Part shown: positions 1 to 64,000 of the stretch, one piece after another | Layout of the letters: the number at the start of each line of letters is the position of its first letter | How positions within the stretch are numbered: the first letter of the stretch is position 1 | Assembly: GCF_018613415.1 (NCBI RefSeq) | Contig: NZ_JAGGQG010000002.1 | Span: 372,001 to 436,000, forward strand | Reading direction: 5' to 3' | DNA length: 64,000 nucleotides | DNA from: Bacillus sp. ISL-18 | Lineage (GTDB): Bacteria > Bacillota > Bacilli > Bacillales > Cytobacillaceae | Position numbers and translations under genes: made by a program | Notes under the pieces: generated by a model | Seen by the model: the letters and a program-made list of their open reading frames with translations, nothing else | Told to the model about the DNA's origin: nothing | Database searches by the model: none

Positions 1-272
1 CAAGTACCTGAGTAAACATAATTCATTTCAATAAAAGAATGTCTATGTTCGGTGAAATTGATAAAACGAGGGTGTTTTAGAAAAACAACATTTTGCTCAG
101 GTTTAAAAAAATATTCTACCGGTACAATGTCGGGTGCTTGAACATCTTTCGAAAAAGTAAGTTCTGAGTCTTCCAAGCGGGAGTAATGTCTAGGGTTTTC
201 ATGTGTTCCTGAATACTTTTTTTCAAAGACATTCATCTCCCTCAATTGTTTCTCGATACCATTTGTATCCAT
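1..272 (-). CDS. AraC-family transcriptional regulator, N-terminal part (runs off window)
   Basis: Reading the minus strand from ATG at 272 gives about 90 codons with no stop up to the window edge. The product has a cupin-like sensor segment ending in EHRHSFIEMNYVYSGT, the His-x-His plus Glu pattern found in sugar-sensing AraC regulators. It resembles the N-termini of the two other AraC proteins at 5876 and 30552. A strong AGGAGG lies at 282-287 on the minus strand. A second in-frame ATG at 278 is only 3 bp from this site, so 272 is preferred. The DNA-binding domain is outside the window. AraC membership is inferred from the sensor half only. Confidence 0.75.
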   Translation of the reverse strand, partial: MDTNGIEKQLREMNVFEKKYSGTHENPRHYSRLEDSELTFSKDVQAPDIVPVEYFFKPEQNVVFLKHPRFINFTEHRHSFIEMNYVYSGT

Positions 273-292
273 GTTCATCACCCTCCTTTGTT

Positions 293-333
293 GTTTATCA
301 AATTCTTATAAATATAGTTTATCAATTTCTTAT
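293..333. promoter_or_regulatory. 17-bp direct repeat upstream of the AraC gene
   Basis: GTTTATCAAATTCTTAT at 293-309 recurs with one mismatch at 317-333, a 24-bp offset. It lies just upstream of the ribosome binding site of the minus-strand AraC gene. Tandem direct repeats are typical of AraC-type operators, so this may be an autoregulatory site. That role is inference. Confidence 0.3.
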
Positions 334-379
334 TCTTTTATAAAGTAAGGGATGGCTGTAGGTATGGGTATCTAAACCA

Positions 380-424
380 TTTAACACTATGAAATAATGT
401 TTTATAATCTTTCGCTATGCGAAA
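380..424 (+). promoter_or_regulatory. Promoter and inverted-repeat operator before the EamA gene
   Basis: TTTAAC (380-385), a 17-bp spacer and TATAAT (403-408) form a plausible sigma-A promoter. TTTCGC-TAT-GCGAAA (410-424) follows the -10 directly. A perfect 6-bp-arm dyad over the expected start site looks like a repressor operator. No candidate repressor gene is visible beside it. Confidence 0.4.
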
Positions 425-486
425 TAGAATGCTATACTATTAAAAGTTTCCAATAATAACATCCTAGAGGGGTTGTTCATTTAATA

Positions 487-1401
487 ATGTCTAGTACCAT
501 AAAAGCTTTTATTAGTCTCTTTTTGGTGTCTGTAATGTGGGGTTGTAATTATCCAGTCAGTTCCTATTTGCTGCAAGGATTTTCACCTGTTTTTTTATCA
601 ACTGTTCGAATTTGCTCTACTTCACTATTTTTGATTATCTGTGCCTTGATACATAAGGGGTTGAAGCGTCCAACCATTTTAGAGTGGAAATTCCTCATTG
701 GTGTCGGGATATTTGGAACCCTGTTAAATCAAACTTTCTACTTTACGGGTCTTCATCATACAACACCAGCTAACGCCTCTTTAATTATAGCCTTGGCACC
801 GATAGCAACTATTTTGTTGGAACGGATTATTTTTAAGGTCAAGTTTACAATTAAAAAATCTGCAGGAGCCCTGATTAGTTTAATCGGTGTTTTTTCCATT
901 ATCGGCATTGCAAATGGCGCTTTAGGAATCTCGTGGGGAGACTTTAACATACTAATCGCCATGCTTTGCCTCTCGATTAGTATTTTATTTATTCGAGGTT
1001 TAGCGAAAACCATGGACACCTTTATTATTACTGTTTATTCGACTGTACTAGGAAGTGTATTGATGATTCCTGCAGCCGGAGTTGAGAATTTGGTGAGCGG
1101 CTCTGTTATCAGTCATTCTCTGTTTATGTGGATATTGTTAGCTTGTGCTGGGATTATCGCTCAAGGAGTAGCCGGTTTTTGGTGGAATAAAGGGGTAGCG
1201 AAAGTCGGTGCAGGTACAGCTTCAATGTTCATGAATATCCAGCCATTTGTCGCCATTCTTGCTTCCCATTTTATTTTAGGCAGCCATATCTCGCTTAATC
1301 AAATCTTTGGAGGTATCTTGGTATTACTTGGCGTATTTATAGCGAATATGCCATCGGTTAAAACGGTCGTTTCTACAGGATCAAATAAAGCGGCATTGTA
1401 A
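487..1401 (+). CDS. EamA/DMT-family transporter
   Basis: A 304-aa integral membrane protein with about ten hydrophobic helices arranged as two EamA repeats (roughly residues 8-140 and 150-288). The family (PF00892, drug/metabolite transporter superfamily) exports amino acids, metabolites or drugs, and the substrate cannot be told from sequence. The N-terminal segment VSVMWGCNYPVSSYLL is typical of the family. A modest GAGGGG lies 13 bp before the ATG. A terminator follows the stop directly, so the gene is monocistronic. It sits at the edge of the carbohydrate island and may not belong to it. Confidence 0.85.
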   Translation: MSSTIKAFISLFLVSVMWGCNYPVSSYLLQGFSPVFLSTVRICSTSLFLIICALIHKGLKRPTILEWKFLIGVGIFGTLLNQTFYFTGLHHTTPANASLIIALAPIATILLERIIFKVKFTIKKSAGALISLIGVFSIIGIANGALGISWGDFNILIAMLCLSISILFIRGLAKTMDTFIITVYSTVLGSVLMIPAAGVENLVSGSVISHSLFMWILLACAGIIAQGVAGFWWNKGVAKVGAGTASMFMNIQPFVAILASHFILGSHISLNQIFGGILVLLGVFIANMPSVKTVVSTGSNKAAL

Positions 1402-1432
1402 AAAGTCCTCCTGTTTAGGGAAGACTTTTTTT
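1401..1432 (+). terminator. Rho-independent terminator after the EamA gene
   Basis: AAAAGTC (1401-1407) pairs with GACTTTT (1423-1429), with further pairs inside after one mismatch. A run of T follows. Confidence 0.75.
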
Positions 1433-1569
1433 ATTAGTCTAAAAGGTCGCTTTTTCTAGTATCCTTTTTAGTAGTTTTTTGTATAAATCTATAAATTCGC
1501 AATAAAAGTCCCAACCCCCTAATAAAGCCTTAAATATGACAGAATGGGATTGGAAATAAGGAGATACAA

Positions 1570-2778
1570 ATGACAAATAATTCTACAGGAATAGAAATGA
1601 ATCAATCAAAAGGGAATAAATTAACAAAAGGTTTGGTTTTGTTAATGTCTATTACATGTGGTCTAGCTGTGGCCAATCTTTATTACAATCAGCCGCTTTT
1701 AGCCGATATGGGACGTACATTTCATGCGAACTCCCACCAAGTAGGAAACATTTCAATGTTTACACAAATTGGCTATGCAATCGGCATGTTTTTGTTTGTG
1801 CCGTTGGGAGATATGAAAGAACGTCGTCAACTAATAACTGTTTTATTAGCTTCCGTAACCATTTCACTGATTGGCGTTGCTACAGCACAAAGCCTGCTTG
1901 GGATCTATGTGGTTAGTCTGGCTGTTGGAATCACTACGGTCGTACCTCAGGTAATTATACCGTTGGCAGCACAGATGGCTGAGCCGGATGAACGAGGAAA
2001 AGTGATTGGAAGTGTGATGAGCGGATTACTTTTTGGCGTTCTCCTCGCACGAACCGTAGCTGGTTTTATTGGAGGCAACTTCGGTTGGCGGATGATGTAT
2101 TGGGTTGCTGCAGTATTAATGTTAGCATTAGCATTCATTCTAAAACTATTCTTGCCTAAAAGTTATCCGGAGGCAAACTTGACCTATCGTCAAGTTTTAA
2201 AATCCATTGGTGAATTAATTGTCACTCAGCCAACCTTACGAGAAGCGTCCTTAGTTGGAGGATTGTTGTTTGGAAGTTTTAGCGTATTCTGGACATCACT
2301 AGCCTTTTATTTAGAGGGAGTGCCGTTTAACTTTGGGAGTGAAGTGACTGGTTTATTTGGTTTGGTTGGTGTTGTGGGGGCTTCGGCAGCGCCTCTTGTA
2401 GGACGATTAGCTGATCGGTTTAGCGCAAAGTCATTGGTGGGTATGTTCATTATCATTACATTGTTATCCTATCTTTTCTTTGGATTTTTAGGTTCTGCTG
2501 TCTGGGGAATAGTCGTTGGCGTTATTCTATTGGATTTAGGTGTTCAGGGAGCACAGATCTCAAATCAAACCAGAATCTATAGTTTAGTTCCGGAGGCAAG
2601 AAGCCGGTTAAATACCGTATTTATGGTGACCTATTTCCTTGGCGGTTCGCTAGGTTCCTCACTTGGCAGTTATGCTTGGAACCTATGGCAGTGGCAGGGC
2701 GTGTGCTTAACAGGAGGAGCGATGATTGTGTTAGGGTTCGTTGTTTGGGGGATCCACCAGCTAAAATATAAAATCTAA
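1570..2778 (+). CDS. MFS transporter
   Basis: A 402-aa major facilitator with 12 predicted helices. The start of the mature chain, LAVANLYYNQPLLADM, is characteristic of MFS_1 exporters of the YgaY/arabinose-efflux type. Motif A-like loops are visible in both halves (PLGDMKERRQL near residue 80, GRLADRFSAKSL near residue 280). A clear AAGGAG site lies 8-9 bp before ATG 1570. The gene stands alone between two terminators. Substrate is unknown, and there is no sign that it is part of the rhamnose genes downstream. Confidence 0.85.
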   Translation: MTNNSTGIEMNQSKGNKLTKGLVLLMSITCGLAVANLYYNQPLLADMGRTFHANSHQVGNISMFTQIGYAIGMFLFVPLGDMKERRQLITVLLASVTISLIGVATAQSLLGIYVVSLAVGITTVVPQVIIPLAAQMAEPDERGKVIGSVMSGLLFGVLLARTVAGFIGGNFGWRMMYWVAAVLMLALAFILKLFLPKSYPEANLTYRQVLKSIGELIVTQPTLREASLVGGLLFGSFSVFWTSLAFYLEGVPFNFGSEVTGLFGLVGVVGASAAPLVGRLADRFSAKSLVGMFIIITLLSYLFFGFLGSAVWGIVVGVILLDLGVQGAQISNQTRIYSLVPEARSRLNTVFMVTYFLGGSLGSSLGSYAWNLWQWQGVCLTGGAMIVLGFVVWGIHQLKYKI

Positions 2779-2786
2779 TCAATTAA

Positions 2787-2817
2787 CATCACAGGATGAA
2801 TCTGTGGTGTTTTTTTT
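2787..2817 (+). terminator. Rho-independent terminator after the MFS gene
   Basis: CATCACAG pairs with CTGTGGTG (one G-U pair) and is followed by eight T. Confidence 0.85.
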
Positions 2818-2911
2818 ATAAAAAAAACAGAGGTAAATGCAAATAAGGACAATAAATTGGTTGAATCAAGTTATAGGAAAATCCTCATTTTCTAGTAAGA
2901 TATTAATATAT

Positions 2912-2926
2912 TAGTAAGCGTTTCCA
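2912..2926 (+). promoter_or_regulatory. cre-like CcpA site upstream of rhaB
   Basis: TTAGTAAGCGTTTCCA carries a cre match of 13/15 to WTGNAARCGNWWWCA, ending 17 bp before the rhaB start. This predicts carbon catabolite repression of rhaBA. Confidence 0.6.
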
Positions 2927-2943
2927 ACCGAGAGGTGATGTTA

Positions 2944-4362
2944 ATGACAAAATACAGTATTGCTGTTGATATTGGTGCTTCTAGCGGCCGACTAATTTTA
3001 GGCTATCTAGAAAATGAGATATTAAAACTAGATGAAATACATCGATTTGAAAACCAAATTGTCAAAAAAGGGGACTCCTATTGCTGGGAAGCCAACCAGC
3101 TTTTTCAAGAAATCAAAAATGGATTAATAAAGTGCCATGAACTTGGCATCAAACCGGATAGTATCGGAATCGATACATGGGCCGTTGACTTTGTTTTACT
3201 AGATGAAAACGATCAACCATTAACAGAGGCTGTTTCCTATCGTGACCCTCGAACTGACGGGATGATGGAACAGGTTTTTGAGAAGATCATGAAGGAGCGT
3301 CTGTACTTAGAAACAGGCATTCAGTTCCAAAAGTTTAATACGATCTATCAATTATACTCGATTAAACAACAGTCACCGGAAATTTTAGATCAAGCTAAAT
3401 CATTCTTAATGATTCCCGATTACTTTAATTATTTGCTTACAGGTAAAAAAGCTAACGAATACACGAACGCGACATCTACTCAGTTAGTCAATGCCTTTAC
3501 GAAAAAGTGGGATCATGACCTGCTGGATGTATTGGGGGTTAATAAGGAAATGTTCCATGAAATTAAGACACCTAAAACTGTCTTGGGAACATTAACCGAA
3601 GAACTAGTTTCAGAGTTAGGCTTTGACCTTCAAGTCATTCTGCCGGCCACACATGATACAGGATCAGCTGTTATTGCCGTACCAGAAGAAAATGAAACGA
3701 TATATATCAGTTCCGGTACATGGTCATTGATTGGAGTGGAAAACTACTTCCCAATTTGTGTTACCAAAGCATTAGATTACAATTTTACAAATGAAGGCGG
3801 TATCGATTATCAATACCGTTTCTTAAAAAATATTATGGGTCTTTGGATGATCCAAGAGGTAAGACGTAACTACAATAACGAATATTCTTTTGCTGAGCTA
3901 GTCGATTTAGCTAGAGAAGCGAAAGACTTTAATGCCATTGTTAATGTCAACGATGACCGTTTCTTAAAACCAGAAAATATGATCCAAGAAATCATGAATT
4001 ATTGTGTGGAAACAGGCCAGCCTGTCCCTAGCACACCTGGAGAAGTCGCTAAATGCGTATATGATAGTTTAGCAGTCAGCTATCAGGATGCCGTAAATGA
4101 AATTGAAGAAATTTTTGAAAAGAGATTTGAAAAAATCAATGTCATCGGCGGAGGCTGTCAGAACGAAATGCTGAATCAATTGGTTGCTGATGTAACAAAG
4201 AAAGAAGTATATGCAGGACCAGTTGAAGCTACGGCCATTGGCAATATCGTGGCCCAGTTAATGGCTCTAGATGAGATCCAGGATATTAAAGAAGCTCGTA
4301 CGATTGTTAAAAATTCATTTGAAGTGAAAAAATATTTGCCCACTGCACCGATTACAAACTAA
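2944..4362 (+). CDS. rhaB: L-rhamnulokinase RhaB
   Basis: A 472-aa FGGY-family sugar kinase that phosphorylates L-rhamnulose with ATP to rhamnulose 1-phosphate. Seen in sequence: DIGASSGRLILG phosphate loop at the N-terminus, the THDTGSAV segment, YISSGTWSLIG (adenosine-binding region) and the C-terminal GGGCQNEMLNQLVAD motif. The identity is supported by rhaA 21 bp downstream. GTG 2935 and ATG 2938 are also in frame, but GAGAGGTGA at 2930-2938 places ATG 2944 best. A cre-like site lies in the promoter. Usual family length is 470-490 aa. RhaD aldolase and RhaM mutarotase are not adjacent. Confidence 0.93.
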   Translation: MTKYSIAVDIGASSGRLILGYLENEILKLDEIHRFENQIVKKGDSYCWEANQLFQEIKNGLIKCHELGIKPDSIGIDTWAVDFVLLDENDQPLTEAVSYRDPRTDGMMEQVFEKIMKERLYLETGIQFQKFNTIYQLYSIKQQSPEILDQAKSFLMIPDYFNYLLTGKKANEYTNATSTQLVNAFTKKWDHDLLDVLGVNKEMFHEIKTPKTVLGTLTEELVSELGFDLQVILPATHDTGSAVIAVPEENETIYISSGTWSLIGVENYFPICVTKALDYNFTNEGGIDYQYRFLKNIMGLWMIQEVRRNYNNEYSFAELVDLAREAKDFNAIVNVNDDRFLKPENMIQEIMNYCVETGQPVPSTPGEVAKCVYDSLAVSYQDAVNEIEEIFEKRFEKINVIGGGCQNEMLNQLVADVTKKEVYAGPVEATAIGNIVAQLMALDEIQDIKEARTIVKNSFEVKKYLPTAPITN

Positions 4363-4383
4363 CAGATAGAGAGGAAGAATGAC

Positions 4384-5637
4384 ATGACTATTCAAGAAAA
4401 CTATGAACTTGCGAAAAAGGCTTATGAAAAATGGGGAATTAATGTTGACGAAGTCATTGAAACTTTAAAAAATGTACCGATCTCGATTCATTGCTGGCAG
4501 GGCGATGATATCGGCGGATTTGAAGTGAATCAACAAGAATTATCTGGAGGGATTTCCGTTACAGGAAATTATCCTGGTAAAGCGTCAACACCTGAAGAAT
4601 TACGAGCTGACTTAGAAAAAGCACTTTCCTTAATTCCTGGTAAACATCGTGTCAACTTACATGCCATTTATGCAGAAACAAATGGAGAAGTAGTTGAAAG
4701 AGATCAATTAGAACCAAAGCATTTCGAAAACTGGGTGAACTGGGCAAAGGAAAATGGTTTAGGATTAGATTACAATCCGACTTTGTTCTCCCATCCAAAA
4801 GCAGATGATGGTTTGACTCTTTCTCATCCAAACGAAGAAATTCGTGAATTCTGGATTAATCACTGTATTGGAAGCCGGAAAATTGGGGAGTACTTCGGTA
4901 AAGAACTTGGTACACCAGCCTTAACTAACATTTGGATTCCAGACGGCTACAAGGATATTCCAAGTGACCGCCTAACTCCTAGAAAAAGATTAAAAGAATC
5001 ATTAGATAAGATTTTTGCTGTTGAGGTAGATGAGAAGTACAATCTTGATGCGGTGGAAAGTAAAGTATTTGGACTAGGCTCAGAATCTTATGTTGTAGGT
5101 TCTCATGAATTTTATCTCAACTATGCCATGAAAAATGATAAATTATGCTTGCTGGATACTGGACACTATCATCCAACCGAAACCGTATCCAACAAGATTT
5201 CATCCATGCTTTTATTTAGCGAAAAGCTTGCCCTTCACGTTTCAAGACCTGTACGTTGGGATAGTGACCATGTTGTTATTCTTGATGATGAACTAAAAGA
5301 AATCGCCTTAGAAATTGTACGCAATGATGCATTAGACCGTGTAATCATCGGACTTGATTTCTTTGATGCCAGCATTAACCGTGTGGCTGCATGGACAATT
5401 GGAACACGCAACATGATCAAGGCATTACTTTCTGCTATGTTGGTACCAAACGAATATTTGAAACAGCTTCAAGAAGAAGGAAACTTCACTGAAAGATTAG
5501 CGTTAATGGAAGAATTCAAAACGTATCCATTTGGGGCAGTTTGGGATTACTATTGCGAAAAAATGGGTGTTCCAGTAAGAGAGTCTTGGTTAGAAGAAGT
5601 AAAAGCTTATGAGCAAGAGGTTTTATTAAAGCGATAA
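4384..5637 (+). CDS. rhaA: L-rhamnose isomerase RhaA
   Basis: A 417-aa cytoplasmic metal-dependent isomerase converting L-rhamnose to L-rhamnulose. The protein aligns over its whole length with Rha[15 protein letters not shown] near residue 35, [25 protein letters not shown], the [13 protein letters not shown] signature near residue 180, and [18 protein letters not shown], which carries metal-binding residues. It is preceded by GAGGAAG and lies 21 bp after rhaB, so the two form an operon. A strong terminator follows. It provides the first step for rhamnose released by the two GH78 enzymes in this window. Confidence 0.95.
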
Positions 5638-5651
5638 ATGAATTTTTTGGG

Positions 5652-5702
5652 GAAGACTCAAATAAGGAGGATAATAGACTCCTATTTGGGTCTTCTTTTT
5701 TA
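5652..5702 (+). terminator. Rho-independent terminator of rhaBA
   Basis: A long stem (GAAGACTCAAATAAGGAG against CTCCTATTTGGGTCTTC, with one bulge) followed by six T. Confidence 0.9.
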
Positions 5703-5708
5703 GGAAAA

Positions 5709-5830
5709 AGAAGGAATTCTACAAAAAATTGAAGAATTCAACGAAATAAAGGAAGAATTCTACGAAGTTTTAAGTTATTCTACAAATTAAAGATGGAATT
5801 CTACAAACTAGCGAAAGAATTCTACATTAA
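5709..5830. repeat. Six-copy array of a 20-21 bp repeat (GAATTCTAC core)
   Basis: GAATTCTAC or a close variant starts at 5714, 5734, 5755, 5775, 5796 and 5817, with steps of 20, 21, 20, 21 and 21 bp. Consensus around the core is AAGAATTCTACRAA; the other half of each unit varies. It lies between the rhaBA terminator and the next AraC gene. No coding potential was seen. Function unknown. Confidence 0.8.
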
Positions 5831-5875
5831 TTGTAAATAGGTTTCCAGTTCGTTCAATTTGATAGGAGGGTTCAT

Positions 5876-6883
5876 ATGAATTGTATTGATTTGCATTCTT
5901 TCCTACAAGCTAATAACACCAGGGAGGCACCGGATTGGGAGGTTATAAAAAATACCTATCCACCAGAACAAGTTAATGTAATAAATGGTGAGCCTGTATA
6001 TAATTTTTATATGATCTTTGATTCCACAATCAATCCGATTGAAGAGAACATTTTCATATCTCAGAGTCCCGTTGCTGCGTTAGTCCCAATGCATATTCAT
6101 CAATATATTGAATTAATTTACGTCTACAAAGGGAAATGTACAGTTATTATGGAAGATCATGAAATTAACATTATTGAGGGCGGAACAATCATGATAGATA
6201 AGAACACCCCTCACACAATAAAAGAAATATCCAAATCAGATATTATCATTGAGATGAAACTCAAGCATGACTACTTGTCAACTGGATTTCTTAGTCGATT
6301 TACAAATAAGAGTATTATCTCACAATTTCTAATTGACTCCATAATCGATAGTCGAAGAGCCAATAACTATCTGTATTTTCCTTTTGAACAAAAATCCAAA
6401 GTGGTTAGTATGATGGAGCAAATTATGTGTGAGTATTATGATAAGGACGTTTTCACTTCGGAATTGATTGATGCTTATCTGTTCATATTGTTTACTGAAC
6501 TAATCCGCCACAGTAACCATTCGAATCATGCGCAGAATGACGAAATCACGCAGAAGGATGCCATTGTCCTCGAGTTCCTAAAGTATATTGATGACCATTT
6601 CAAGGATTGCAGTTTAACGGAAATGGCAGATCACTATAAATATCACCCAAACTATATTTCTGCTGTCCTTAAAAAGGCAACCGGAAAATCATTCAAGGAT
6701 CTTCTGCAAATCCAGCGATTGAACAAGGCAGCTCTATATCTAACTAACTCAGACCTCCCAATACCTGATATTGCAGAAGAAGTCGGGTACTCGAGTGTCT
6801 CTTTTTTCTATAAGAAATTTAACGAAGTCTACTTTCAGACACCTAAAGAATATCGAGAAGGAAAGTCGAGAAGTTTAATATAG
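5876..6883 (+). CDS. AraC-family transcriptional activator (copy 1)
   Basis: A 335-aa regulator. Residues about 50-130 form a cupin-type sugar-sensing domain (VPMHIHQYIELIYVYKG). Residues about 235-330 form the double helix-turn-helix, with first-motif text YISAVLKKATGKSFKDLLQ and second-motif text AEEVGYSSVSFFYKKFNE. It is closely similar to the minus-strand protein at 29551-30552, especially in both recognition helices, so the two probably bind the same DNA site. Start is set by TAGGAGGG 7 bp upstream. The next gene, GH1 at 7055, and three further promoters carry a shared 19-bp element, which is the best candidate target. That link is inference. Confidence 0.9.
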   Translation: MNCIDLHSFLQANNTREAPDWEVIKNTYPPEQVNVINGEPVYNFYMIFDSTINPIEENIFISQSPVAALVPMHIHQYIELIYVYKGKCTVIMEDHEINIIEGGTIMIDKNTPHTIKEISKSDIIIEMKLKHDYLSTGFLSRFTNKSIISQFLIDSIIDSRRANNYLYFPFEQKSKVVSMMEQIMCEYYDKDVFTSELIDAYLFILFTELIRHSNHSNHAQNDEITQKDAIVLEFLKYIDDHFKDCSLTEMADHYKYHPNYISAVLKKATGKSFKDLLQIQRLNKAALYLTNSDLPIPDIAEEVGYSSVSFFYKKFNEVYFQTPKEYREGKSRSLI

Positions 6884-6899
6884 AACTTGTAAACCTTTA

Positions 6900-6928
6900 A
6901 ACCGCCTTTACCCGGCGGTTTTATTATT
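6900..6928 (+). terminator. Rho-independent terminator after the AraC gene
   Basis: AACCGCC-TTTACCC-GGCGGTT followed by a T-rich tract. Confidence 0.85.
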
Positions 6929-6944
6929 TTACAAAAATATATAA

Positions 6945-7012
6945 AATCTTTGATTCGAGCAATAAACCTCTTTGTTTTTAATATTAAATCTTTTGAAACC
7001 GCTTGCTACAAT
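6945..7012 (+). promoter_or_regulatory. Activator element, cre and -10 of the GH1 gene
   Basis: AATCTTTGATTCGAGCAAT (6945-6963) lies exactly 62 bp upstream of TACAAT (7007-7012). There is no good -35. A cre-like sequence (6993-7007, 12/15) overlaps the spacer and the -10. The same arrangement is present at 8362, 30667 and 43165. Confidence 0.65.
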
Positions 7013-7054
7013 ATAGGTAATCAGCAGGATATAAGTTTACAAGGAGTGTTTAAA

Positions 7055-8323
7055 ATGGAATTACATTTTCCAGTCAATTTTCTTTGGGGATCAACAACAG
7101 CCGCTTATCAAGTGGAAGGGAATAATTATAACAGCGATTTCTGGGCAGAAGAGCATGCGGAAGGCTCGCCATATAAAGATAAATCCGGGGATACCATTGA
7201 CCATTACCGGCTTTATCAAGAGGATATTGCCCTGATGGCCAGTCTAGGATTTAATACGTACCGATTTTCGATCGAATGGTCCAGAATCGAAACAGAACCA
7301 GGACAATATTCACGTTCGGCGATTGAGCATTATCGAGATGTTCTTAAAACTTGTCACAAACATGGAATCACGCCAGTAGTAGCGATGCATCACTTTTCTT
7401 CGCCTAAGTGGCTAATGAGAATAGGAGGATGGGCTAGCCCGGAGGTTCCCGATCGTTTTGCTAACTATTGTGAAGTGGTATTCCGTGAATTAGGGCATTT
7501 AATCCCATACGCATTGACAATGAATGAAATCAACCTACCAGTTATGCTGCGTGAGATTTTCTCGGAAATTGGCTTTATACCACCGGTTGGGATTGAAAGA
7601 GATGCTTGGGTGGCTCCAAAGTGGAGAGAGTCTGCCGCTAAATTGTGCGGAACCACCATCGAAAATTATTTTACGTTCCATATGATTTCGGATGAGTCTT
7701 CTATCAAAATATTAAAAGAGACTCATCAGAAGGCACGTAAGGCAATTAAGCGGACATCGCCAAATACGAAAGTCGGTTTATCAATGGCTCTATCAGATAT
7801 TCAGTCTATTCCAGGTGGCGAGGATTTGGCGGAGCAAAAATGGCATAGTTATTTTAGACAATATTTACCGATGCTAGAAGGAGACGACTTCTTTGGACTT
7901 CAAAATTATACAAGAGAGGTATACGGACCTGAAGGACAAGTGAGACCTGCTGAAGGGGCAGATTTAACACAGATGGGGTATGAATTTTATCCTGAAGCTC
8001 TTGCTAACGTGATCCGAAAGGTTTCAAAAGATTTATCTATTCCAATTATGATCACAGAACACGGTATTGCAACAGATGATGACACGCGCAGGGTAGAATT
8101 CATCGGTAAGGCTTTAGAAGGTGTTCAGGCCTGTCTTAACGATGGAATTGACGTCAGAGGATACCTTCACTGGACCACCTTTGATAATTTCGAATGGCAA
8201 TCTGGCTATTCTATGAGATTTGGTCTTATCGAGGTGGACCGTTCTACGCAGGAACGAAAGGTTAAGGAAAGTGCACGATATTTAGGAAGTATTGCACAAT
8301 TGAATTCATTGGTTGCCAAATAA
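7055..8323 (+). CDS. GH1-family beta-glycosidase (copy 1)
   Basis: A 422-aa cytoplasmic TIM-barrel glycosidase of family GH1. The N-terminal FLWGSTTAAYQVEG (glycone-binding Gln), YRFSIEWSRIE, acid/base Glu158 in TMNEIN and nucleophile Glu335 in ITEHG are visible. The nucleophile motif is TEHG rather than the common TENG. The paralogue at 30782 is co-linear and shares this change. The protein is shorter than usual GH1 enzymes (440-480 aa). ATG 7055 has AAGGAG about 9 bp upstream. An in-frame upstream extension to 6950 would run over the promoter and is rejected. Context with rhamnosidases suggests a role on rhamnosylated beta-glycosides. No signal peptide. Exact substrate unknown. Confidence 0.85.
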   Translation: MELHFPVNFLWGSTTAAYQVEGNNYNSDFWAEEHAEGSPYKDKSGDTIDHYRLYQEDIALMASLGFNTYRFSIEWSRIETEPGQYSRSAIEHYRDVLKTCHKHGITPVVAMHHFSSPKWLMRIGGWASPEVPDRFANYCEVVFRELGHLIPYALTMNEINLPVMLREIFSEIGFIPPVGIERDAWVAPKWRESAAKLCGTTIENYFTFHMISDESSIKILKETHQKARKAIKRTSPNTKVGLSMALSDIQSIPGGEDLAEQKWHSYFRQYLPMLEGDDFFGLQNYTREVYGPEGQVRPAEGADLTQMGYEFYPEALANVIRKVSKDLSIPIMITEHGIATDDDTRRVEFIGKALEGVQACLNDGIDVRGYLHWTTFDNFEWQSGYSMRFGLIEVDRSTQERKVKESARYLGSIAQLNSLVAK

Positions 8324-8331
8324 CTTTCATG

Positions 8332-8354
8332 GCCTCCGGGTGCAGCTCGGAGGC
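8332..8354 (+). terminator. Hairpin after the GH1 gene
   Basis: GCCTCCG and CGGAGGC form a perfect 7-bp stem 9 bp after the stop. There is no T-run, so termination may be partial. Confidence 0.5.
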
Positions 8355-8361
8355 TGAGCAA

Positions 8362-8429
8362 AATCTTTGAATCGAGCAAAAAAAAACATTGATTTTACTA
8401 TTATATTCTTTGAAAACGCTTGCTATAAT
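8362..8429 (+). promoter_or_regulatory. Activator element, cre and -10 of the MFS-GH78 operon
   Basis: AATCTTTGAATCGAGCAA (8362-8379) begins exactly 62 bp before TATAAT (8424-8429). A cre-like site TTGAAAACGCTTGCT (8410-8424, 13/15) overlaps the promoter. The region equivalent to the -35 is weak (TTATAT), which fits activator dependence. Confidence 0.7.
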
Positions 8430-8539
8430 CGAAAATTAGATAGGTATATAGGAGTAGTCAATTTAAAAAGGATTAATTGTTTTAACCCAAAGCGTTCAGG
8501 TTATTTATTAAAGCGTTTATATTATAGGGGGTTAATAAT

Positions 8540-9832
8540 ATGGAAACTAATATGTTGAAAAAGACGCCTTTTGTAAGGCTGGTAATCGCCGCAATGCTAG
8601 GTGTTGGTACATCGATCGCACCATTAGTATTATTAAGTTTTGGACTTTCTACCTTTATTGTTATTAGAATTGTTGGACAAGAACATGCAACCGCTGCCTT
8701 TGCTACTGCAACTGGTATCTCTGGTATAGCTGTAGTTATTTTTGGTCTTTTTAGCGGGGTTATTGCAGATAAAACACGATTAAAGATGGGCAGAAGAAGA
8801 TTCTGGATGATCGCGGGCAGTATCGGGGGAGCTCTTTCTATGTTAGCTCTTACTTATGCTACGTCCCTTCCTGTTTTTATCATTGCATTGTGCCTAACAA
8901 ACTTCTTTTATGGTATGGTTTCCCTTTCTTGTTACGCGGTTGTTCCGGAACAAGTAGAACCGGAGAAGTTTGGCCGGGTTTCTGGCCTCATTGGGGCCTC
9001 CGCACCTATTTTCGGTATGACCGGACAGATGCTTATGGGAGCCTTTGCTAAATCAACTCTTGAAGAGAAAATGATTTCGATGATTATTGTTCAGGTGGTT
9101 TGTGGAATTTTAGCTGCCCTATTAATTAAGGACAATTATTTTGTCGGTGCAGCAAAAAGTGAGAAAAAATCATTTGGGATTCGTGGCTTTTATCCAAGCT
9201 TTAAAAAGTATCCTTCCTATACTTGGGCGCTGTTAACAAAGTTGTTTATTAACTTCTCAAATGCTGGAATGGGTATGTTAACCTTGTTCTATATTGCAAG
9301 ATTTCATTTGAGTGAAACAAAGATTTTTCAGTTAATGGCACTTATGGCACCTGGTATCATGTTAATGGTCGTGGCTGGAATACTGGGGGGCTTTTTATCG
9401 GATAAAGTGAAAAAACAAAAGCCATTTGTTATCGGTGCAGCCCTTGTTACAGGCCTTTGTTTAATCGCCTTCGCCTTCTCGTCAAATATTACATGGGTTG
9501 TCGTTGGTAATTTTATCTTCAATTTTGGTTTTGGAATGTATAATGCAGTAGATAATGCTCTTGTAAACCGAATTCTTCCATCTAAAGAGAATGCAGCAAA
9601 AGATATTTCCATTATGAATACAACAACAAGTTTGTCATCCACATTAGTAAATTTTGCAGCACCTTCTTTAATTGGTTTAGGAGTGAGCTTTTTTGGTGGA
9701 GATGGTTATACATTCTTCTTCTTGGTGCTCGCTGCTTTCTCTATCCTTTCTGCTGTTGTAGTCCTGCCAATTCCTGAAATGGAATCTAAAAAGGATAGCG
9801 GACATGATTCTACAAGTGAATTAGTTATATAA
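8540..9832 (+). CDS. MFS sugar/glycoside transporter (copy 1)
   Basis: A 430-aa, 12-helix transporter of the MFS, of the SLC45/GPH-like sugar type. The loop after helix 2 reads GVIADKTRLKMGRRRFW, the basic signature of these families, and a second loop reads FLSDKVKKQKPF. About four of five positions match the protein at 20494-21786 by eye. RBS TAGGGGG lies before ATG 8540. It is followed by a 12-bp hairpin and then the GH78 rhamnosidase, so it probably imports intact rhamnosides for cytoplasmic cleavage. The promoter carries the shared 19-bp element and a cre-like site. Substrate is inferred from neighbours only. Confidence 0.85.
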   Translation: METNMLKKTPFVRLVIAAMLGVGTSIAPLVLLSFGLSTFIVIRIVGQEHATAAFATATGISGIAVVIFGLFSGVIADKTRLKMGRRRFWMIAGSIGGALSMLALTYATSLPVFIIALCLTNFFYGMVSLSCYAVVPEQVEPEKFGRVSGLIGASAPIFGMTGQMLMGAFAKSTLEEKMISMIIVQVVCGILAALLIKDNYFVGAAKSEKKSFGIRGFYPSFKKYPSYTWALLTKLFINFSNAGMGMLTLFYIARFHLSETKIFQLMALMAPGIMLMVVAGILGGFLSDKVKKQKPFVIGAALVTGLCLIAFAFSSNITWVVVGNFIFNFGFGMYNAVDNALVNRILPSKENAAKDISIMNTTTSLSSTLVNFAAPSLIGLGVSFFGGDGYTFFFLVLAAFSILSAVVVLPIPEMESKKDSGHDSTSELVI

Positions 9833-9856
9833 TGAATCATTGAAAAATAAAAAGGG

Positions 9857-9887
9857 GGGATGAATGTACGTAATATACATTCATCCC
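9857..9887 (+). terminator. Intercistronic hairpin between MFS and GH78 genes
   Basis: A perfect 12-bp stem (GGGATGAATGTA / TACATTCATCCC) with a 7-nt loop and only a weak T-rich tail. It is probably a partial terminator or an mRNA stabiliser. A similar hairpin follows the paralogous MFS gene at 21800. Confidence 0.6.
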
Positions 9888-9952
9888 TATTGTCTTTATG
9901 TCATTTGCAAGTTTTTTTAGTAACAAAGTATAGATTGAAAGGAATATAAAAA

Positions 9953-12865
9953 ATGACGTTATTAAAAGTAGAGGCATTAACATGCGAGTATCGTAGAATT
10001 CCACTTGGAATTGATATAAAAAGACCCCGTATTAGCTGGAAGATCCAATCAGATAGACGGGGAACAATGCAAAAGGCCTATCAAATTCAAGTGGCGTATC
10101 AAGCGGATTTTAATGAAATCATATGGGATACGGGGATTATTCGATCAGATGAATCTACTCAAATAGAATATTGCGGCGGTCGAGAATTAAAGCCTCGAAC
10201 AAGGTATTTCTACAGAGTAAAAGTCTGGGACAATTTTGATTTTGAAACAGAGTGGAGTGAAACAGCTTGGTGGGAAACTGGACAGTTAACTTCCGATGAG
10301 TGGAAAGCAGAGTGGATTACACCCGATCCAGCCGGAATCGATCCACTGAGTGAGCCGGCATTTCTATTAAGAAAAGAATTTATTCTAAAACCCGGTATTA
10401 CCTCGGCTCGTATTTATGGCACTGGTGTAGGGTTGTATGAATTATATTTAAACGGAGAACGCGTCGGTGATGAACTACTCGCTCCGGGTTGGACAAGCTA
10501 TCATAGCCGTCTTCAGTATCAGACCTATGATGTAACTGAGCAGCTTCTAGCTGGCTCCAATGCGATTGGAATAATGCTGGCAGATGGCTGGTATAAAGGA
10601 AACCTTGTCAGGGAAAATAACCGTAATATTTATGGTGATAGACGGGCAGCATTTTTTCAAATTCATGTAACCTATATCGATGGGACAGAAGAGATTATTG
10701 TAACGGACAACACATGGAAAGCTTCCACAGGACCGATTCTTTTTTCAGAAATCTATCATGGTGAAACGTATGATGCAAGGCTTGAAAAAGAAGGCTGGAG
10801 CCAGTCCGACTTCAATGAGCAGGATTGGACCGGTACGATTATTCAAGAAATGCCAATTACCCAATTGGTGGCACAGGAAAACTATCCAACCCGTGTAACG
10901 GAAGTTTTGAAACCAATAGATACGTTTGTGACACCAGCGGGTGATACCATTCTAGACATGGGTCAAAACATGGTGGGAAGAATTCGATTTAAAGTGAATG
11001 CACCTGCAGGAACACGAATTATTTTACGCCATGCCGAAGTACTGGATAAAGACGGAAATATTTATTTTGGCAATCTAAAATTTGCCAAGCAAACAGTAGA
11101 GTATATAACAAAAGGGGAAGGGATCGAGTCCTATGCTCCATATTTCACATTCCAGGGGTTCCGTTATGTGAAAGTAGAAGGATATCCAGGACAGGAAAAC
11201 GTTCTGCCACTTGAAAATTTTGTGGGAGAGGTTATCCACTCTGACATGGAGAGAACAGGCGAATTTGAGTGTTCCGATCCATTGGTGAATCGACTTCAGC
11301 AAAATATTGTTTGGGGACAAAGAGGAAACTTCCTCGATGTACCGACAGACTGCCCGCAACGCAGTGAACGGCTGGGATGGACGGCGGATGCACAAGTCTT
11401 CATACCAACTGCATTGTTTAATTATCATGGTGGTCCATTTTTTACAAAGTGGCTTAGAGATTTAAAGGCTGATCAGCTTCCAGACGGCAATGTACCATTT
11501 GTCATTCCGAATGTAGAGGGTGGAAAAGGATCTGCTGCTTGGGGAGATGCAGCGACGATTATTCCATGGACCGTTTATCAAACTTACGGAGATAAACGTG
11601 TACTTGCTGAGCAATTTGACAGTATGAAAGCATGGGTAGAATATATCCGCAGGCAGGGCAAGAACGAATATCTCTGGAATACAGGTTTTCATTTCGGCGA
11701 TTGGTTAGCTCTGGATGCGAAAGAAAATAGCTTTGTTGGCGCCACGGCAAGAGATTTTATTGCCACCGTCTTTTATGCCCATTCAACTAGGATTGTAAGA
11801 GATGCAGCCGAGGTCCTTGGGAAAGCGGATGAAGTTCAGGAATATAGTTTCTTATTGGATAAAATAATTGAACAATTTAATGATGAATTTGTTTCTCCAT
11901 TAGGCAGACTAGTGTCACCAACCCAAACGGCCCATGTCATTGCGCTAATGTTTGATATGGTGGAGGGAAAAGCCAAAGAACGGACAGCCTATGAGTTAAA
12001 CCAGCTTCTCATACAAAATGACTATCATTTGAATACAGGATTTGTCGGAACACCGTATATCAGTTTAGCTCTTTCCAAAGGCGGATATCACGAAACAGCG
12101 GTCAAATTATTAATGAAGGATGATTTCCCGTCCTGGTTGTACCAAGTTAAAAAAGGAGCGACAACCGTTTGGGAGCATTGGGATAGCATTAAGCAAGACG
12201 GTTCGTTCTGGAGTGATCAAATGAATTCCTTCAATCACTATGCATATGGTTCAATTGGAAATTGGATGTATAAAGTCGTCGCAGGGATCGATATGGATCC
12301 AGCAATACCTGCCTATAAGAAGATAAAAATTGAACCAAAATTTGCAGGTATTTCGTTTACCCAAGCAAAAGCTGCCTTTGAATCCATGTATGGAAGGATT
12401 TTATCAGCCTGGAAATTGACGAATGAAACAGTAGAGATCGAGGTTGAAATTCCTGCAAATACAACGGCAGAGATTCTATTACCTAAAGCGCGTCTTGCTG
12501 ATGTGTTGGAAGGAAATAAACCATTGGTTGCAGGGGATATTCATTCATACATGGAAACAAACGAGGGTGTGCGTCTCACTGTAGGTTCTGGATCTTATCA
12601 TTTTAGGTATCGAAACGAGAGTGGATTGAGACCAAACTTTACTGAGGATACACCAATTATTGATTTCCTTGATTATCATGAAGCGGTTGCTATCTTAGAG
12701 AAATTTGCCCCTGGTATCACAAAACCACCTGCTATTTTTTCAACAAAAGCTAGAAGCTTGAAAGAATTGGCGGAATTACAAGAGGCGAATTTAACAGTTG
12801 ATAAGGTTAAGTCCATTATTAACGAGTTAAAAATGCTGGAATTGGAAGCTGTTTTAGTAGAATAA
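9953..12865 (+). CDS. Alpha-L-rhamnosidase, GH78 (copy 1)
   Basis: A 970-aa cytoplasmic enzyme hydrolysing terminal alpha-L-rhamnosyl residues. Order of domains: Ig-like N-terminal region (1-110), carbohydrate-binding-like beta domain with DGWYKGN (about 215), a domain with DMGQNMVGRIRF (about 340), then the (alpha/alpha)6 catalytic barrel. The catalytic motif DVPTDCPQRSERLGWTADAQ starts at Asp462 with the proposed general acid Glu472; the proposed base is Glu741 in TTVWEHW. A tail of roughly 80 residues follows the C-terminal beta-sandwich. The paralogue at 43274 has the same layout. AAGGAA precedes ATG 9953. It lies in an operon with the MFS transporter, with no signal peptide, so imported glycosides are the likely substrates. 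Confidence 0.93.
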   Translation: MTLLKVEALTCEYRRIPLGIDIKRPRISWKIQSDRRGTMQKAYQIQVAYQADFNEIIWDTGIIRSDESTQIEYCGGRELKPRTRYFYRVKVWDNFDFETEWSETAWWETGQLTSDEWKAEWITPDPAGIDPLSEPAFLLRKEFILKPGITSARIYGTGVGLYELYLNGERVGDELLAPGWTSYHSRLQYQTYDVTEQLLAGSNAIGIMLADGWYKGNLVRENNRNIYGDRRAAFFQIHVTYIDGTEEIIVTDNTWKASTGPILFSEIYHGETYDARLEKEGWSQSDFNEQDWTGTIIQEMPITQLVAQENYPTRVTEVLKPIDTFVTPAGDTILDMGQNMVGRIRFKVNAPAGTRIILRHAEVLDKDGNIYFGNLKFAKQTVEYITKGEGIESYAPYFTFQGFRYVKVEGYPGQENVLPLENFVGEVIHSDMERTGEFECSDPLVNRLQQNIVWGQRGNFLDVPTDCPQRSERLGWTADAQVFIPTALFNYHGGPFFTKWLRDLKADQLPDGNVPFVIPNVEGGKGSAAWGDAATIIPWTVYQTYGDKRVLAEQFDSMKAWVEYIRRQGKNEYLWNTGFHFGDWLALDAKENSFVGATARDFIATVFYAHSTRIVRDAAEVLGKADEVQEYSFLLDKIIEQFNDEFVSPLGRLVSPTQTAHVIALMFDMVEGKAKERTAYELNQLLIQNDYHLNTGFVGTPYISLALSKGGYHETAVKLLMKDDFPSWLYQVKKGATTVWEHWDSIKQDGSFWSDQMNSFNHYAYGSIGNWMYKVVAGIDMDPAIPAYKKIKIEPKFAGISFTQAKAAFESMYGRILSAWKLTNETVEIEVEIPANTTAEILLPKARLADVLEGNKPLVAGDIHSYMETNEGVRLTVGSGSYHFRYRNESGLRPNFTEDTPIIDFLDYHEAVAILEKFAPGITKPPAIFSTKARSLKELAELQEANLTVDKVKSIINELKMLELEAVLVE

Positions 12866-12871
12866 ATAGAT

Positions 12872-12902
12872 GAAAGCCAATCGCTTATTGTGATTGGCTT
12901 TC
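12872..12902 (+). terminator. Terminator hairpin after GH78
   Basis: GAAAGCCAATC and GATTGGCTTTC form a perfect 11-bp stem just after the stop codon. The T-tract is short. Confidence 0.75.
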
Positions 12903-12920
12903 TATAGCGGTTGTTGGATA

Positions 12921-13058
12921 TTTGTTAATAAATTCTGGATTTTGTTAATATGGCCTCAAATTTTGTTAATAAATCCTGGAATTTGTTAGTATCTCTAAAT
13001 TTTTGTTAATATAGCCCAAGAATTTGTTGATAAAGCGTTAAAGCAGTAAAGTAAAGCC
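12921..13058. repeat. Six-copy array of a 20-21 bp repeat (TTTGTTAATA core)
   Basis: TTTGTTAATA or a close variant starts at 12921, 12941, 12962, 12982, 13002 and 13023 (steps 20, 21, 20, 20, 21). The last unit runs into AAAGCGTTAAAGCAGTAAAG. The same core and the same closing sequence recur at 16588-16726. Between the cores the sequence varies. Confidence 0.85.
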
Positions 13059-13095
13059 AAAAGGAGCAACCAACTGAGGTGCTCTTTTTTGGCTT
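13054..13095. terminator. Bidirectional terminator between GH78 and AraC
   Basis: AAGCCAAAAGGAGCA pairs with TGCTCTTTTTTGGCTT around an 11-nt loop, with T-rich and A-rich flanks. It serves the convergent minus-strand gene ending at 13112. Confidence 0.75.
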
Positions 13096-13111
13096 CTACT
13101 TAATTTCCTTA

Positions 13112-13930
13112 CTATCTAGGTTTCTTTTTAAAGTCACTAGGGGATTTTCCCATGTATTTTTTAAATTGTCTTGAAAAAATAAAAGGATCATGATATCCAA
13201 CATGGCCGGCTACAATTTTAACAGAATAGCCCTCTGTTAATAGACGTTCGGCTAAATAAAATTTGGTTTGTAGACGATACTGTTTCGGAGAAATTCCAAC
13301 AGATTCTTTAAATAATTTTCTTAGTTTTTCATAACTCATATGAAAGGATGCCGCAATCTCTTCTAACGATTTATCCTCGTAAAGCATATGTTTTGCCCCT
13401 GAAATGATCGTTTCGATGTCTTTGCTTTGATTCACAATGTTTTCCCGGTGCAAATTAATTAATAGTTTTTGTGTATTAAACAGAACTTCGGGAAGCTCAG
13501 CCGTTGTGGTTGTCTTTAACTGGAGAATTAAATCAGTGAACCATTGCTCTAGATATGGTTTTAGGTTTAATTCAAAAACAGGAGCTACTAGATTTAGCAG
13601 TTCTAGAGAAGCTAGTGAATGAAAAGTGGATTCACCGATACTTACATGAAATTCATACCAAGGCTCGGATGAATCTATGATTAACGAATATCTTTTTCCT
13701 GGCAGTTGCTGACAAAGTGAATGTACTGAAAGTGGATAGACTTGTCCCCTTTCCAAATCTATCAAACGCCCTGAACCCTGAAGTAAAACAAAACAATTGT
13801 AATATTCATGACTAATCATTGTAGGTAATTCATTACTATTTCTAGTCACAAATCCGCAAGATAAAATGCCATTTTTTATATCATTTGTTAAGTAGCGAGT
13901 AAATGTATCTGTCTTTGTTGGTTTAATCAA
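13112..13930 (-). CDS. AraC-family regulator divergent from the GH2 gene
   Basis: A 272-aa regulator with an N-terminal cupin sensor (MISHEYYNCFVLLQGSGRLI, residues about 35-100) and a C-terminal double helix-turn-helix (residues about 170-268, including EEIAASFHMSYEKLRKLFKE and GYHDPFIFSRQFKKYMG). The arrangement DP.IFSRQFKK is classic for AraC proteins that govern a neighbouring glycosidase. It is transcribed away from the beta-galactosidase at 14137. The shared intergenic region carries two copies of a 15-bp sequence that are likely its sites. It is not closely related to the AraC pair at 5876 and 30552. Confidence 0.9.
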   Translation of the reverse strand: MIKPTKTDTFTRYLTNDIKNGILSCGFVTRNSNELPTMISHEYYNCFVLLQGSGRLIDLERGQVYPLSVHSLCQQLPGKRYSLIIDSSEPWYEFHVSIGESTFHSLASLELLNLVAPVFELNLKPYLEQWFTDLILQLKTTTTAELPEVLFNTQKLLINLHRENIVNQSKDIETIISGAKHMLYEDKSLEEIAASFHMSYEKLRKLFKESVGISPKQYRLQTKFYLAERLLTEGYSVKIVAGHVGYHDPFIFSRQFKKYMGKSPSDFKKKPR

Positions 13931-13955
13931 TTCTATTACTCCTCATATCGGTTCT

Positions 13956-14044
13956 CCAAAAATAACATGATAGTTAAAGATTACAACCTTATAAAATATA
14001 AATCAAATGGTTTTTTATAATGATTCATACCAAAAATAACATGA
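13956..14044. promoter_or_regulatory. Two identical 15-bp direct repeats in the divergent AraC/GH2 promoter
   Basis: CCAAAAATAACATGA occurs at 13956-13970 and again at 14030-14044, a separation of 74 bp or about seven helical turns. Well-spaced identical direct repeats suggest AraC binding with DNA looping. The function is inferred. Confidence 0.5.
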
Positions 14045-14136
14045 AATTCATGAGTAATGTTATGTGTTACAAAAGTAGTTGATGATAAGATTTTATTGTA
14101 AGAGGTCACTAAAAACTAACTAATGAAGGTGTAAAA

Positions 14137-16581
14137 ATGAGGAAAAAAAATCTGGACTCAAATTGGAGATTTAGTTATTCCACAGGCAACTCTAGTAAGG
14201 ATAAACGAGGAAAAGCATACAAAGATACGGTCAATCTGCCACATGACTTTTCTATTGGATTAGATCGATCAGAATCAGAGGGATCTAATGAAGCAGGAGG
14301 TTTTTTTCCAGGGGGAATTGGCACCTACGAAAAAGAGATCTTTATCAATGAAGAGGAGAAAGAAAAAGTATATATCCTGTTGGTAGAGGGCGCATACATG
14401 AATGCGGAGGTCTACATCAATGGTCATCTGGCTGCTTTGCATCCTTATGGTTACACCGAATTTAAAGTAGATTTAACCGAATACATTCGCTTTGGTCAAA
14501 AGAATAAGCTCCGTGTCGTTGTCAATAACAATGCCATGCCGAATTCCAGGTGGTATAGCGGTTCAGGATTGTACCGACATGTACAGCTTCTAACAGCGGA
14601 AAAACTTTATATTGATCCATGGGACCTACTTGTTGTTACTGAGGATTTTAATGAGGATAAAGCAATTGTAAAAATGGAGGCAACGGTTACAAATGCGCTT
14701 TCTTCAGATGAAAGCATAGAATTTCAGACTATTATTTATGACTCGCAGGGTAATGAGATAGTTACAGAAATAAAGAGTGGCATCGCTCGCAGAGAAGGAA
14801 AAACTAATTTTAGCTCTTTCATCCCTATGGAAGCACCTCAACTTTGGTCTACTGAGAAACCTTATTTATATAAGGCTCGAACAAAGGTTTATAAAAATGG
14901 CTCTTTGATGGATGAAACGGAAACAACCTTTGGAATTCGCTCTATTTCTTTTGATGCAAAGAATGGATTTCGTTTAAACGGTACTTCTTTGAAATTAAAA
15001 GGAGGGTGTATCCACCATGATAATGGTCCACTTGGGGCAGCTGCATTTGACATGGCGGAGTATCGAAAAATCCGTCTTTTAAAGGAACTGGGATACAACG
15101 CCATCCGTACGGCACATAATCCGCCATCACGTGCTCTGCTAGATGCATGCGATTATTATGGAATGCTAGTCATTGATGAGATGTTTGATTGCTGGCGTCA
15201 AAAGAAAAATGCCTATGATTATCATCTGTATTTTGAAGATTGGTGGAAACGAGATGTGGAGGCAACTATTTTACGAGACAGGAACCATCCTTCGGTTATC
15301 ATGTGGTCCATTGGAAACGAAATCGGTGAACGGGATGGCAATTCAGATGGAGTACAGATTGCAGAGGAACTCTGTGCGTATGTCAAACAACTTGATCCTA
15401 CAAGAGCTGTTACAAATGGTGTAAATGCAATCTTCTTGGATGCGGGTGAATTTGGAGGGATATTGGCCAACATCTTTAATGGCAGCGCTGGTGATCTTTC
15501 TGAACTGCCACCGGAAGTTCACGAACTTTTAAAAGAGTGTGATCGCGTGACGGCTGAGTGGGGAGAAATAACAGAACCCTTTTGTAAACCTTTAGATGTT
15601 GTCGGGTATAACTATCTTGATAGCCGGTATGAAGAAGATGGCCTAAAATTTCCAGACCGGGTAATTTGCGGAACAGAATCCTATCCCAAAATGATGGCAT
15701 CTGTGTGGAAAATGGTGGAGGAAAATCCCCATGTCATTGGTGATTTTTCATGGACAGCGATCGATTATATTGGGGAATCCGGGATTGGACGCAGTTTTTA
15801 TGATGAGACAGGAAACCTGTTTGGAGATTATCCGTGGCACTTGTCAAATTGCGGGGATTTAGATATTTGTGGGTTTATACGTCCACAGGGGGAATATCGA
15901 AAAATACTTTGGAATAAGCGGAAAGAACCATATTTAGCGATTCTAAAACCGGAACACTTTAGGAAAAAGGAAATTGTGTCTGCTTGGGGCTGGAGCGATG
16001 TCGTTCACAGCTGGAGTTTTCCAAAGCATGTAGGACAAAAGGTTCGCGTTGATATTTACAGTAATGCTGAAGAGGTTGAATTGCTTATTAATGGAAGCAG
16101 TATTGGAAGAAAAACAGTAAATGAGGAACTAAAGGCCAGTTTTGAAGTGGACTATACACCGGGTTCCATTGAAGCAATAAATTATAGAAATGGCAGGAAA
16201 GCTGAGATTGATAGAATAGAAACTTGCGAGGATCCGTATTCTTTACAACTAGAAGTAGAAGAAGAGAATTGGAATTCAATAAACACTGATGATTTGAAAT
16301 ACATTACCTGCAGTATTAGGGATAAAAATGGATTATTAGTTCCATATGCAGAACATTTGGTAAATATAGAAGTTAGTGGAGCAGGGGAGCTTGCCGCAAT
16401 TGGTACTGGAAATCCCGTATCAGAAGAAAGTTATAAGGAGTTTTTTAGAAAAGCCTATAACGGGAAATTGTTAATTGTTATAAGAGGGAAAGCGGAGGGA
16501 AAAGCAATCATTTCGGCAAGTTCGGAAGGTATCAGAGAAAACTCTATCGAGATACAGATGAACCTTTTTTGGTGTTGTTAG
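14137..16581 (+). CDS. GH2 beta-galactosidase-like glycosidase
   Basis: An 814-aa cytoplasmic GH2 enzyme. Order: sugar-binding jelly-roll (about 10-165, GGFFPGGIGTYEKE and NSRWYSGSGLYRHV), Ig-like domain (about 170-275), TIM barrel (about 280-585), then a DUF4982-like domain (about 600-665) and a C-terminal Ig-like domain. The acid/base is Glu395 (IGNEIGE) and the nucleophile is Glu514 (CGTESYP). This modular form is annotated as beta-galactosidase but also includes beta-glucuronidases and other specificities. The divergent AraC gene probably controls it. AAGGTG lies before ATG 14137. An array of 20-21 bp repeats follows the stop. Confidence 0.88.
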   Translation: MRKKNLDSNWRFSYSTGNSSKDKRGKAYKDTVNLPHDFSIGLDRSESEGSNEAGGFFPGGIGTYEKEIFINEEEKEKVYILLVEGAYMNAEVYINGHLAALHPYGYTEFKVDLTEYIRFGQKNKLRVVVNNNAMPNSRWYSGSGLYRHVQLLTAEKLYIDPWDLLVVTEDFNEDKAIVKMEATVTNALSSDESIEFQTIIYDSQGNEIVTEIKSGIARREGKTNFSSFIPMEAPQLWSTEKPYLYKARTKVYKNGSLMDETETTFGIRSISFDAKNGFRLNGTSLKLKGGCIHHDNGPLGAAAFDMAEYRKIRLLKELGYNAIRTAHNPPSRALLDACDYYGMLVIDEMFDCWRQKKNAYDYHLYFEDWWKRDVEATILRDRNHPSVIMWSIGNEIGERDGNSDGVQIAEELCAYVKQLDPTRAVTNGVNAIFLDAGEFGGILANIFNGSAGDLSELPPEVHELLKECDRVTAEWGEITEPFCKPLDVVGYNYLDSRYEEDGLKFPDRVICGTESYPKMMASVWKMVEENPHVIGDFSWTAIDYIGESGIGRSFYDETGNLFGDYPWHLSNCGDLDICGFIRPQGEYRKILWNKRKEPYLAILKPEHFRKKEIVSAWGWSDVVHSWSFPKHVGQKVRVDIYSNAEEVELLINGSSIGRKTVNEELKASFEVDYTPGSIEAINYRNGRKAEIDRIETCEDPYSLQLEVEEENWNSINTDDLKYITCSIRDKNGLLVPYAEHLVNIEVSGAGELAAIGTGNPVSEESYKEFFRKAYNGKLLIVIRGKAEGKAIISASSEGIRENSIEIQMNLFWCC

Positions 16582-16587
16582 AGGGGA

Positions 16588-16726
16588 TTTGTTAATATAT
16601 CCCAGATTTTGTTAATATGGTTTTGATTTTTGTTAATATCACTTGGAAATTTGTTAATATCGCAAAATTTTTGTTAATATTTTCCCGAAATTTGTTAATA
16701 AAGCGTTAAAGCAGTAAAGTGAAGCC
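16588..16726. repeat. Six-copy array of a 20-21 bp repeat (TTTGTTAATA core), second site
   Basis: TTTGTTAATA starts at 16588, 16608, 16629, 16650, 16670 and 16691 (steps 20, 21, 21, 20, 21). It ends in AAGCGTTAAAGCAGTAAAGT followed by GAAGCC, almost the same ending as the array at 12921-13058. It lies between the GH2 stop and its terminator. The rest of the 350-bp gap holds the terminator and the deoR promoter. Confidence 0.85.
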
Positions 16727-16782
16727 TTCTTTTAGAGAAGTTAGCTCAATTTAAAGAGCCAGATTTAAATAAGATCGATTTC

Positions 16783-16814
16783 GGATAGGCGTTTGGGAGC
16801 GCCTGTCCTTTTTT
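16783..16814 (+). terminator. Rho-independent terminator after GH2
   Basis: GGATAGGCG pairs with CGCCTGTCC (one U-G pair), followed by six T. Confidence 0.85.
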
Positions 16815-16820
16815 GACTAA

Positions 16821-16872
16821 AAAACAAAAATATATGTGTTTGTTTTCCAAAAAAATATGGTATATTTATAAT
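16821..16872 (+). promoter_or_regulatory. Promoter and possible operator of the DeoR gene
   Basis: AAAACAAA (16821-16828) and TTTGTTTT (16839-16846) form an inverted repeat upstream of TATAAT (16867-16872). Further ACAAA steps lie downstream. This may be an autoregulatory DeoR site; the evidence is weak in such AT-rich DNA. Confidence 0.3.
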
Positions 16873-16931
16873 GATAATAAGTAAAAAACAAATATAAAAC
16901 AACATAAATAAAAAGAAAAGGGGTGGAAGCA

Positions 16932-17693
16932 ATGCTGGTAGCAGAAAGACAAAAAAAGATCGTTGAATTGGTTAATGAACGACTAAGCATACGGGTAACG
17001 GAGCTCAGTAAAATTTTCTCCGTGACGGAAGAAACCATTCGCCGGGACCTTGAAAAGCTTGAAAAAGAAAATTTATTAATGCGCTCTCATGGCGGTGCGG
17101 TTAGTATTGAGAAGGACCAGGGGGAAGTTTCTTATTTAGAAAGAGAAATAACGAATGCGGAACAAAAGAAGGCAATTGCTGCGGCAGCGGTGCGTTTAAT
17201 TGAGCCAGCTGATCAAATCGTATTAGATGCTAGTACTACCGCATGGTATGTCGCAAAAGAATTGTCCGATATGCCGCTAACCGTTTTGACAAATTCGATT
17301 AAGGTTGCGATTGAACTTAGTAAAAAAGAACAGATTAAAGTGATTTCAACTGGTGGAACCTTACTCTCACAATCATTATCATATGTTGGACCGTTAGCAG
17401 AACGATCCCTAAGCATGTATCACGTCAATAAAGCGTTTCTTTCCTGCAAAGGGGTCCATTTAGAAAGAGGATTAAGTGATTTTAATGAATCACAAGCGTT
17501 ATTAAAAAAACAGATGATGGAAATTTCTGATGAAACGATTTTAATGGTGGACTCAAGCAAATTTGGAACTCGTGCCTTTTCAAGAATCTCACCTGTTTCC
17601 AATCTCGACTGCATTATTACTGATTCAAAAATAGAGGAAGAAACTAAAAACGAGTTGGAAGACAAAAATATCAGATTATTAATTGTAAACTAA
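16932..17693 (+). CDS. DeoR-family transcriptional repressor, possibly RhaR-like
   Basis: A 253-aa repressor. An N-terminal winged helix (residues 1-57, VTELSKIFSVTEETIRRDLE) is followed by the DeoR effector domain (about 75-235) with DASTTAWYVAKEL, LTNSIKVAIEL, ISTGGTL and the MVDSSKFG motif. DeoR proteins sense phosphorylated sugars. The sequence recalls the B. subtilis rhamnose repressor RhaR (YulB), and rhamnose genes are in this window, but the match is from memory and uncertain. GTG 16923 is in frame; ATG 16932 is chosen because AAGGGGTGG at 16917-16925 fits it. Followed by its own terminator. Confidence 0.85.
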   Translation: MLVAERQKKIVELVNERLSIRVTELSKIFSVTEETIRRDLEKLEKENLLMRSHGGAVSIEKDQGEVSYLEREITNAEQKKAIAAAAVRLIEPADQIVLDASTTAWYVAKELSDMPLTVLTNSIKVAIELSKKEQIKVISTGGTLLSQSLSYVGPLAERSLSMYHVNKAFLSCKGVHLERGLSDFNESQALLKKQMMEISDETILMVDSSKFGTRAFSRISPVSNLDCIITDSKIEEETKNELEDKNIRLLIVN

Positions 17694-17718
17694 CAGACCA
17701 ATATCCGGTCTGTTTTTT
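17694..17718 (+). terminator. Rho-independent terminator after deoR
   Basis: CAGACC-AATATCC-GGTCTG and six T, starting directly at the stop codon. Confidence 0.85.
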
Positions 17719-17783
17719 ACACTATTTGATACATAGATGTATACTAGATAAAATAAGTAATTCCATTAAGATGGGTGACCGAA

Positions 17784-20288
17784 ATGAATTTTACCTACGA
17801 AATCATTGAAATGAATAAAGAACTCCCCTTGCATATTTTTCTAAACAGTGTGGATTATGTTTCAAACCATTGGCATGACAGCATCGAGATCATCTTTGTC
17901 CTTAAAGGAAAAGTGAATGTGTCTGTGAATGATAAACGGTTTGAGTTAAATGAAAAAGATGTAGTTCTCATTAATGCAAACGATATTCATGCGATTCAGC
18001 ACCAAGATGAGAATTTATTACTTACGATTCAGCTGCCAATTCCCGATTTAAAAGAACATATTAAAGATGTCGATTCCTATGTTTTCTCTTGTAAATCTTT
18101 TTTGTATGATGAGCATCATCAAGCAGAGTTTAATGAACTGCGTTCAATGTTAGCTCAGATGATGTGGGTAATTAATAAAGAGAGTGAAGGATATGAATTA
18201 CAAATAAAGTCCCTTTATTTTCAGTTAATTTATTTGCTAATGAAAAACTTTAAAGAAGAAACAGAAAAGGAAAGCAAGCTTTCAAGCCAAAAACATATTG
18301 AGAGGTTATTAAGGATTACCTCCTATGTAAAAGACAATTTTAAACAGCAGATTACTTTGAATGAGTTATCCCAGATTGAATTTTTGTCTGTCCATTATTT
18401 ATCAAAGTTTATCCAAAAACACCTAGGGATGCCTTTTTCAAAATACGTGGATAGTATCCGGCTTGATCATGCAGTGAAAGATATTGTCTTTACTGATATT
18501 CCGCTCACGCAAATTGCCTTGGATAATGGATTTGCAAGTGTTAAGGCTTTTAATAGAGCCTTCAAGGAGTTTTATCAACAGACGCCAAGTGAATATCGCC
18601 GTGCGGTAGAGATGGAACCAAAGAAAACGGAAAGTAATAAGGTAACACTTGCTAACTATGTGGAAATTGATAAAACACAGGCCTTCGATCAGCTATTTGC
18701 TTTTTTACCGTCTAAAGAACAATCATTAGTAGTTGAAAATAAAGCCGTTTTGAAAAAAACAATCAAAATTAATGTGGAAGAAAAGGCGGATAAACTTAAC
18801 CATACATGGAAGAATCTTATGACAGTTGGTAAGGCCAAAGAGTGCCTTTATACCGATATTCAAAACCAAATCAAGCAGGTGAAAAAAGCGACTAATTTTA
18901 AATACCTCCGTTTTCATGGGATCTTTGATGATGAAATGATGGTTTATGGGGAAAATGAGCAAGGGATTCCTGAATATAATTTTCTTTATACAGACAAGTT
19001 AATCGAATTTTTGCGGAGCATACATGTAAAGCCGTTTGTTGAATTAGGATTCATGCCATCAGAATTGGCCGCTAGCCATGAAACGGTATTTTATAAAGAA
19101 AGCAATGTAAGTAAACCAAAGGATATCGAGAAATGGAATAACCTTCTAATGGCGTTTATTCTCCGTTATGAGAATCTCTACGGGCAAGATGAAGTCCTTC
19201 AATGGTATTTCGAAGTGTGGAATGAGCCTGATTTTTATGTATTTTGGCGGGGGACGTTCGAAGAATATTGCCTATTATATAAAAATACTTACGAAACCAT
19301 TAAAGGGATAAACCCCCTTTATAAAGTAGGGGGACCAAGTATTGTTTCCATTAATAATAGTGACTGGCTGCAGCAATTTTTAGATTTTTGTAAAAGAGAA
19401 AATTGTATTCCTGATTTTATCTCCTTCCATAATTACTCACATGACGAAATGGATATAAATAAGAAAAAAAATTTAACGAATGATCAAGCCATGGAATCCG
19501 GTTATATTTCAAGGGATGAACACTTCCTGAAAAACCGAATAGCTGTTCTGAAGAGGAAATTAGCAGAGAATCATTTAAACGACATTGAGGTTCACCTTAC
19601 GGAATGGAACTCTACGGCCTATCACCGAGATTTAACAAATGATACTAGCTTCAAAGCCGCTTTTATAGTGAAAAATCTCGTGGAAAATATTGATGCCATT
19701 CAAAGCTTTGGCTATTGGACGCTAACCGATTTAATTGAAGAAAGAAGAGCTTCCACGAACAGTTTCCATGGTGGATTAGGTTTGATTACAAATAATAATA
19801 TTCCAAAACCTGCTTTTTTTGCCTATCAGCTGCTTGGCAAATTAGGGAATCAACTGGTTTCTCAAGGCGATGGTTACATTTTAACGAAAAATTCTAAGGG
19901 GTATCAGCTGCTTCTATATCATTATTGTCATTATGACCGGCTGTATTGTATGAACCAGCATGCAAACATTGATTTAGAAAATCGATACAATGTATTTCTT
20001 AATCAGAATCCGATTGAAATGAAATTCATTATGAATGAATTGAAAAAAGGGACATACAAAGTAAGGCAGTACCAATTAAACAGACAACATGGAAGTTCTT
20101 TTGATCAATGGGTCGAAATGGGTGCCCCTGAACTTATGAATCAAGAGGATATCGATTATTTAATTCATTCTAGTATCCCTAAACTTCAAATAAGTGAAGT
20201 GCGTATTGAGGAAGATTACATTTTAAGCACCATTCTCGGGGCTCATGAAGTACAATTATTTGAGATTGTTCCCCAAAGAACTCTTTAG
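17784..20288 (+). CDS. AraC regulator fused to a GH39 glycosidase domain
   Basis: An 834-aa two-part protein. Residues about 1-110 are a cupin sensor (VSNHWHDSIEIIFVLKG). Residues about 172-275 are an AraC double helix-turn-helix (VHYLSKFIQKHLGMPFSKY; LDNGFASVKAFNRAFKEFY). Residues about 300-830 are a GH39 beta-xylosidase-type TIM barrel with accessory beta domain. Both catalytic glutamates are present: acid/base Glu481 in EVWNEPDF and nucleophile Glu607 in LTEWNST. GTG 17775 is in frame, but GGGTGA supports ATG 17784. Such fusions are known in Bacillus and Paenibacillus. The GH39 part could sense or process the inducer. It has its own terminator and stands next to the DeoR gene and the second MFS gene. 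Confidence 0.9.
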   Translation: MNFTYEIIEMNKELPLHIFLNSVDYVSNHWHDSIEIIFVLKGKVNVSVNDKRFELNEKDVVLINANDIHAIQHQDENLLLTIQLPIPDLKEHIKDVDSYVFSCKSFLYDEHHQAEFNELRSMLAQMMWVINKESEGYELQIKSLYFQLIYLLMKNFKEETEKESKLSSQKHIERLLRITSYVKDNFKQQITLNELSQIEFLSVHYLSKFIQKHLGMPFSKYVDSIRLDHAVKDIVFTDIPLTQIALDNGFASVKAFNRAFKEFYQQTPSEYRRAVEMEPKKTESNKVTLANYVEIDKTQAFDQLFAFLPSKEQSLVVENKAVLKKTIKINVEEKADKLNHTWKNLMTVGKAKECLYTDIQNQIKQVKKATNFKYLRFHGIFDDEMMVYGENEQGIPEYNFLYTDKLIEFLRSIHVKPFVELGFMPSELAASHETVFYKESNVSKPKDIEKWNNLLMAFILRYENLYGQDEVLQWYFEVWNEPDFYVFWRGTFEEYCLLYKNTYETIKGINPLYKVGGPSIVSINNSDWLQQFLDFCKRENCIPDFISFHNYSHDEMDINKKKNLTNDQAMESGYISRDEHFLKNRIAVLKRKLAENHLNDIEVHLTEWNSTAYHRDLTNDTSFKAAFIVKNLVENIDAIQSFGYWTLTDLIEERRASTNSFHGGLGLITNNNIPKPAFFAYQLLGKLGNQLVSQGDGYILTKNSKGYQLLLYHYCHYDRLYCMNQHANIDLENRYNVFLNQNPIEMKFIMNELKKGTYKVRQYQLNRQHGSSFDQWVEMGAPELMNQEDIDYLIHSSIPKLQISEVRIEEDYILSTILGAHEVQLFEIVPQRTL

Positions 20289-20313
20289 GCAGGAACCCTA
20301 CCTGCCTTTTTTT
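20288..20313 (+). terminator. Rho-independent terminator after the AraC-GH39 gene
   Basis: GGCAGG-AACCCTA-CCTGCC then seven T. The stem begins at the last base of the stop codon. Confidence 0.85.
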
Positions 20314-20392
20314 GTTGCAGAAAACTAGTAAAAAGGAACCATAATAAATTGAAATGACAATTTAGGTACCTGCTTTGAACAAATATCGGATA

Positions 20393-20443
20393 GTGAAAAG
20401 GTTTTCACATCTCTATAATGAAGAACATAAGGAAGCGTTTCCA
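20393..20443 (+). promoter_or_regulatory. Promoter, dyad operator and cre before the second MFS gene
   Basis: GTGAAAA-GG-TTTTCAC (20393-20408) is a perfect dyad sitting between a weak -35 and TATAAT (20414-20419). A cre-like site (20429-20443, AAGGAAGCGTTTCCA, 13/15) follows the -10. This promoter lacks the 19-bp activator element found before the paralogue, so regulation of the two copies differs. Confidence 0.5.
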
Positions 20444-20493
20444 GCTTGGTTTAGGAATAACTAAGAGTTGTAAATTATAGGGAGGTAAGTAAG

Positions 20494-21786
20494 ATGGAGA
20501 ATACCGTGATAAATAAGACACCTTTTGGAAGATTGATCGTGGCATCAATCCTTGGGGTTGGAACTGCGATAGCACCGTTAGTACTTTTAGCATTTGGACT
20601 TATTCAATTTATTATTATTAAAATTGTTGGACCAGAACATTCAACTGCTGTGTATGGAACAGCATCTGGGATTACAGGTATAGCTGTTGTAATTTTTGGG
20701 CTGCTCAGTGGGGTAATTGCAGATAAAACCCGCGTAAAGATGGGGAGAAGGCGTTTCTGGATTATTGGAGGTAGTATCGGTGGAGCAATTTGTATGTTAG
20801 CCCTTGCCCATTCTACATCGATCCCGATGCTTGTCATTTCCTGGTGTTTAGCACAATTCTTTTATGGAATGGTTTCACTCTCCTGTTATGCGATTGTTCC
20901 GGAACAAGTGGAACAAGAAAAGTTTGGCCGTATTTCAGGCATAATCGGCGCAGCCGCACCTGCTTTCGTTATGACAGGGCAGATGTTAATGGGAGTCTTT
21001 GCAAAGTCTACCCAAAGTGACAAGATGATTACCATGATTATTGTCCAATTAATTGGTGGTATGTTAGCAGCACTTCTAATTAAAGATAATTATTTTGCTG
21101 GATCAGAAGCAAAAAGTGAGAAGAAGTCGATTGGTATTCGCGGTTTCTATCCAAGCTTTAAAAAGCATCCTTCCTATACATGGGCGTTATTAACAAAGTT
21201 ATTTATTTATTTTACCAATGCTGGAATGAACATGTTGACTCTTTTCTATATCGCAAGATTTCACTTAAGCGAAACCAAGATTTTTCAATTAATGGGACTT
21301 ACCGCACCAGCTATCGCTGTAATGGTTGTGGCAGGGCTGCTAGGTGGTTTCTTATCTGATAAAGTAAAGAAACAAAAGCCTTTTGTTATTGGAGCAGCAA
21401 TTTTAACAGGGATTTGTTTAATCACATTTGCTTTCTCATCTAGCGTTACGTGGGTAATCATCGGTAACTTTATCTTCAATTTTGGCTTCGGGATGTACAA
21501 TGCCGTAGACAATGCTCTTGTAAACCGAATTCTTCCTTCCACAGAGAATGCTGCAAAAGATATCTCGATTATGAATACAACAACAAACTTGGCTTCAACA
21601 CTAGTAAACTTTGCAGCGCCTGCTTTAATCGGCTTAGGAGTAAGCTTGTTTGGAGGAGATGGATATACGCTCTTCTTCTTAGTTCTTGCTTGCTTCTCCA
21701 TTCTTTCAGCAGTATTTGTTCTACCAATTCCAGAAATGGAATCAAAATTGAAAGTCACCAATGATCTAAATGAAAAAGTAGTTTAA
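20494..21786 (+). CDS. MFS sugar/glycoside transporter (copy 2)
   Basis: A 430-aa, 12-helix transporter, co-linear and about 80% alike by eye with the protein at 8540-9832, including GVIADKTRVKMGRRRFW and FLSDKVKKQKPF. GGGAGGT precedes ATG 20494. It is followed by a hairpin and a frameshifted esterase, an arrangement parallel to MFS-hairpin-GH78 at the first copy. The promoter has a dyad and a cre-like site instead of the AraC-type element, so it probably imports a related glycoside under other control. Substrate unknown. Confidence 0.85.
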   Translation: MENTVINKTPFGRLIVASILGVGTAIAPLVLLAFGLIQFIIIKIVGPEHSTAVYGTASGITGIAVVIFGLLSGVIADKTRVKMGRRRFWIIGGSIGGAICMLALAHSTSIPMLVISWCLAQFFYGMVSLSCYAIVPEQVEQEKFGRISGIIGAAAPAFVMTGQMLMGVFAKSTQSDKMITMIIVQLIGGMLAALLIKDNYFAGSEAKSEKKSIGIRGFYPSFKKHPSYTWALLTKLFIYFTNAGMNMLTLFYIARFHLSETKIFQLMGLTAPAIAVMVVAGLLGGFLSDKVKKQKPFVIGAAILTGICLITFAFSSSVTWVIIGNFIFNFGFGMYNAVDNALVNRILPSTENAAKDISIMNTTTNLASTLVNFAAPALIGLGVSLFGGDGYTLFFLVLACFSILSAVFVLPIPEMESKLKVTNDLNEKVV

Positions 21787-21799
21787 TAATAATAATTGG

Positions 21800-21827
21800 G
21801 ATGAATTATACGAGAGTATGATTCATC
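21800..21827 (+). terminator. Intercistronic hairpin after the second MFS gene
   Basis: GATGAATTATAC / GTATGATTCATC, a 12-bp stem with one U-G pair and a 4-nt loop, then moderately T-rich sequence. It resembles the hairpin after the first MFS copy and is probably a partial terminator. Confidence 0.55.
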
Positions 21828-21893
21828 TTATCGTTGTTTAAAAAGTATAATATAAACAAAAGGAATGTTATTAAAAGAGGGAGAGATAAGTAC

Positions 21894-22797
21894 ATGTTAA
21901 TTGAAAAAATCCAGCTTTGGGATGAAAATGAAATGGTAACCTTACATACCTACATTCTTAATAACTCTATGGAATTTCAAAAGGACCAGCTCCGCCCTGC
22001 GGTTGTTATTTGCCCAGGAGGCGGATATTTAGGAACTTCAGATCGGGAAGCTGAACCCGTTGCGATGCGCTTTGCTTCTCTTGGATACCATACATTTGTC
22101 CTTCGTTACTACTTATTTTAAAGAATGGGTTCAAGATTTTCATAATCCTCCTGCTCCTAATGAGAAATCAGTTTATCCACAGCCATTGCTTGATCTAGCA
22201 AAAGCGATGTTAATCATCCGTGAAAATGCATCAAAGTGGTTAGTAGATACAGATAAAATTGCTGTATGTGGTTTTTCAGCAGGTGCACATTTATCAGCCA
22301 GCCTTGGTGTTCACTGGAATAGCAATTTATTAAATGAAAAGTTTAATGTCGATAACGAAGTGTTTAAGCCTAATGCAGTTATTCTTGGATATCCGTTAGT
22401 AGATTACCAGTTAATGAAGGAAAAAGTGGAAACAGAGGCTAATGAGTTTATTAAAGGGTTCTGGGAGATTTCGGGCAAAGCCGTATTTGGTTCTCCAACT
22501 CCTAGTGATGAACAACTTTCAGAGGCTAGTCCAGTGAATTATGTATCATCGCAAACACCGCCAACATTCATCTGGCACACGGCTGATGATGACCTAGTTT
22601 ATGCCGAGAATTCTTTAAGATTTGCAACCATGTTGGCAAAGAATAAGGTTCCTTATGAGCTGCATGTTTTTGAAAGCGGTGTACATGGATTGTCGCTTTG
22701 TGATGAGACCACTGCCGGGGAGCCTAGCCATCTAAACGCAGAATGTAAAGTTTGGTTTGATTTAGCGCATAATTGGTTGAAAAAGCATTTTAAATAG
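21894..22797 (+). pseudogene. Frameshifted alpha/beta-hydrolase (esterase of the BD-FAE/xylan-esterase type)
   Basis: Two overlapping frames together make one esterase of about 300 aa. The first (21894-22121) carries the oxyanion segment VVICPGGGYLGTSDREAEP and ends at TAA 22119-22121. The second picks up immediately with FKEWVQDFHNPP, the nucleophile motif GFSAGAHLSASLG and the late Asp/His region (WHTADDDLV, ESGVHGLS). The switch needs one extra base skipped near 22112-22120. GGGAGA precedes ATG 21894. It may be a true frameshift mutation, a sequencing error, or +1 recoding at TTT-TAA. Related enzymes remove acyl groups from plant polysaccharides or glycosides. It lies in an operon with the MFS gene upstream. 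Confidence 0.8.
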
Positions 22798-22808
22798 AAT
22801 ATCAATAT

Positions 22809-22846
22809 AAAACCATCTGCTTTTGGGATGGTTTTCTTCATTTTTT
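22809..22846 (+). terminator. Rho-independent terminator after the esterase
   Basis: AAAACCATC / GATGGTTTT stem with T-rich sequence after it. Confidence 0.8.
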
Positions 22847-22927
22847 ATGCTTTTCCGTTGTTAAAGTAAAGTAATTTTAATCGGGTGAAAACTAGGTTAA
22901 AAGAATTATAGTTTTTCTAAGATTACA

Positions 22928-22971
22928 TTGACAAGACTCTATTATACTTTTACAATTGAAAATGATTATCA
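22928..22971 (+). promoter_or_regulatory. Sigma-A promoter with Fur box before nikA
   Basis: TTGACA (22928-22933), 17 bp, TACAAT (22951-22956). TGAAAATGATTATCA (22957-22971) follows at once and matches the Bacillus Fur 7-1-7 box TGATAATNATTATCA at 13 of the 14 defined positions. Fur bound here would cover the transcription start. Confidence 0.75.
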
Positions 22972-22993
22972 ACGTCAATTAGGGGGAAGTTAG

Positions 22994-24619
22994 ATGTCTA
23001 ATACAATAAATAGTCGAAATTTTTTATTAACTTCTGTTTTTATTTTACTATTATCAACAGTATTACTAGGTTGTGCCAATTCTGGTGATAAGGATGGAAC
23101 ATCTGAAAATAAAAAGGATAACATGCTTACCATCGCTTGGGCGAGAGATGTGGGCGAAATGAATCCGCATGTTTATAATCCTTCACAATTATTTGCTCAG
23201 TCCATGGTATATGAACCGTTAGTAAGCTACGGAGAAGGTGGCGAGTTAAAACCTCATCTAGCAGAATCATGGGACATCTCTCAAGATGGAAAGGAATATA
23301 CATTTCATCTGCGTAAAGATGTGAAATTTTCTGATGGAACAAGTTTTAATGCTGAAATTGTGAAAAAGAATTTTGATACCATTTTGAAACATATGGATTT
23401 ACATGGTTGGTTGGGTTTTCTTTCAAAAATTCAAAGTACGGAAGTTGTTGACGATAATACGTTTAAAATGACATTAACTGAAGCCTATTATCCAACGATT
23501 CAGGAGCTCGCTGTTGTTCGACCCGTTCGTTTCTTAGGCGAAGCTGGATTCCCTGAAGATGGTGATACTTCAAAAGGGATTAAGAAACCAGTTGGAACAG
23601 GCCCATGGGTTTTGGAAGAGTATAAAGCGGATGAATATGCGATTTTCAAACGCAACGAAAACTATTGGGGTGAGCTTCCGAAAGTAGAAAAAATTAAAGT
23701 AAAAGTAATTCCTGATGCTGAAACGAGAGTACTAGCCTTTGAAAAGGGCGAACTAGATTTAATATACGGAGAAGGGGTTATTAGTTTAGACGCCTTTAAC
23801 CAATTGAAATCAACTGGTAAATATAAAACTAGTATTTCTGAGCCAGTAGCGACAAGACAGCTGGTTATGAATACAAATAGAAAACAGCTTTCCGATGAGC
23901 GTGTCCGTCAAGCACTACAGTATGGATTTAATAAGAAAGCAATGGTAGAAGGGATCACTTCGGGACTAGAAGAAGCAGCCGATTTTATTTTACCAACAAA
24001 CTTGCCTTACACTTCCAAAATCGATGTGAAATCAACTGATTATAATGTGAAAAAAGCAAAAGCGTTATTGGATGAAGCAGGCTGGAAACTTCCTAAAGGG
24101 AAAACAGTTCGTGAAAAAGATGGACAACCGCTAGAAATTCAGATGATGTACGATTCAGCCGAATCCATTCAAAAAGCAATGGCAGAAACACTACAGTCAG
24201 AATGGGCAGCCATTGGTGTTAAATTAAATATTACGGGGGTAGAGCTGGCGGATCAGGTTCAAAGATTTAAAGATAATGACTTTGATATTAATTTCTTTAG
24301 TAACTATGGGGCTCCATATGATCCGCATACATTTATAAACATTGTGGCAAAAGAAGGATTTGGATTTAATGAAGCAATTTCAGCCTATCCGAATAAAGCG
24401 GAATTACTAAAGCAAATCGCACTCATTCCGCAGACAACTGACGAAGCAGAACGTCAACAGCTTTACACATCTGTTTTAAAATCACTGCAAGACCAGGGAG
24501 CAATTGTTCCAATTTCTTATATTAAGAAAACAGCGGTTTATCAAAAAGATGTCACGAACTTCCATTTCTCTGCGAATCGTGACGAAAATCCATTTACAGG
24601 AATTACTATCAAGCAGTAA
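22994..24619 (+). CDS. nikA: NikA-like nickel/metallophore ABC transporter substrate-binding lipoprotein
   Basis: A 541-aa lipoprotein with signal peptide and lipobox (VLLGC, Cys near residue 27). It follows E. coli NikA over its whole length: AWARDVGEMNPHVYNPSQLF, VYEPLVSY, PVGTGPWVLEEY, ERNENYWGE-like KRNENYWGELP and GAPYDPHTF. The region where E. coli NikA has His416 reads EGFGFNEA here with no histidine, so metal coordination may differ; that comparison is from memory. First gene of a five-gene operon behind a Fur box, which points to iron-dependent control and possibly uptake of a metal-metallophore complex. GGGGGAAG precedes ATG 22994. Confidence 0.85.
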   Translation: MSNTINSRNFLLTSVFILLLSTVLLGCANSGDKDGTSENKKDNMLTIAWARDVGEMNPHVYNPSQLFAQSMVYEPLVSYGEGGELKPHLAESWDISQDGKEYTFHLRKDVKFSDGTSFNAEIVKKNFDTILKHMDLHGWLGFLSKIQSTEVVDDNTFKMTLTEAYYPTIQELAVVRPVRFLGEAGFPEDGDTSKGIKKPVGTGPWVLEEYKADEYAIFKRNENYWGELPKVEKIKVKVIPDAETRVLAFEKGELDLIYGEGVISLDAFNQLKSTGKYKTSISEPVATRQLVMNTNRKQLSDERVRQALQYGFNKKAMVEGITSGLEEAADFILPTNLPYTSKIDVKSTDYNVKKAKALLDEAGWKLPKGKTVREKDGQPLEIQMMYDSAESIQKAMAETLQSEWAAIGVKLNITGVELADQVQRFKDNDFDINFFSNYGAPYDPHTFINIVAKEGFGFNEAISAYPNKAELLKQIALIPQTTDEAERQQLYTSVLKSLQDQGAIVPISYIKKTAVYQKDVTNFHFSANRDENPFTGITIKQ

Positions 24620-24635
24620 GAGGTAGGAGGCTTTT

Positions 24636-25580
24636 ATGGGCACTTATATAATAAAACGAATAATGTCCATTATCCCGGTTTTTCTTTTGGCCGCACTTCT
24701 AACGACCGGGATGATCCACCTTTCTCCGGTGGATCCGGCCGAGGCCTATTTAACAGCAGCACATATCGAACCGACCGATGAGATTTTGGCTCAAAAAAGA
24801 CATGAGTTTGGTTTAGATCAACCATTTTTTATGCAATATGTAAACACAATTAAAAAGATAGGCCAACTTGATTTTGGAAAATCTTATGTTTCAAATAAGT
24901 CCGTTTGGGACGAGGTTATATACCGAATTCCTGCAACGCTCCAGCTAGCTTTAGGAAGTTTATTCATAGCAGTGCTCATCAGTGTCCCACTTGGCTTTTT
25001 GGCAGGGATAAAAAAGAACAGTGCGATTGATCATTTTAGTCGTATACTTTCCTTTGTGGGGGCGTCCATTCCATCTTTTTGGTTAGGTTATCTATTAATT
25101 TTTTTCTTTTCTGTAAAACTAGATCTTTTCCCGGTTGAGGGGATTGGGACTTGGCAGCATCTTGTTCTACCTTCCGTTACACTAGCTCTTCCTTTAATTG
25201 CAATGTATACAAGATTGTTGCGTACGAGCATCCTCGAAAATCTACAAGAGCCCTATGTGCTTTTCGCAAGAACAAGGGGGATTAAGGAAAAAACGATAAT
25301 GGCCAAGCATGTCTTAAGGATCGCCATTTCACCAATGATTACGGGACTAGGGATGAATCTGGGAAAACTGTTAACGGGAACGATTATCGTGGAGACCGTT
25401 TTTTCTTGGCCTGGGTTTGGTCGTTATTTTATTGAAGCGATTTTTAACCGTGATATACCTGTCATTCAATGTTATGTGTTTATTGCAGCTACCTTATTTA
25501 TTTTTAGTAATTTGATTGTGGATCTAATTCAAATGTATATTGACCCGCGCATATCCAGGAAAGAAGGGAATCGCTTATGA
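24636..25580 (+). CDS. nikB: NikB-like ABC transporter permease
   Basis: A 314-aa inner-membrane permease of the oligopeptide/nickel class with about six helices. Features: N-terminal IIKRIMSIIPVFLLA, FGLDQPFFMQYV, and the EAA-type loop near LFARTRGIKEKTIMAKHVLR, then ETVFSWPGFGRYF and the closing DPRI motif, all as in NikB. TAGGAGG precedes ATG 24636, 16 bp after nikA. It overlaps nikC by 4 bp (ATGA), showing translational coupling. Confidence 0.88.
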   Translation: MGTYIIKRIMSIIPVFLLAALLTTGMIHLSPVDPAEAYLTAAHIEPTDEILAQKRHEFGLDQPFFMQYVNTIKKIGQLDFGKSYVSNKSVWDEVIYRIPATLQLALGSLFIAVLISVPLGFLAGIKKNSAIDHFSRILSFVGASIPSFWLGYLLIFFFSVKLDLFPVEGIGTWQHLVLPSVTLALPLIAMYTRLLRTSILENLQEPYVLFARTRGIKEKTIMAKHVLRIAISPMITGLGMNLGKLLTGTIIVETVFSWPGFGRYFIEAIFNRDIPVIQCYVFIAATLFIFSNLIVDLIQMYIDPRISRKEGNRL

Positions 25581-26419
25581 TAACCAGCATACGTAAGAAA
25601 TTCATAAGTCAAAAAGTGATTCCTATATGTTCGATGATTCTCGCTATCCTTTTTATTATGGCGATATTTGCCCCCTGGCTGGCACCCAATGATCCGACTG
25701 CGGTCAATTTAGTATATAAACTACAGCCTCCTTCTTGGGAATTTCCATTAGGAACCGACCATTTAGGAAGATGTAACTTATCACGCCTTTTATATGGGGC
25801 ACGAATTTCATTAGGTTTTGCCATGCTCATTTTCATTTCATCCTTAGTGATTGGTTTAGTCGTTGGAACCCTCTCAGGGTATAAAGGCGGCTGGGTCGAT
25901 CATGTTTTGATGAGAATTTGTGATGGTGTGATGGCTTTTCCTAGTTTGATCCTTATTCTTGGTTTGGTTGGTATTTTCGGACCTGGACTTTCACAGGTCA
26001 TCTTGGCGCTAATGCTTGTTCAATGGGTTTATTATGCAAGAATGTTCCGAGGAATGGTCCTAAGTTTGAAGGAACAGAACTTTATTGCAGCCGCGAAAAT
26101 AAGTGGCTCCTCTCAATGGAAGATTATGAAAAGACATATTATCCCGAATGTACTCCCTCCATTAGTCGTAATGGGTACATTAGAAATGGGTTGGGCCATT
26201 ATGGATATATCCGCTATGTCGTTCCTCGGCTTAGGCGTACAACCGCCAATACCTGAATGGGGAGCAATGATTCACGAAGGAAAGTCGTATATTCGTACAA
26301 ACCCTGCCTTTATGATTTATCCTGGTTTAATGATTATGCTTGTTATTGTAACTTTCAATTTATTAGGAGAAGCGTTATCAGAACGTTACGGAGTCAAACG
26401 CGATTTTAAAAAGGAATGA
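25577..26419 (+). CDS. nikC: NikC-like ABC transporter permease
   Basis: A 280-aa permease, partner of NikB. Features: LGTDHLGRCNLSRLLYGAR (the typical GTD.LGRD.lsRl.yG signature), the EAA loop region FIAAAKISGSSQWKIMKRHI, and AISFLGLGVQPPIPEWGAM-like SFLGLGVQPPIPEWGAM. Its ATG overlaps the nikB stop (ATGA) and its stop overlaps the first possible nikD start. Confidence 0.88.
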   Translation: MITSIRKKFISQKVIPICSMILAILFIMAIFAPWLAPNDPTAVNLVYKLQPPSWEFPLGTDHLGRCNLSRLLYGARISLGFAMLIFISSLVIGLVVGTLSGYKGGWVDHVLMRICDGVMAFPSLILILGLVGIFGPGLSQVILALMLVQWVYYARMFRGMVLSLKEQNFIAAAKISGSSQWKIMKRHIIPNVLPPLVVMGTLEMGWAIMDISAMSFLGLGVQPPIPEWGAMIHEGKSYIRTNPAFMIYPGLMIMLVIVTFNLLGEALSERYGVKRDFKKE

Positions 26420-26424
26420 GAATG

Positions 26425-27252
26425 ATGGGTAATGAACAGTCGATTGTGCTACAAGTTAGGGATTTACATGTACAGGTAAAAACAAAGAATGGGGCTGCAA
26501 CTCTTGTTCAAGATATAAATTTTGAACTGAAGCGTGGGGAGGTTCTTGGTCTAGTTGGGCAAAGTGGATGCGGTAAAACCGTTACGAGTATGTCCATTCT
26601 TCAGCTGCTCGATCTTAAAACTACTAAAGTGACAGGAAGCATAAAATTACAAGGACATGAATTGAACGGTTTAGGTGAGAAAGATATGTGTGGAATCCGT
26701 GGTAAGGATATAGCCTTTATTATGCAAAATCCAATGAATGCTTTTACGCCTGTTTTTACCATTGGTCATCAATTTATTGAGACGATTCGTTCACATACAC
26801 ACTGGAATAAAAAACAAGCAACAGAGCTGGCCATTGAGGCAATGCATCATGTCAACTTACCAGATCCTGTTAAACTATTAAAGCACTATCCTTTTCAATT
26901 GAGTGGTGGGATGCTTCAACGTCTTGTGATTGCGATGGCAGCATGCTTACATCCCGCGGTCATTATTGCCGATGAACCGACAACCGCGCTTGATGTAAAT
27001 AATCAAAAGAAAGTACTGTATCATTTAGATAAAATTCGTTCTGAGTACGGATCAGCTATCTTATTAATTTCCCATGACCTTGGGGTCATTTCAGAAATGG
27101 CAGATGAAGTTGCTGTTATGCAGAATGGCCGAATCGTTGAAAAAGCGGACGTGTTCCAACTATTTGATGAGCCACAGCATGAATATACGAAAAAACTTTT
27201 ACGTGCACGAACAGTTTTACCATTCGATCAGTCTATCATCCATTTGGCTTAA
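26425..27252 (+). CDS. nikD: NikD-like ABC transporter ATP-binding protein
   Basis: A 275-aa ATPase. Walker A GQSGCGKT (near residue 45), Q-loop IMQNPMNAF, signature LSGGMLQR and Walker B VIIADEPTTALD are all intact. IMQNP..AF and YPF.LSGGMLQR are typical of NikD. ATG 26416 and 26422 are in frame; AAGGA at 26411-26415 best fits 26422 or 26425. It energises NikB/NikC together with NikE. Confidence 0.87.
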   Translation: MGNEQSIVLQVRDLHVQVKTKNGAATLVQDINFELKRGEVLGLVGQSGCGKTVTSMSILQLLDLKTTKVTGSIKLQGHELNGLGEKDMCGIRGKDIAFIMQNPMNAFTPVFTIGHQFIETIRSHTHWNKKQATELAIEAMHHVNLPDPVKLLKHYPFQLSGGMLQRLVIAMAACLHPAVIIADEPTTALDVNNQKKVLYHLDKIRSEYGSAILLISHDLGVISEMADEVAVMQNGRIVEKADVFQLFDEPQHEYTKKLLRARTVLPFDQSIIHLA

Positions 27253-27280
27253 AGAAAGGCATTTTGTAAGGGGGGAGAAA

Positions 27281-28090
27281 ATGAGTCTATTACAATTAAA
27301 TGAAGTAACTCAAGCTTATAGATCCCGAAAGTTTATCAACTGGAAAGACCGTTCTAAAAAAATACTTTCCAACATTTCTCTCTCTCTTGAGGCAGGAACT
27401 TGTTTAGGTTTGCTTGGTATGAGTGGAGCTGGGAAAAGTACCTTAGGAAAAGTGATTCTTGGTTTGGAACGGCCGCAGTATGGACAGGTTCTGTTTCAGG
27501 GGCAAGATATTTATACAGCAGATAAGCATATTCGTCAAAAAATTCGCCGTGATCTCCAGGCAGTCTTTCAGGACTCCTATTCATCGGTTAACCCTCGAAT
27601 GACGGCGGAACAAATTATATCAGAGCCGTTAGAGAACTTTGAAAAGCTTACTCTCTCTGAACAAAAACGGACCGTTATTGAATTATTGGAAAGGGTAGGG
27701 CTAACTGAAAAGGATATGAAAAAATATCCCAATCAATTTAGCGGCGGGCAACTGCAAAGAATCAATATTGCAAGGGCCATCTCACTTAAGCCAAAGCTGA
27801 TTGTCTTGGACGAAGCTGTTAGTAGTCTTGATATGGTGAATCAAACCCTAATTTTGGAATTACTTAAGCAGTTAAAAGCGGATTTCGGACTATCGTTCCT
27901 TTTTATTACACATGATATTAAAGCTGCCTATACGATTAGTGATAGATTAGGTGTATTAGAAAAAGGAGAATTGGTGGAGCTATACGAAGATAAAAATCAG
28001 TTTTTTACTTCAGGACATCCTGTAGTAAAAGAGATGAGGGATTCAATGCTTGCTGAGTACCCACGTTTTCGATCGGTTAGACGTGCTTAA
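27281..28090 (+). CDS. nikE: NikE-like ABC transporter ATP-binding protein
   Basis: A 269-aa ATPase, the second of the transporter. Walker A GMSGAGKS, Q-loop VFQDSYSSVNPRM, signature FSGGQLQRINIARA and Walker B LIVLDEAVSSLD are visible. The length and the phrase VNPR..A fit NikE. Start at ATG 27281 follows AAGGGGGGAG; an open frame upstream overlapping nikD is not used. A terminator follows. Confidence 0.88.
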   Translation: MSLLQLNEVTQAYRSRKFINWKDRSKKILSNISLSLEAGTCLGLLGMSGAGKSTLGKVILGLERPQYGQVLFQGQDIYTADKHIRQKIRRDLQAVFQDSYSSVNPRMTAEQIISEPLENFEKLTLSEQKRTVIELLERVGLTEKDMKKYPNQFSGGQLQRINIARAISLKPKLIVLDEAVSSLDMVNQTLILELLKQLKADFGLSFLFITHDIKAAYTISDRLGVLEKGELVELYEDKNQFFTSGHPVVKEMRDSMLAEYPRFRSVRRA

Positions 28091-28116
28091 ATTAATAAGT
28101 ATCCGCAGTTTAAAGT

Positions 28117-28153
28117 GCCTCGATTTCCTTTACAAAATCGGGGCTATTGTTTT
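28117..28153 (+). terminator. Rho-independent terminator after nikE
   Basis: GCCTCGATTT / AAATCGGGGC (one U-G pair) with a T-rich tail. It separates nikE from the MATE gene by only about 95 bp, so readthrough is possible. Confidence 0.75.
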
Positions 28154-28184
28154 AATTTAAAGTAATAATAGGAGGTTATTACAA

Positions 28185-29495
28185 ATGAATAATCGGGCGT
28201 ACCTATCTTTGGCGATTCCCTTAACAATTTCGACAATGACAACGCCCTTGTTAGGTGCTGTAGATACAGCCGTTGTAGGGCAGCTTCCCGATCCAGCTTA
28301 TATTGGAGGAGTTGCATTAGGGACTTTAATTTTTAATACATTATATTGGGTTTTCGGATTTTTACGGGTTAGTACATCTGCATTTGCTGCACAAGCGAAC
28401 GGGGCAAGCGACCCAGATCAAGGAATATTTGCTTTGTCTCGTCCCTTTTTATTAGCGATAGTGGTTGGAATTTGTTTTATTCTACTACAATGGCCAATTG
28501 AATATTTAGCTCTGAAATTGTTTTCCGCTGATTCTGAGGTCAGTCAGTTTGCCGCAGAATATTTTCGAATCAGAATATGGGGGGCACCCTTTACATTGAT
28601 GAATTATGTTATCCTTGGCTGGCTAATGGGGATGGCTAAGATTAAAGAATCACTATTTTTACAAGTGTTAATGAATGTTTTGAATATGATTTTGGCCATT
28701 CTTTTTGTCCATGTCTTTTCTTTTGCTGTAAAAGGGGTCGCTGCGGCAGCTTTGATTGCTGAAATAACAGCCACTATAGTAGGGTTAGTAATTATAATAA
28801 AGGCATCACCATTTGTGTGGCAATTCCCATCCTTTCAAAAACTAATAGATACACAGTCTATGAAAAAGATGTTTAACGTTAACAAGGATTTGTTTATTCG
28901 AACCATTAGTTTATTAGTCGTTATTAATATGTTTACAGCAAAAGGTGCTTCGTTTGGTACAGACTTGTTAGCTGCCAATGCGGTTCTATTTCAAATTCAT
29001 TACATAATGGCATATTTCTTTGAGGGTTTTGCGAACGCCACGAGTATTCTCGTCGGTAAATCGGTAGGATCAAATGACAAGGAACTATATAAAAAGACAC
29101 TTACTTTATCAAAAAAATGGTCGGTCATTATCGCTTTTGTTATAGCTTGTATTTATGGATTATTTCAAAATCAAATTATTGCGCTTTTTACCAATCTATC
29201 AAGTGTTATTGACCTTTCGATGACATATGGTAGATGGCTAATCCTTTACCCGTTTGCCGCATGTTTTGGCCTTGTCATTTATGGTGTTTTTACAGGAGCC
29301 ACTGAAATTGTTCCTGTTCGAAACTCTATGATTTTCGCAATGATTGTCTATATCCTTTTACAAATGACGGTTACCCCTATCTGGCATAATCATGGCTTAT
29401 GGCTGGCTTTCATTGTTTATACGGTTGGGAGATCTGGATTTCTAATCATGTATACTCCTAGATTAAATAAAAAATTGTTTGAATCCACAACATGA
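28185..29495 (+). CDS. MATE-family efflux transporter
   Basis: A 436-aa, 12-helix MATE transporter of the DinF-like branch. Both six-helix halves are visible; the N-terminal ISTMTTPLLGAVDTAVVGQL and GGVALGTLIFNTLYWVFGFLR (positions about 14-65) are signature regions. TAGGAGG lies before ATG 28185. It follows the nik operon, and MATE pumps export small cations, so it may export a metallophore or toxic compound matched to the importer. That role is inference. Convergent with the AraC gene on the minus strand. Confidence 0.85.
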   Translation: MNNRAYLSLAIPLTISTMTTPLLGAVDTAVVGQLPDPAYIGGVALGTLIFNTLYWVFGFLRVSTSAFAAQANGASDPDQGIFALSRPFLLAIVVGICFILLQWPIEYLALKLFSADSEVSQFAAEYFRIRIWGAPFTLMNYVILGWLMGMAKIKESLFLQVLMNVLNMILAILFVHVFSFAVKGVAAAALIAEITATIVGLVIIIKASPFVWQFPSFQKLIDTQSMKKMFNVNKDLFIRTISLLVVINMFTAKGASFGTDLLAANAVLFQIHYIMAYFFEGFANATSILVGKSVGSNDKELYKKTLTLSKKWSVIIAFVIACIYGLFQNQIIALFTNLSSVIDLSMTYGRWLILYPFAACFGLVIYGVFTGATEIVPVRNSMIFAMIVYILLQMTVTPIWHNHGLWLAFIVYTVGRSGFLIMYTPRLNKKLFESTT

Positions 29496-29529
29496 AAACA
29501 ACAAACTTTGGTATTCGAAAGTTAACAAT

Positions 29530-29570
29530 AAAAGAAATAGCAAGGGAGCCTTAATTTTCAATCCCTTGCT
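29530..29570 (-). terminator. Terminator shared by the AraC copy 2 gene and MATE
   Basis: AGCAAGGGA (29539-29547) and TCCCTTGCT (29562-29570) form a perfect 9-bp stem. It overlaps the last codons of the minus-strand AraC gene and is followed on that strand by a T-rich tract. Confidence 0.65.
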
Positions 29571-30552
29571 GTTTATGCTGTTCCTTATAACAATGCGGGG
29601 TCTCCTTAAACAGTTCTTTAAACTTTTTATAAAAAAAAGTAACACTGGAATATCCTACTTCTTGAGCGATTTCAGGTATAGGTAAATCAGTATTAGACAA
29701 ATACAAGGCGGCCTGGTTCAGCCGTTGAATCTGGAGAAGTTCTTTAAATGATTTCCCAGTCCCTTTTTTTAGCAAAGTGGAAAGGTAACTCGGATTAAAG
29801 CCAAAGGTCTGTCCCATTTTATCCAGCGAACAATCGCGGTAATTGTCCTCAATATACTTCAAAAAACCTAGTAAAGAGACCATGTCTTTATTATCCTCAG
29901 ATTTATATCTTGGCTGAATGTTGTTAGTTCGAATTACTGTGGAAAATAAAACGACTAAATAAGAATCGATAATTTCTGCAGAACAAAAGTCACGGTCAAA
30001 AAATTCACACATGATATTCTCCATAATTTCCGTAACCTTACTGCCCTCAGGTCTAAAAATCAAGAATTGATTTTGCTTCCGATGGCTTACAAGCGATTCA
30101 ATCATAAATTGAGAGATAATGCTTTTCTGTGACATTCGTCTTAGAAAGCTTGGTGAAAGATAGTCCTGCTTCAGAATGGTATTGATTACAATATCATCTT
30201 TGGTGGTTGCAGCTACGCTATGAGGCACTTCTTTGTTAATGAAAATTAGCTCCCCTTTATGCAAATGAACCTTTTTTCCTCTAATTAAAACGGTGACTGT
30301 TCCCCGATAAACAAACATCATCTCTATATAATCATGCATGTGAAGAGGAATATCCGAGCCGTATGGCTGCTGAGAGATGGATATGTTCTCATCAATAGGT
30401 ATATCGTTTATATCAAATGTTTTATTAAATAGATATACAAGTTCTCCATTTATTATTTCAGTAAAAGGATGATACTCCTTTAAAACTCTTTCTTTATCAA
30501 TTGGCCCTAAATGATAGCTGTCTAAGTAGCCTTCAAGTTGTTGTCGGTCCAT
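29551..30552 (-). CDS. AraC-family transcriptional activator (copy 2)
   Basis: A 333-aa paralogue of the regulator at 5876-6883. Cupin sensor (SDIPLHMHDYIEMMFVYRG, about 70-90) and C-terminal double helix-turn-helix. The recognition regions YLSTLLKKGTGKSFKELLQ and AQEVGYSSVTFFYKKFKE are nearly the same as those of copy 1, so target sites are likely shared. It is divergent from the GH1 copy 2 gene, whose promoter carries the 19-bp element. An AGGGAG-type sequence lies before the ATG on the minus strand. Differences in the sensor half suggest different inducers. Confidence 0.9.
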   Translation of the reverse strand: MDRQQLEGYLDSYHLGPIDKERVLKEYHPFTEIINGELVYLFNKTFDINDIPIDENISISQQPYGSDIPLHMHDYIEMMFVYRGTVTVLIRGKKVHLHKGELIFINKEVPHSVAATTKDDIVINTILKQDYLSPSFLRRMSQKSIISQFMIESLVSHRKQNQFLIFRPEGSKVTEIMENIMCEFFDRDFCSAEIIDSYLVVLFSTVIRTNNIQPRYKSEDNKDMVSLLGFLKYIEDNYRDCSLDKMGQTFGFNPSYLSTLLKKGTGKSFKELLQIQRLNQAALYLSNTDLPIPEIAQEVGYSSVTFFYKKFKELFKETPHCYKEQHKQQGIEN

Positions 30553-30666
30553 ATGTGCTCCCTATGATTAATGATTGGAGTAATCAATTGCTAAATTTTA
30601 TTATAAGTTGTTTCCTTCCATAAGTAAAAACAGTTGATAAAACGAGGTTTTAATTTAAAAAGTAAA

Positions 30667-30734
30667 TAACTATGATTCGAGCAATCACTAACTCGTTTTT
30701 TAACATTATATCTTAAGTAATTGATTGTTACTAT
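30667..30734 (+). promoter_or_regulatory. Activator element and -10 of the second GH1 gene
   Basis: AACTATGATTCGAGCAAT (core TGATTCGAGCAAT at 30673-30685) lies at the same 62-bp distance from the -10 TACTAT (30729-30734) as at the three other promoters. The cre present at the other three is degenerate here (the central CG is lost). Confidence 0.6.
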
Positions 30735-30781
30735 TATCTTATTAGGGTTGATTTTTCATTAAGATCAGGAGGTAACTTACA

Positions 30782-32047
30782 ATGAACTATGTTTTTCCTA
30801 AATCTTTCCTATGGGGTACGGCTACATCTGCTTACCAGGTAGAAGGGAACAATGATAAATCGGATATGTGGGCTGAAGAATATTCAGAAGGATCACCTTA
30901 CAGAGATTATTCAGGTGATGCTGTCGATCACTATAATCGGTACAAACAGGATATCGAACTCATGGCAAGTTTAGGTCTGAACAGTTACCGTTTTTCAATT
31001 GAATGGTCAAGAATTGAACCGGAGCAGGGGATATATTCTCAGGAAGAATTAGACCATTATCGAGATGTAATCAAAACATGTTACGACAACAACATTACTC
31101 CAGTCGTTACGATGATGCATTTTACTTCTCCACAGTGGCTGATGAAACTAGGCGGATGGAAAAATCCAGAGACAGCAGACCTATTCGCGAAATATTGTGA
31201 GGTTGTATTCAAGGAGTTTGGTGAGGATATTCCTTACGTCTTAACGATGAATGAAGTCAATTTGCCTGTCATGTTAAAAGAATTGTTTATTAATATGAAC
31301 TTTATGCCGCCTGTTGGGATGGATGCCAAGTCATGGACAGCTCCAGGCTGGCGTGAATCTGCTGCTGCGAAATGCGGAACAACCATTGATCAATATTTTA
31401 CCTTCCACATGGCATCTGATGAGGCTTCTTTAGATATTGTAAAGGATGCCCATAGGAAAGCTAGAGAAGTGATGAAAAAAGTGAATCCATCCACTAAGGT
31501 AGGACTTTCCTTGGCATTGCCTGAGATTCAAGTAATTCCTGGTGGAGAGGAGCAGGCTGCAAAAGTTTGGCATGATTACTTTGGGCAATTTAAATCTGTC
31601 ATTGAAGGTGACGACTTTATTGGTATACAGAACTACACTCGTGAAGTGTATGGTCCAGAGGGACAAGTTCCGCTGCCTGAGGGAACAGAAGTAACCGCAA
31701 TGGGATATGAATTTTATCCGGAAGCACTTGCTGGAACCATCAGAAATGTAGCTGCAGAGTTAGATATCCCTGTTTTGGTAACAGAGCACGGTATTGCAAC
31801 AGATAATGATAGCCGCCGGATTGAGTTTATCCGGCGAGGACTTAGAGGGCTGCATGCGTGTATCGAGGACGGAATACAAGTGTTAGGTTATCTTTATTGG
31901 TCCACATTTGATAACTATGAATGGACATTTGGCTATGAACCGCATTTTGGGATTATTGGGGTCAATCCTGAAACACAAGAGAGAGTAGTAAAAGAAAGCG
32001 GCCGTGTTCTAGGAGATATTTCTAAAAATAATGGTGTAAATGAATAG
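30782..32047 (+). CDS. GH1-family beta-glycosidase (copy 2)
   Basis: A 421-aa cytoplasmic GH1 enzyme, co-linear with copy 1 at 7055 with almost no gaps. FLWGTATSAYQVEG, YRFSIEWSRIE, acid/base Glu158 (TMNEVN) and nucleophile Glu335 (VTEHG) match position for position. CAGGAGGT precedes ATG 30782. Divergent from AraC copy 2. A 52-bp hairpin array rather than a normal terminator follows the stop. Like copy 1 it probably removes a beta-linked sugar from imported glycosides; the exact substrate is unknown. Confidence 0.85.
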   Translation: MNYVFPKSFLWGTATSAYQVEGNNDKSDMWAEEYSEGSPYRDYSGDAVDHYNRYKQDIELMASLGLNSYRFSIEWSRIEPEQGIYSQEELDHYRDVIKTCYDNNITPVVTMMHFTSPQWLMKLGGWKNPETADLFAKYCEVVFKEFGEDIPYVLTMNEVNLPVMLKELFINMNFMPPVGMDAKSWTAPGWRESAAAKCGTTIDQYFTFHMASDEASLDIVKDAHRKAREVMKKVNPSTKVGLSLALPEIQVIPGGEEQAAKVWHDYFGQFKSVIEGDDFIGIQNYTREVYGPEGQVPLPEGTEVTAMGYEFYPEALAGTIRNVAAELDIPVLVTEHGIATDNDSRRIEFIRRGLRGLHACIEDGIQVLGYLYWSTFDNYEWTFGYEPHFGIIGVNPETQERVVKESGRVLGDISKNNGVNE

Positions 32048-32070
32048 AATTAAACAGATCCGATGAATTG

Positions 32071-32690
32071 TTTGGACAGGCTGGATGAAAAAGCTGGCGT
32101 ACTCGTCCGAACCCGAAGCGACTTCGGACGGGTCTGAAGAAAAAAAGGTGTATTTGTCTGAAGCCGAGGCGACTTCGGACAGGCTGGAAAGAAAAGCTGG
32201 TGTCCTTGTCCGAACCCGAGGCGACTTTAGACAGGCAGGAAGAAAAAATAAGTGTCCTTGTCCGAACCCGAGGGGACTTCGGACAGGCTGGAAGAAAAAA
32301 CAAGTGTCCTTGTCCGAAGCCGAGTGGACTTTGGACAAGGCGGTAGAAAAAACAAGTATATTTGTCCAAAGCCGAGGCGACTTCGGACAGGCCGGAAGAA
32401 AAAGCAGTCGTAATTGTCCGAACCCGAGGCGACTTTAGACAGGCCGGAAGAAAAAACAAGTGTCCTTGTCCGAACCCGAAACGACTTCGGACAGGCCGGA
32501 AGAAAAAGCTGGTATTCCTGTCCGAACCCGAGGCGACTTCGGACAGGCTGGAAAGAAAAGCTGGTGTCCTTGTCTGAACCCGAGGCGACTTCGGACAGGC
32601 CGGAAGAAAAAACAAGTGTCCTTGTCCGAACCCAAAGCCATTTCGGAAAGTTTTGAAGAAAATCTAGGATTCCTGTCCGAATTAAAGACT
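32071..32690. repeat. About twelve-copy tandem array of a 52-bp repeat with internal dyad
   Basis: The unit begins GTCCGAACCCGAGGCGACTT and each copy contains the dyad GTCCGAA...TTCGGAC. Unit starts: 32105, 32156, 32208, 32260, 32312, 32364, 32416, 32468, 32520, 32572, 32624, 32675, nearly all exactly 52 bp apart. GC content is visibly higher than in the flanks. Open frames on both strands arise because 52 is not a multiple of three and the unit lacks stops; they are not genes. It fills most of the 730-bp gap between GH1 copy 2 and GH43; the last 85 bp hold the GH43 leader. Confidence 0.92.
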
Positions 32691-32776
32691 TGTAATAGTC
32701 ATTGGTGTCTTGTAAGAAGGGTTATTATATATTCCCGCATAAACAAAAATCTATAAATAAGAAAGGGATTTCGGTT

Positions 32777-34297
32777 ATGAAATATCAAAATCCAGTTATA
32801 AGCGGCTTCCACCCCGATCCAAGCATTTGTAAAGTAGGAGACAATTTTTACCTAGTCACAAGCTCTTTTGAATACTTCCCAGGTGTACCAATTTTTCACT
32901 CAAAGGATCTTGTCAATTGGAAACAATTAGGTCATTGTTTAACTCGTGATAGTCAATTACCTTTACACGAATCTAAGAGTTCCATGGGGATTTTTGCCCC
33001 AACCCTTAGATACAACAATGGCCGTTTTTATATGATTACTACCAATCTAACAATCGGAAAAAACTTTATCGTCTGGGCCGAAAATCCAGAAGGCCCGTGG
33101 TCAGAACCCATTTGGCTCGATTGGCCTGGAATAGATCCTTCACTTTTATTTGATGAAGATGGGAAGGTTTATTTAACAGGAACACAAGACATCTTCCGTG
33201 GGGAACCTTCAGGGATTTATCAGGCGGAAATTAATGTTGAAACCGGAGAGATTCTTACTGAGCGCCGCTTAATATGGCAAGGTACAGGCGGGGCCCATCC
33301 AGAGGGACCGCATCTCTATAAAATAAACGGCTTGTATTATTTAATGATCGCAGAAGGTGGAACAGAATATGGGCACATGGTAACGATGGCACGAAGCAAA
33401 CAGCCTTTTGGTCCATTTGAAAGCCACCCTAATAACCCAATTCTTACCCATCGCAGCAGTGCCAGCCCAATTCAAGCAACCGGACATGCGGATTTAGTTC
33501 AATATATAGATGGCAGCTGGTGGACGGTATTTTTAGGAATTCGCCCTGCTCCCATTCCGTTTAGTGGAAAAAATCATCATCTTGGCAGGGAAACTTTTTT
33601 GGCACCAGTCGATTGGAACGACGAAGGCTGGCCAATAATTGGCGCTCAAGTCGAATTAGAAATGGACGGAAGAACACTTAAAATCGAGGACAAAGTATCA
33701 TTGAAGCGTAAAGATGACTTTAATGAGACTACTTTAGATTTCACTTGGAATTTCCTGCGTAATCCAAGCGAAGAAAGCTGGTCCCTAACGGACAGACCTG
33801 GATTCCTTGCGTTATATGGATCTTCAAAAAGTTTAAATGACTTAGACTCTCAAGCATTCCTCGGCCGCAGGCAGCAGCATTTTGATTGCAAAGTTTCAAC
33901 TCTCCTAGAATTCTCTCCAATTGATGAGGGTGAGGAGGCAGGGCTAAATGTCTTTATGAATGATAGATTTCATTATGAAATCGCATTAGGCATACGAGAT
34001 GGTGTAAAGAAGGTTTTTGTAAGAAGAAGAATTGGTTCACTTTGGAAGGTTGAGGCTGATCATGAGTATGGAGAAGAAGCTATTATTCTAACTGTTCAGG
34101 CCGATGCAAAAAATTATACCTTTTCCTTTCAACAGCAAGGCGGAGAATCTACTATTTTAGGTTCGGGAGAATGTTCGCTCTTATCAACTGAAGTCGCCGG
34201 TGGATTTACTGGAATATATTTCGGACTTTATGCTGCCGGAAACGGAGAGAAAAGCGGTACCCCTGCATATTTTGAATGGTTTGAGTACAATGAGTGA
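32777..34297 (+). CDS. GH43 beta-xylosidase/alpha-L-arabinofuranosidase (copy 1)
   Basis: A 506-aa cytoplasmic enzyme with a five-bladed propeller (about 1-300) and a C-terminal beta-sandwich (about 320-505). Base Asp14 (FHPDPSI), pKa-modulating Asp120 (GIDPSLLF) and acid Glu176 (PEGPHLYKI) are all present, in positions close to those of the Selenomonas xylosidase. HADLVQ and LGRETF further identify the family branch. ATG 32777 is chosen from GAAAGGGA 9 bp upstream; an in-frame extension to 32702 lacks a site. It releases xylose or arabinose from short oligosaccharides. Paralogue at 46383. Confidence 0.9.
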   Translation: MKYQNPVISGFHPDPSICKVGDNFYLVTSSFEYFPGVPIFHSKDLVNWKQLGHCLTRDSQLPLHESKSSMGIFAPTLRYNNGRFYMITTNLTIGKNFIVWAENPEGPWSEPIWLDWPGIDPSLLFDEDGKVYLTGTQDIFRGEPSGIYQAEINVETGEILTERRLIWQGTGGAHPEGPHLYKINGLYYLMIAEGGTEYGHMVTMARSKQPFGPFESHPNNPILTHRSSASPIQATGHADLVQYIDGSWWTVFLGIRPAPIPFSGKNHHLGRETFLAPVDWNDEGWPIIGAQVELEMDGRTLKIEDKVSLKRKDDFNETTLDFTWNFLRNPSEESWSLTDRPGFLALYGSSKSLNDLDSQAFLGRRQQHFDCKVSTLLEFSPIDEGEEAGLNVFMNDRFHYEIALGIRDGVKKVFVRRRIGSLWKVEADHEYGEEAIILTVQADAKNYTFSFQQQGGESTILGSGECSLLSTEVAGGFTGIYFGLYAAGNGEKSGTPAYFEWFEYNE

Positions 34298-34337
34298 AAT
34301 GAAAATCAAAAAAATCTAACAAGACTTGTTTCAAAGA

Positions 34338-34361
34338 AACGGCAACAATGCCGTTTTTTTG
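34338..34361 (+). terminator. Rho-independent terminator after GH43 copy 1
   Basis: AACGGC / GCCGTT stem and a run of T. Confidence 0.8.
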
Positions 34362-34491
34362 TTTCTTCAACTTTCGTAGAAGATTTTCTTAAAAAAGCCT
34401 CCGATAATTTAAGAAGGAATTCGTAATCATTAAGAAGAAACATTTAAATGAATTTTAATAGTACACGTACAAAACAAAAGGAGAATGAATT

Positions 34492-35247
34492 ATGAAATCA
34501 ACAGATAAATTCACAGACAAAGCTGAGCTATATGCAAAATATCGTCCCAGCTACCCACTTGAATATATTGATTATTTAATTTCTGAAGCTGGTTTAAATG
34601 AGGATTGTATGATCGCGGATATTGGCTCGGGGACTGGAATATTAAGTGGCCAGCTGCTCGAAAAAGGATTTACTGTAATCGGAGTGGAACCAAATAATGA
34701 TATGAGATTTGTTGCGGAACAAACTTTGAAGGCGAATTCCCGTTTTATTTCGTTAAAAGCCACTGCAGAAAACACAACTATAAATGATAATAGTATAGAT
34801 TTAGTAACAGTAGCACAGGCATTTCATTGGTTTGACATGGAGAAGTTCAGATTGGAATGTCAACGGATTTTGAAACAGGATGCGAAAGTGGCCCTTGTAT
34901 GGAATAGCCGGGATGGGTCCAGTGATATAAACAAGGAAAGTGCTGATATTTGCCAAAAGTACTGCCAAAATTTTAAAGGTTTTAGCGGCGGTATGGAGGA
35001 AACTCCGATTGCATTTCCTCAATTTTTTAAAGATGGAAAGTATGAACTAAAGTACTTTCGTAATGATTTGCCATTTGATTTAAGTGGGTTTTTGGGCAGG
35101 TATTTATCGGCCTCCTATGCTCCTAAAAAGACCGACAAGGAATATCATCCCTTCATTACTGCATTATCTAATTTATTTGAAAAATATAGCAATAATGGGA
35201 AATTAGTTATACCCAATATTACAAGAAGCTATTTCGGTAAAGTATAA
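34492..35247 (+). CDS. Class I SAM-dependent methyltransferase
   Basis: A 251-aa cytoplasmic methyltransferase. SAM motif I IADIGSGTGILSGQL (about residue 42), motif II acidic VIGVEPN, and post-I NSIDLVTVAQAFHWFD are visible. This branch (methyltransf_11/25) is common and mostly uncharacterised; YRPSYPLEYIDYL at the N-terminus is typical. AAAGGAG precedes ATG 34492. No functional link to the sugar genes is evident. The 300 bp after it hold the promoter of the esterase and no clear terminator. Confidence 0.8.
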   Translation: MKSTDKFTDKAELYAKYRPSYPLEYIDYLISEAGLNEDCMIADIGSGTGILSGQLLEKGFTVIGVEPNNDMRFVAEQTLKANSRFISLKATAENTTINDNSIDLVTVAQAFHWFDMEKFRLECQRILKQDAKVALVWNSRDGSSDINKESADICQKYCQNFKGFSGGMEETPIAFPQFFKDGKYELKYFRNDLPFDLSGFLGRYLSASYAPKKTDKEYHPFITALSNLFEKYSNNGKLVIPNITRSYFGKV

Positions 35248-35352
35248 TTTTTTAATTACTGATTATTTTCTATTTATTTGGTCTACGTATTGAGACCGCT
35301 GTAACATAATGAAAATATAAGCATCTTAATTTTTCCAATACAACGATGTTTA

Positions 35353-35444
35353 AGACAAAATTTTGCCTATTTTGAGTCAAAAAAAGGGATGCATGATTAA
35401 TAAAATATGTATATTATAAAAATTTATATAAGAAAGCGTTTTCT
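35353..35444 (+). promoter_or_regulatory. Conserved upstream element, -10 and cre before the esterase
   Basis: A ~37-bp element containing GCCTATTTTGAGTCAAAAA (35365-35383) matches one before pgmB (40583). TATAAA (35416-35421) lies 51 bp from the GCCT. A cre-like palindrome AAGAAAGCGTTTTCT (35430-35444, 13/15) follows. The rest of the 303-bp gap shows nothing clear. Confidence 0.5.
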
Positions 35445-35550
35445 AGAAATGGATTCTACTTTAATACTACTAGGTTAATATGTTTTAAATTCATTGAGAA
35501 ACCTGATGGATGATGTATTGTCTAGAACTTAAGAAAGGAAGGTTTTTATC

Positions 35551-36663
35551 ATGCGCAAATATGATCCAAACGTCATTGACCAACTACAAAAGGAAACTAC
35601 GATTATCGAAAATAACGGAGTTAAGGTTATCGTAAAACCAAGCCCTGGTGAAGATAGACCAGGATATCTAGATCCGATGGAATTAAGTCTTATGGATAAT
35701 CATTGGGCAGGAAAGCTAGATGGGGAAGAACCTGCAGCAATTCCGCCAATGGAAGTATTAATTCCCATTATGAGAGACAACATGGGATTCCCCAACTATA
35801 ATTTAAACACCGTAGAAATACATACAAAATATGAAGAAATTACAGATAGCGGAAATACAGTAGGCTTGTGGCGCTACTATCCCAGAAAATCAGTAAAGAA
35901 TCCAAAACGGCCTGCATTGGTATTTTTTCATGGAGGCGGCTGGATTGGGGGCACCGTCTATACCGCTGAAAACTTCTGTAAATTGATAGCTGAATTAGCA
36001 GATGCTGTTGTGTTTAACGTAGATTATTCTTTAGCTCCAGAAAAGCCATTTCCAAATGGTTTTAATGACAATTATTATGCGGTAAAGCATGTTTATGATT
36101 ATGCCGAAGCCTATGGAATAGACCCTGGAAAAATCAGTGTTGGCGGAGATAGTGCCGGTGGAAATTATGCAGCGGCAGTCTGTCTAAAAGCAAGAGAGGA
36201 AGGAACACCAAAAATTGCGATGCAAGTACTGATCTATCCAGCAGTTACACAAGCGGATGCCATGGTTGACGGATATGAGTGGAGTGAGAACTTCTTTGAA
36301 AAGTCAGAGGAGCACAAGGACATCATCAATGGGCTTATTTCACTTGGAAGACCTTCAAAATTTGAAGAGAACCTTTTTTTAGGAGCTTATATTGCAGACA
36401 AGGAAGATATCTGTAATCCATATGTTAGTCCAATGCTGGCCGAATCACATGCAGGTCTGCCAAAAGCCATTCTTTCAGGAGCCGAATTTGATGGTTTACG
36501 TGTTCATACAGAGTTTTATGCCAAGCAGCTTCAGGATGCAGGAGTAGAAACCACTTGTTTCCGTTATAAAGGGATGACCCATGCCTTTATTGATAAATTA
36601 GGCCATGTTCCCCAGGCAGAAGATCTGTGTATTGAGATAGCAAAGGCAATTAGGGAAATATAA
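35551..36663 (+). CDS. Alpha/beta-hydrolase (HSL-family esterase)
   Basis: A 370-aa cytoplasmic esterase of the hormone-sensitive-lipase family. The oxyanion motif HGGGW lies near residue 130, nucleophile Ser201 in GGDSAGGN, Asp near residue 315 (GAEFDGL) and His near residue 345 (GMTHAF). These enzymes cleave short acyl esters; here deacetylation of plant oligosaccharides or glycosides is plausible. AAGGAAGG precedes ATG 35551. The promoter has a conserved element shared with pgmB and a cre-like site, so it belongs to the sugar regulon. Substrate unknown. Confidence 0.85.
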   Translation: MRKYDPNVIDQLQKETTIIENNGVKVIVKPSPGEDRPGYLDPMELSLMDNHWAGKLDGEEPAAIPPMEVLIPIMRDNMGFPNYNLNTVEIHTKYEEITDSGNTVGLWRYYPRKSVKNPKRPALVFFHGGGWIGGTVYTAENFCKLIAELADAVVFNVDYSLAPEKPFPNGFNDNYYAVKHVYDYAEAYGIDPGKISVGGDSAGGNYAAAVCLKAREEGTPKIAMQVLIYPAVTQADAMVDGYEWSENFFEKSEEHKDIINGLISLGRPSKFEENLFLGAYIADKEDICNPYVSPMLAESHAGLPKAILSGAEFDGLRVHTEFYAKQLQDAGVETTCFRYKGMTHAFIDKLGHVPQAEDLCIEIAKAIREI

Positions 36664-36701
36664 ATACAAAAAATATATATATGGTTTATTAAATAAACTA
36701 T

Positions 36702-36761
36702 AAGAAAGCGTTGACAACTATCTTAGTATGATAGTATAGTATAAACATGAAAGCGATAACA
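36702..36761 (+). promoter_or_regulatory. Promoter and two cre sites of the beta-glucoside PTS operon
   Basis: TTGACA (36711-36716), 18 bp, TATAGT (36735-36740). ATGAAAGCGATAACA (36747-36761) is a 15/15 match to the cre consensus at the start site. AAGAAAGCGTTGACA (36702-36716) is a second, 13/15, over the -35. Confidence 0.8.
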
Positions 36762-36772
36762 GAATATTACTA

Positions 36773-38846
<2,074 letters not shown>

Positions 38847-38872
38847 ATAATTCAGGTTCAATCTAAAAAGGA

Positions 38873-38905
38873 TATGGTTCCGGTCTTAAAGCAGCTGGAA
38901 CCATA
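38873..38905 (+). other. Intercistronic hairpin between bglP and the phospho-glucosidase
   Basis: TATGGTTCC / GGAACCATA, a perfect 9-bp stem with no T-run, ending 20-30 bp before the next start. Perhaps an mRNA processing or stability element. Confidence 0.5.
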
Positions 38906-38928
38906 ATCCTACATATTATTGGAGGTAA

Positions 38929-40389
<1,461 letters not shown>

Positions 40390-40500
40390 CTAGAAAATGG
40401 ATGATGGGGCCATGACATGAGGCCGCAAAAAGAATAACTTTGGTCTTATACAGGCGGGATAAAATTATAAAAGATGACTAAATACAATATGTAGTTGGCT

Positions 40501-40530
40501 AGAGCTCTTATTATTAAGGGCTCTTTTTTT
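40501..40530 (+). terminator. Rho-independent terminator of the bgl operon
   Basis: AGAGCTCTT / AAGGGCTCT and seven T. It lies about 110 bp after the stop codon; the DNA between shows nothing recognisable. Confidence 0.85.
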
Positions 40531-40570
40531 CATTCTTCCCTAATCTAAGTAGACATCGAAAAAAAAATTA

Positions 40571-40661
40571 GAACAAATATCTGCCTGTTTTCAGCCAAAA
40601 AGGGGAAAGCGATTTAAGGCTGTTTTTTATATCATAATAATAGTGATAGGAAACGCTTTCA
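40571..40661 (+). promoter_or_regulatory. Conserved upstream element, -10 and cre before pgmB
   Basis: GCCTGTTTTCAGCCAAAAA (from 40583) matches the element before the esterase at 35365. CATAAT (40633-40638) lies 50 bp from the GCCT. TAGGAAACGCTTTCA (40647-40661) matches the cre consensus at 14/15. Confidence 0.6.
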
Positions 40662-40717
40662 GGTGATACCACGATTGGTGGATACATCGCTTACTTTTTG
40701 ATATAAGGATGGGAACT

Positions 40718-41383
40718 ATGAAAATATCTGCAGTCATTTTTGATTTAGACGGTGTAATTGTTTCGACTGACGAATACCATTACCAAGCATGGAAACGAAT
40801 CAGCGACCAAGAAAACATCTATTTTGATAGGAAAATAAACGAAAGACTTCGCGGCGTAAGCAGAATGGAAAGTCTTGATATTATTCTGAGTCATTCTGAT
40901 AAAAACTATAGTGATACTGAAAAGCAATTTCTTGCTCAGCGAAAGAATACGATTTATTGTGAACTGCTAAACAACTTATCTCCAAATGACATTTTACCTG
41001 GGGTCATTTATCTATTATTGGCTCTAAAGGCAAGAGATATAAAGATAGCCATTGGCTCTTCTAGTAAAAACACGCCTTTTATTTTAGAACAAATTGGACT
41101 AGCTTCCAACTTTGACGCCATTGCGGATGGAAATAGCATCAAAAATAGTAAGCCAGATCCGGAGGTGTTTTTACTTGCAGCGGAGTTGCTAGGTGTACAG
41201 CCAGAAAAATGTGCTGTTATGGAAGATGCCCAAGCAGGAATTGACGCTGCAAAGGCTGCTGGGATGAAGGTGGTCGGGATAGGTTCCGCAGCTACTTGTT
41301 TAAATGCTGATATCAAATTACAAGATCTAACGAATGTAGATATAGACCACCTGTTAGAAGTTAATGAGATTAGGAGTTGGTAA
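40718..41383 (+). CDS. pgmB: Beta-phosphoglucomutase
   Basis: A 221-aa HAD-superfamily enzyme converting beta-glucose 1-phosphate to glucose 6-phosphate. Nucleophile Asp9 and general acid Asp11 (VIFDLDGVI), cap segment YHYQAWKRI with LRGVSRMESLDIIL, the GSSSKN motif and VMEDAQAGIDAAKAAGM are all visible, as in PgmB. ATG 40709 is in frame, but the AAGGA spacing favours 40718. Beta-glucose 1-phosphate normally comes from a disaccharide phosphorylase, but none is seen here. It is translationally coupled to the GH3 gene three bases downstream and has a cre in its promoter. Confidence 0.9.
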   Translation: MKISAVIFDLDGVIVSTDEYHYQAWKRISDQENIYFDRKINERLRGVSRMESLDIILSHSDKNYSDTEKQFLAQRKNTIYCELLNNLSPNDILPGVIYLLLALKARDIKIAIGSSSKNTPFILEQIGLASNFDAIADGNSIKNSKPDPEVFLLAAELLGVQPEKCAVMEDAQAGIDAAKAAGMKVVGIGSAATCLNADIKLQDLTNVDIDHLLEVNEIRSW

Positions 41384-41385
41384 CA

Positions 41386-43110
41386 ATGATAAAACTTAAT
41401 GCCAGTCTGGCCCATTTAAAAAGTAACCCCTTCTTCCTAAGCGATAAAGACATCGAATGGGTAGAAGAAACCCTTCAATCGATGACCTTACATGAAAAAG
41501 TGGGGCAATTATTTTGTCCAATCGGCAGCTCAGACAAAAAACAAGAGTTAGAAGTCTTTATTAACGAATATCATCCTGGCGGCATTATGTATCGTCCCGA
41601 TACGGGTGCAAAAATACAGGAAACACATCGGTCGTTACAAGAGTTATCTCCTATTCCTTTACTAATTTCTGCTAACTTGGAAGCCGGCGGAAATGGGATT
41701 GCTACGGATGGCACTTATTTCGGAAAACAGATGCAGGTGGCTGCAACAGACGATGAAGGTATGGCCTATAAACTGGGATTAGTAGCTGGCCGTGAAGGAA
41801 GGGCCTCCGGATGTAATTGGGCTTTTGCACCGATTGTTGATATTGATATGAATTATCGAAACCCAATTACAAACGTAAGAACGTATGGGTCTGATCCAAT
41901 CAGAGTTGCGCAAATGTCTAAAGCTTTTATGAAGGGAATTCATGAAAGCGGCCTCGCAGCGGCTGTTAAGCATTTTCCAGGGGATGGAGTGGATGACAGA
42001 GATCAGCATCTTTTATCATCTGTAAACTCCTTATCTACCAAAGAATGGGACCAAACTTTTGGGATGGTTTATCAAGAACTGATAGACAGTGGGGCGAAAT
42101 CGATTATGGCGGGCCATATCATGCTCCCTGAATATTCAAGAGAACTATTGCCGGGTATTGAAGATGAGCAAATTATGCCGGCCACACTAGCACCAGAGTT
42201 ACTAAATGGCTTATTAAGGGAAAAGTTAGGTTTTAATGGTTTAATTGTGACTGATGCATCCCCAATGCTAGGGTTTACTACATCAGAAAGAAGAGAAGTT
42301 GCCGTACCTAAGGCAATTGCCTCAGGCTGTGATATGTTCCTCTTCAACCGTAATATAAAAGAAGATTATGAGTTTATGTTAAAAGGGATTGAAACAGGTA
42401 TTCTAACTTCGGAAAGAGTAGATGAAGCCGTAACTAGAGTACTTGCTCTTAAAGCATCATTAGGTCTTCATGCACAAAAGGAAATGGGGACTTTAGTACC
42501 AGGAGCAGCGGAATTGTCCCTTTTACAGTGTGAAGAACATAAGGTTTGGGCAAAAGAATGTGCAGACCAGTCCGTCACATTGGTTAAGGATACTCAAAAA
42601 CTATTACCTATTAATGCTGAGCAATACAAGAGGGTTCGTCTATATGTATTAGGTGATCAAGAAGGAGGACTAAAGGAAGGCGGCTCGGTAACCCTACCTT
42701 TTATCAACTCCCTTGAAAATGCCGGTTTTCAAGTGGAACTTTATAATGACAAGCAAGTAAATTTCCCGGAGCTGTTTATGAGTGTGAACGATTTTAAAGC
42801 GAAATATGATCTTATCATATACGTTGCCAACCTTGAAACAGCGAGTAACCAAACGACGGTAAGAGTTAATTGGCAGCAGCCGTTAAATGCAAACGCACCA
42901 TGGTTTGTTAAAGATATTCCGACACTGTTTATTTCGGTTGCTAACCCATACCACCTGCAGGATGTTCCTATGGTGAGAACCTATATTAATGCCTATTCGT
43001 CTAATGAGTTTGTAGTAGAAGCAATCGTTGATAAAATTTTAGGAAAGGCAGCGTTTAAAGGGAAGAGTCCTGTCGATCCGTTTTGTGGCAAATGGGAGAC
43101 TAGATTGTAA
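41386..43110 (+). CDS. GH3-family glycosidase, NagZ/beta-glucosidase-like
   Basis: A 574-aa cytoplasmic GH3 enzyme. The N-terminal TIM barrel (about 15-350) holds AAVKHFPGDGVDDRDQH (Lys195-His196) and the nucleophile Asp290 (IVTDASPM). A GH3_C-like domain follows (about 390-560). The KHFPGDG..D.DQH loop is of the NagZ/beta-N-acetylhexosaminidase branch, though many such proteins are unassigned. TAGGAG fits ATG 41386; the TTG at 41377 overlapping pgmB is rejected. It forms an operon with pgmB. Confidence 0.85.
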   Translation: MIKLNASLAHLKSNPFFLSDKDIEWVEETLQSMTLHEKVGQLFCPIGSSDKKQELEVFINEYHPGGIMYRPDTGAKIQETHRSLQELSPIPLLISANLEAGGNGIATDGTYFGKQMQVAATDDEGMAYKLGLVAGREGRASGCNWAFAPIVDIDMNYRNPITNVRTYGSDPIRVAQMSKAFMKGIHESGLAAAVKHFPGDGVDDRDQHLLSSVNSLSTKEWDQTFGMVYQELIDSGAKSIMAGHIMLPEYSRELLPGIEDEQIMPATLAPELLNGLLREKLGFNGLIVTDASPMLGFTTSERREVAVPKAIASGCDMFLFNRNIKEDYEFMLKGIETGILTSERVDEAVTRVLALKASLGLHAQKEMGTLVPGAAELSLLQCEEHKVWAKECADQSVTLVKDTQKLLPINAEQYKRVRLYVLGDQEGGLKEGGSVTLPFINSLENAGFQVELYNDKQVNFPELFMSVNDFKAKYDLIIYVANLETASNQTTVRVNWQQPLNANAPWFVKDIPTLFISVANPYHLQDVPMVRTYINAYSSNEFVVEAIVDKILGKAAFKGKSPVDPFCGKWETRL

Positions 43111-43119
43111 ATGAGCAAC

Positions 43120-43146
43120 AGCACTCCATTATCCGTATGGAGTGCT
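43120..43146 (+). terminator. Terminator hairpin after GH3 copy 1
   Basis: AGCACTCCAT / ATGGAGTGCT, a perfect 10-bp stem 10 bp after the stop; T-tract weak. Confidence 0.65.
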
Positions 43147-43164
43147 TCTCATCTATATAAACCT

Positions 43165-43232
43165 AATCTTTGATTCGAGCAATGTTTATATTTCATATGA
43201 ATATTAAAATAAATTAAAGCGTTTGCTAAAAT
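43165..43232 (+). promoter_or_regulatory. Activator element, cre-like site and -10 of the second GH78 gene
   Basis: AATCTTTGATTCGAGCAAT (43165-43183) is identical to the element at 6945 and lies exactly 62 bp before TAAAAT (43227-43232). A cre-like sequence (43213-43227, 12/15) overlaps the promoter. Confidence 0.7.
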
Positions 43233-43273
43233 TAATAATTAGAAATCTACTTAATGGAGAGGAAAGCGAATAA

Positions 43274-46117
43274 ATGAGAATAAAAAATATGAAAACCAAC
43301 CGGATTACTAATCCACTAGGATTTGATTTAGGGAGACCTCGTTTATCTTATGTAGCCTATGACACCAATGCTGCCAAACAAACAGCTGCACAAATCCAGG
43401 TAGCACTCGATGAAGAATTCATAAATAGTGTGTTTGATAGCGGTAAAAGTACGGAGATTGACAGCCTTGCTTTTGAACTTCCGATTACTCTTGAATCATA
43501 CACCCGATACTACTGGCGTGTTACTGTATGGGCTGATAATGGGGATGAGGCTGTAAGTGATACTGCTTGGTTTGAAACAGCAAAACTAGCTGAATCTTGG
43601 GATGCCAAGTGGATTACTTCAGATTTTGATAAAGAGATCCACCCTGTTTTAACAAAGGAATTTGGCCTGTCAAAAGAAGTGGTTTCTGCCCGTGCCTATG
43701 TATGTGGATTGGGTTTATATGAAATGGAGATTAACGGTGTAAAGGCTGGGGATGAATATCTTACCCCTAATTTCAATGCGTATGACAAATGGCTCCAATA
43801 CCAGACCTATGATATTACCAATCTAGTTAGAGCGGGACAAAACTCCGTCGAAGTTAGTCTTGGAAATGGATTATACAAGGGCCGCTTTGGTTTTGAAGGC
43901 GGAGAAAATGAAATTTATGGTGATCAGTATGCCTTTTTATGTGAAATTGTTATTAACCATGCAGATGGAACAACTTCGAAAATCAGCTCTGATAATTCAT
44001 GGAAAGCAAGAAAGAGTCCAATCTTATTTAGTGGTATTTATGACGGCGAAATTTTCGATGCTAATTCAAAAGACGCAATCACTTACGATGTAAAGGAAAT
44101 TGATTTGGGATACGACAGATTAAAGGCAAGATTAAGTTTGCCAGTAGTCATAAAGGAAGAGTTAAAGCCAATTGAAGTGATTAAAACACCAGCTGGAGAA
44201 ACCGTGCTTGATATGGGTCAGAATATGGTAGGCTGGGTTCAATTTAAAACCAATGCTCCAAAAGGTTCGGAAATAGTTTTACAGTATGGCGAACTCTTGC
44301 AGGAGGGAAATTTTTATCAGGACAATCTTCGGACAGCTAAGGCAGAATTTAGATATATTTCCAACGGAGAAGAATCTGTTGTAAGGCCTCATTTTACTTT
44401 CTACGGCTTTAGATATGTAAAAGTCTCCGGCTGGTCTGATGAACTGAATAAGGAAGATTTTACAGGCTGCGTTCTTTATTCTGATATGGACCAAACGGGA
44501 AGTATTGAAACAAGCAATCCATTGGTTAACAAATTATTCCTGAACGCATTATGGGGTCAAAAAGGTAATTTCTTAGATGTACCAACAGACTGCCCGCAGC
44601 GTGATGAACGAATGGGCTGGACTGGAGATGCGCAGGTGTTTTCAGGAACAGCTGCCTTCAATATGGATACCTATGCTTTCTTTAGCAAATACGGCTATGA
44701 CCTTGCTCAGGAACAATCTTCACAAGATGGAATGGTTCCAATGGTAGTTCCGATGGCAACTGTTAAAGGCGGCGGTTCAAGTGCATGGGGAGAGGCGGCT
44801 ACGGTAATCCCTTGGAATGTGTATCTGCATTATGGAGATAAAGCTATTCTCGAACAGCAATTCGATAGTATGAAGGGCTGGGTTGATTTTATCAAGAGAG
44901 CCGATGAGGCATCTGGTGCAAAAAGGCTGTGGACCACTGGGTTCCATTTTGGTGACTGGCTGGCATTGGATGGAGATGATCCAAATTCGCCAATGGGCGG
45001 AACTGAAACAGCCTTCATCTCTTCAGCCTATTATTGTTATTCCTCTATGTTAGTGGCAAAAGCAGCTAAGGTACTTGGCAAGAAGGAAATTGCCGAGGAA
45101 TACGAAAATCTATCAAATGAGGTAAGAGCCGCGATCAGGGCAGAATACTTTACTTCAAATGGCCGTCTTGCCCTGAATAATCAAACAGCATTAGTTGTTG
45201 CCTTATTTATGGACCTTGTTCCAGACGAGCATCGAAAAAGACTATCTAATGATTTACGTGAAAGATTGAAGAAAGATAAGAACCACTTGAAGACAGGCTT
45301 TGTCGGGACACCTTATCTATGCAGAGTGCTTTCTGAGAACGGAAACAATGATTTAGCTTATACTCTACTATTAAATAAGGATTATCCAAGCTGGTTATAT
45401 GCTGTAACAATGGGAGCCACAACAATTTGGGAGCGTTGGAACTCCGTACTGCCGGACGGTAAGATTAGCGGAACGGATATGAATTCTTTAAATCACTATG
45501 CCTATGGTTCGATTGTGGAATGGATGTATCGAAATGTCGCAGGCATCAACCCTGTGGAAGAACAGCCAGGTTTTAGACAGGTCAGACTAGCACCACAGCC
45601 TGATTATCGATTGAAGTATGCAAAAGCCACATTGGATTCAGCTGCTGGTTTATACGAGAGTCATTGGGAACTGAATGAAAATGGACAGTTGACATTTAAA
45701 TTTGTTATTCCCTTTAATGCTACAGCTACAGTTGAATTGCCAGATGCAGACGTAAAAAACGTCCAAATGAACGGTAAATCTTTAAGCGAAGCAGAAGTTA
45801 GTGCAATTCAAATTGGGAAAAAAGCGCAAGTGGAGTTACACAGTGGAACCTGGGAATTCGAGTATTTACCTGAAGTTGACTATATTAAATACTACAGTAC
45901 TCATATGCCTTTAAGTGAATTGGCGGCAAATGACGAAGTAAAAAATGTATTGGAGGAAACGGTTCCACATGCGGCTGCTTTACCTGAAGAGATGGTTACT
46001 AACTTAGGTCATCAATCGTTAAGAGAATTGTCCCATATGCCGTTCATGCCAATCCCTGCAGAGGTGTTAGACGATCTTGATTCCAAGCTTGAGAAAATAA
46101 AAGTAGTTGTTCAATGA
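43274..46117 (+). CDS. Alpha-L-rhamnosidase, GH78 (copy 2)
   Basis: A 947-aa GH78 enzyme with the same layout as copy 1 at 9953. Catalytic motif DVPTDCPQRDERMGWTGDAQ starting at Asp435, proposed acid Glu445, proposed base Glu720 (TTIWERW), plus DMGQNMVGWVQF and MNSLNHYAYGSIVEWMY. A C-terminal tail of about 75 residues (SELAANDEVKNVLEETVPHA) follows the beta-sandwich, as in copy 1. GGAGAGGAAAG lies before ATG 43274. No signal peptide, so cytoplasmic. Its own promoter has the shared 19-bp element, linking it to copy 1, the MFS transporter and both TEHG-type GH1 genes. A terminator follows. Confidence 0.93.
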   Translation: MRIKNMKTNRITNPLGFDLGRPRLSYVAYDTNAAKQTAAQIQVALDEEFINSVFDSGKSTEIDSLAFELPITLESYTRYYWRVTVWADNGDEAVSDTAWFETAKLAESWDAKWITSDFDKEIHPVLTKEFGLSKEVVSARAYVCGLGLYEMEINGVKAGDEYLTPNFNAYDKWLQYQTYDITNLVRAGQNSVEVSLGNGLYKGRFGFEGGENEIYGDQYAFLCEIVINHADGTTSKISSDNSWKARKSPILFSGIYDGEIFDANSKDAITYDVKEIDLGYDRLKARLSLPVVIKEELKPIEVIKTPAGETVLDMGQNMVGWVQFKTNAPKGSEIVLQYGELLQEGNFYQDNLRTAKAEFRYISNGEESVVRPHFTFYGFRYVKVSGWSDELNKEDFTGCVLYSDMDQTGSIETSNPLVNKLFLNALWGQKGNFLDVPTDCPQRDERMGWTGDAQVFSGTAAFNMDTYAFFSKYGYDLAQEQSSQDGMVPMVVPMATVKGGGSSAWGEAATVIPWNVYLHYGDKAILEQQFDSMKGWVDFIKRADEASGAKRLWTTGFHFGDWLALDGDDPNSPMGGTETAFISSAYYCYSSMLVAKAAKVLGKKEIAEEYENLSNEVRAAIRAEYFTSNGRLALNNQTALVVALFMDLVPDEHRKRLSNDLRERLKKDKNHLKTGFVGTPYLCRVLSENGNNDLAYTLLLNKDYPSWLYAVTMGATTIWERWNSVLPDGKISGTDMNSLNHYAYGSIVEWMYRNVAGINPVEEQPGFRQVRLAPQPDYRLKYAKATLDSAAGLYESHWELNENGQLTFKFVIPFNATATVELPDADVKNVQMNGKSLSEAEVSAIQIGKKAQVELHSGTWEFEYLPEVDYIKYYSTHMPLSELAANDEVKNVLEETVPHAAALPEEMVTNLGHQSLRELSHMPFMPIPAEVLDDLDSKLEKIKVVVQ

Positions 46118-46181
46118 CTAGTAAATGTAGGGGAATGACAGATGAAAACAAATTGTTAAATGCTTGACACATAGAGTAAGT

Positions 46182-46221
46182 GAAATAGAAACCAAACACT
46201 AAAACGTGTTTGGTCTATTTC
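46182..46221 (+). terminator. Terminator after GH78 copy 2
   Basis: ACCAAACAC / GTGTTTGGT extended by GAAATAG / CTATTTC beyond a 2-nt bulge: a long stem of 16 pairs. Modest T-tract. Confidence 0.75.
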
Positions 46222-46382
46222 ATCTTTACCATTTGATTCATTTTCAGTTTTAAAAAAAGTCGGAATTATGAAAGCAATAAGTCGTATTTACGGTAGGAAA
46301 GGATTTTTATTTGTTCTATACTTAAAGTAGAAAAGACTAATAAAAACCGTTGGAAGTAAAAAAAATCGGACGTGATATTGAA

Positions 46383-47978
46383 ATGATCTATTCTAATCCA
46401 GTCATAAGTGGTTTTCATCCTGATCCAAGTATTTGCAGGGTGGGTAAAGATTATTATTTGGTAACCAGTTCGTTTGAATATTTTCCAGGCATCCCAATTT
46501 TCCATAGTACGGATCTAGTAAATTGGGAACAGATTGGCCATGTATTAACACGGGAAAGTCAATTACCGCTTACACGCATTCATAATATGGGACCTTCACA
46601 AGGAATTTTTGCTCCAACGATCCGTTATAATCATGGACATTTTTATGTAATTACAACGAATATATCAACATCGAAGAATTTTTATGTTTTTGCAGAACAT
46701 TCTGAGGGTCCATGGTCCGAGCCTATCTTTATTGAGGGTTGGGGCGGAATTGATCCATCCTTATTTTTTGGTGAAAATGGAAGGGTTTACATAACTGGAA
46801 CATGCGATTTTCGTGTTGGTGAACCAATAGGTATTTATCAGGCTGAACTAGATATTGAAACAGGGAAACTCCTAACTGAGCGTCAGTTAATTTGGAAAGG
46901 AACAGGTGGCAGCTCTCCGGAAGGACCACATTTATATAAAATAAATGGCTTTTATTACTTACTAATTGCCGAGGGCGGTACAGAATATGGCCATATGGTC
47001 ACCATCGCAAGAAGCAGAAGTCCTTACGGGCCATATGAGAGCAATCCGAAAAATCCCGTTCTTTCAAATCGAAGTACGGATAAACCAATCCAAGCGACAG
47101 GTCATGCTGATTTAGTCCAAGCAGTCGATGGCAGCTGGTGGTCTGTGTTTCTAGGAATCAGGCCTGTCGGTTATCTCAAACGTCATCATTTAGGGCGCGA
47201 AACCAACCTAGTTTCAGTCCATTGGAAAGAAGAAGGGTGGCCTATTATGGGAGAAGAAGGGCAGGCAGAATTAGAGAATGATGCAAAATTACTTCCACTA
47301 GCCCCATCTCAGCCGTGGCAGGAGATAGAAGATTTTAATACTTCCTCCCTTCCACTAGAATGGAACTTTTATCGTAATCCAGATCCAACCTCATGGTCGT
47401 TAATGGAGAGATCTGGCTGGCTAACCCTTCATGGTCAATCATGTACATTGAATGATACAGGCTCCCCTGCATTTGTAGGGAGAAGGCAGCAGCATCTTAA
47501 TTGTGAGATTTCTACCCTCATGGAATTTATCCCTAATGTGGAGGGAGAAGAAGCAGGCCTGACTGTATTTATGAACGAAAATTTTCATTATGAAATAGCT
47601 AAGACTCTTAAAAGTGGAAAAACCCTTATTCAATTCCGCCGCAGAATGGGGAGCATGTGGAAGGTGGAAAGAGAAGTGGAGTATGATTCGCCAAGGGTAA
47701 TCCTTGGAATAAAAGCTGATGATTTTAGTTTTACCTTTTCCTTTATATCCTCAAAGGGTGAAAAGATTACCTTAGGTAAAGGTGAAAGTTCCATGCTCTC
47801 AACTGAAGTGGCCGGCGGCTTTACGGGCCTATTTTTCGGAATGTATGCGACTGGAAATGGTAAAGAATCCACATCTTCAGCGCATTTCGACTATTTTAGC
47901 TATAGACCAGATAATGATTCAAAACATGATTTATTAGCTGCTTTAACAGGTAGTAATACAGAGAATTCTTCTTTATAA
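46383..47978 (+). CDS. GH43 beta-xylosidase/alpha-L-arabinofuranosidase (copy 2)
   Basis: A 531-aa cytoplasmic GH43 enzyme, close paralogue of 32777. Asp14 (FHPDPSI), the GIDPSLFF aspartate, and the PEGPHLYKI acid glutamate are present, then HADLVQ, HHLGRET and a C-terminal beta-sandwich. It has a longer C-terminal tail of about 20 residues. ATG 46383 gives the same N-terminus as the paralogue, but the Shine-Dalgarno match (GGACGTGAT) is weak; an in-frame TTG at 46350 has none. No shared 19-bp element precedes it. The 265 bp before it hold only the previous terminator and unassigned sequence. Confidence 0.88.
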   Translation: MIYSNPVISGFHPDPSICRVGKDYYLVTSSFEYFPGIPIFHSTDLVNWEQIGHVLTRESQLPLTRIHNMGPSQGIFAPTIRYNHGHFYVITTNISTSKNFYVFAEHSEGPWSEPIFIEGWGGIDPSLFFGENGRVYITGTCDFRVGEPIGIYQAELDIETGKLLTERQLIWKGTGGSSPEGPHLYKINGFYYLLIAEGGTEYGHMVTIARSRSPYGPYESNPKNPVLSNRSTDKPIQATGHADLVQAVDGSWWSVFLGIRPVGYLKRHHLGRETNLVSVHWKEEGWPIMGEEGQAELENDAKLLPLAPSQPWQEIEDFNTSSLPLEWNFYRNPDPTSWSLMERSGWLTLHGQSCTLNDTGSPAFVGRRQQHLNCEISTLMEFIPNVEGEEAGLTVFMNENFHYEIAKTLKSGKTLIQFRRRMGSMWKVEREVEYDSPRVILGIKADDFSFTFSFISSKGEKITLGKGESSMLSTEVAGGFTGLFFGMYATGNGKESTSSAHFDYFSYRPDNDSKHDLLAALTGSNTENSSL

Positions 47979-48111
47979 ACATTTTTATAGTTTGTAAATG
48001 ATTAGAAATTTATAAAATATCAAGGGACTTTAACAGTGGTATTATAGTGAGCTAAAAAACTTGAAAAATCTCAGTTCGCAAAAAAAGTATAAGAAATGGG
48101 GTAGTTACGTG

Positions 48112-48984
48112 ATGGAAATCGGATTAAATTTATTTTCAGTATTCAGAGAGTTAAATGAGGATTATTTCGGTACCTTAGAAAAGGTAGCTGAAATAGGTTA
48201 CAAAAATGTAGAATTGATCTCTGCCAATTTTGCTACGGGTGAACGGTTTACTGATACCTTTACACTTCCCGTAATAAAACAGAAGTTTGACGATTTGGGA
48301 TTAAAAGCATTCGCAGCACATGAAGGTGTGGCTCCAGGAAAAGCCATCCTTGATGCCAATTGGGATAAGATCATTGAAGAAAATGCATTACTTGGATGTG
48401 AGTCCATTGTTTTCCCTATGGCCTTCATATCAGGTCGTGAGGACACTCTTAGAACAGCCGAAGATCTTAATCAATTAGGAAAAAAATGCAAGGAAGCGGG
48501 CTTAAGTTTTTATTATCATAATCATGCACATGAGTTTAAAAGAGTAGGAGAAACTTCCTTATTTGACCTTTTAGTTGAAAATACAGATTCAGAGAACGTA
48601 AAATTTGAACTTGATCTTGTTTGGGTGATGAGAGGTGGATATGATCCCATCTCATTGCTTGAAAAATTGGGCAGCCGCTGCGATATGATCCACCAAAAGG
48701 ATTTAGGTAAACATGTCAATCCGGTTAATCTATTTAGCGCTTTCAGCCAAGAGGATAACCCAGATACGATGAAATTATATACGGAGCTTGTGAAGCCAAA
48801 TGATTTCGTTAATCTTGGTACTGGAATTGTTCCTTTTCATGAAACCTATCAAAAGTTGAATGAATTGGGATCCATCCGTTATGCAATAGTGGAAAACGAA
48901 GGACAGCTTGGAAATAAGATTACCAGCATTGCGGACGATTTAAACGTGATGAAGAATTACGTAAAAGGTGCTATCAAAAAATAA
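48112..48984 (+). CDS. Sugar phosphate isomerase/epimerase (TIM barrel, AP-endonuclease-2 fold)
   Basis: A 290-aa protein of the xylose-isomerase-like TIM-barrel fold (PF01261). Metal-binding positions are visible: YHNHAHEFKR (His/Glu near residue 140), ELDLVWVMRGG (Asp near 175), MIHQKDLG (His near 205) and VENEGQ near the end. Members are inositol, 3-keto-sugar or ketohexose isomerases and epimerases. It is paired with a Gfo/Idh/MocA dehydrogenase 21 bp downstream, like E. coli YcjR-YcjS and the C-deglycosidase systems. AAATGGGGTAG lies before ATG 48112; an in-frame extension to 48061 is possible but has no better site. Substrate unknown. Confidence 0.82.
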   Translation: MEIGLNLFSVFRELNEDYFGTLEKVAEIGYKNVELISANFATGERFTDTFTLPVIKQKFDDLGLKAFAAHEGVAPGKAILDANWDKIIEENALLGCESIVFPMAFISGREDTLRTAEDLNQLGKKCKEAGLSFYYHNHAHEFKRVGETSLFDLLVENTDSENVKFELDLVWVMRGGYDPISLLEKLGSRCDMIHQKDLGKHVNPVNLFSAFSQEDNPDTMKLYTELVKPNDFVNLGTGIVPFHETYQKLNELGSIRYAIVENEGQLGNKITSIADDLNVMKNYVKGAIKK

Positions 48985-49004
48985 TTCTAGGGGAGTGTTA
49001 TTAT

Positions 49005-50102
49005 ATGGCTAACAAGTTGAAAATAGGAATTATCGGCTGTGGTGGGATTGCTAATCAAAAACATATGCCTTCATTGGCAAAACTAAGTCATTTAGGAGAA
49101 ATGACTGCATTTTGCGACGTGGTTGAAGAAAGAGCGGTTAAAGCTGCACAGCAATTCGGCAGCGAAAAGTCAAAGGTTTATACCGATTATAAAGAGCTAT
49201 TACAGGATGACTCGATTTATGTGGTGCATGTCCTTACCCCAAATTTGCAACACTCCTTTATTACGATTGATGCTCTAGAAGCAGGAAAGCATGTTATGTG
49301 CGAGAAGCCAATGGCCATTAATTCGAAAGAAGCACAGGAAATGATAGACGCAGCTAACCGCACGGGTATGAAGCTGACAATAGGATACCAAAACCGTTTT
49401 CGTGATGATTCAGAGGTATTGTATAAGGCTTCAAGAGAAGGTGAATTTGGTGATATTTATTTCGCAAAGGCACATGCGATCCGAAGAAGAGCGGTTCCTA
49501 CATGGGGTGTATTTCTAGATGTAGAACAGCAAGGGGGAGGACCTTTAATTGATATTGGTACACATGCACTTGATTTGACTCTTTGGTGTATGGACAATTA
49601 TAAACCACAATCCGTAACAGGTTCTGTTTTCTATAAGCTTGCAGATAAGCATGAAGGTAATTTATTTGGTCCATGGGATCCGGAAACATTTAAAGTAGAA
49701 GATTCGGCTTTTGGCTTTATTAAGATGCAAAACGGAGCCACGATCATTCTTGAATGTGCATGGGCACTAAATACCACGGATGTTCGTGAGGCGATGACTT
49801 CGTTATGTGGTACTGAAGGCGGCGCAGAAATGAAAGCATTACCAAAATCACCTACAAGTGAGCTCGTTTTCAATAGCACGAAATTTGGAAAGCTGGTGGA
49901 AACCAAACCTGCGACCGGCGGGGGGATTGCCTATTTTGATGCTGGAGCGGAAGACCCTGGTGTAAAAGAGGCCAGACAGTGGCTTGAGTGTATTATTCAT
50001 GATACAGAACCACTAGTTAAACCAGAACAAGCATTAGTTGTCACACAGATTTTAGAGGCAATCTATACCTCGGCCAAGACAGGAAAAACAATCGAATTTT
50101 AA
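49005..50102 (+). CDS. Gfo/Idh/MocA-family dehydrogenase
   Basis: A 365-aa NAD(P)-dependent oxidoreductase with N-terminal Rossmann fold (GIIGCGGIANQKHMPSL, residues about 6-22), the family EKP motif (VMCEKPMAI, Lys near 100) and the GGGPLIDIGTHALDL segment with catalytic Asp/His (about 182-195). RRRAVPTWGVF is typical of sugar dehydrogenases of this family. TAGGGGAG lies before ATG 49005. It is in an operon with the preceding isomerase, so a keto-sugar is the likely product or substrate. Confidence 0.87.
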   Translation: MANKLKIGIIGCGGIANQKHMPSLAKLSHLGEMTAFCDVVEERAVKAAQQFGSEKSKVYTDYKELLQDDSIYVVHVLTPNLQHSFITIDALEAGKHVMCEKPMAINSKEAQEMIDAANRTGMKLTIGYQNRFRDDSEVLYKASREGEFGDIYFAKAHAIRRRAVPTWGVFLDVEQQGGGPLIDIGTHALDLTLWCMDNYKPQSVTGSVFYKLADKHEGNLFGPWDPETFKVEDSAFGFIKMQNGATIILECAWALNTTDVREAMTSLCGTEGGAEMKALPKSPTSELVFNSTKFGKLVETKPATGGGIAYFDAGAEDPGVKEARQWLECIIHDTEPLVKPEQALVVTQILEAIYTSAKTGKTIEF

Positions 50103-50116
50103 CCGAAAATAGAAAT

Positions 50117-50142
50117 GGGGGATTATTGAATCCTCCTTTTCT
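50117..50142 (+). terminator. Terminator-like hairpin after the dehydrogenase
   Basis: GGGGGATT-ATTG-AATCCTCC (one G-U) and TTTT. Weak, may allow readthrough to GH3. Confidence 0.5.
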
Positions 50143-50193
50143 CATTAAAGAATGCATATAAAAGCCATAACAATTAAAGGGGAGGGTTTTTGA

Positions 50194-52470
50194 ATGAAAG
50201 ACCATAAAACGATAATAGAAACAGAAGATCACATTAAATATATAGAAAATAATGATGGACCAACGTTAGGTTATTCCGAAACCTCCGGGGTAACCATCAT
50301 TGAAAAAGATGGTTATTTTTTTAAAGATTTAAACAAAGATGGAAAAATTGATAAGTATGAAGATTGGAGACTGACACCAGAGGAAAGGGCAAAGGACCTT
50401 GCGTCGAAAATGACAATTGAGCAAATTGCTGGACTCATGTTATATAGCAGGCATCAAGCGATACCAGCAGTAAGTCAGGGATGGTTTGCTGGTACGTATG
50501 GTGGTAAGTCCTACGAAGAAAGCGATGCAAAGCCATGGGATTTAACCGATGAACAAATCGAGTTTCTGTCTAAAGATAATTTGAGACATGTTCTGGTCAC
50601 TACCTTAGAAAATCCTGAAACTGCTGCACGCTGGAATAACAATATTCAGGCATTTGCAGAAGGAACAGGACTTGGTATTCCAGCAAACAATAGCTCTGAT
50701 CCACGGCATGGTTCAGATTCAAGTACTGAATTTAATGCGGGAGCAGGCGGTAAAATTTCCATGTGGCCTGAGCCGCTGGGTCTCGCAGCCACATTTAAAC
50801 CAGATATAGCAGAAAGATTTGGAGAAATTGCTTCAAAGGAGTATCGGGCACTAGGTATAACAACCGCCTTATCACCGCAAATTGATATCGCAACCGACCC
50901 CCGCTGGTTCCGTTTTAATGGGACCTTTGGGGAAGATTCACAGCTATCTGCCGATATGGCTCGTGGGTATGTGAACGGTTTTCAGGATTCAGCGGGGAGT
51001 AAAGAAATTGCAGAAGGCTGGGGTTATGACAGCGTCAATGCCATGGTAAAACATTGGCCCGGAGGCGGCTCAGGCGAGAGCGGAAGAGATGCTCACTATG
51101 GTTATGGGAAGTATGCCGTTTATCCAGGAGGTAATTTTGCAGAACATTTAATACCATTTACAAAAGGTGCCTTTAACTTAAAAGGTAAAACAAAAATGGC
51201 TTCTGCTGTAATGCCTTATTACACCATATCCGTTGATCAAGACCCGGTAAATGGAGAAAATGTCGGGAATTCTTATAACTCCTACTTAATAAATGAGTTG
51301 CTTCGAAAAAGATACGGTTATGATGGTGTGGTTTGTACAGATTGGGTTATCACGGCTGATGAACCGGAGAATATTGATACCTTTGTCGGAGGAAAGCCAT
51401 GGGGCGTCGAAAATCTGACCGTCGCTGAACGTCATTATAAATTAATCATGGCCGGAGTCGATCAATTTGGAGGGAATAATGAAGCCGGGCCCATTTTGGA
51501 AGCTTACCAAATGGGTGTCTCCGAACATGGTGAGGCATCTATGCGCAAGCGTTTTGAAGAATCGGCCGTACGATTATTAAAAAATATTTTCCGTCTAGGT
51601 CTTTTTGAAAATCCATATTTGAAAGTAGACCAAACTGTTCAAGAAGTCGGAAAACCTGAGTATATGCAGGAAGGATATGATGTACAGCTTAAATCCATCG
51701 TGATGCTGAAAAACAAGAATAGCATTCTGCCATTAACTAAGGAAAAGGTTGTCTATATTCCTAAAAAGTATACACCTGCAGGTAGTGATTGGTTTGGTCA
51801 TCCAACCCCTGAAAAATTCGAATATCCAGTTAGTGTCGAAGTGGCAAAGAAATATTTCAAGGTGACAGATAACCCAGATGAAGCCGATTTTGGTCTGGCT
51901 TTTATTAGTACACCAAAATCCGGAACAGGTTATAGCCACGAGGACTTGAAGGACGGCGGAAATGGATATGTACCAATCAGTCTTCAGTACAAACCTTATA
52001 CAGCGACTTATGCCCGAGAACAAAGTCTTGCTGGAGATGAGCGTCCGAGTGACGTTTTAAACCGATCGTATAAAGGAAAAACAGTGACCCCAAGTAATAC
52101 AACGGACCTCGATATGGTGTTAGATACAGTGGAAGCCATGAATGGGAAACCGGTTGTAGTGTCGCTGCTGTTATCCAACCCGACCATCGTAGAAGAATTT
52201 GAAGGGAAAGTAGATGTGATTATTACGAATTTTGGGGTCCAAGATCAAGCGATTTTTGACATTTTAACAGGCAGAGCAGAGCCGTCTGGCCTTTTGCCAA
52301 TGCAAATGCCTGCGAACATGAAAACTGTCGAAGAACAACTCGAAGATGTTGCACACGACATGGAATGTCATCTGGACTCTGAAGGACATATTTACGATTT
52401 TGCTTACGGTCTAAATTGGGCTGGTAAGATTCAGGATGATAGAACAGAAAAATATCAAATTACTAAATAA
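50194..52470 (+). CDS. GH3 beta-glucosidase-like enzyme with EF-hand-type loop
   Basis: A 758-aa cytoplasmic GH3 enzyme. The nucleophile is Asp383 (GVVCTDWV); ARRWNN-like AARWNNNIQ, NNSSDPRHGSD, KHWPGGGSGESGRD and a GH3_C half (about 480-750) are visible. Residues 45-56 (DLNKDGKIDKYE) fit a perfect 12-residue EF-hand loop just before the catalytic domain. This trait occurs in a GH3 branch and suggests a calcium site. AAGGGGAGGG precedes ATG 50194. No signal peptide. Probably hydrolyses beta-glucosides or xylosides from imported glycans; exact substrate unknown. Confidence 0.85.
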   Translation: MKDHKTIIETEDHIKYIENNDGPTLGYSETSGVTIIEKDGYFFKDLNKDGKIDKYEDWRLTPEERAKDLASKMTIEQIAGLMLYSRHQAIPAVSQGWFAGTYGGKSYEESDAKPWDLTDEQIEFLSKDNLRHVLVTTLENPETAARWNNNIQAFAEGTGLGIPANNSSDPRHGSDSSTEFNAGAGGKISMWPEPLGLAATFKPDIAERFGEIASKEYRALGITTALSPQIDIATDPRWFRFNGTFGEDSQLSADMARGYVNGFQDSAGSKEIAEGWGYDSVNAMVKHWPGGGSGESGRDAHYGYGKYAVYPGGNFAEHLIPFTKGAFNLKGKTKMASAVMPYYTISVDQDPVNGENVGNSYNSYLINELLRKRYGYDGVVCTDWVITADEPENIDTFVGGKPWGVENLTVAERHYKLIMAGVDQFGGNNEAGPILEAYQMGVSEHGEASMRKRFEESAVRLLKNIFRLGLFENPYLKVDQTVQEVGKPEYMQEGYDVQLKSIVMLKNKNSILPLTKEKVVYIPKKYTPAGSDWFGHPTPEKFEYPVSVEVAKKYFKVTDNPDEADFGLAFISTPKSGTGYSHEDLKDGGNGYVPISLQYKPYTATYAREQSLAGDERPSDVLNRSYKGKTVTPSNTTDLDMVLDTVEAMNGKPVVVSLLLSNPTIVEEFEGKVDVIITNFGVQDQAIFDILTGRAEPSGLLPMQMPANMKTVEEQLEDVAHDMECHLDSEGHIYDFAYGLNWAGKIQDDRTEKYQITK

Positions 52471-52568
52471 ATCGTATGCTTTTTGTAAAATCTTGTGAAA
52501 ATGGTTTCAGTGTTATATGAGCATTTTATTGTGAAATTAATAATTTTTTATCTTGAGGAGGAAATAAA

Positions 52569-54119
52569 ATGGCCAAAAAATTCGTTTGTTCAACCACTGA
52601 ACCTATCGTTCATACAAAAGCGGGAAAACTTCGAGGGTTTATTTTAGACGGTACCTACACCTTTCATGGAATTAAGTATGCAGATGCAAAGAGATTCCAG
52701 ATGCCCGCCCCGGTTGAGCCTTGGGAGGGAGTGAAGGATGCACTTTCCTATGGGTACGTATGTCCCATGCTTTCGCAGGAAGTTCCATTAGGTGAAATTA
52801 TGGTTCCACACCGTTATTGGCCGAAGGATGAAAACTGTCAGTATCTGAATGTATGGACACAGACTATAAGTCCTGATGCAAAAAAGCCTGTAATGGTTTG
52901 GCTTCACGGAGGAGGTTTCGCAGCTGGTTCGTCTATTGAGCAGGTAGCTTATGATGGCGAAAACATGAGCAAATACGGCGATGTAGTTGTTGTTTCTATT
53001 AACCACCGTCTCAATATACTTGGTTACATGGATTTATCCCCTTTTGGAGAGAAATATGCCAATTCAGCCAATGTGGGAAGTGCTGATATGGTAGCAGCCC
53101 TAAGGTGGGTACATGACAATATTGCAAACTTCGGAGGGGATCCGGAGAATGTCACCCTCTTTGGCCAGTCCGGCGGAGGTATGAAGGTGTGGTCCTTAAT
53201 GCAGACACCAAGTGCAGAAGGATTATTCCATAAAGGGATCATCCAGAGTGGACTGCTTGACGGCTTTTTGAACTCTCCAAAAACTGACGGGACACATATC
53301 GTAAATGCCTTGCTGAAGGAACTTGGTTTTGCCGAAGGTGAGGTAGGAAAACTGGAAACAGTACCTTATGACCTTATGGCTTCAGCTTACAATAAAGTTT
53401 GTCCAGAAATTGCGAGACAGGGACTCTATGTGGGCGGTAATCCTGTTCCAAATGACTTTTATCTTGGAGATCCACGGGTTGTAGGCTTTACTGAGCATGC
53501 CAGGACCATTCCGGTTTTAATTGGAACCGTCTTTGGCGAGTTTGCTTTTGGACCTGGTGTACCACATAAATACGACCTCTTTGATGATGAGATTAAACCA
53601 ATGATTGTTGAGAAATATGGAGAGTCTTCCGAAGAATTGATCAATTTGTTTAAGGCTGCTTATCCAAACAAGAACCTTACTGATCTACTTGCACTGGATT
53701 CCATGTTCCGTTCTCCAACCAAGGATTTTATTGAGAAGAAAGCAATTCATGAAGAAGCACCTATTTTCTCTTTCATGTTTGCCTTTGAGTTCCCTTATGA
53801 TGATGGAAAACCTGCGTGGCATTGCTCTGAGATTCCTTTTGTATTCCACAATACAGATAAAGTTCCAATTTGCAATGTACCAGACTTTTCAGACAAGCTT
53901 GAGGATCAGATTTTCCAAGCATGGATTCATTTTGCCAAAAGCGGTAATCCCAATCATCAGGGACTTCCTGAGTGGTCAGCGTGCAAGCCAAGAGATGAAG
54001 CTACCATGATTTTCGACGAAAACTGTGAAGTAAAACATAACTATGATAATAAACTAATAGACTTACATCTTAAGGCAGCGCCTAAATTTATGTTTGGAGA
54101 GGAAACTGTGCTCCATTAA
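52569..54119 (+). CDS. Carboxylesterase, type B family
   Basis: A 516-aa alpha/beta-hydrolase of the carboxylesterase B family. The oxyanion segment WLHGGGFAAGS (about 110-122), nucleophile Ser201 (FGQSGGG), the Glu near residue 325 and the C-terminal His near residue 420 (WHCSEIPFVF) are visible. It cleaves esters of lipophilic or aromatic acids, for example acylated glycosides. GAGGAGG precedes ATG 52569. The 98 bp before it hold a cre-like GTGAAAATGGTTTCA (52495-52509) with TG in place of the CG core. A strong terminator follows. Confidence 0.85.
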   Translation: MAKKFVCSTTEPIVHTKAGKLRGFILDGTYTFHGIKYADAKRFQMPAPVEPWEGVKDALSYGYVCPMLSQEVPLGEIMVPHRYWPKDENCQYLNVWTQTISPDAKKPVMVWLHGGGFAAGSSIEQVAYDGENMSKYGDVVVVSINHRLNILGYMDLSPFGEKYANSANVGSADMVAALRWVHDNIANFGGDPENVTLFGQSGGGMKVWSLMQTPSAEGLFHKGIIQSGLLDGFLNSPKTDGTHIVNALLKELGFAEGEVGKLETVPYDLMASAYNKVCPEIARQGLYVGGNPVPNDFYLGDPRVVGFTEHARTIPVLIGTVFGEFAFGPGVPHKYDLFDDEIKPMIVEKYGESSEELINLFKAAYPNKNLTDLLALDSMFRSPTKDFIEKKAIHEEAPIFSFMFAFEFPYDDGKPAWHCSEIPFVFHNTDKVPICNVPDFSDKLEDQIFQAWIHFAKSGNPNHQGLPEWSACKPRDEATMIFDENCEVKHNYDNKLIDLHLKAAPKFMFGEETVLH

Positions 54120-54240
54120 TATTAAGATAAAAGTTGATCAACTGGTCCGTCGATATTAATAAAAATTTACATGTAACTAAAAATAAATTATTTGAAGAAG
54201 CAACATAATTGAATGACTTTTAATGAGGTTTATTGATAAT

Positions 54241-54277
54241 AAAAAGACTCTTTCCATTTTTGTGGAAAGAGTCTTTT
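54241..54277 (+). terminator. Strong Rho-independent terminator after the carboxylesterase
   Basis: A perfect stem of about 16 bp (AAAAAGACTCTTTCCA / TGGAAAGAGTCTTTTT) with a short loop. Confidence 0.92.
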
Positions 54278-54278
54278 T

Positions 54279-54411
54279 ATATGTGCGCTTGCATGGGTAT
54301 TATCTTGGTGGTGAAAGTCCACTACAGGATTGGCAGTTTGAAAAGTTTATAAAAGATAAGATTATTAAGGAGAAGCAAAAACAATATGATAAGTGGTTGA
54401 AACTGCAATAA
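54279..54411 (+). pseudogene. 3' remnant of an unidentified gene
   Basis: A frame of about 40 codons with a coding-like end (HGYYLGGESPLQDWQFEKF followed by a Lys-rich segment and a stop) closes at 54411, six bases before its own terminator. It opens through the preceding terminator hairpin and has no ribosome binding site. It is probably the tail of a gene whose start was lost. Family not recognised. Confidence 0.35.
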
Positions 54412-54417
54412 TCCATA

Positions 54418-54455
54418 AAGGGCAAGGGGGCAATCGATTGCTCCCTTGCCTTTTT
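54418..54455 (+). terminator. Rho-independent terminator after the remnant
   Basis: GGCAAGGG / CCCTTGCC stem around a loop that has its own ATCGAT dyad, then five T. Confidence 0.85.
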
Positions 54456-54562
54456 ATGATATTAAAAGTATTAGAGAGAGGGATCTTATCTTTTAAAAAA
54501 AATATATCTGAATTTTTAAAACTGGTATTGCAAGAATATATTCCCTGTAGTAACATAAGAAT

Positions 54563-54600
54563 GTAAATCATATATATGATTTACAATCACATATGTGATT
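54563..54600. promoter_or_regulatory. Two adjacent palindromes before the iclR gene
   Basis: A perfect 22-bp palindrome (54563-54584, half GTAAATCATAT) and a perfect 16-bp palindrome AATCACATATGTGATT (54585-54600). Both fit AATCAYATATRTGATT, centres 19 bp apart. They lie directly before the IclR ribosome binding site and are likely autoregulatory operators. Confidence 0.6.
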
Positions 54601-54620
54601 TAAGAGAGGAGGGGGGATGG

Positions 54621-55373
54621 ATGTCTGTCAAATCAGCAGAACGGGTGTTAAGGGTATTTGAGCTGCTTTCACTGTATCCAGAGGGATTAACAATCAAGGA
54701 AATAAGTGAAGCTCTTTCCATTCCACAAAGCAGCACCTCTGGGTTAATTGAAACATTGCTAACAAACAGGTACTTGACTGCAGATGCCTTTAGAAAATAT
54801 AACCTGGGTCCCAAACTGGTTCAACTTGGGAATATAGCAATGGATTCCTTGGATATTTCTTCACAAGGAACGCCTTATCTTAAACAGTTGATGGAAGAAG
54901 TGCAGGAGACCGTCTTTATGGCAATGCTTGAGGGTTCCGAATTGGTTTATCTAGTAAAACTAAGCAGTAATCGTTCGATACGTACCACTGCAGAACCTGG
55001 AAAAAGCAAGCCTTTGTACTGTACTGGATTAGGAAAGGCTTTTTTATCATTTCTTCCACCGAATAAGAAGGAAGAAATGATTAGTCAACTGAAACTTGAG
55101 CCCATCACCCAAAAGACAATCACTAATAAAGAGTCCTTATTGCAGCAGCTGGAATTGTTTGCTCAACAGGGTTATTCCATTGATGACGAAGAGAATGAGG
55201 AAGGCCTGTATTGCCTTGCTGCACCTGTATATGGGGTGAACCATACCATTCAGGCAGCAATCAGTGTGGCAGGTCCGAAAGAAAGAATGCTAAAACAAAG
55301 GGGAATTATCCTAGAGAAGCTGTTGGAAACTTCTATCAAAATATCAAATAGTCTGGGTTACGGATCCATCTGA
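54621..55373 (+). CDS. IclR-family transcriptional regulator of the galactonate operon
   Basis: A 250-aa regulator. N-terminal winged helix (SVKSAERVLRVFELLSLYPE, LTIKEISEALSIPQSSTSGLIETL, residues 1-65), then the IclR effector domain (about 80-245) with GKAFLSFLPPN-type and YSIDDEENEEGLYCLAAPV motifs. ATG 54621 is set by GAGGAGGGGGG just upstream; an in-frame ATG at 54576 lies within the palindromes and is rejected. IclR proteins such as KdgR sense aldonate or uronate intermediates, which fits the DgoD/DgoK/aldolase operon downstream. Confidence 0.88.
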   Translation: MSVKSAERVLRVFELLSLYPEGLTIKEISEALSIPQSSTSGLIETLLTNRYLTADAFRKYNLGPKLVQLGNIAMDSLDISSQGTPYLKQLMEEVQETVFMAMLEGSELVYLVKLSSNRSIRTTAEPGKSKPLYCTGLGKAFLSFLPPNKKEEMISQLKLEPITQKTITNKESLLQQLELFAQQGYSIDDEENEEGLYCLAAPVYGVNHTIQAAISVAGPKERMLKQRGIILEKLLETSIKISNSLGYGSI

Positions 55374-55420
55374 ATCCAATAGTAGAAAATATTTCTGCAA
55401 TATAATTATGGTTTATATCT

Positions 55421-55529
55421 AAACGAATTACAGTAAGAAATTTTTTTTGAAAAATTAATTACTACTAAAAAAATTTTTTTAAATCTATTGTAATTCGTTT
55501 TTCTCTAGCATATAATGAAAACGCTAACA
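55421..55529 (+). promoter_or_regulatory. Promoter, perfect cre and 12-bp inverted arms of the galactonate operon
   Basis: TTGTAA (55488-55493), 17 bp, TATAAT (55511-55516). ATGAAAACGCTAACA (55515-55529) is a 15/15 cre match. AAACGAATTACA (55421-55432) and TGTAATTCGTTT (55489-55500) are perfect inverted arms 56 bp apart, the right arm lying over the -35. They may be a pair of regulator sites bridged by a loop. Confidence 0.65.
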
Positions 55530-55571
55530 AGGTTCACAATCTTTAGTATATTAAAAATAAGGGGGAAGATT

Positions 55572-56897
55572 ATGAAAAAGAGTTTGGTAGGTTTTAAGAA
55601 GGCTGCTGGGTTTCTTGCGTTAGCGGTAGGGATTAGTGCTTCACTGGCGGGCTGCAGCGGAGGTTCGGAGACATCCTCTGGTTCAAATTCATCCAATAAG
55701 TCTGAGAAAAAAGTACAGGAAATTCGAGTAGTCGCAGCCAACCACCCATGGACAGAATCTATTAAAAAGATGCTGCCAGAGTTTGAAAAAGAGACTGGTA
55801 TAAAAGTGAAAGTAGATAGCTACTTTGAGGACCAGCTAACACAAAAAACAGCTGTAGAGTTTGCTTCAAACTCTAAGAACATCGATGTAGTCATGTTCCG
55901 TCCGCTTCAAGACGGAAAGATGTTCCATAAGAGCGGGTACTTTGCCGATATGACAGGTTATGTTTCAAAAGAAAAGGGATACACGGATGATTTCATTCCG
56001 TCCTCTTTAGGCAGTGTAAAGGATGGCGAAAAGCTATTTGGATTACCGCTTGTAACGGAAACGGAAGTTCTTTACTACCGTAAGGACCTTTTAGAAAAGG
56101 CCGGTTTAGAGGTTCCGAAAACACTTGAAGAACTTGAAAAGGCAGCTAAGCAATTAAATGATCCTTCTAAAGGTGTATCTGGGTTTGTTGCACGTGGTAA
56201 AAGGGCTGCTGCTGTGACTCAGTTCTCCAGCTTCCTATATGGATTTGGCGGCGACTTCATGAAGGATGGAAAATCGTCACTGACTTCTCCTGAAGCGATC
56301 GAAGCCTTTAATTATTATGGAAATCTGTTAAATAAATATGGACCAAAAGGTACTTTAAACATGAGCTGGCCAGAGGCAATGGCGGTGTTTACTCAAGGAA
56401 AAGCAGCGTTCTATACAGATGCTTCCTCTTTATTCACAAATGCAACGGATCCAGCTAAATCACAGGTTGCAGACAAGGTCGGATTTGCTCCATTCCCAGC
56501 TGGACCAAATGGTGCCAAGCCTTATAATGTTACTTCTTGGGCACTTGGTATTGGTGCGAACTCTGAAAAGAAGGATGCGGCATGGCAGTTTATTAAGTGG
56601 GTAGAAAGCAAAGAAATGGTTATGAAGCTTCAAACAGAAGGAAATCCTGGTGCACGTATCTCTGTCTGGGAATCTTCAGAAGGAACGGCGAAATTCCCGA
56701 AAGATTTAGCAGAGGCGATTGCTGCCAATGGCGGGGAGAAAGGTGTGCCTTATGATCGTCCAGTTGTTATCAATGTAGGAAATGCACGAGACACCATCGG
56801 TGATGTTATTCTAGCAGCCATTGAAGGAAAAGATGTAAAGACAGCTGCAGAAAAAGCAGATGGAGAATTCCAAAAAATTCTTGAAAGCGAAAAATAA
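55572..56897 (+). CDS. Carbohydrate ABC transporter substrate-binding lipoprotein
   Basis: A 441-aa lipoprotein of the family-1 solute-binding class. Signal peptide with lipobox SLAGC (Cys near residue 28), a Ser/Asn-rich linker, then a bilobed fold beginning EIRVVAANHPWTESIKKMLPEFEK with a GLPLVTETEVLYYRKDLLEKAG strand typical of sugar-binding proteins. GGGGGAAG precedes ATG 55572. It is the first gene of the operon and is separated from the permeases by an attenuating hairpin. The cargo is probably D-galactonate or a galactonate-containing compound, from context. Confidence 0.87.
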   Translation: MKKSLVGFKKAAGFLALAVGISASLAGCSGGSETSSGSNSSNKSEKKVQEIRVVAANHPWTESIKKMLPEFEKETGIKVKVDSYFEDQLTQKTAVEFASNSKNIDVVMFRPLQDGKMFHKSGYFADMTGYVSKEKGYTDDFIPSSLGSVKDGEKLFGLPLVTETEVLYYRKDLLEKAGLEVPKTLEELEKAAKQLNDPSKGVSGFVARGKRAAAVTQFSSFLYGFGGDFMKDGKSSLTSPEAIEAFNYYGNLLNKYGPKGTLNMSWPEAMAVFTQGKAAFYTDASSLFTNATDPAKSQVADKVGFAPFPAGPNGAKPYNVTSWALGIGANSEKKDAAWQFIKWVESKEMVMKLQTEGNPGARISVWESSEGTAKFPKDLAEAIAANGGEKGVPYDRPVVINVGNARDTIGDVILAAIEGKDVKTAAEKADGEFQKILESEK

Positions 56898-56917
56898 GTC
56901 GATGTAACCTAATTCTT

Positions 56918-56974
56918 AACGGCTTTCGGTGAGCCATCTGGGTTTTATCTACCGGAGGGCTCTCTGAGGCCGTT
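56918..56974 (+). other. Imperfect hairpin between binding protein and permease genes
   Basis: AACGGC / GCCGTT and, further in, GAGCC / GGCTC form a two-part stem. It lacks a T-run. It may limit downstream expression so that binding protein exceeds permeases. Confidence 0.45.
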
Positions 56975-57016
56975 TGTCTTAGGTCCAGCCACGACCTGGT
57001 AAGGAGGAACAGAAAA

Positions 57017-57895
57017 ATGACAAACTGGATTGATCGTAACATCAAGTGGGTTTTTACTATGCCAGCTGTGATTTTTGTAGCGCTCATGATGGTTATGCCT
57101 GTGGGCTATACCTTTTGGCTGAGTTTTCATGATTGGAATATGTCAAACATTACTCCCCCTTTGTGGGTAGCGTTTCAAAATTATACAGAGCTTTTTCATG
57201 ACGAACTTTTTATAAAATCTTTGAAACTAATGTTCTACTTTACTATTGCCTCCGTCGCAATTGAAACGGTACTCGGAGTGGGCCTTGCCATCTTGATGAA
57301 CCAGAATATTGTTGGAAAAGGAATTGTAAAGACCTTATTCCTGCTGCCAATGGTGGCAACCCCTGTTGCAGTAGGGTTAATCTGGGTATTGATATATGAG
57401 CCAAACATTGGGATTGCGAATGTTTTTTTACATAAGTTAGGGTTGCCAGGACAAGAATGGCTAACATCCCAAAATCTTGTCATGCCTTCGTTAATCTTCA
57501 TTGATGTTTGGGAATGGACACCAATGATCGCATTAATCGTGCTTGCGGGTCTAGTATCCCTGCCGAAGGACCCCTATGAAGCAGCGATGATTGATGGAGC
57601 GAATACATGGCAATCGTTTAGCAAAATTACGCTTCCTCTTCTAAAGCCAACACTTTACTCTGCTATCTTACTTAGAATGATTGATGCGTTAAAAACCTTT
57701 GATATTATTTATGCAACCACACAAGGTGGACCAGGTACGTCATCGCAAACCATTAACATTTACGGATATGTCTTAGGGTTCCAATACTTTAAAATTGGTC
57801 AGGCTTCGGCCCTGCTGATGGTCTTCTTTGTGATTGTTCTATCCATCAGTATCTTTACAATCCTATTACGGAAAAGAGCGGGGGTAAACCTATGA
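57017..57895 (+). CDS. Sugar ABC transporter permease (MalF/UgpA type)
   Basis: A 292-aa six-helix permease. The EAA loop EAAMIDGANTWQSFSKITLPLLKP has the expected E-A-A---G-------I-LP pattern (about residues 190-212). AAGGAGGA precedes ATG 57017. Its stop overlaps the start of the next permease (ATGA). No ATPase is encoded in the operon, so a shared MsmX-type ATPase is probably used, as usual in Bacillus. Confidence 0.88.
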   Translation: MTNWIDRNIKWVFTMPAVIFVALMMVMPVGYTFWLSFHDWNMSNITPPLWVAFQNYTELFHDELFIKSLKLMFYFTIASVAIETVLGVGLAILMNQNIVGKGIVKTLFLLPMVATPVAVGLIWVLIYEPNIGIANVFLHKLGLPGQEWLTSQNLVMPSLIFIDVWEWTPMIALIVLAGLVSLPKDPYEAAMIDGANTWQSFSKITLPLLKPTLYSAILLRMIDALKTFDIIYATTQGGPGTSSQTINIYGYVLGFQYFKIGQASALLMVFFVIVLSISIFTILLRKRAGVNL

Positions 57896-58716
57896 GCGGA
57901 AAAAAACCTAAGAAAATCAGTGTCGTCCTTACTCATGTGGGGGTTTACTTTGCCCTGTTCTTGTTCTTGCTACCTTTTCTTTGGATGATTCTTGCGTCAT
58001 TCAAAACGCAAGTACAAATATTGAATACCTCTAAAATCTTTGATATCACCGCGAATTTCAGTAACTACATCAGTATTTTTAAAGAATATTCTTTTCTTCA
58101 GTTTATTTGGAACAGCTTTGTCGTTGGAATAGGGGCGACCCTTTTCGGACTAATCCTTGGGCTTCCGGCCGCTTACGCAATTGCCAAATATAAGCAGCAG
58201 GGCCTGGGACTATTAATCCTTGTTGCCAGAATTGTACCGGGGATATCCTTCCTGATTCCCTGGTTTATTATTTTCTCGAAATTGCAGTTAATCGACACGT
58301 ATACCTCATTAATATTAAGCCATATGCTAGTCACAATGCCATTTATTATTTGGGTAATGATTCCGTTTTTTGAAGGGCTTCCCCATGAACTGGAAGAATC
58401 CGCACGGGTAGATGGCTGTTCGATTCCTACTGCGTTTATCCGAGTAATGCTTCCGATCTCTGGACCGGGGATTGTCACCTCCTCGATTCTGGCGTTTATT
58501 TTTTCCTGGAATAACTTTATGTTCTCTTTAATTCTTGCAGGTGATAACACAAAAACATTGCCGATTGCGATCTTTAACTTCATTTCGTACTCTGATATAA
58601 ACTGGGGAGGCTTAATGGCGGCATCGGTTACCATCACAGCACCGGTGCTGATATTGGCACTATTTGCCCAGCGCTATATTATTGCAGGTTTAACCGGCGG
58701 AAGTGTAAAGGGCTAA
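57892..58716 (+). CDS. Sugar ABC transporter permease (MalG/UgpE type)
   Basis: A 274-aa six-helix permease, partner of the preceding one. EAA loop ESARVDGCSIPTAFIRVMLPI (about residues 168-188) and the typical end QRYIIAGLTGGSVKG are present. It overlaps the upstream gene by 4 bp, implying coupled translation. Confidence 0.9.
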   Translation: MSGKKPKKISVVLTHVGVYFALFLFLLPFLWMILASFKTQVQILNTSKIFDITANFSNYISIFKEYSFLQFIWNSFVVGIGATLFGLILGLPAAYAIAKYKQQGLGLLILVARIVPGISFLIPWFIIFSKLQLIDTYTSLILSHMLVTMPFIIWVMIPFFEGLPHELEESARVDGCSIPTAFIRVMLPISGPGIVTSSILAFIFSWNNFMFSLILAGDNTKTLPIAIFNFISYSDINWGGLMAASVTITAPVLILALFAQRYIIAGLTGGSVKG

Positions 58717-58760
58717 GGCTGTCGGCAGATATTTAGATGAGCAAATAGGAGATGAGCAGA

Positions 58761-59396
58761 ATGATAACCTTGCCATTAGAAAAAATAAGACAAACAAAAC
58801 TGGTGGCCATCATCCGCAGTCATTCTCTTGAAGGGCTGGAAAAGACGGTGGAAAGTCTTTATCGGGGGGGCATTCGTGCAGTTGAAATCACGATGAATAC
58901 CCCTGGAGCTCTTGCCGGGATTGAACGGATGAAGGAGAAGTATCCAGAATTGCTGATGGGGGCAGGGACAGTACTAGATTCAGAGACGGCAAGACTTGCC
59001 ATTCTGTCTGGTGCAGACTTTATTCTCACCCCAACATCGAAAAAAGAAACAATTGAAACAGCAAACCGTTATAATGTACCGATTATCCCGGGAGTCATGA
59101 CCCCTACGGAGGCACTGACCGCCCATGAATACGGGGCTCAAATGGTAAAAATATTCCCGATTAGATCGCTTGGACCTAAATATCTATCAGACTTAAAAGG
59201 CCCGTTACCTTTTATCGAAACCATGGCTGTCGGAGGGATTTCGCTCGAGAATGCACCGGATTATTTACAGGCAGGAGCAAGCGCCTTGGGAATTGGCAGT
59301 TCACTCGTAGATGAAAAGCTTATGATGTCAGGTGATTTTGCAGAGATTGAAAGACGGGCAGCATGTTTCGCAGCCATTGCTCAAACATTTGATTAA
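58761..59396 (+). CDS. 2-dehydro-3-deoxy-6-phosphogalactonate/gluconate aldolase
   Basis: A 211-aa class I aldolase (KDPG/KDPGal family). Glu42 (AVEITMNTP) and the Schiff-base Lys130 (AQMVKIFP) are in place; GAGTVL, ILTPTS, IIPGVMTPTEA and VGGISLEN are family motifs. It cleaves KDPGal to pyruvate and glyceraldehyde 3-phosphate, the last step of galactonate degradation. ATG 58752 is also in frame, but TAGGAG spacing favours 58761. Operon with the ABC permeases upstream and dgoK downstream. Confidence 0.9.
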   Translation: MITLPLEKIRQTKLVAIIRSHSLEGLEKTVESLYRGGIRAVEITMNTPGALAGIERMKEKYPELLMGAGTVLDSETARLAILSGADFILTPTSKKETIETANRYNVPIIPGVMTPTEALTAHEYGAQMVKIFPIRSLGPKYLSDLKGPLPFIETMAVGGISLENAPDYLQAGASALGIGSSLVDEKLMMSGDFAEIERRAACFAAIAQTFD

Positions 59397-59432
59397 GCAT
59401 ATATGAATTTCAAAAGAAAAGTGGTGCTGGCA

Positions 59433-60455
59433 ATGAAGGTAATCCTGATTGATTCTGGAACGACCAACTCCAGAATAAGGCTTTACGATAGAACAACCAG
59501 CCAAGTCCTTGATGCTGAGAAGATTCGTGTGGGGGTAAGAGATACAGCGATTTCAGGGGACCATGACCATCTGAAAGCTAAATTAAGTGAGGGAATAGCA
59601 CGATTACTAATGAAAAATCATTTAGCGGCCTCTGACATTGGATATATTATTGCATCAGGGATGATTACCTCGAATCTTGGAGTATATGAAATTCCTCACA
59701 TTCCAAGCCCTGCTGGTGTAAATGACTTTGCGAGGTGTTCTAAAGCAGTAATACTCAAAGAATTTTTTGATATCCCTTGTATCTTTATTCCGGGGATGAA
59801 AAATTCGGTTATATACGACAGTTCAGATGATCCGATTCCTCCTATTAATGCTTTTGATGTTATGCGCGGGGAGGAAGTAGAAACATTTGGGTTATTGAAG
59901 CAATTGAAGGTAAAAGGCAAGGGAATGATGATCCTTCCAGGTTCTCATACCAAGTTTGTATCCGTCGACGAGCACAAGCAGTTGTTATACTGCTTATCCA
60001 CTTTAGGGGGGGAAACACTTCAATCTCTTCAGAAGGAAACGATTCTTTCCAGCTCACTGGATCAAAAGTTAGTGGAAGTTATTGACGAGAGTATGCTTGA
60101 GAAGGGGTTTGAAGCTGCAAAGAAATATGGATTAACAAGGACGTTCTATCATGTTCGCTTGTTTCACTTATTTGCGAATCTGGATGCGAACCAGCGGGCT
60201 AATTATTTTACAGGTGCTGTGATCTATACTGACCTTCAGGCTCTTTTTCAATCATTGGAAATGTCTGATGATATCCAATGGTGTATTGTAGGCGGTTCCA
60301 ATCCATTACGCAAGGTATTTGCCCACTTATTAAGGTATAGCAATAAGGACTGGAAAGTTATGGAGGCGAATGACCAGCAGGTTGAGTATTCCGTCGTTTT
60401 CGGGGCAGAAGAGATTGTTTCAAGATGCCCTGATGTTACCAGTTTAATAGATTAA
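59433..60455 (+). CDS. dgoK: 2-dehydro-3-deoxygalactonokinase DgoK
   Basis: A 340-aa sugar acid kinase of the DgoK family (PF05035). IDSGTTNSRIRLYD phosphate loop at the N-terminus, GMITSNLGVYEIPHI, DVMRGEEVETFGLL, LPGSHTKFV (about 170) and GGSNPLRKVF near the end are typical. It phosphorylates 2-keto-3-deoxygalactonate. ATG 59403 is in frame and without a site; ATG 59433 has AAGTGGTG upstream. It lies between the aldolase and DgoD, completing the DeLey-Doudoroff galactonate pathway. Confidence 0.9.
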   Translation: MKVILIDSGTTNSRIRLYDRTTSQVLDAEKIRVGVRDTAISGDHDHLKAKLSEGIARLLMKNHLAASDIGYIIASGMITSNLGVYEIPHIPSPAGVNDFARCSKAVILKEFFDIPCIFIPGMKNSVIYDSSDDPIPPINAFDVMRGEEVETFGLLKQLKVKGKGMMILPGSHTKFVSVDEHKQLLYCLSTLGGETLQSLQKETILSSSLDQKLVEVIDESMLEKGFEAAKKYGLTRTFYHVRLFHLFANLDANQRANYFTGAVIYTDLQALFQSLEMSDDIQWCIVGGSNPLRKVFAHLLRYSNKDWKVMEANDQQVEYSVVFGAEEIVSRCPDVTSLID

Positions 60456-60470
60456 TTAGGGGTGTTTTGG

Positions 60471-61619
60471 ATGAAAATACGCAGTTATGAGCTTTTTCAA
60501 GTCCCTCCACGGTGGTTATTTTTAAAAATAGAAACGGATGATGGAATCGTGGGCTGGGGAGAACCGGTTATTGAAGGAAGGGCCTCAACCGTTAAGGCTT
60601 GTGTGGAAGAATTAATGGAATATCTAATTGGCAAAGATCCCCTACGGATTGAAGATCATTGGAGTATGTTATATCGTTCCGGATTTTACCGCGGCGGCCC
60701 AATCCTGATGAGTGCCATTTCTGGAATTGACCAAGCGCTTTGGGATATTAAAGGAAAATACTTTAATGCTCCTGTATACCAGCTTTTAGGAGGGGCCTGC
60801 CGGGATTCCATCAGAGTCTATTCGTGGATTGGGGGAGACCGTCCATCTGAAGTTGGTCAGGCGGCCAAGAAGGTAGTCGACGCCGGCTTTACGGCAGTAA
60901 AGATGAATGGAACAGAAGAGCTTCAGTATGTTGATTCGTATGAAAAAATTGACCAGGTATTGGAGCGGATAGCAGCGGTTCGTGAATCGGTCGGACCATA
61001 TATTGGAATCGGCATTGATTTTCATGGACGTGTGCATAAACCGATGGCCAAAATTCTAGCAAAGGAATTGGAACAGTTCCGTCCTATGTTTATTGAGGAG
61101 CCTGTGCTGTCTGAAAATAATGAAGCATTAAAAGAGATTGCTCAACATACTTCCATCCCGATTGCCACAGGAGAACGGATGTTTTCACGCTGGGACTTTA
61201 AAACTATTCTAGCAGATGGCCATGTAGACATTATTCAGCCAGATTTGTCGCATGCAGGCGGGATTACCGAATGCAAGAAAATCTCTTCAATGGCAGAAGC
61301 TTATGATGTTGCTCTAGCACCGCACTGCCCATTAGGACCGATTGCTCTTTCGGCTTGTCTTCAAGTTGATGCAACCGCACATAATGCCTTTATACAGGAG
61401 CAAAGTTTGGGGATTCATTATAATCAAGGTAATGACCTGCTGGATTATATTAAGGATAAATCCGTTTTTGAGTATAAAGATGGATATGTTTCGATTCCGC
61501 AAGGGCCTGGGCTAGGGATTGAGATTGACGAGGATTTTGTGAGAAAGCAAGCTGTTGTTGGTCACAATTGGCGAAATCCTGTTTGGCGGCATAAGGATGG
61601 AAGTATTGCCGAGTGGTAA
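60471..61619 (+). CDS. dgoD: D-galactonate dehydratase DgoD
   Basis: A 382-aa enzyme of the enolase superfamily (mandelate racemase branch), the same length as E. coli DgoD. Metal ligands Asp183, Glu209 and Glu235 and catalytic His185 and His285 occupy the positions known in the E. coli enzyme. [25 protein letters not shown] and [12 protein letters not shown] are conserved. It dehydrates D-galactonate to 2-keto-3-deoxygalactonate. TAGGGGTG sets ATG 60471; GTG 60462 is too close. Last gene of the operon. Confidence 0.95.
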
Positions 61620-61672
61620 GCAATTTGGGTTATCTTTTTGCTGGAAAGAGTGTTTTTTTATCATTAAGTAGT

Positions 61673-61702
61673 AAAGGGCTGTCAATATGATAGCCTTTTT
61701 GT
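61673..61702 (+). terminator. Rho-independent terminator of the galactonate operon
   Basis: AAAGGGCTGTCA / TGATAGCCTTTT (one U-G, short loop) with T-run. Confidence 0.85.
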
Positions 61703-61850
61703 TTTGTGTAAAGTTCCTCGAGGGTAATCGATATAGGAATTTAGAATGAATTTGCCGACAATTAATTTAAAATTTTTTCATTATTCGAAAAATAAATCGT
61801 GTATAATAAGATTTAGCAGTTTGTAAGGGATTACATCAGGAGGGCTACCT

Positions 61851-63575
61851 ATGTGGACGATGAAGCCTATTTTTAACTCGTTGCTATTTAAACTCTTTTT
61901 TAGTGTGTTATTTATTATTGGTCCGCTAATCGTTGTTCATATTGTAAATAACTATTATGCGGTGGAAGTGATAAGGAGTCAGGTAGCCCAGTCAAACAAA
62001 AATATGCTGAATATTTATATGGACCAAATTGATAAAGGATTAGATGGTGCGGGGAAATATATCTTTCAAATGACCCAGAACAATACCGACTTATATTATC
62101 TTCAATATAATAACTCCTTTGATTCCAATGATTATGAAGAAGCAAAAATTCGTTTATTTAATACGATTACCAATCAATCTTATTTATACACTTCCATTGA
62201 TTCCATTTTTATCTACTCAAAGGCCCATAAGGATTTATTATTTACCCAAAATTCTTCAGAAGATTATTTTAAGCGCTATGATGCAAGAGATGAAATTTAT
62301 CAGTTACTTGAAAAGAATCCTAATGAACTTCGAGAAGGGACTTGGAATATCTGGAAGGGGAAACAAAATTATTACCTGATACAATATTATAACGTTAATG
62401 GAGTATATGTTGGTGCCTGGGTAAATATGGACAAACTGATTACTCCGTTTAAATATATTGATTTTGGTGATACAGGAAGGGCATTGCTGGCAACTTCTAA
62501 CTTTGAACCTATTACTAATAAAGCCTTTATTAAGAAGGAAAAGATCGATTTAACCATTAAACAGAAAAGGTATGTCATAACTGGGGAAAAAGATCGGTTT
62601 GTATTAATGAAAAAGAAATCATCACAAGCTAATTTCTATCTTGCAGCTTTAATTCCCGAGAAGGAAATTCTCGAGAAACTTCCATTTTTACAGAGGATTT
62701 CGTCGTTAATCACTTTATTAGCCGTATTGTTTCTACTATTTTTTATCTTTATTATGAGAAAAGTTTTTCTACAACCTATCAATCAAATTGTTTCCGCTAT
62801 GAAGAAACTGCGAAAAGGAGATCTCGATATTCGTCTTCCTGCCAATCGGAATTCGACGGAATTTCGGATGATGAATGGTACCTTTAACCATATGGTTTCG
62901 GAAATTAAGGATTTAAAAATTAATGTATATGAAGAAAAGCTAAATTTACAAAAGGCGGAATTAAAACATTTACAGCTGCAGATCAACCCGCACTTTTTTC
63001 TTAATTCATTGAATATCATTTATAATCTGGCTACAGTAAAGGATTTTTCTATCATTCAGGAGATGGCAAAATGTCTGGCCAACTATTTCCGGTTTATGTG
63101 TCGGAGTAATTCGTATTTTGTTAAATTGGAGGATGAATTAAAACACACGGAAAATTATTTGAAAATCCAACAGCTTCGATTCCCTGATTCCTTTAAATAT
63201 TATATTGAATCACCGCCAGAATTTTTAAATTGCAAAATACCTCCATTAGTCATTCAAACCATTGTCGAAAACTCCATAAAACATGCCTTTAATCTTGATG
63301 ACTCTCTTAATATTTTTATAGAGGTAATGAGAGAATCAGATTCTAAGTTTTTAAAAATTAAAATGCAAGATACAGGAGAAGGGTTCCCAGAGGATGTTTT
63401 ACAAAGTTTAAATGAAGAGCAGTCTTTAACCAATGAGGAAGGGGAGCGGATGGGGATTTGGAATGTGAAACAGAGACTAAGTTTGTTATACGGAGAAAAG
63501 GCAGCGATACGATTTTTCAATGAACAGGGTAAGGGTGCGACGGTCCTAATACAAATTCCTAATGATTTAATTTAA
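61851..63575 (+). CDS. Sensor histidine kinase, YesM type
   Basis: A 574-aa membrane kinase. TM1 at about residues 10-32, a large extracellular sensor (about 33-285), TM2 (about 287-308), HAMP (about 308-360), then the His_kinase domain with phospho-His381 (LQLQINPHFFLNSLNIIYN) and an ATPase domain (VIQTIVENSIKHAF N-box, DTGEGFPEDV G-box). AGGAGGG precedes ATG 61851. The response regulator follows 20 bp downstream. YesM/YesN pairs typically switch on ABC transporters for oligosaccharides; the target genes are probably beyond the window. Confidence 0.92.
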   Translation: MWTMKPIFNSLLFKLFFSVLFIIGPLIVVHIVNNYYAVEVIRSQVAQSNKNMLNIYMDQIDKGLDGAGKYIFQMTQNNTDLYYLQYNNSFDSNDYEEAKIRLFNTITNQSYLYTSIDSIFIYSKAHKDLLFTQNSSEDYFKRYDARDEIYQLLEKNPNELREGTWNIWKGKQNYYLIQYYNVNGVYVGAWVNMDKLITPFKYIDFGDTGRALLATSNFEPITNKAFIKKEKIDLTIKQKRYVITGEKDRFVLMKKKSSQANFYLAALIPEKEILEKLPFLQRISSLITLLAVLFLLFFIFIMRKVFLQPINQIVSAMKKLRKGDLDIRLPANRNSTEFRMMNGTFNHMVSEIKDLKINVYEEKLNLQKAELKHLQLQINPHFFLNSLNIIYNLATVKDFSIIQEMAKCLANYFRFMCRSNSYFVKLEDELKHTENYLKIQQLRFPDSFKYYIESPPEFLNCKIPPLVIQTIVENSIKHAFNLDDSLNIFIEVMRESDSKFLKIKMQDTGEGFPEDVLQSLNEEQSLTNEEGERMGIWNVKQRLSLLYGEKAAIRFFNEQGKGATVLIQIPNDLI

Positions 63576-63595
63576 ATTAAAAGGTGGTATGGTTT

Positions 63596-64000
63596 ATGAG
63601 TCAATTTCATGTTCTTATCGTAGATGATGAAATTCATTCCATTCGAGGTGTACAAGCTGGGGTAAATTGGGAAAAGCATGATATCACCTCAGTTTATACG
63701 GCGAATAACTTAAGACAAGCTCAAGAGGTATTCTTAAATCACAAAGTTGATTTGTTATTATGTGATATTGAAATGCCTAAAGGTTCCGGGCTGGACTTGT
63801 TAAAGTGGGTACGTGAACACTACACCGAAACGGAAGCGATTTTTTTAACCTGCCATTCAGATTTTATCTATGCGAAAAAGGCCTTGCAATTGAAAAGTTT
63901 TAACTATTTACTTAAACCAGTGGACTATCAAGAACTTGAAGCTGTGATTCATGATGCATTAGAGAAGATCAAAAAAGACCGAGAAACAAGAATGGTAGAG
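63596..64000 (+). CDS. Response regulator, YesN type (AraC output expected), partial
   Basis: The first 135 codons of a response regulator, cut by the window edge. Receiver domain: acidic pocket Asp10-Asp11 (VDDE), phospho-Asp57 (LLCDIEMP), Thr near 83 (FLTCHSDF) and Lys near 104 (LLKPVDYQEL). AAGGTGG precedes ATG 63596. YesN proteins carry a C-terminal AraC domain, not visible here. Partner of the kinase at 61851. Confidence 0.88.
   Translation, partial: MSQFHVLIVDDEIHSIRGVQAGVNWEKHDITSVYTANNLRQAQEVFLNHKVDLLLCDIEMPKGSGLDLLKWVREHYTETEAIFLTCHSDFIYAKKALQLKSFNYLLKPVDYQELEAVIHDALEKIKKDRETRMVE

Follow-up and report, generated by a model that had tools for sequence, protein, structure and literature searches.

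A plant-glycoside cluster of Bacillus sp. ISL-18 raises the question of why four of its promoters share a near-identical 19-bp element at a constant distance from the -10 hexamer, and which protein would read that element. We analyzed the cluster in the window, by which we mean the whole stretch of 64,000 nucleotides on contig NZ_JAGGQG010000002.1 (positions 372,001 to 436,000, forward strand). The answer that we favor, with a probability of roughly 0.85, is that the element belongs, as the distal half, to an operator read by two paralogous AraC-family proteins, A and B, which would activate transcription in a class II-type manner, with CcpA as an additional repressor.

The four promoters, called P1 to P4 in order of position, carry TGAWTCGAGCAA, and in 4/4 the -10 hexamer begins 56 bp past the T of TGA. 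On the + strand, TGATTCGAGCAA occurs at three of them (6951, 30673, and 43171) and TGAATCGAGCAA at the remaining one (8368), and the -10 hexamers start at 7007, 8424, 30729, and 43227. A preliminary description of this DNA had placed 19-bp elements at four promoters with a constant distance to the -10 hexamer, and both claims agree with what we found. Its start at 30667 leaves the core spacing unaffected, but the quoted string begins at 30668 because the copy there reads AACTATG and not AATCTTTG. The -35 regions read TTAAAT, TTATAT, TTATAT, and TTAAAA, as poor at all four promoters as had been said. The -10s are of the extended type (TGnTAnnnT); a sigma-70 pattern scan at P1, P2, and P4 listed P4 and missed P1 and P2.

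Alignment of the four promoters with 23 from relatives gave the order of parts per promoter: a distal half, CTWTGAWTCGAGCAA, then a proximal half, then an extended -10 that is overlapped by a cre-like box. The proximal half has the consensus CTTTGTTTTTAACATTAA, starts 22 bp after the distal half, and overlaps the -35 position. The preliminary description lacks the proximal half, the extended -10, and the cre-like box, and its 19-bp AraC site survives as a common site linked to AraC, but as the distal half only of an operator of ~45 bp. The parts in the window are as follows.

6944..6989, + strand: P1 operator, upstream of GH1 copy 1 (56.0 bits; E 2.4e-14 when the whole genome is scanned)
~6948-6965 and ~6970-6987, + strand: distal half and proximal half (over the -35 position) of the P1 operator
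6993..7007, + strand: P1 cre-like box, 15/15 to the consensus WTGNAANCGNWWNCW
7007..7012, + strand: P1 extended -10, TACAAT, with TG three bases upstream
8361..8406, + strand: P2 operator, upstream of the MFS-GH78 genes (39.9 bits, E 2.6e-9)
8410..8424, + strand: P2 cre-like box, 15/15
8424..8429, + strand: P2 extended -10, TATAAT
30666..30711, + strand: P3 operator, upstream of GH1 copy 2, intergenic and divergent from araC B (42.2 bits, E 5.0e-10)
30729..30734, + strand: P3 extended -10, TACTAT
43165..43209, + strand: P4 operator, upstream of GH78 copy 2 (37.9 bits, E 1.1e-8)
43213..43227, + strand: P4 cre-like box, 14/15
43227..43232, + strand: P4 extended -10, TAAAAT

AraC-family dimers usually bind direct repeats whose period is close to two helical turns. 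When the half-sites were compared at lags of 15 to 28, lag 22 was the best, with 12/18 matches against 8 for the next best, a repeat that is only moderately significant (P 0.007-0.011 by shuffling), and the self-match of the consensus also peaks at lag 22, with 17/26 positions. The arrangement of a class II promoter, a direct repeat with its proximal half over the -35 position, is present in the form of a moderate repeat. A position weight matrix scan around the promoters found no strong second operator on the + strand, and a tRNA scan found none. The P1 element was also considered as coding sequence; a TTG-start frame at 6950 covers it, but a good ribosome site serves the ATG at 7055, and the candidate was rejected.

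We then asked how specific the element is. The 12-mer with up to 2 mismatches was found 8 times in the window, where 6.8 were expected from shuffles, and at 619 places in the genome, compared with 327 for a reversed control pattern; the degenerate 12-mer is near chance level in the window and therefore proves little by itself. The exact 12-mer occurs 8 times in the whole 6.24-Mb genome, and of the four occurrences beyond the window three lie within open frames, among those checked, and the fourth is locus L001. In this genome, the 15-mer CTWTGAWTCGAGCAA is confined to the four promoters. A copy with one mismatch just left of the window was rejected as a candidate; it lies within another araC-like gene. 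An operator model of 48 positions, sequence-only, trained on 23 promoters of other genomes with the cre and -10 regions excluded, recovered exactly the four sites in the 6.24-Mb genome, with the next match at E 0.062. The genome-wide search that the preliminary description had suggested, with many unrelated occurrences as the outcome that would count against it, thus returned no further operator-level site.

The genes that follow the operators are those named in the preliminary description (GH1 copy 1, MFS-GH78, GH1 copy 2, and GH78 copy 2), as Pfam shows.

7055..8323, + strand: GH1 copy 1, target of P1
8540..9832, + strand: MFS sugar transporter, first gene after P2
9953..12865, + strand: GH78 α-L-rhamnosidase copy 1, downstream of the MFS gene
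30782..32047, + strand: GH1 copy 2, target of P3
43274..46117, + strand: GH78 α-L-rhamnosidase copy 2, target of P4

Pfam identifies the GH78 proteins as α-L-rhamnosidases, and in sequence comparison the GH1 proteins have a glycoside hydrolase (4r27) and β-glucosidases as their closest relatives of solved structure. The cluster does hold two α-L-rhamnosidase genes, as expected of the rhamnoside regulon that had been proposed, but the model scan of the genome found no operator at rhaB and rhaA, which adjoin araC A, so that the term rhamnose regulon, taken strictly, does not apply. We infer the wider term, rhamnoside regulon, from GH78 and the gene context.

The candidate activators are encoded next to P1 and P3.

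5876..6883, + strand: araC A, AraC-family protein with a cupin-type N-terminal domain and an AraC helix-turn-helix (HTH), proposed activator
29551..30552, - strand: araC B, AraC-family paralogue, 47% identical to A

Both proteins score above the cutoffs of PF12833 and PF00165 in a C-terminal double HTH of ~100 amino acids, and above those of Cupin_2 and AraC_binding in an N-terminal ligand/dimer domain. The DNA-binding domain matches MarA, AraC, and YesN chains by sequence. Their recognition helices had been called nearly identical, which applies to the second HTH but less to the first, in proteins that share 47% identity overall. A falls below the NCBIfam equivalog cutoffs for RhaS (56.8 versus 288 bits), MelR (63.7 versus 253), and AraC (46.3 versus 208). 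The AraC A of N. drentensis JC05 is 90% identical to it. In a tree of 23 proteins, an A group (n = 14) and a B group (n = 9) separate with full support, the row from Saccharibacillus being long and its placement unsure; judging from this tree, the two groups are old. All A-type genes (14/14) are arranged in tandem with the operator nearest to them, and the B-type genes are divergent from it in 8/9 cases; in the genome G140, araC B is not adjacent. At one locus (L115, genome G108), the match to the araC B orthologue holds a stop, yet the operator is intact.

We investigated the distribution of the operator in 193 genomes of the family, with thresholds of E ≤1.5e-4 for the operator and E <1e-150 for orthologues of A and B. 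Operators were found at 35 sites in 14 genomes, and none in the other 179. Orthologues were found in 13 genomes, with a wide gap to the next AraC protein (E 3.6e-87); all 13 have the operator, and 13 of the 14 operator genomes have an orthologue. The remaining genome, G174, carries its site at a distance of 0.2 kb from a contig end. A contig of equal length, L077 (5,974 bases), begins with the C terminus of an orthologue, 86% identical over residues 272-328; L077 and the G174 contig are probably one, in which case G174 carries an orthologue fragment at the contig end. Seven genomes that have only more distant AraC proteins (G093, G105, G158, G170, G177, G189, and G190) have no operator. The Fisher p of this association is 2.6e-19 (13/13 versus 1/180; uncorrected for kinship, the counts being dependent because the genomes are related), and part of the association could reflect linkage within one inherited cluster, since the operator adjoins an araC gene in most loci. 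A B-type AraC from Saccharibacillus (Paenibacillaceae, L044), 55% identical to B and 45% to A, is encoded divergently from a GH1 gene, and the operator before this GH1 gene (22.3 bits) keeps the same distance to the -10.

Three other regulators are encoded among the target genes, namely, AraC-3 (13112), a DeoR protein (16923), and an AraC-GH39 fusion (17775), and the operator might belong to one of them, the more so as DeoR occurs in 14/14 operator genomes. We consider this very unlikely. AraC-3 (E ≤1e-70) occurs in only 4/193 genomes, all among the 14, and DeoR (E ≤1e-90) occurs in 53/193, which are all 14 plus 39 without the operator; therefore, the operator tracks A and B and not these two neighbors. 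In addition, the locus of Bacillus sp. SA1-12 has araC A and operators and none of the other three regulators (frames of at least 150 amino acids, 13 kb). The operator together with A and B is best read as a regulon local to this cluster. The fusion itself, at 17775-20288 of the window, is one protein in which an N-terminal AraC-type regulator (cupin and HTH) is joined to a GH39 glycosidase domain.

Across genomes, the exact 15-mer occurs at 36 places, 27 of promoter type and 9 inside open frames of 124 to 669 codons. This split was made by hand, on frame length plus the lack of a second half. Frame length alone could not have sorted them, because P1, L017, and L023 also lie in frames of more than 200 codons (476, 227, and 514 codons, respectively, on the operator's own strand); the other 24 of the 27 lie in no frame of more than 104 codons. 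The 27 promoter-type sites precede GH1_1 (14 sites), GH1_2 (8), GH78_2 (3), and MFS1 (2), and none of the 9 coding places has a gene of this set in the following 1.4 kb. Another 17 sites are non-exact: 13 from the 14 genomes, in or beside known clusters, 3 from L041 (Bacillus sp. SA1-12), and 1 from L044. Fifteen of these 17 precede GH1, MFS1, GH78_1, or GH78_2; the L028 site runs into the end of the fetched stretch, and the third L041 site precedes no gene of the set. In L041, the GH1 gene after an operator (7181-8448) is split into two open frames.

The geometry is nearly fixed as well. Of the 27 promoter-type sites, 26 have TAnnnT at +56 and one has it at +57, and TG precedes the -10, read at +56, in 24/27. 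None of the 9 coding places has TAnnnT at the expected distance, a figure that is partly due to construction because the sorting used frame length and the missing second half. Among the non-exact sites, which were found by a model without the -10 region, TGnTAnnnT is at +56 in 11/17 and at +55 in 2/17; the expected -10 is missing in 4/17, all degenerate (L179, L182, L185, and the third site of L041). The alignment places the one-base differences in distance between the two halves, so that the spacing from the proximal half to the -10 seems to be preserved.

Much of this likeness might be inherited, that is, the promoters might be alike merely because they descend by duplication from a single araC-GH1 promoter, with no selection acting on the element today. 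P1 and P3 do precede GH1 paralogues, A and B are themselves paralogues, and the GH78 copies are homologous, with 43.6 to 46.8% cross-identity. However, in the promoters compared, the distal core is unchanged where the sequence between and around the halves has diverged, an outcome that the exact-pattern search favors but that is matched by most of the 17 non-exact sites, which keep both halves too. The element also precedes GH1, MFS, and GH78 genes alike, the A and B groups appear old, the spacing is the same in Saccharibacillus, and genomes without the AraC have no sites. We consider simple inheritance very unlikely and retain the operator of A and B as the explanation.

Control by CcpA through cre is a known mode of regulation of sugar promoters in Bacillus. 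We scored cre-like boxes against the consensus WTGNAANCGNWWNCW. All 19 promoters of the 27 that do not belong to GH1_2 score 14-15/15, and all 8 GH1_2 promoters score ≤13/15; the best score in the nine coding hits is 12, and 14 of the 17 non-exact sites reach 14-15. The ccpA gene is present (TIGR01481, over its cutoff). In the window, P1 (15), P2 (15), and P4 (14) have the features of a CcpA-cre promoter; P3 has no good cre, its best score of 12/15 being at the level of the coding controls. The cre and the extended -10 overlap, so that conservation there can be assigned to neither one alone. From these scores, glucose probably turns off three of the four promoters.

The GH1_2 promoters differ at a further position. 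At base -1 of the distal half, T is found at 19/19 GH1_1, MFS1, and GH78_2 promoters, and A is found at 8/8 GH1_2 promoters (27 exact sites; the search admitted only A or T at this base). It is conceivable, and we propose it tentatively, that the two old paralogues share the operator core but are split at this discriminator base, the channel of A being glucose repressed and that of B weakly or not at all, and possibly autoregulated. A sequence near the start of araC B bears on the last point.

30572..30602, + strand: possible second weak operator half, TGATTGGAGTAAT, with the araC B start codon ~20 bp away (6.5 bits; E 3.6, which by itself lacks significance)

Alignment shows a similar word (9-11/13) in 7/8 GH1_2 loci, next to where araC B starts and 98 to 110 bp upstream of the main site; shuffles reach its score in 1 to 18 of 1,000 cases in six loci and in 137 in the seventh (L021). 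The eighth locus (G140, with araC B not adjacent) has no such word. This weak second site may serve autoregulation of araC B.

Such a site would also suit negative autoregulation or a loop, and the proximal half lies over the -35 position, where a bound protein can block polymerase. A and B could then be mainly repressors, or act by displacing another protein, and not be class II-type activators. We regard this as unlikely in view of the poor -35 regions and the near-constant distance from the proximal half to the -10. Members of the AraC family that govern sugar metabolism are, moreover, mostly activators. Activation by A and B is thus kept in the model below.

We also asked whether a repeat upstream of araC A might be a site for the regulators themselves. 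Six GAATTCTACAAA-like copies with a period of ~20.5 bp lie in the interval that separates rhaA from araC A (window 5707-5830), and the strict two-copy pattern of this repeat occurs once in the genome. The GAATTCTAC repeat has six copies here and in G107, four in G103, and two in G104, and none in the other araC A loci read, and its role as the regulators' site is not supported. Only the closest relatives carry it, so the array may have arisen recently in this lineage. In Robertmurraya korlensis (L042, the same as L116, ~5670-6000), a different tandem-like repeat lies in the same place upstream of araC A, with units that contain TTCTAAATGC, TTTAGTTCAC, and ATTCCACTAA.

The mechanism that we propose from sequence comparison would run as follows. 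With its inducer, AraC A or AraC B would bind as a dimer to the imperfect direct repeat with its 22-bp period. The distal half CTWTGAWTCGAGCAA would be the anchor, centered at about -62 on the assumption of a transcription start 7 bp past the -10, and the weaker proximal half over the -35 position would set the second subunit against RNA polymerase. This contact, together with the extended -10, would compensate for the poor -35. The inducer would be a glycoside or sugar, probably a rhamnoglucoside or its product, as the enzymes suggest (GH78 α-L-rhamnosidases and relatives of GH1 β-glucosidases). When glucose is present, CcpA on the cre over the -10 would block P1, P2, and P4.

This reading provides the plant-glycoside cluster of Neobacillus and relatives with an operator, two regulators, and a list of targets. 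The cluster is a clean case in which to study how AraC activators that arose by duplication use one operator jointly or split it between them, and it offers a predicted inducible, glucose-repressed promoter. Among the literature matches listed, the 12-mer appeared only in work on a plant virus, and nothing concerned this regulon.

In Escherichia coli, AraC acts at araI1-I2 and at class II promoters with a 21-bp period. The promoters described here resemble these in the direct repeat, the proximal half over the -35, the poor -35, and the sugar genes nearby. They differ in the period (22 bp), in the motif, and in the extended -10; furthermore, a cre-like box lies over the -10, where E. coli has a CRP site instead, and the operator is seemingly shared by two paralogues. 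The likeness to CcpA-cre control in Bacillus lies in a consensus-like cre that overlaps the -10 and in the presence of ccpA, whereas here the two are linked by co-occurrence alone and the GH1_2 promoters have no good cre.

The AraC regulators of rhamnose metabolism in Bacillales and RhgR bind direct repeats with a 21-bp periodicity (Rodionova et al. 2013, PMC3870299). Common to those regulators and to A and B are the AraC family, the direct repeats, and the rhamnose or rhamnoside genes in Bacillales; in a comparison of genes, the targets here are GH1, MFS, and GH78 and not rhaB/rhaA or rhamnogalacturonan genes. For Prha and lmo2851 of Listeria monocytogenes, catabolite repression is reported and its exact mechanism is called unclear (PMC3425472). 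The AraC-type gene adjoins rhamnose genes there as it does here, but the rhamnose operon itself is described as the target in Listeria (PMC3425472), whereas rhaB and rhaA carry no operator in our genome. The general ideas of gene regulation are unchanged by these findings: both AraC-family activation from direct repeats that cover the -35 and control through cre are kinds of regulation already known.
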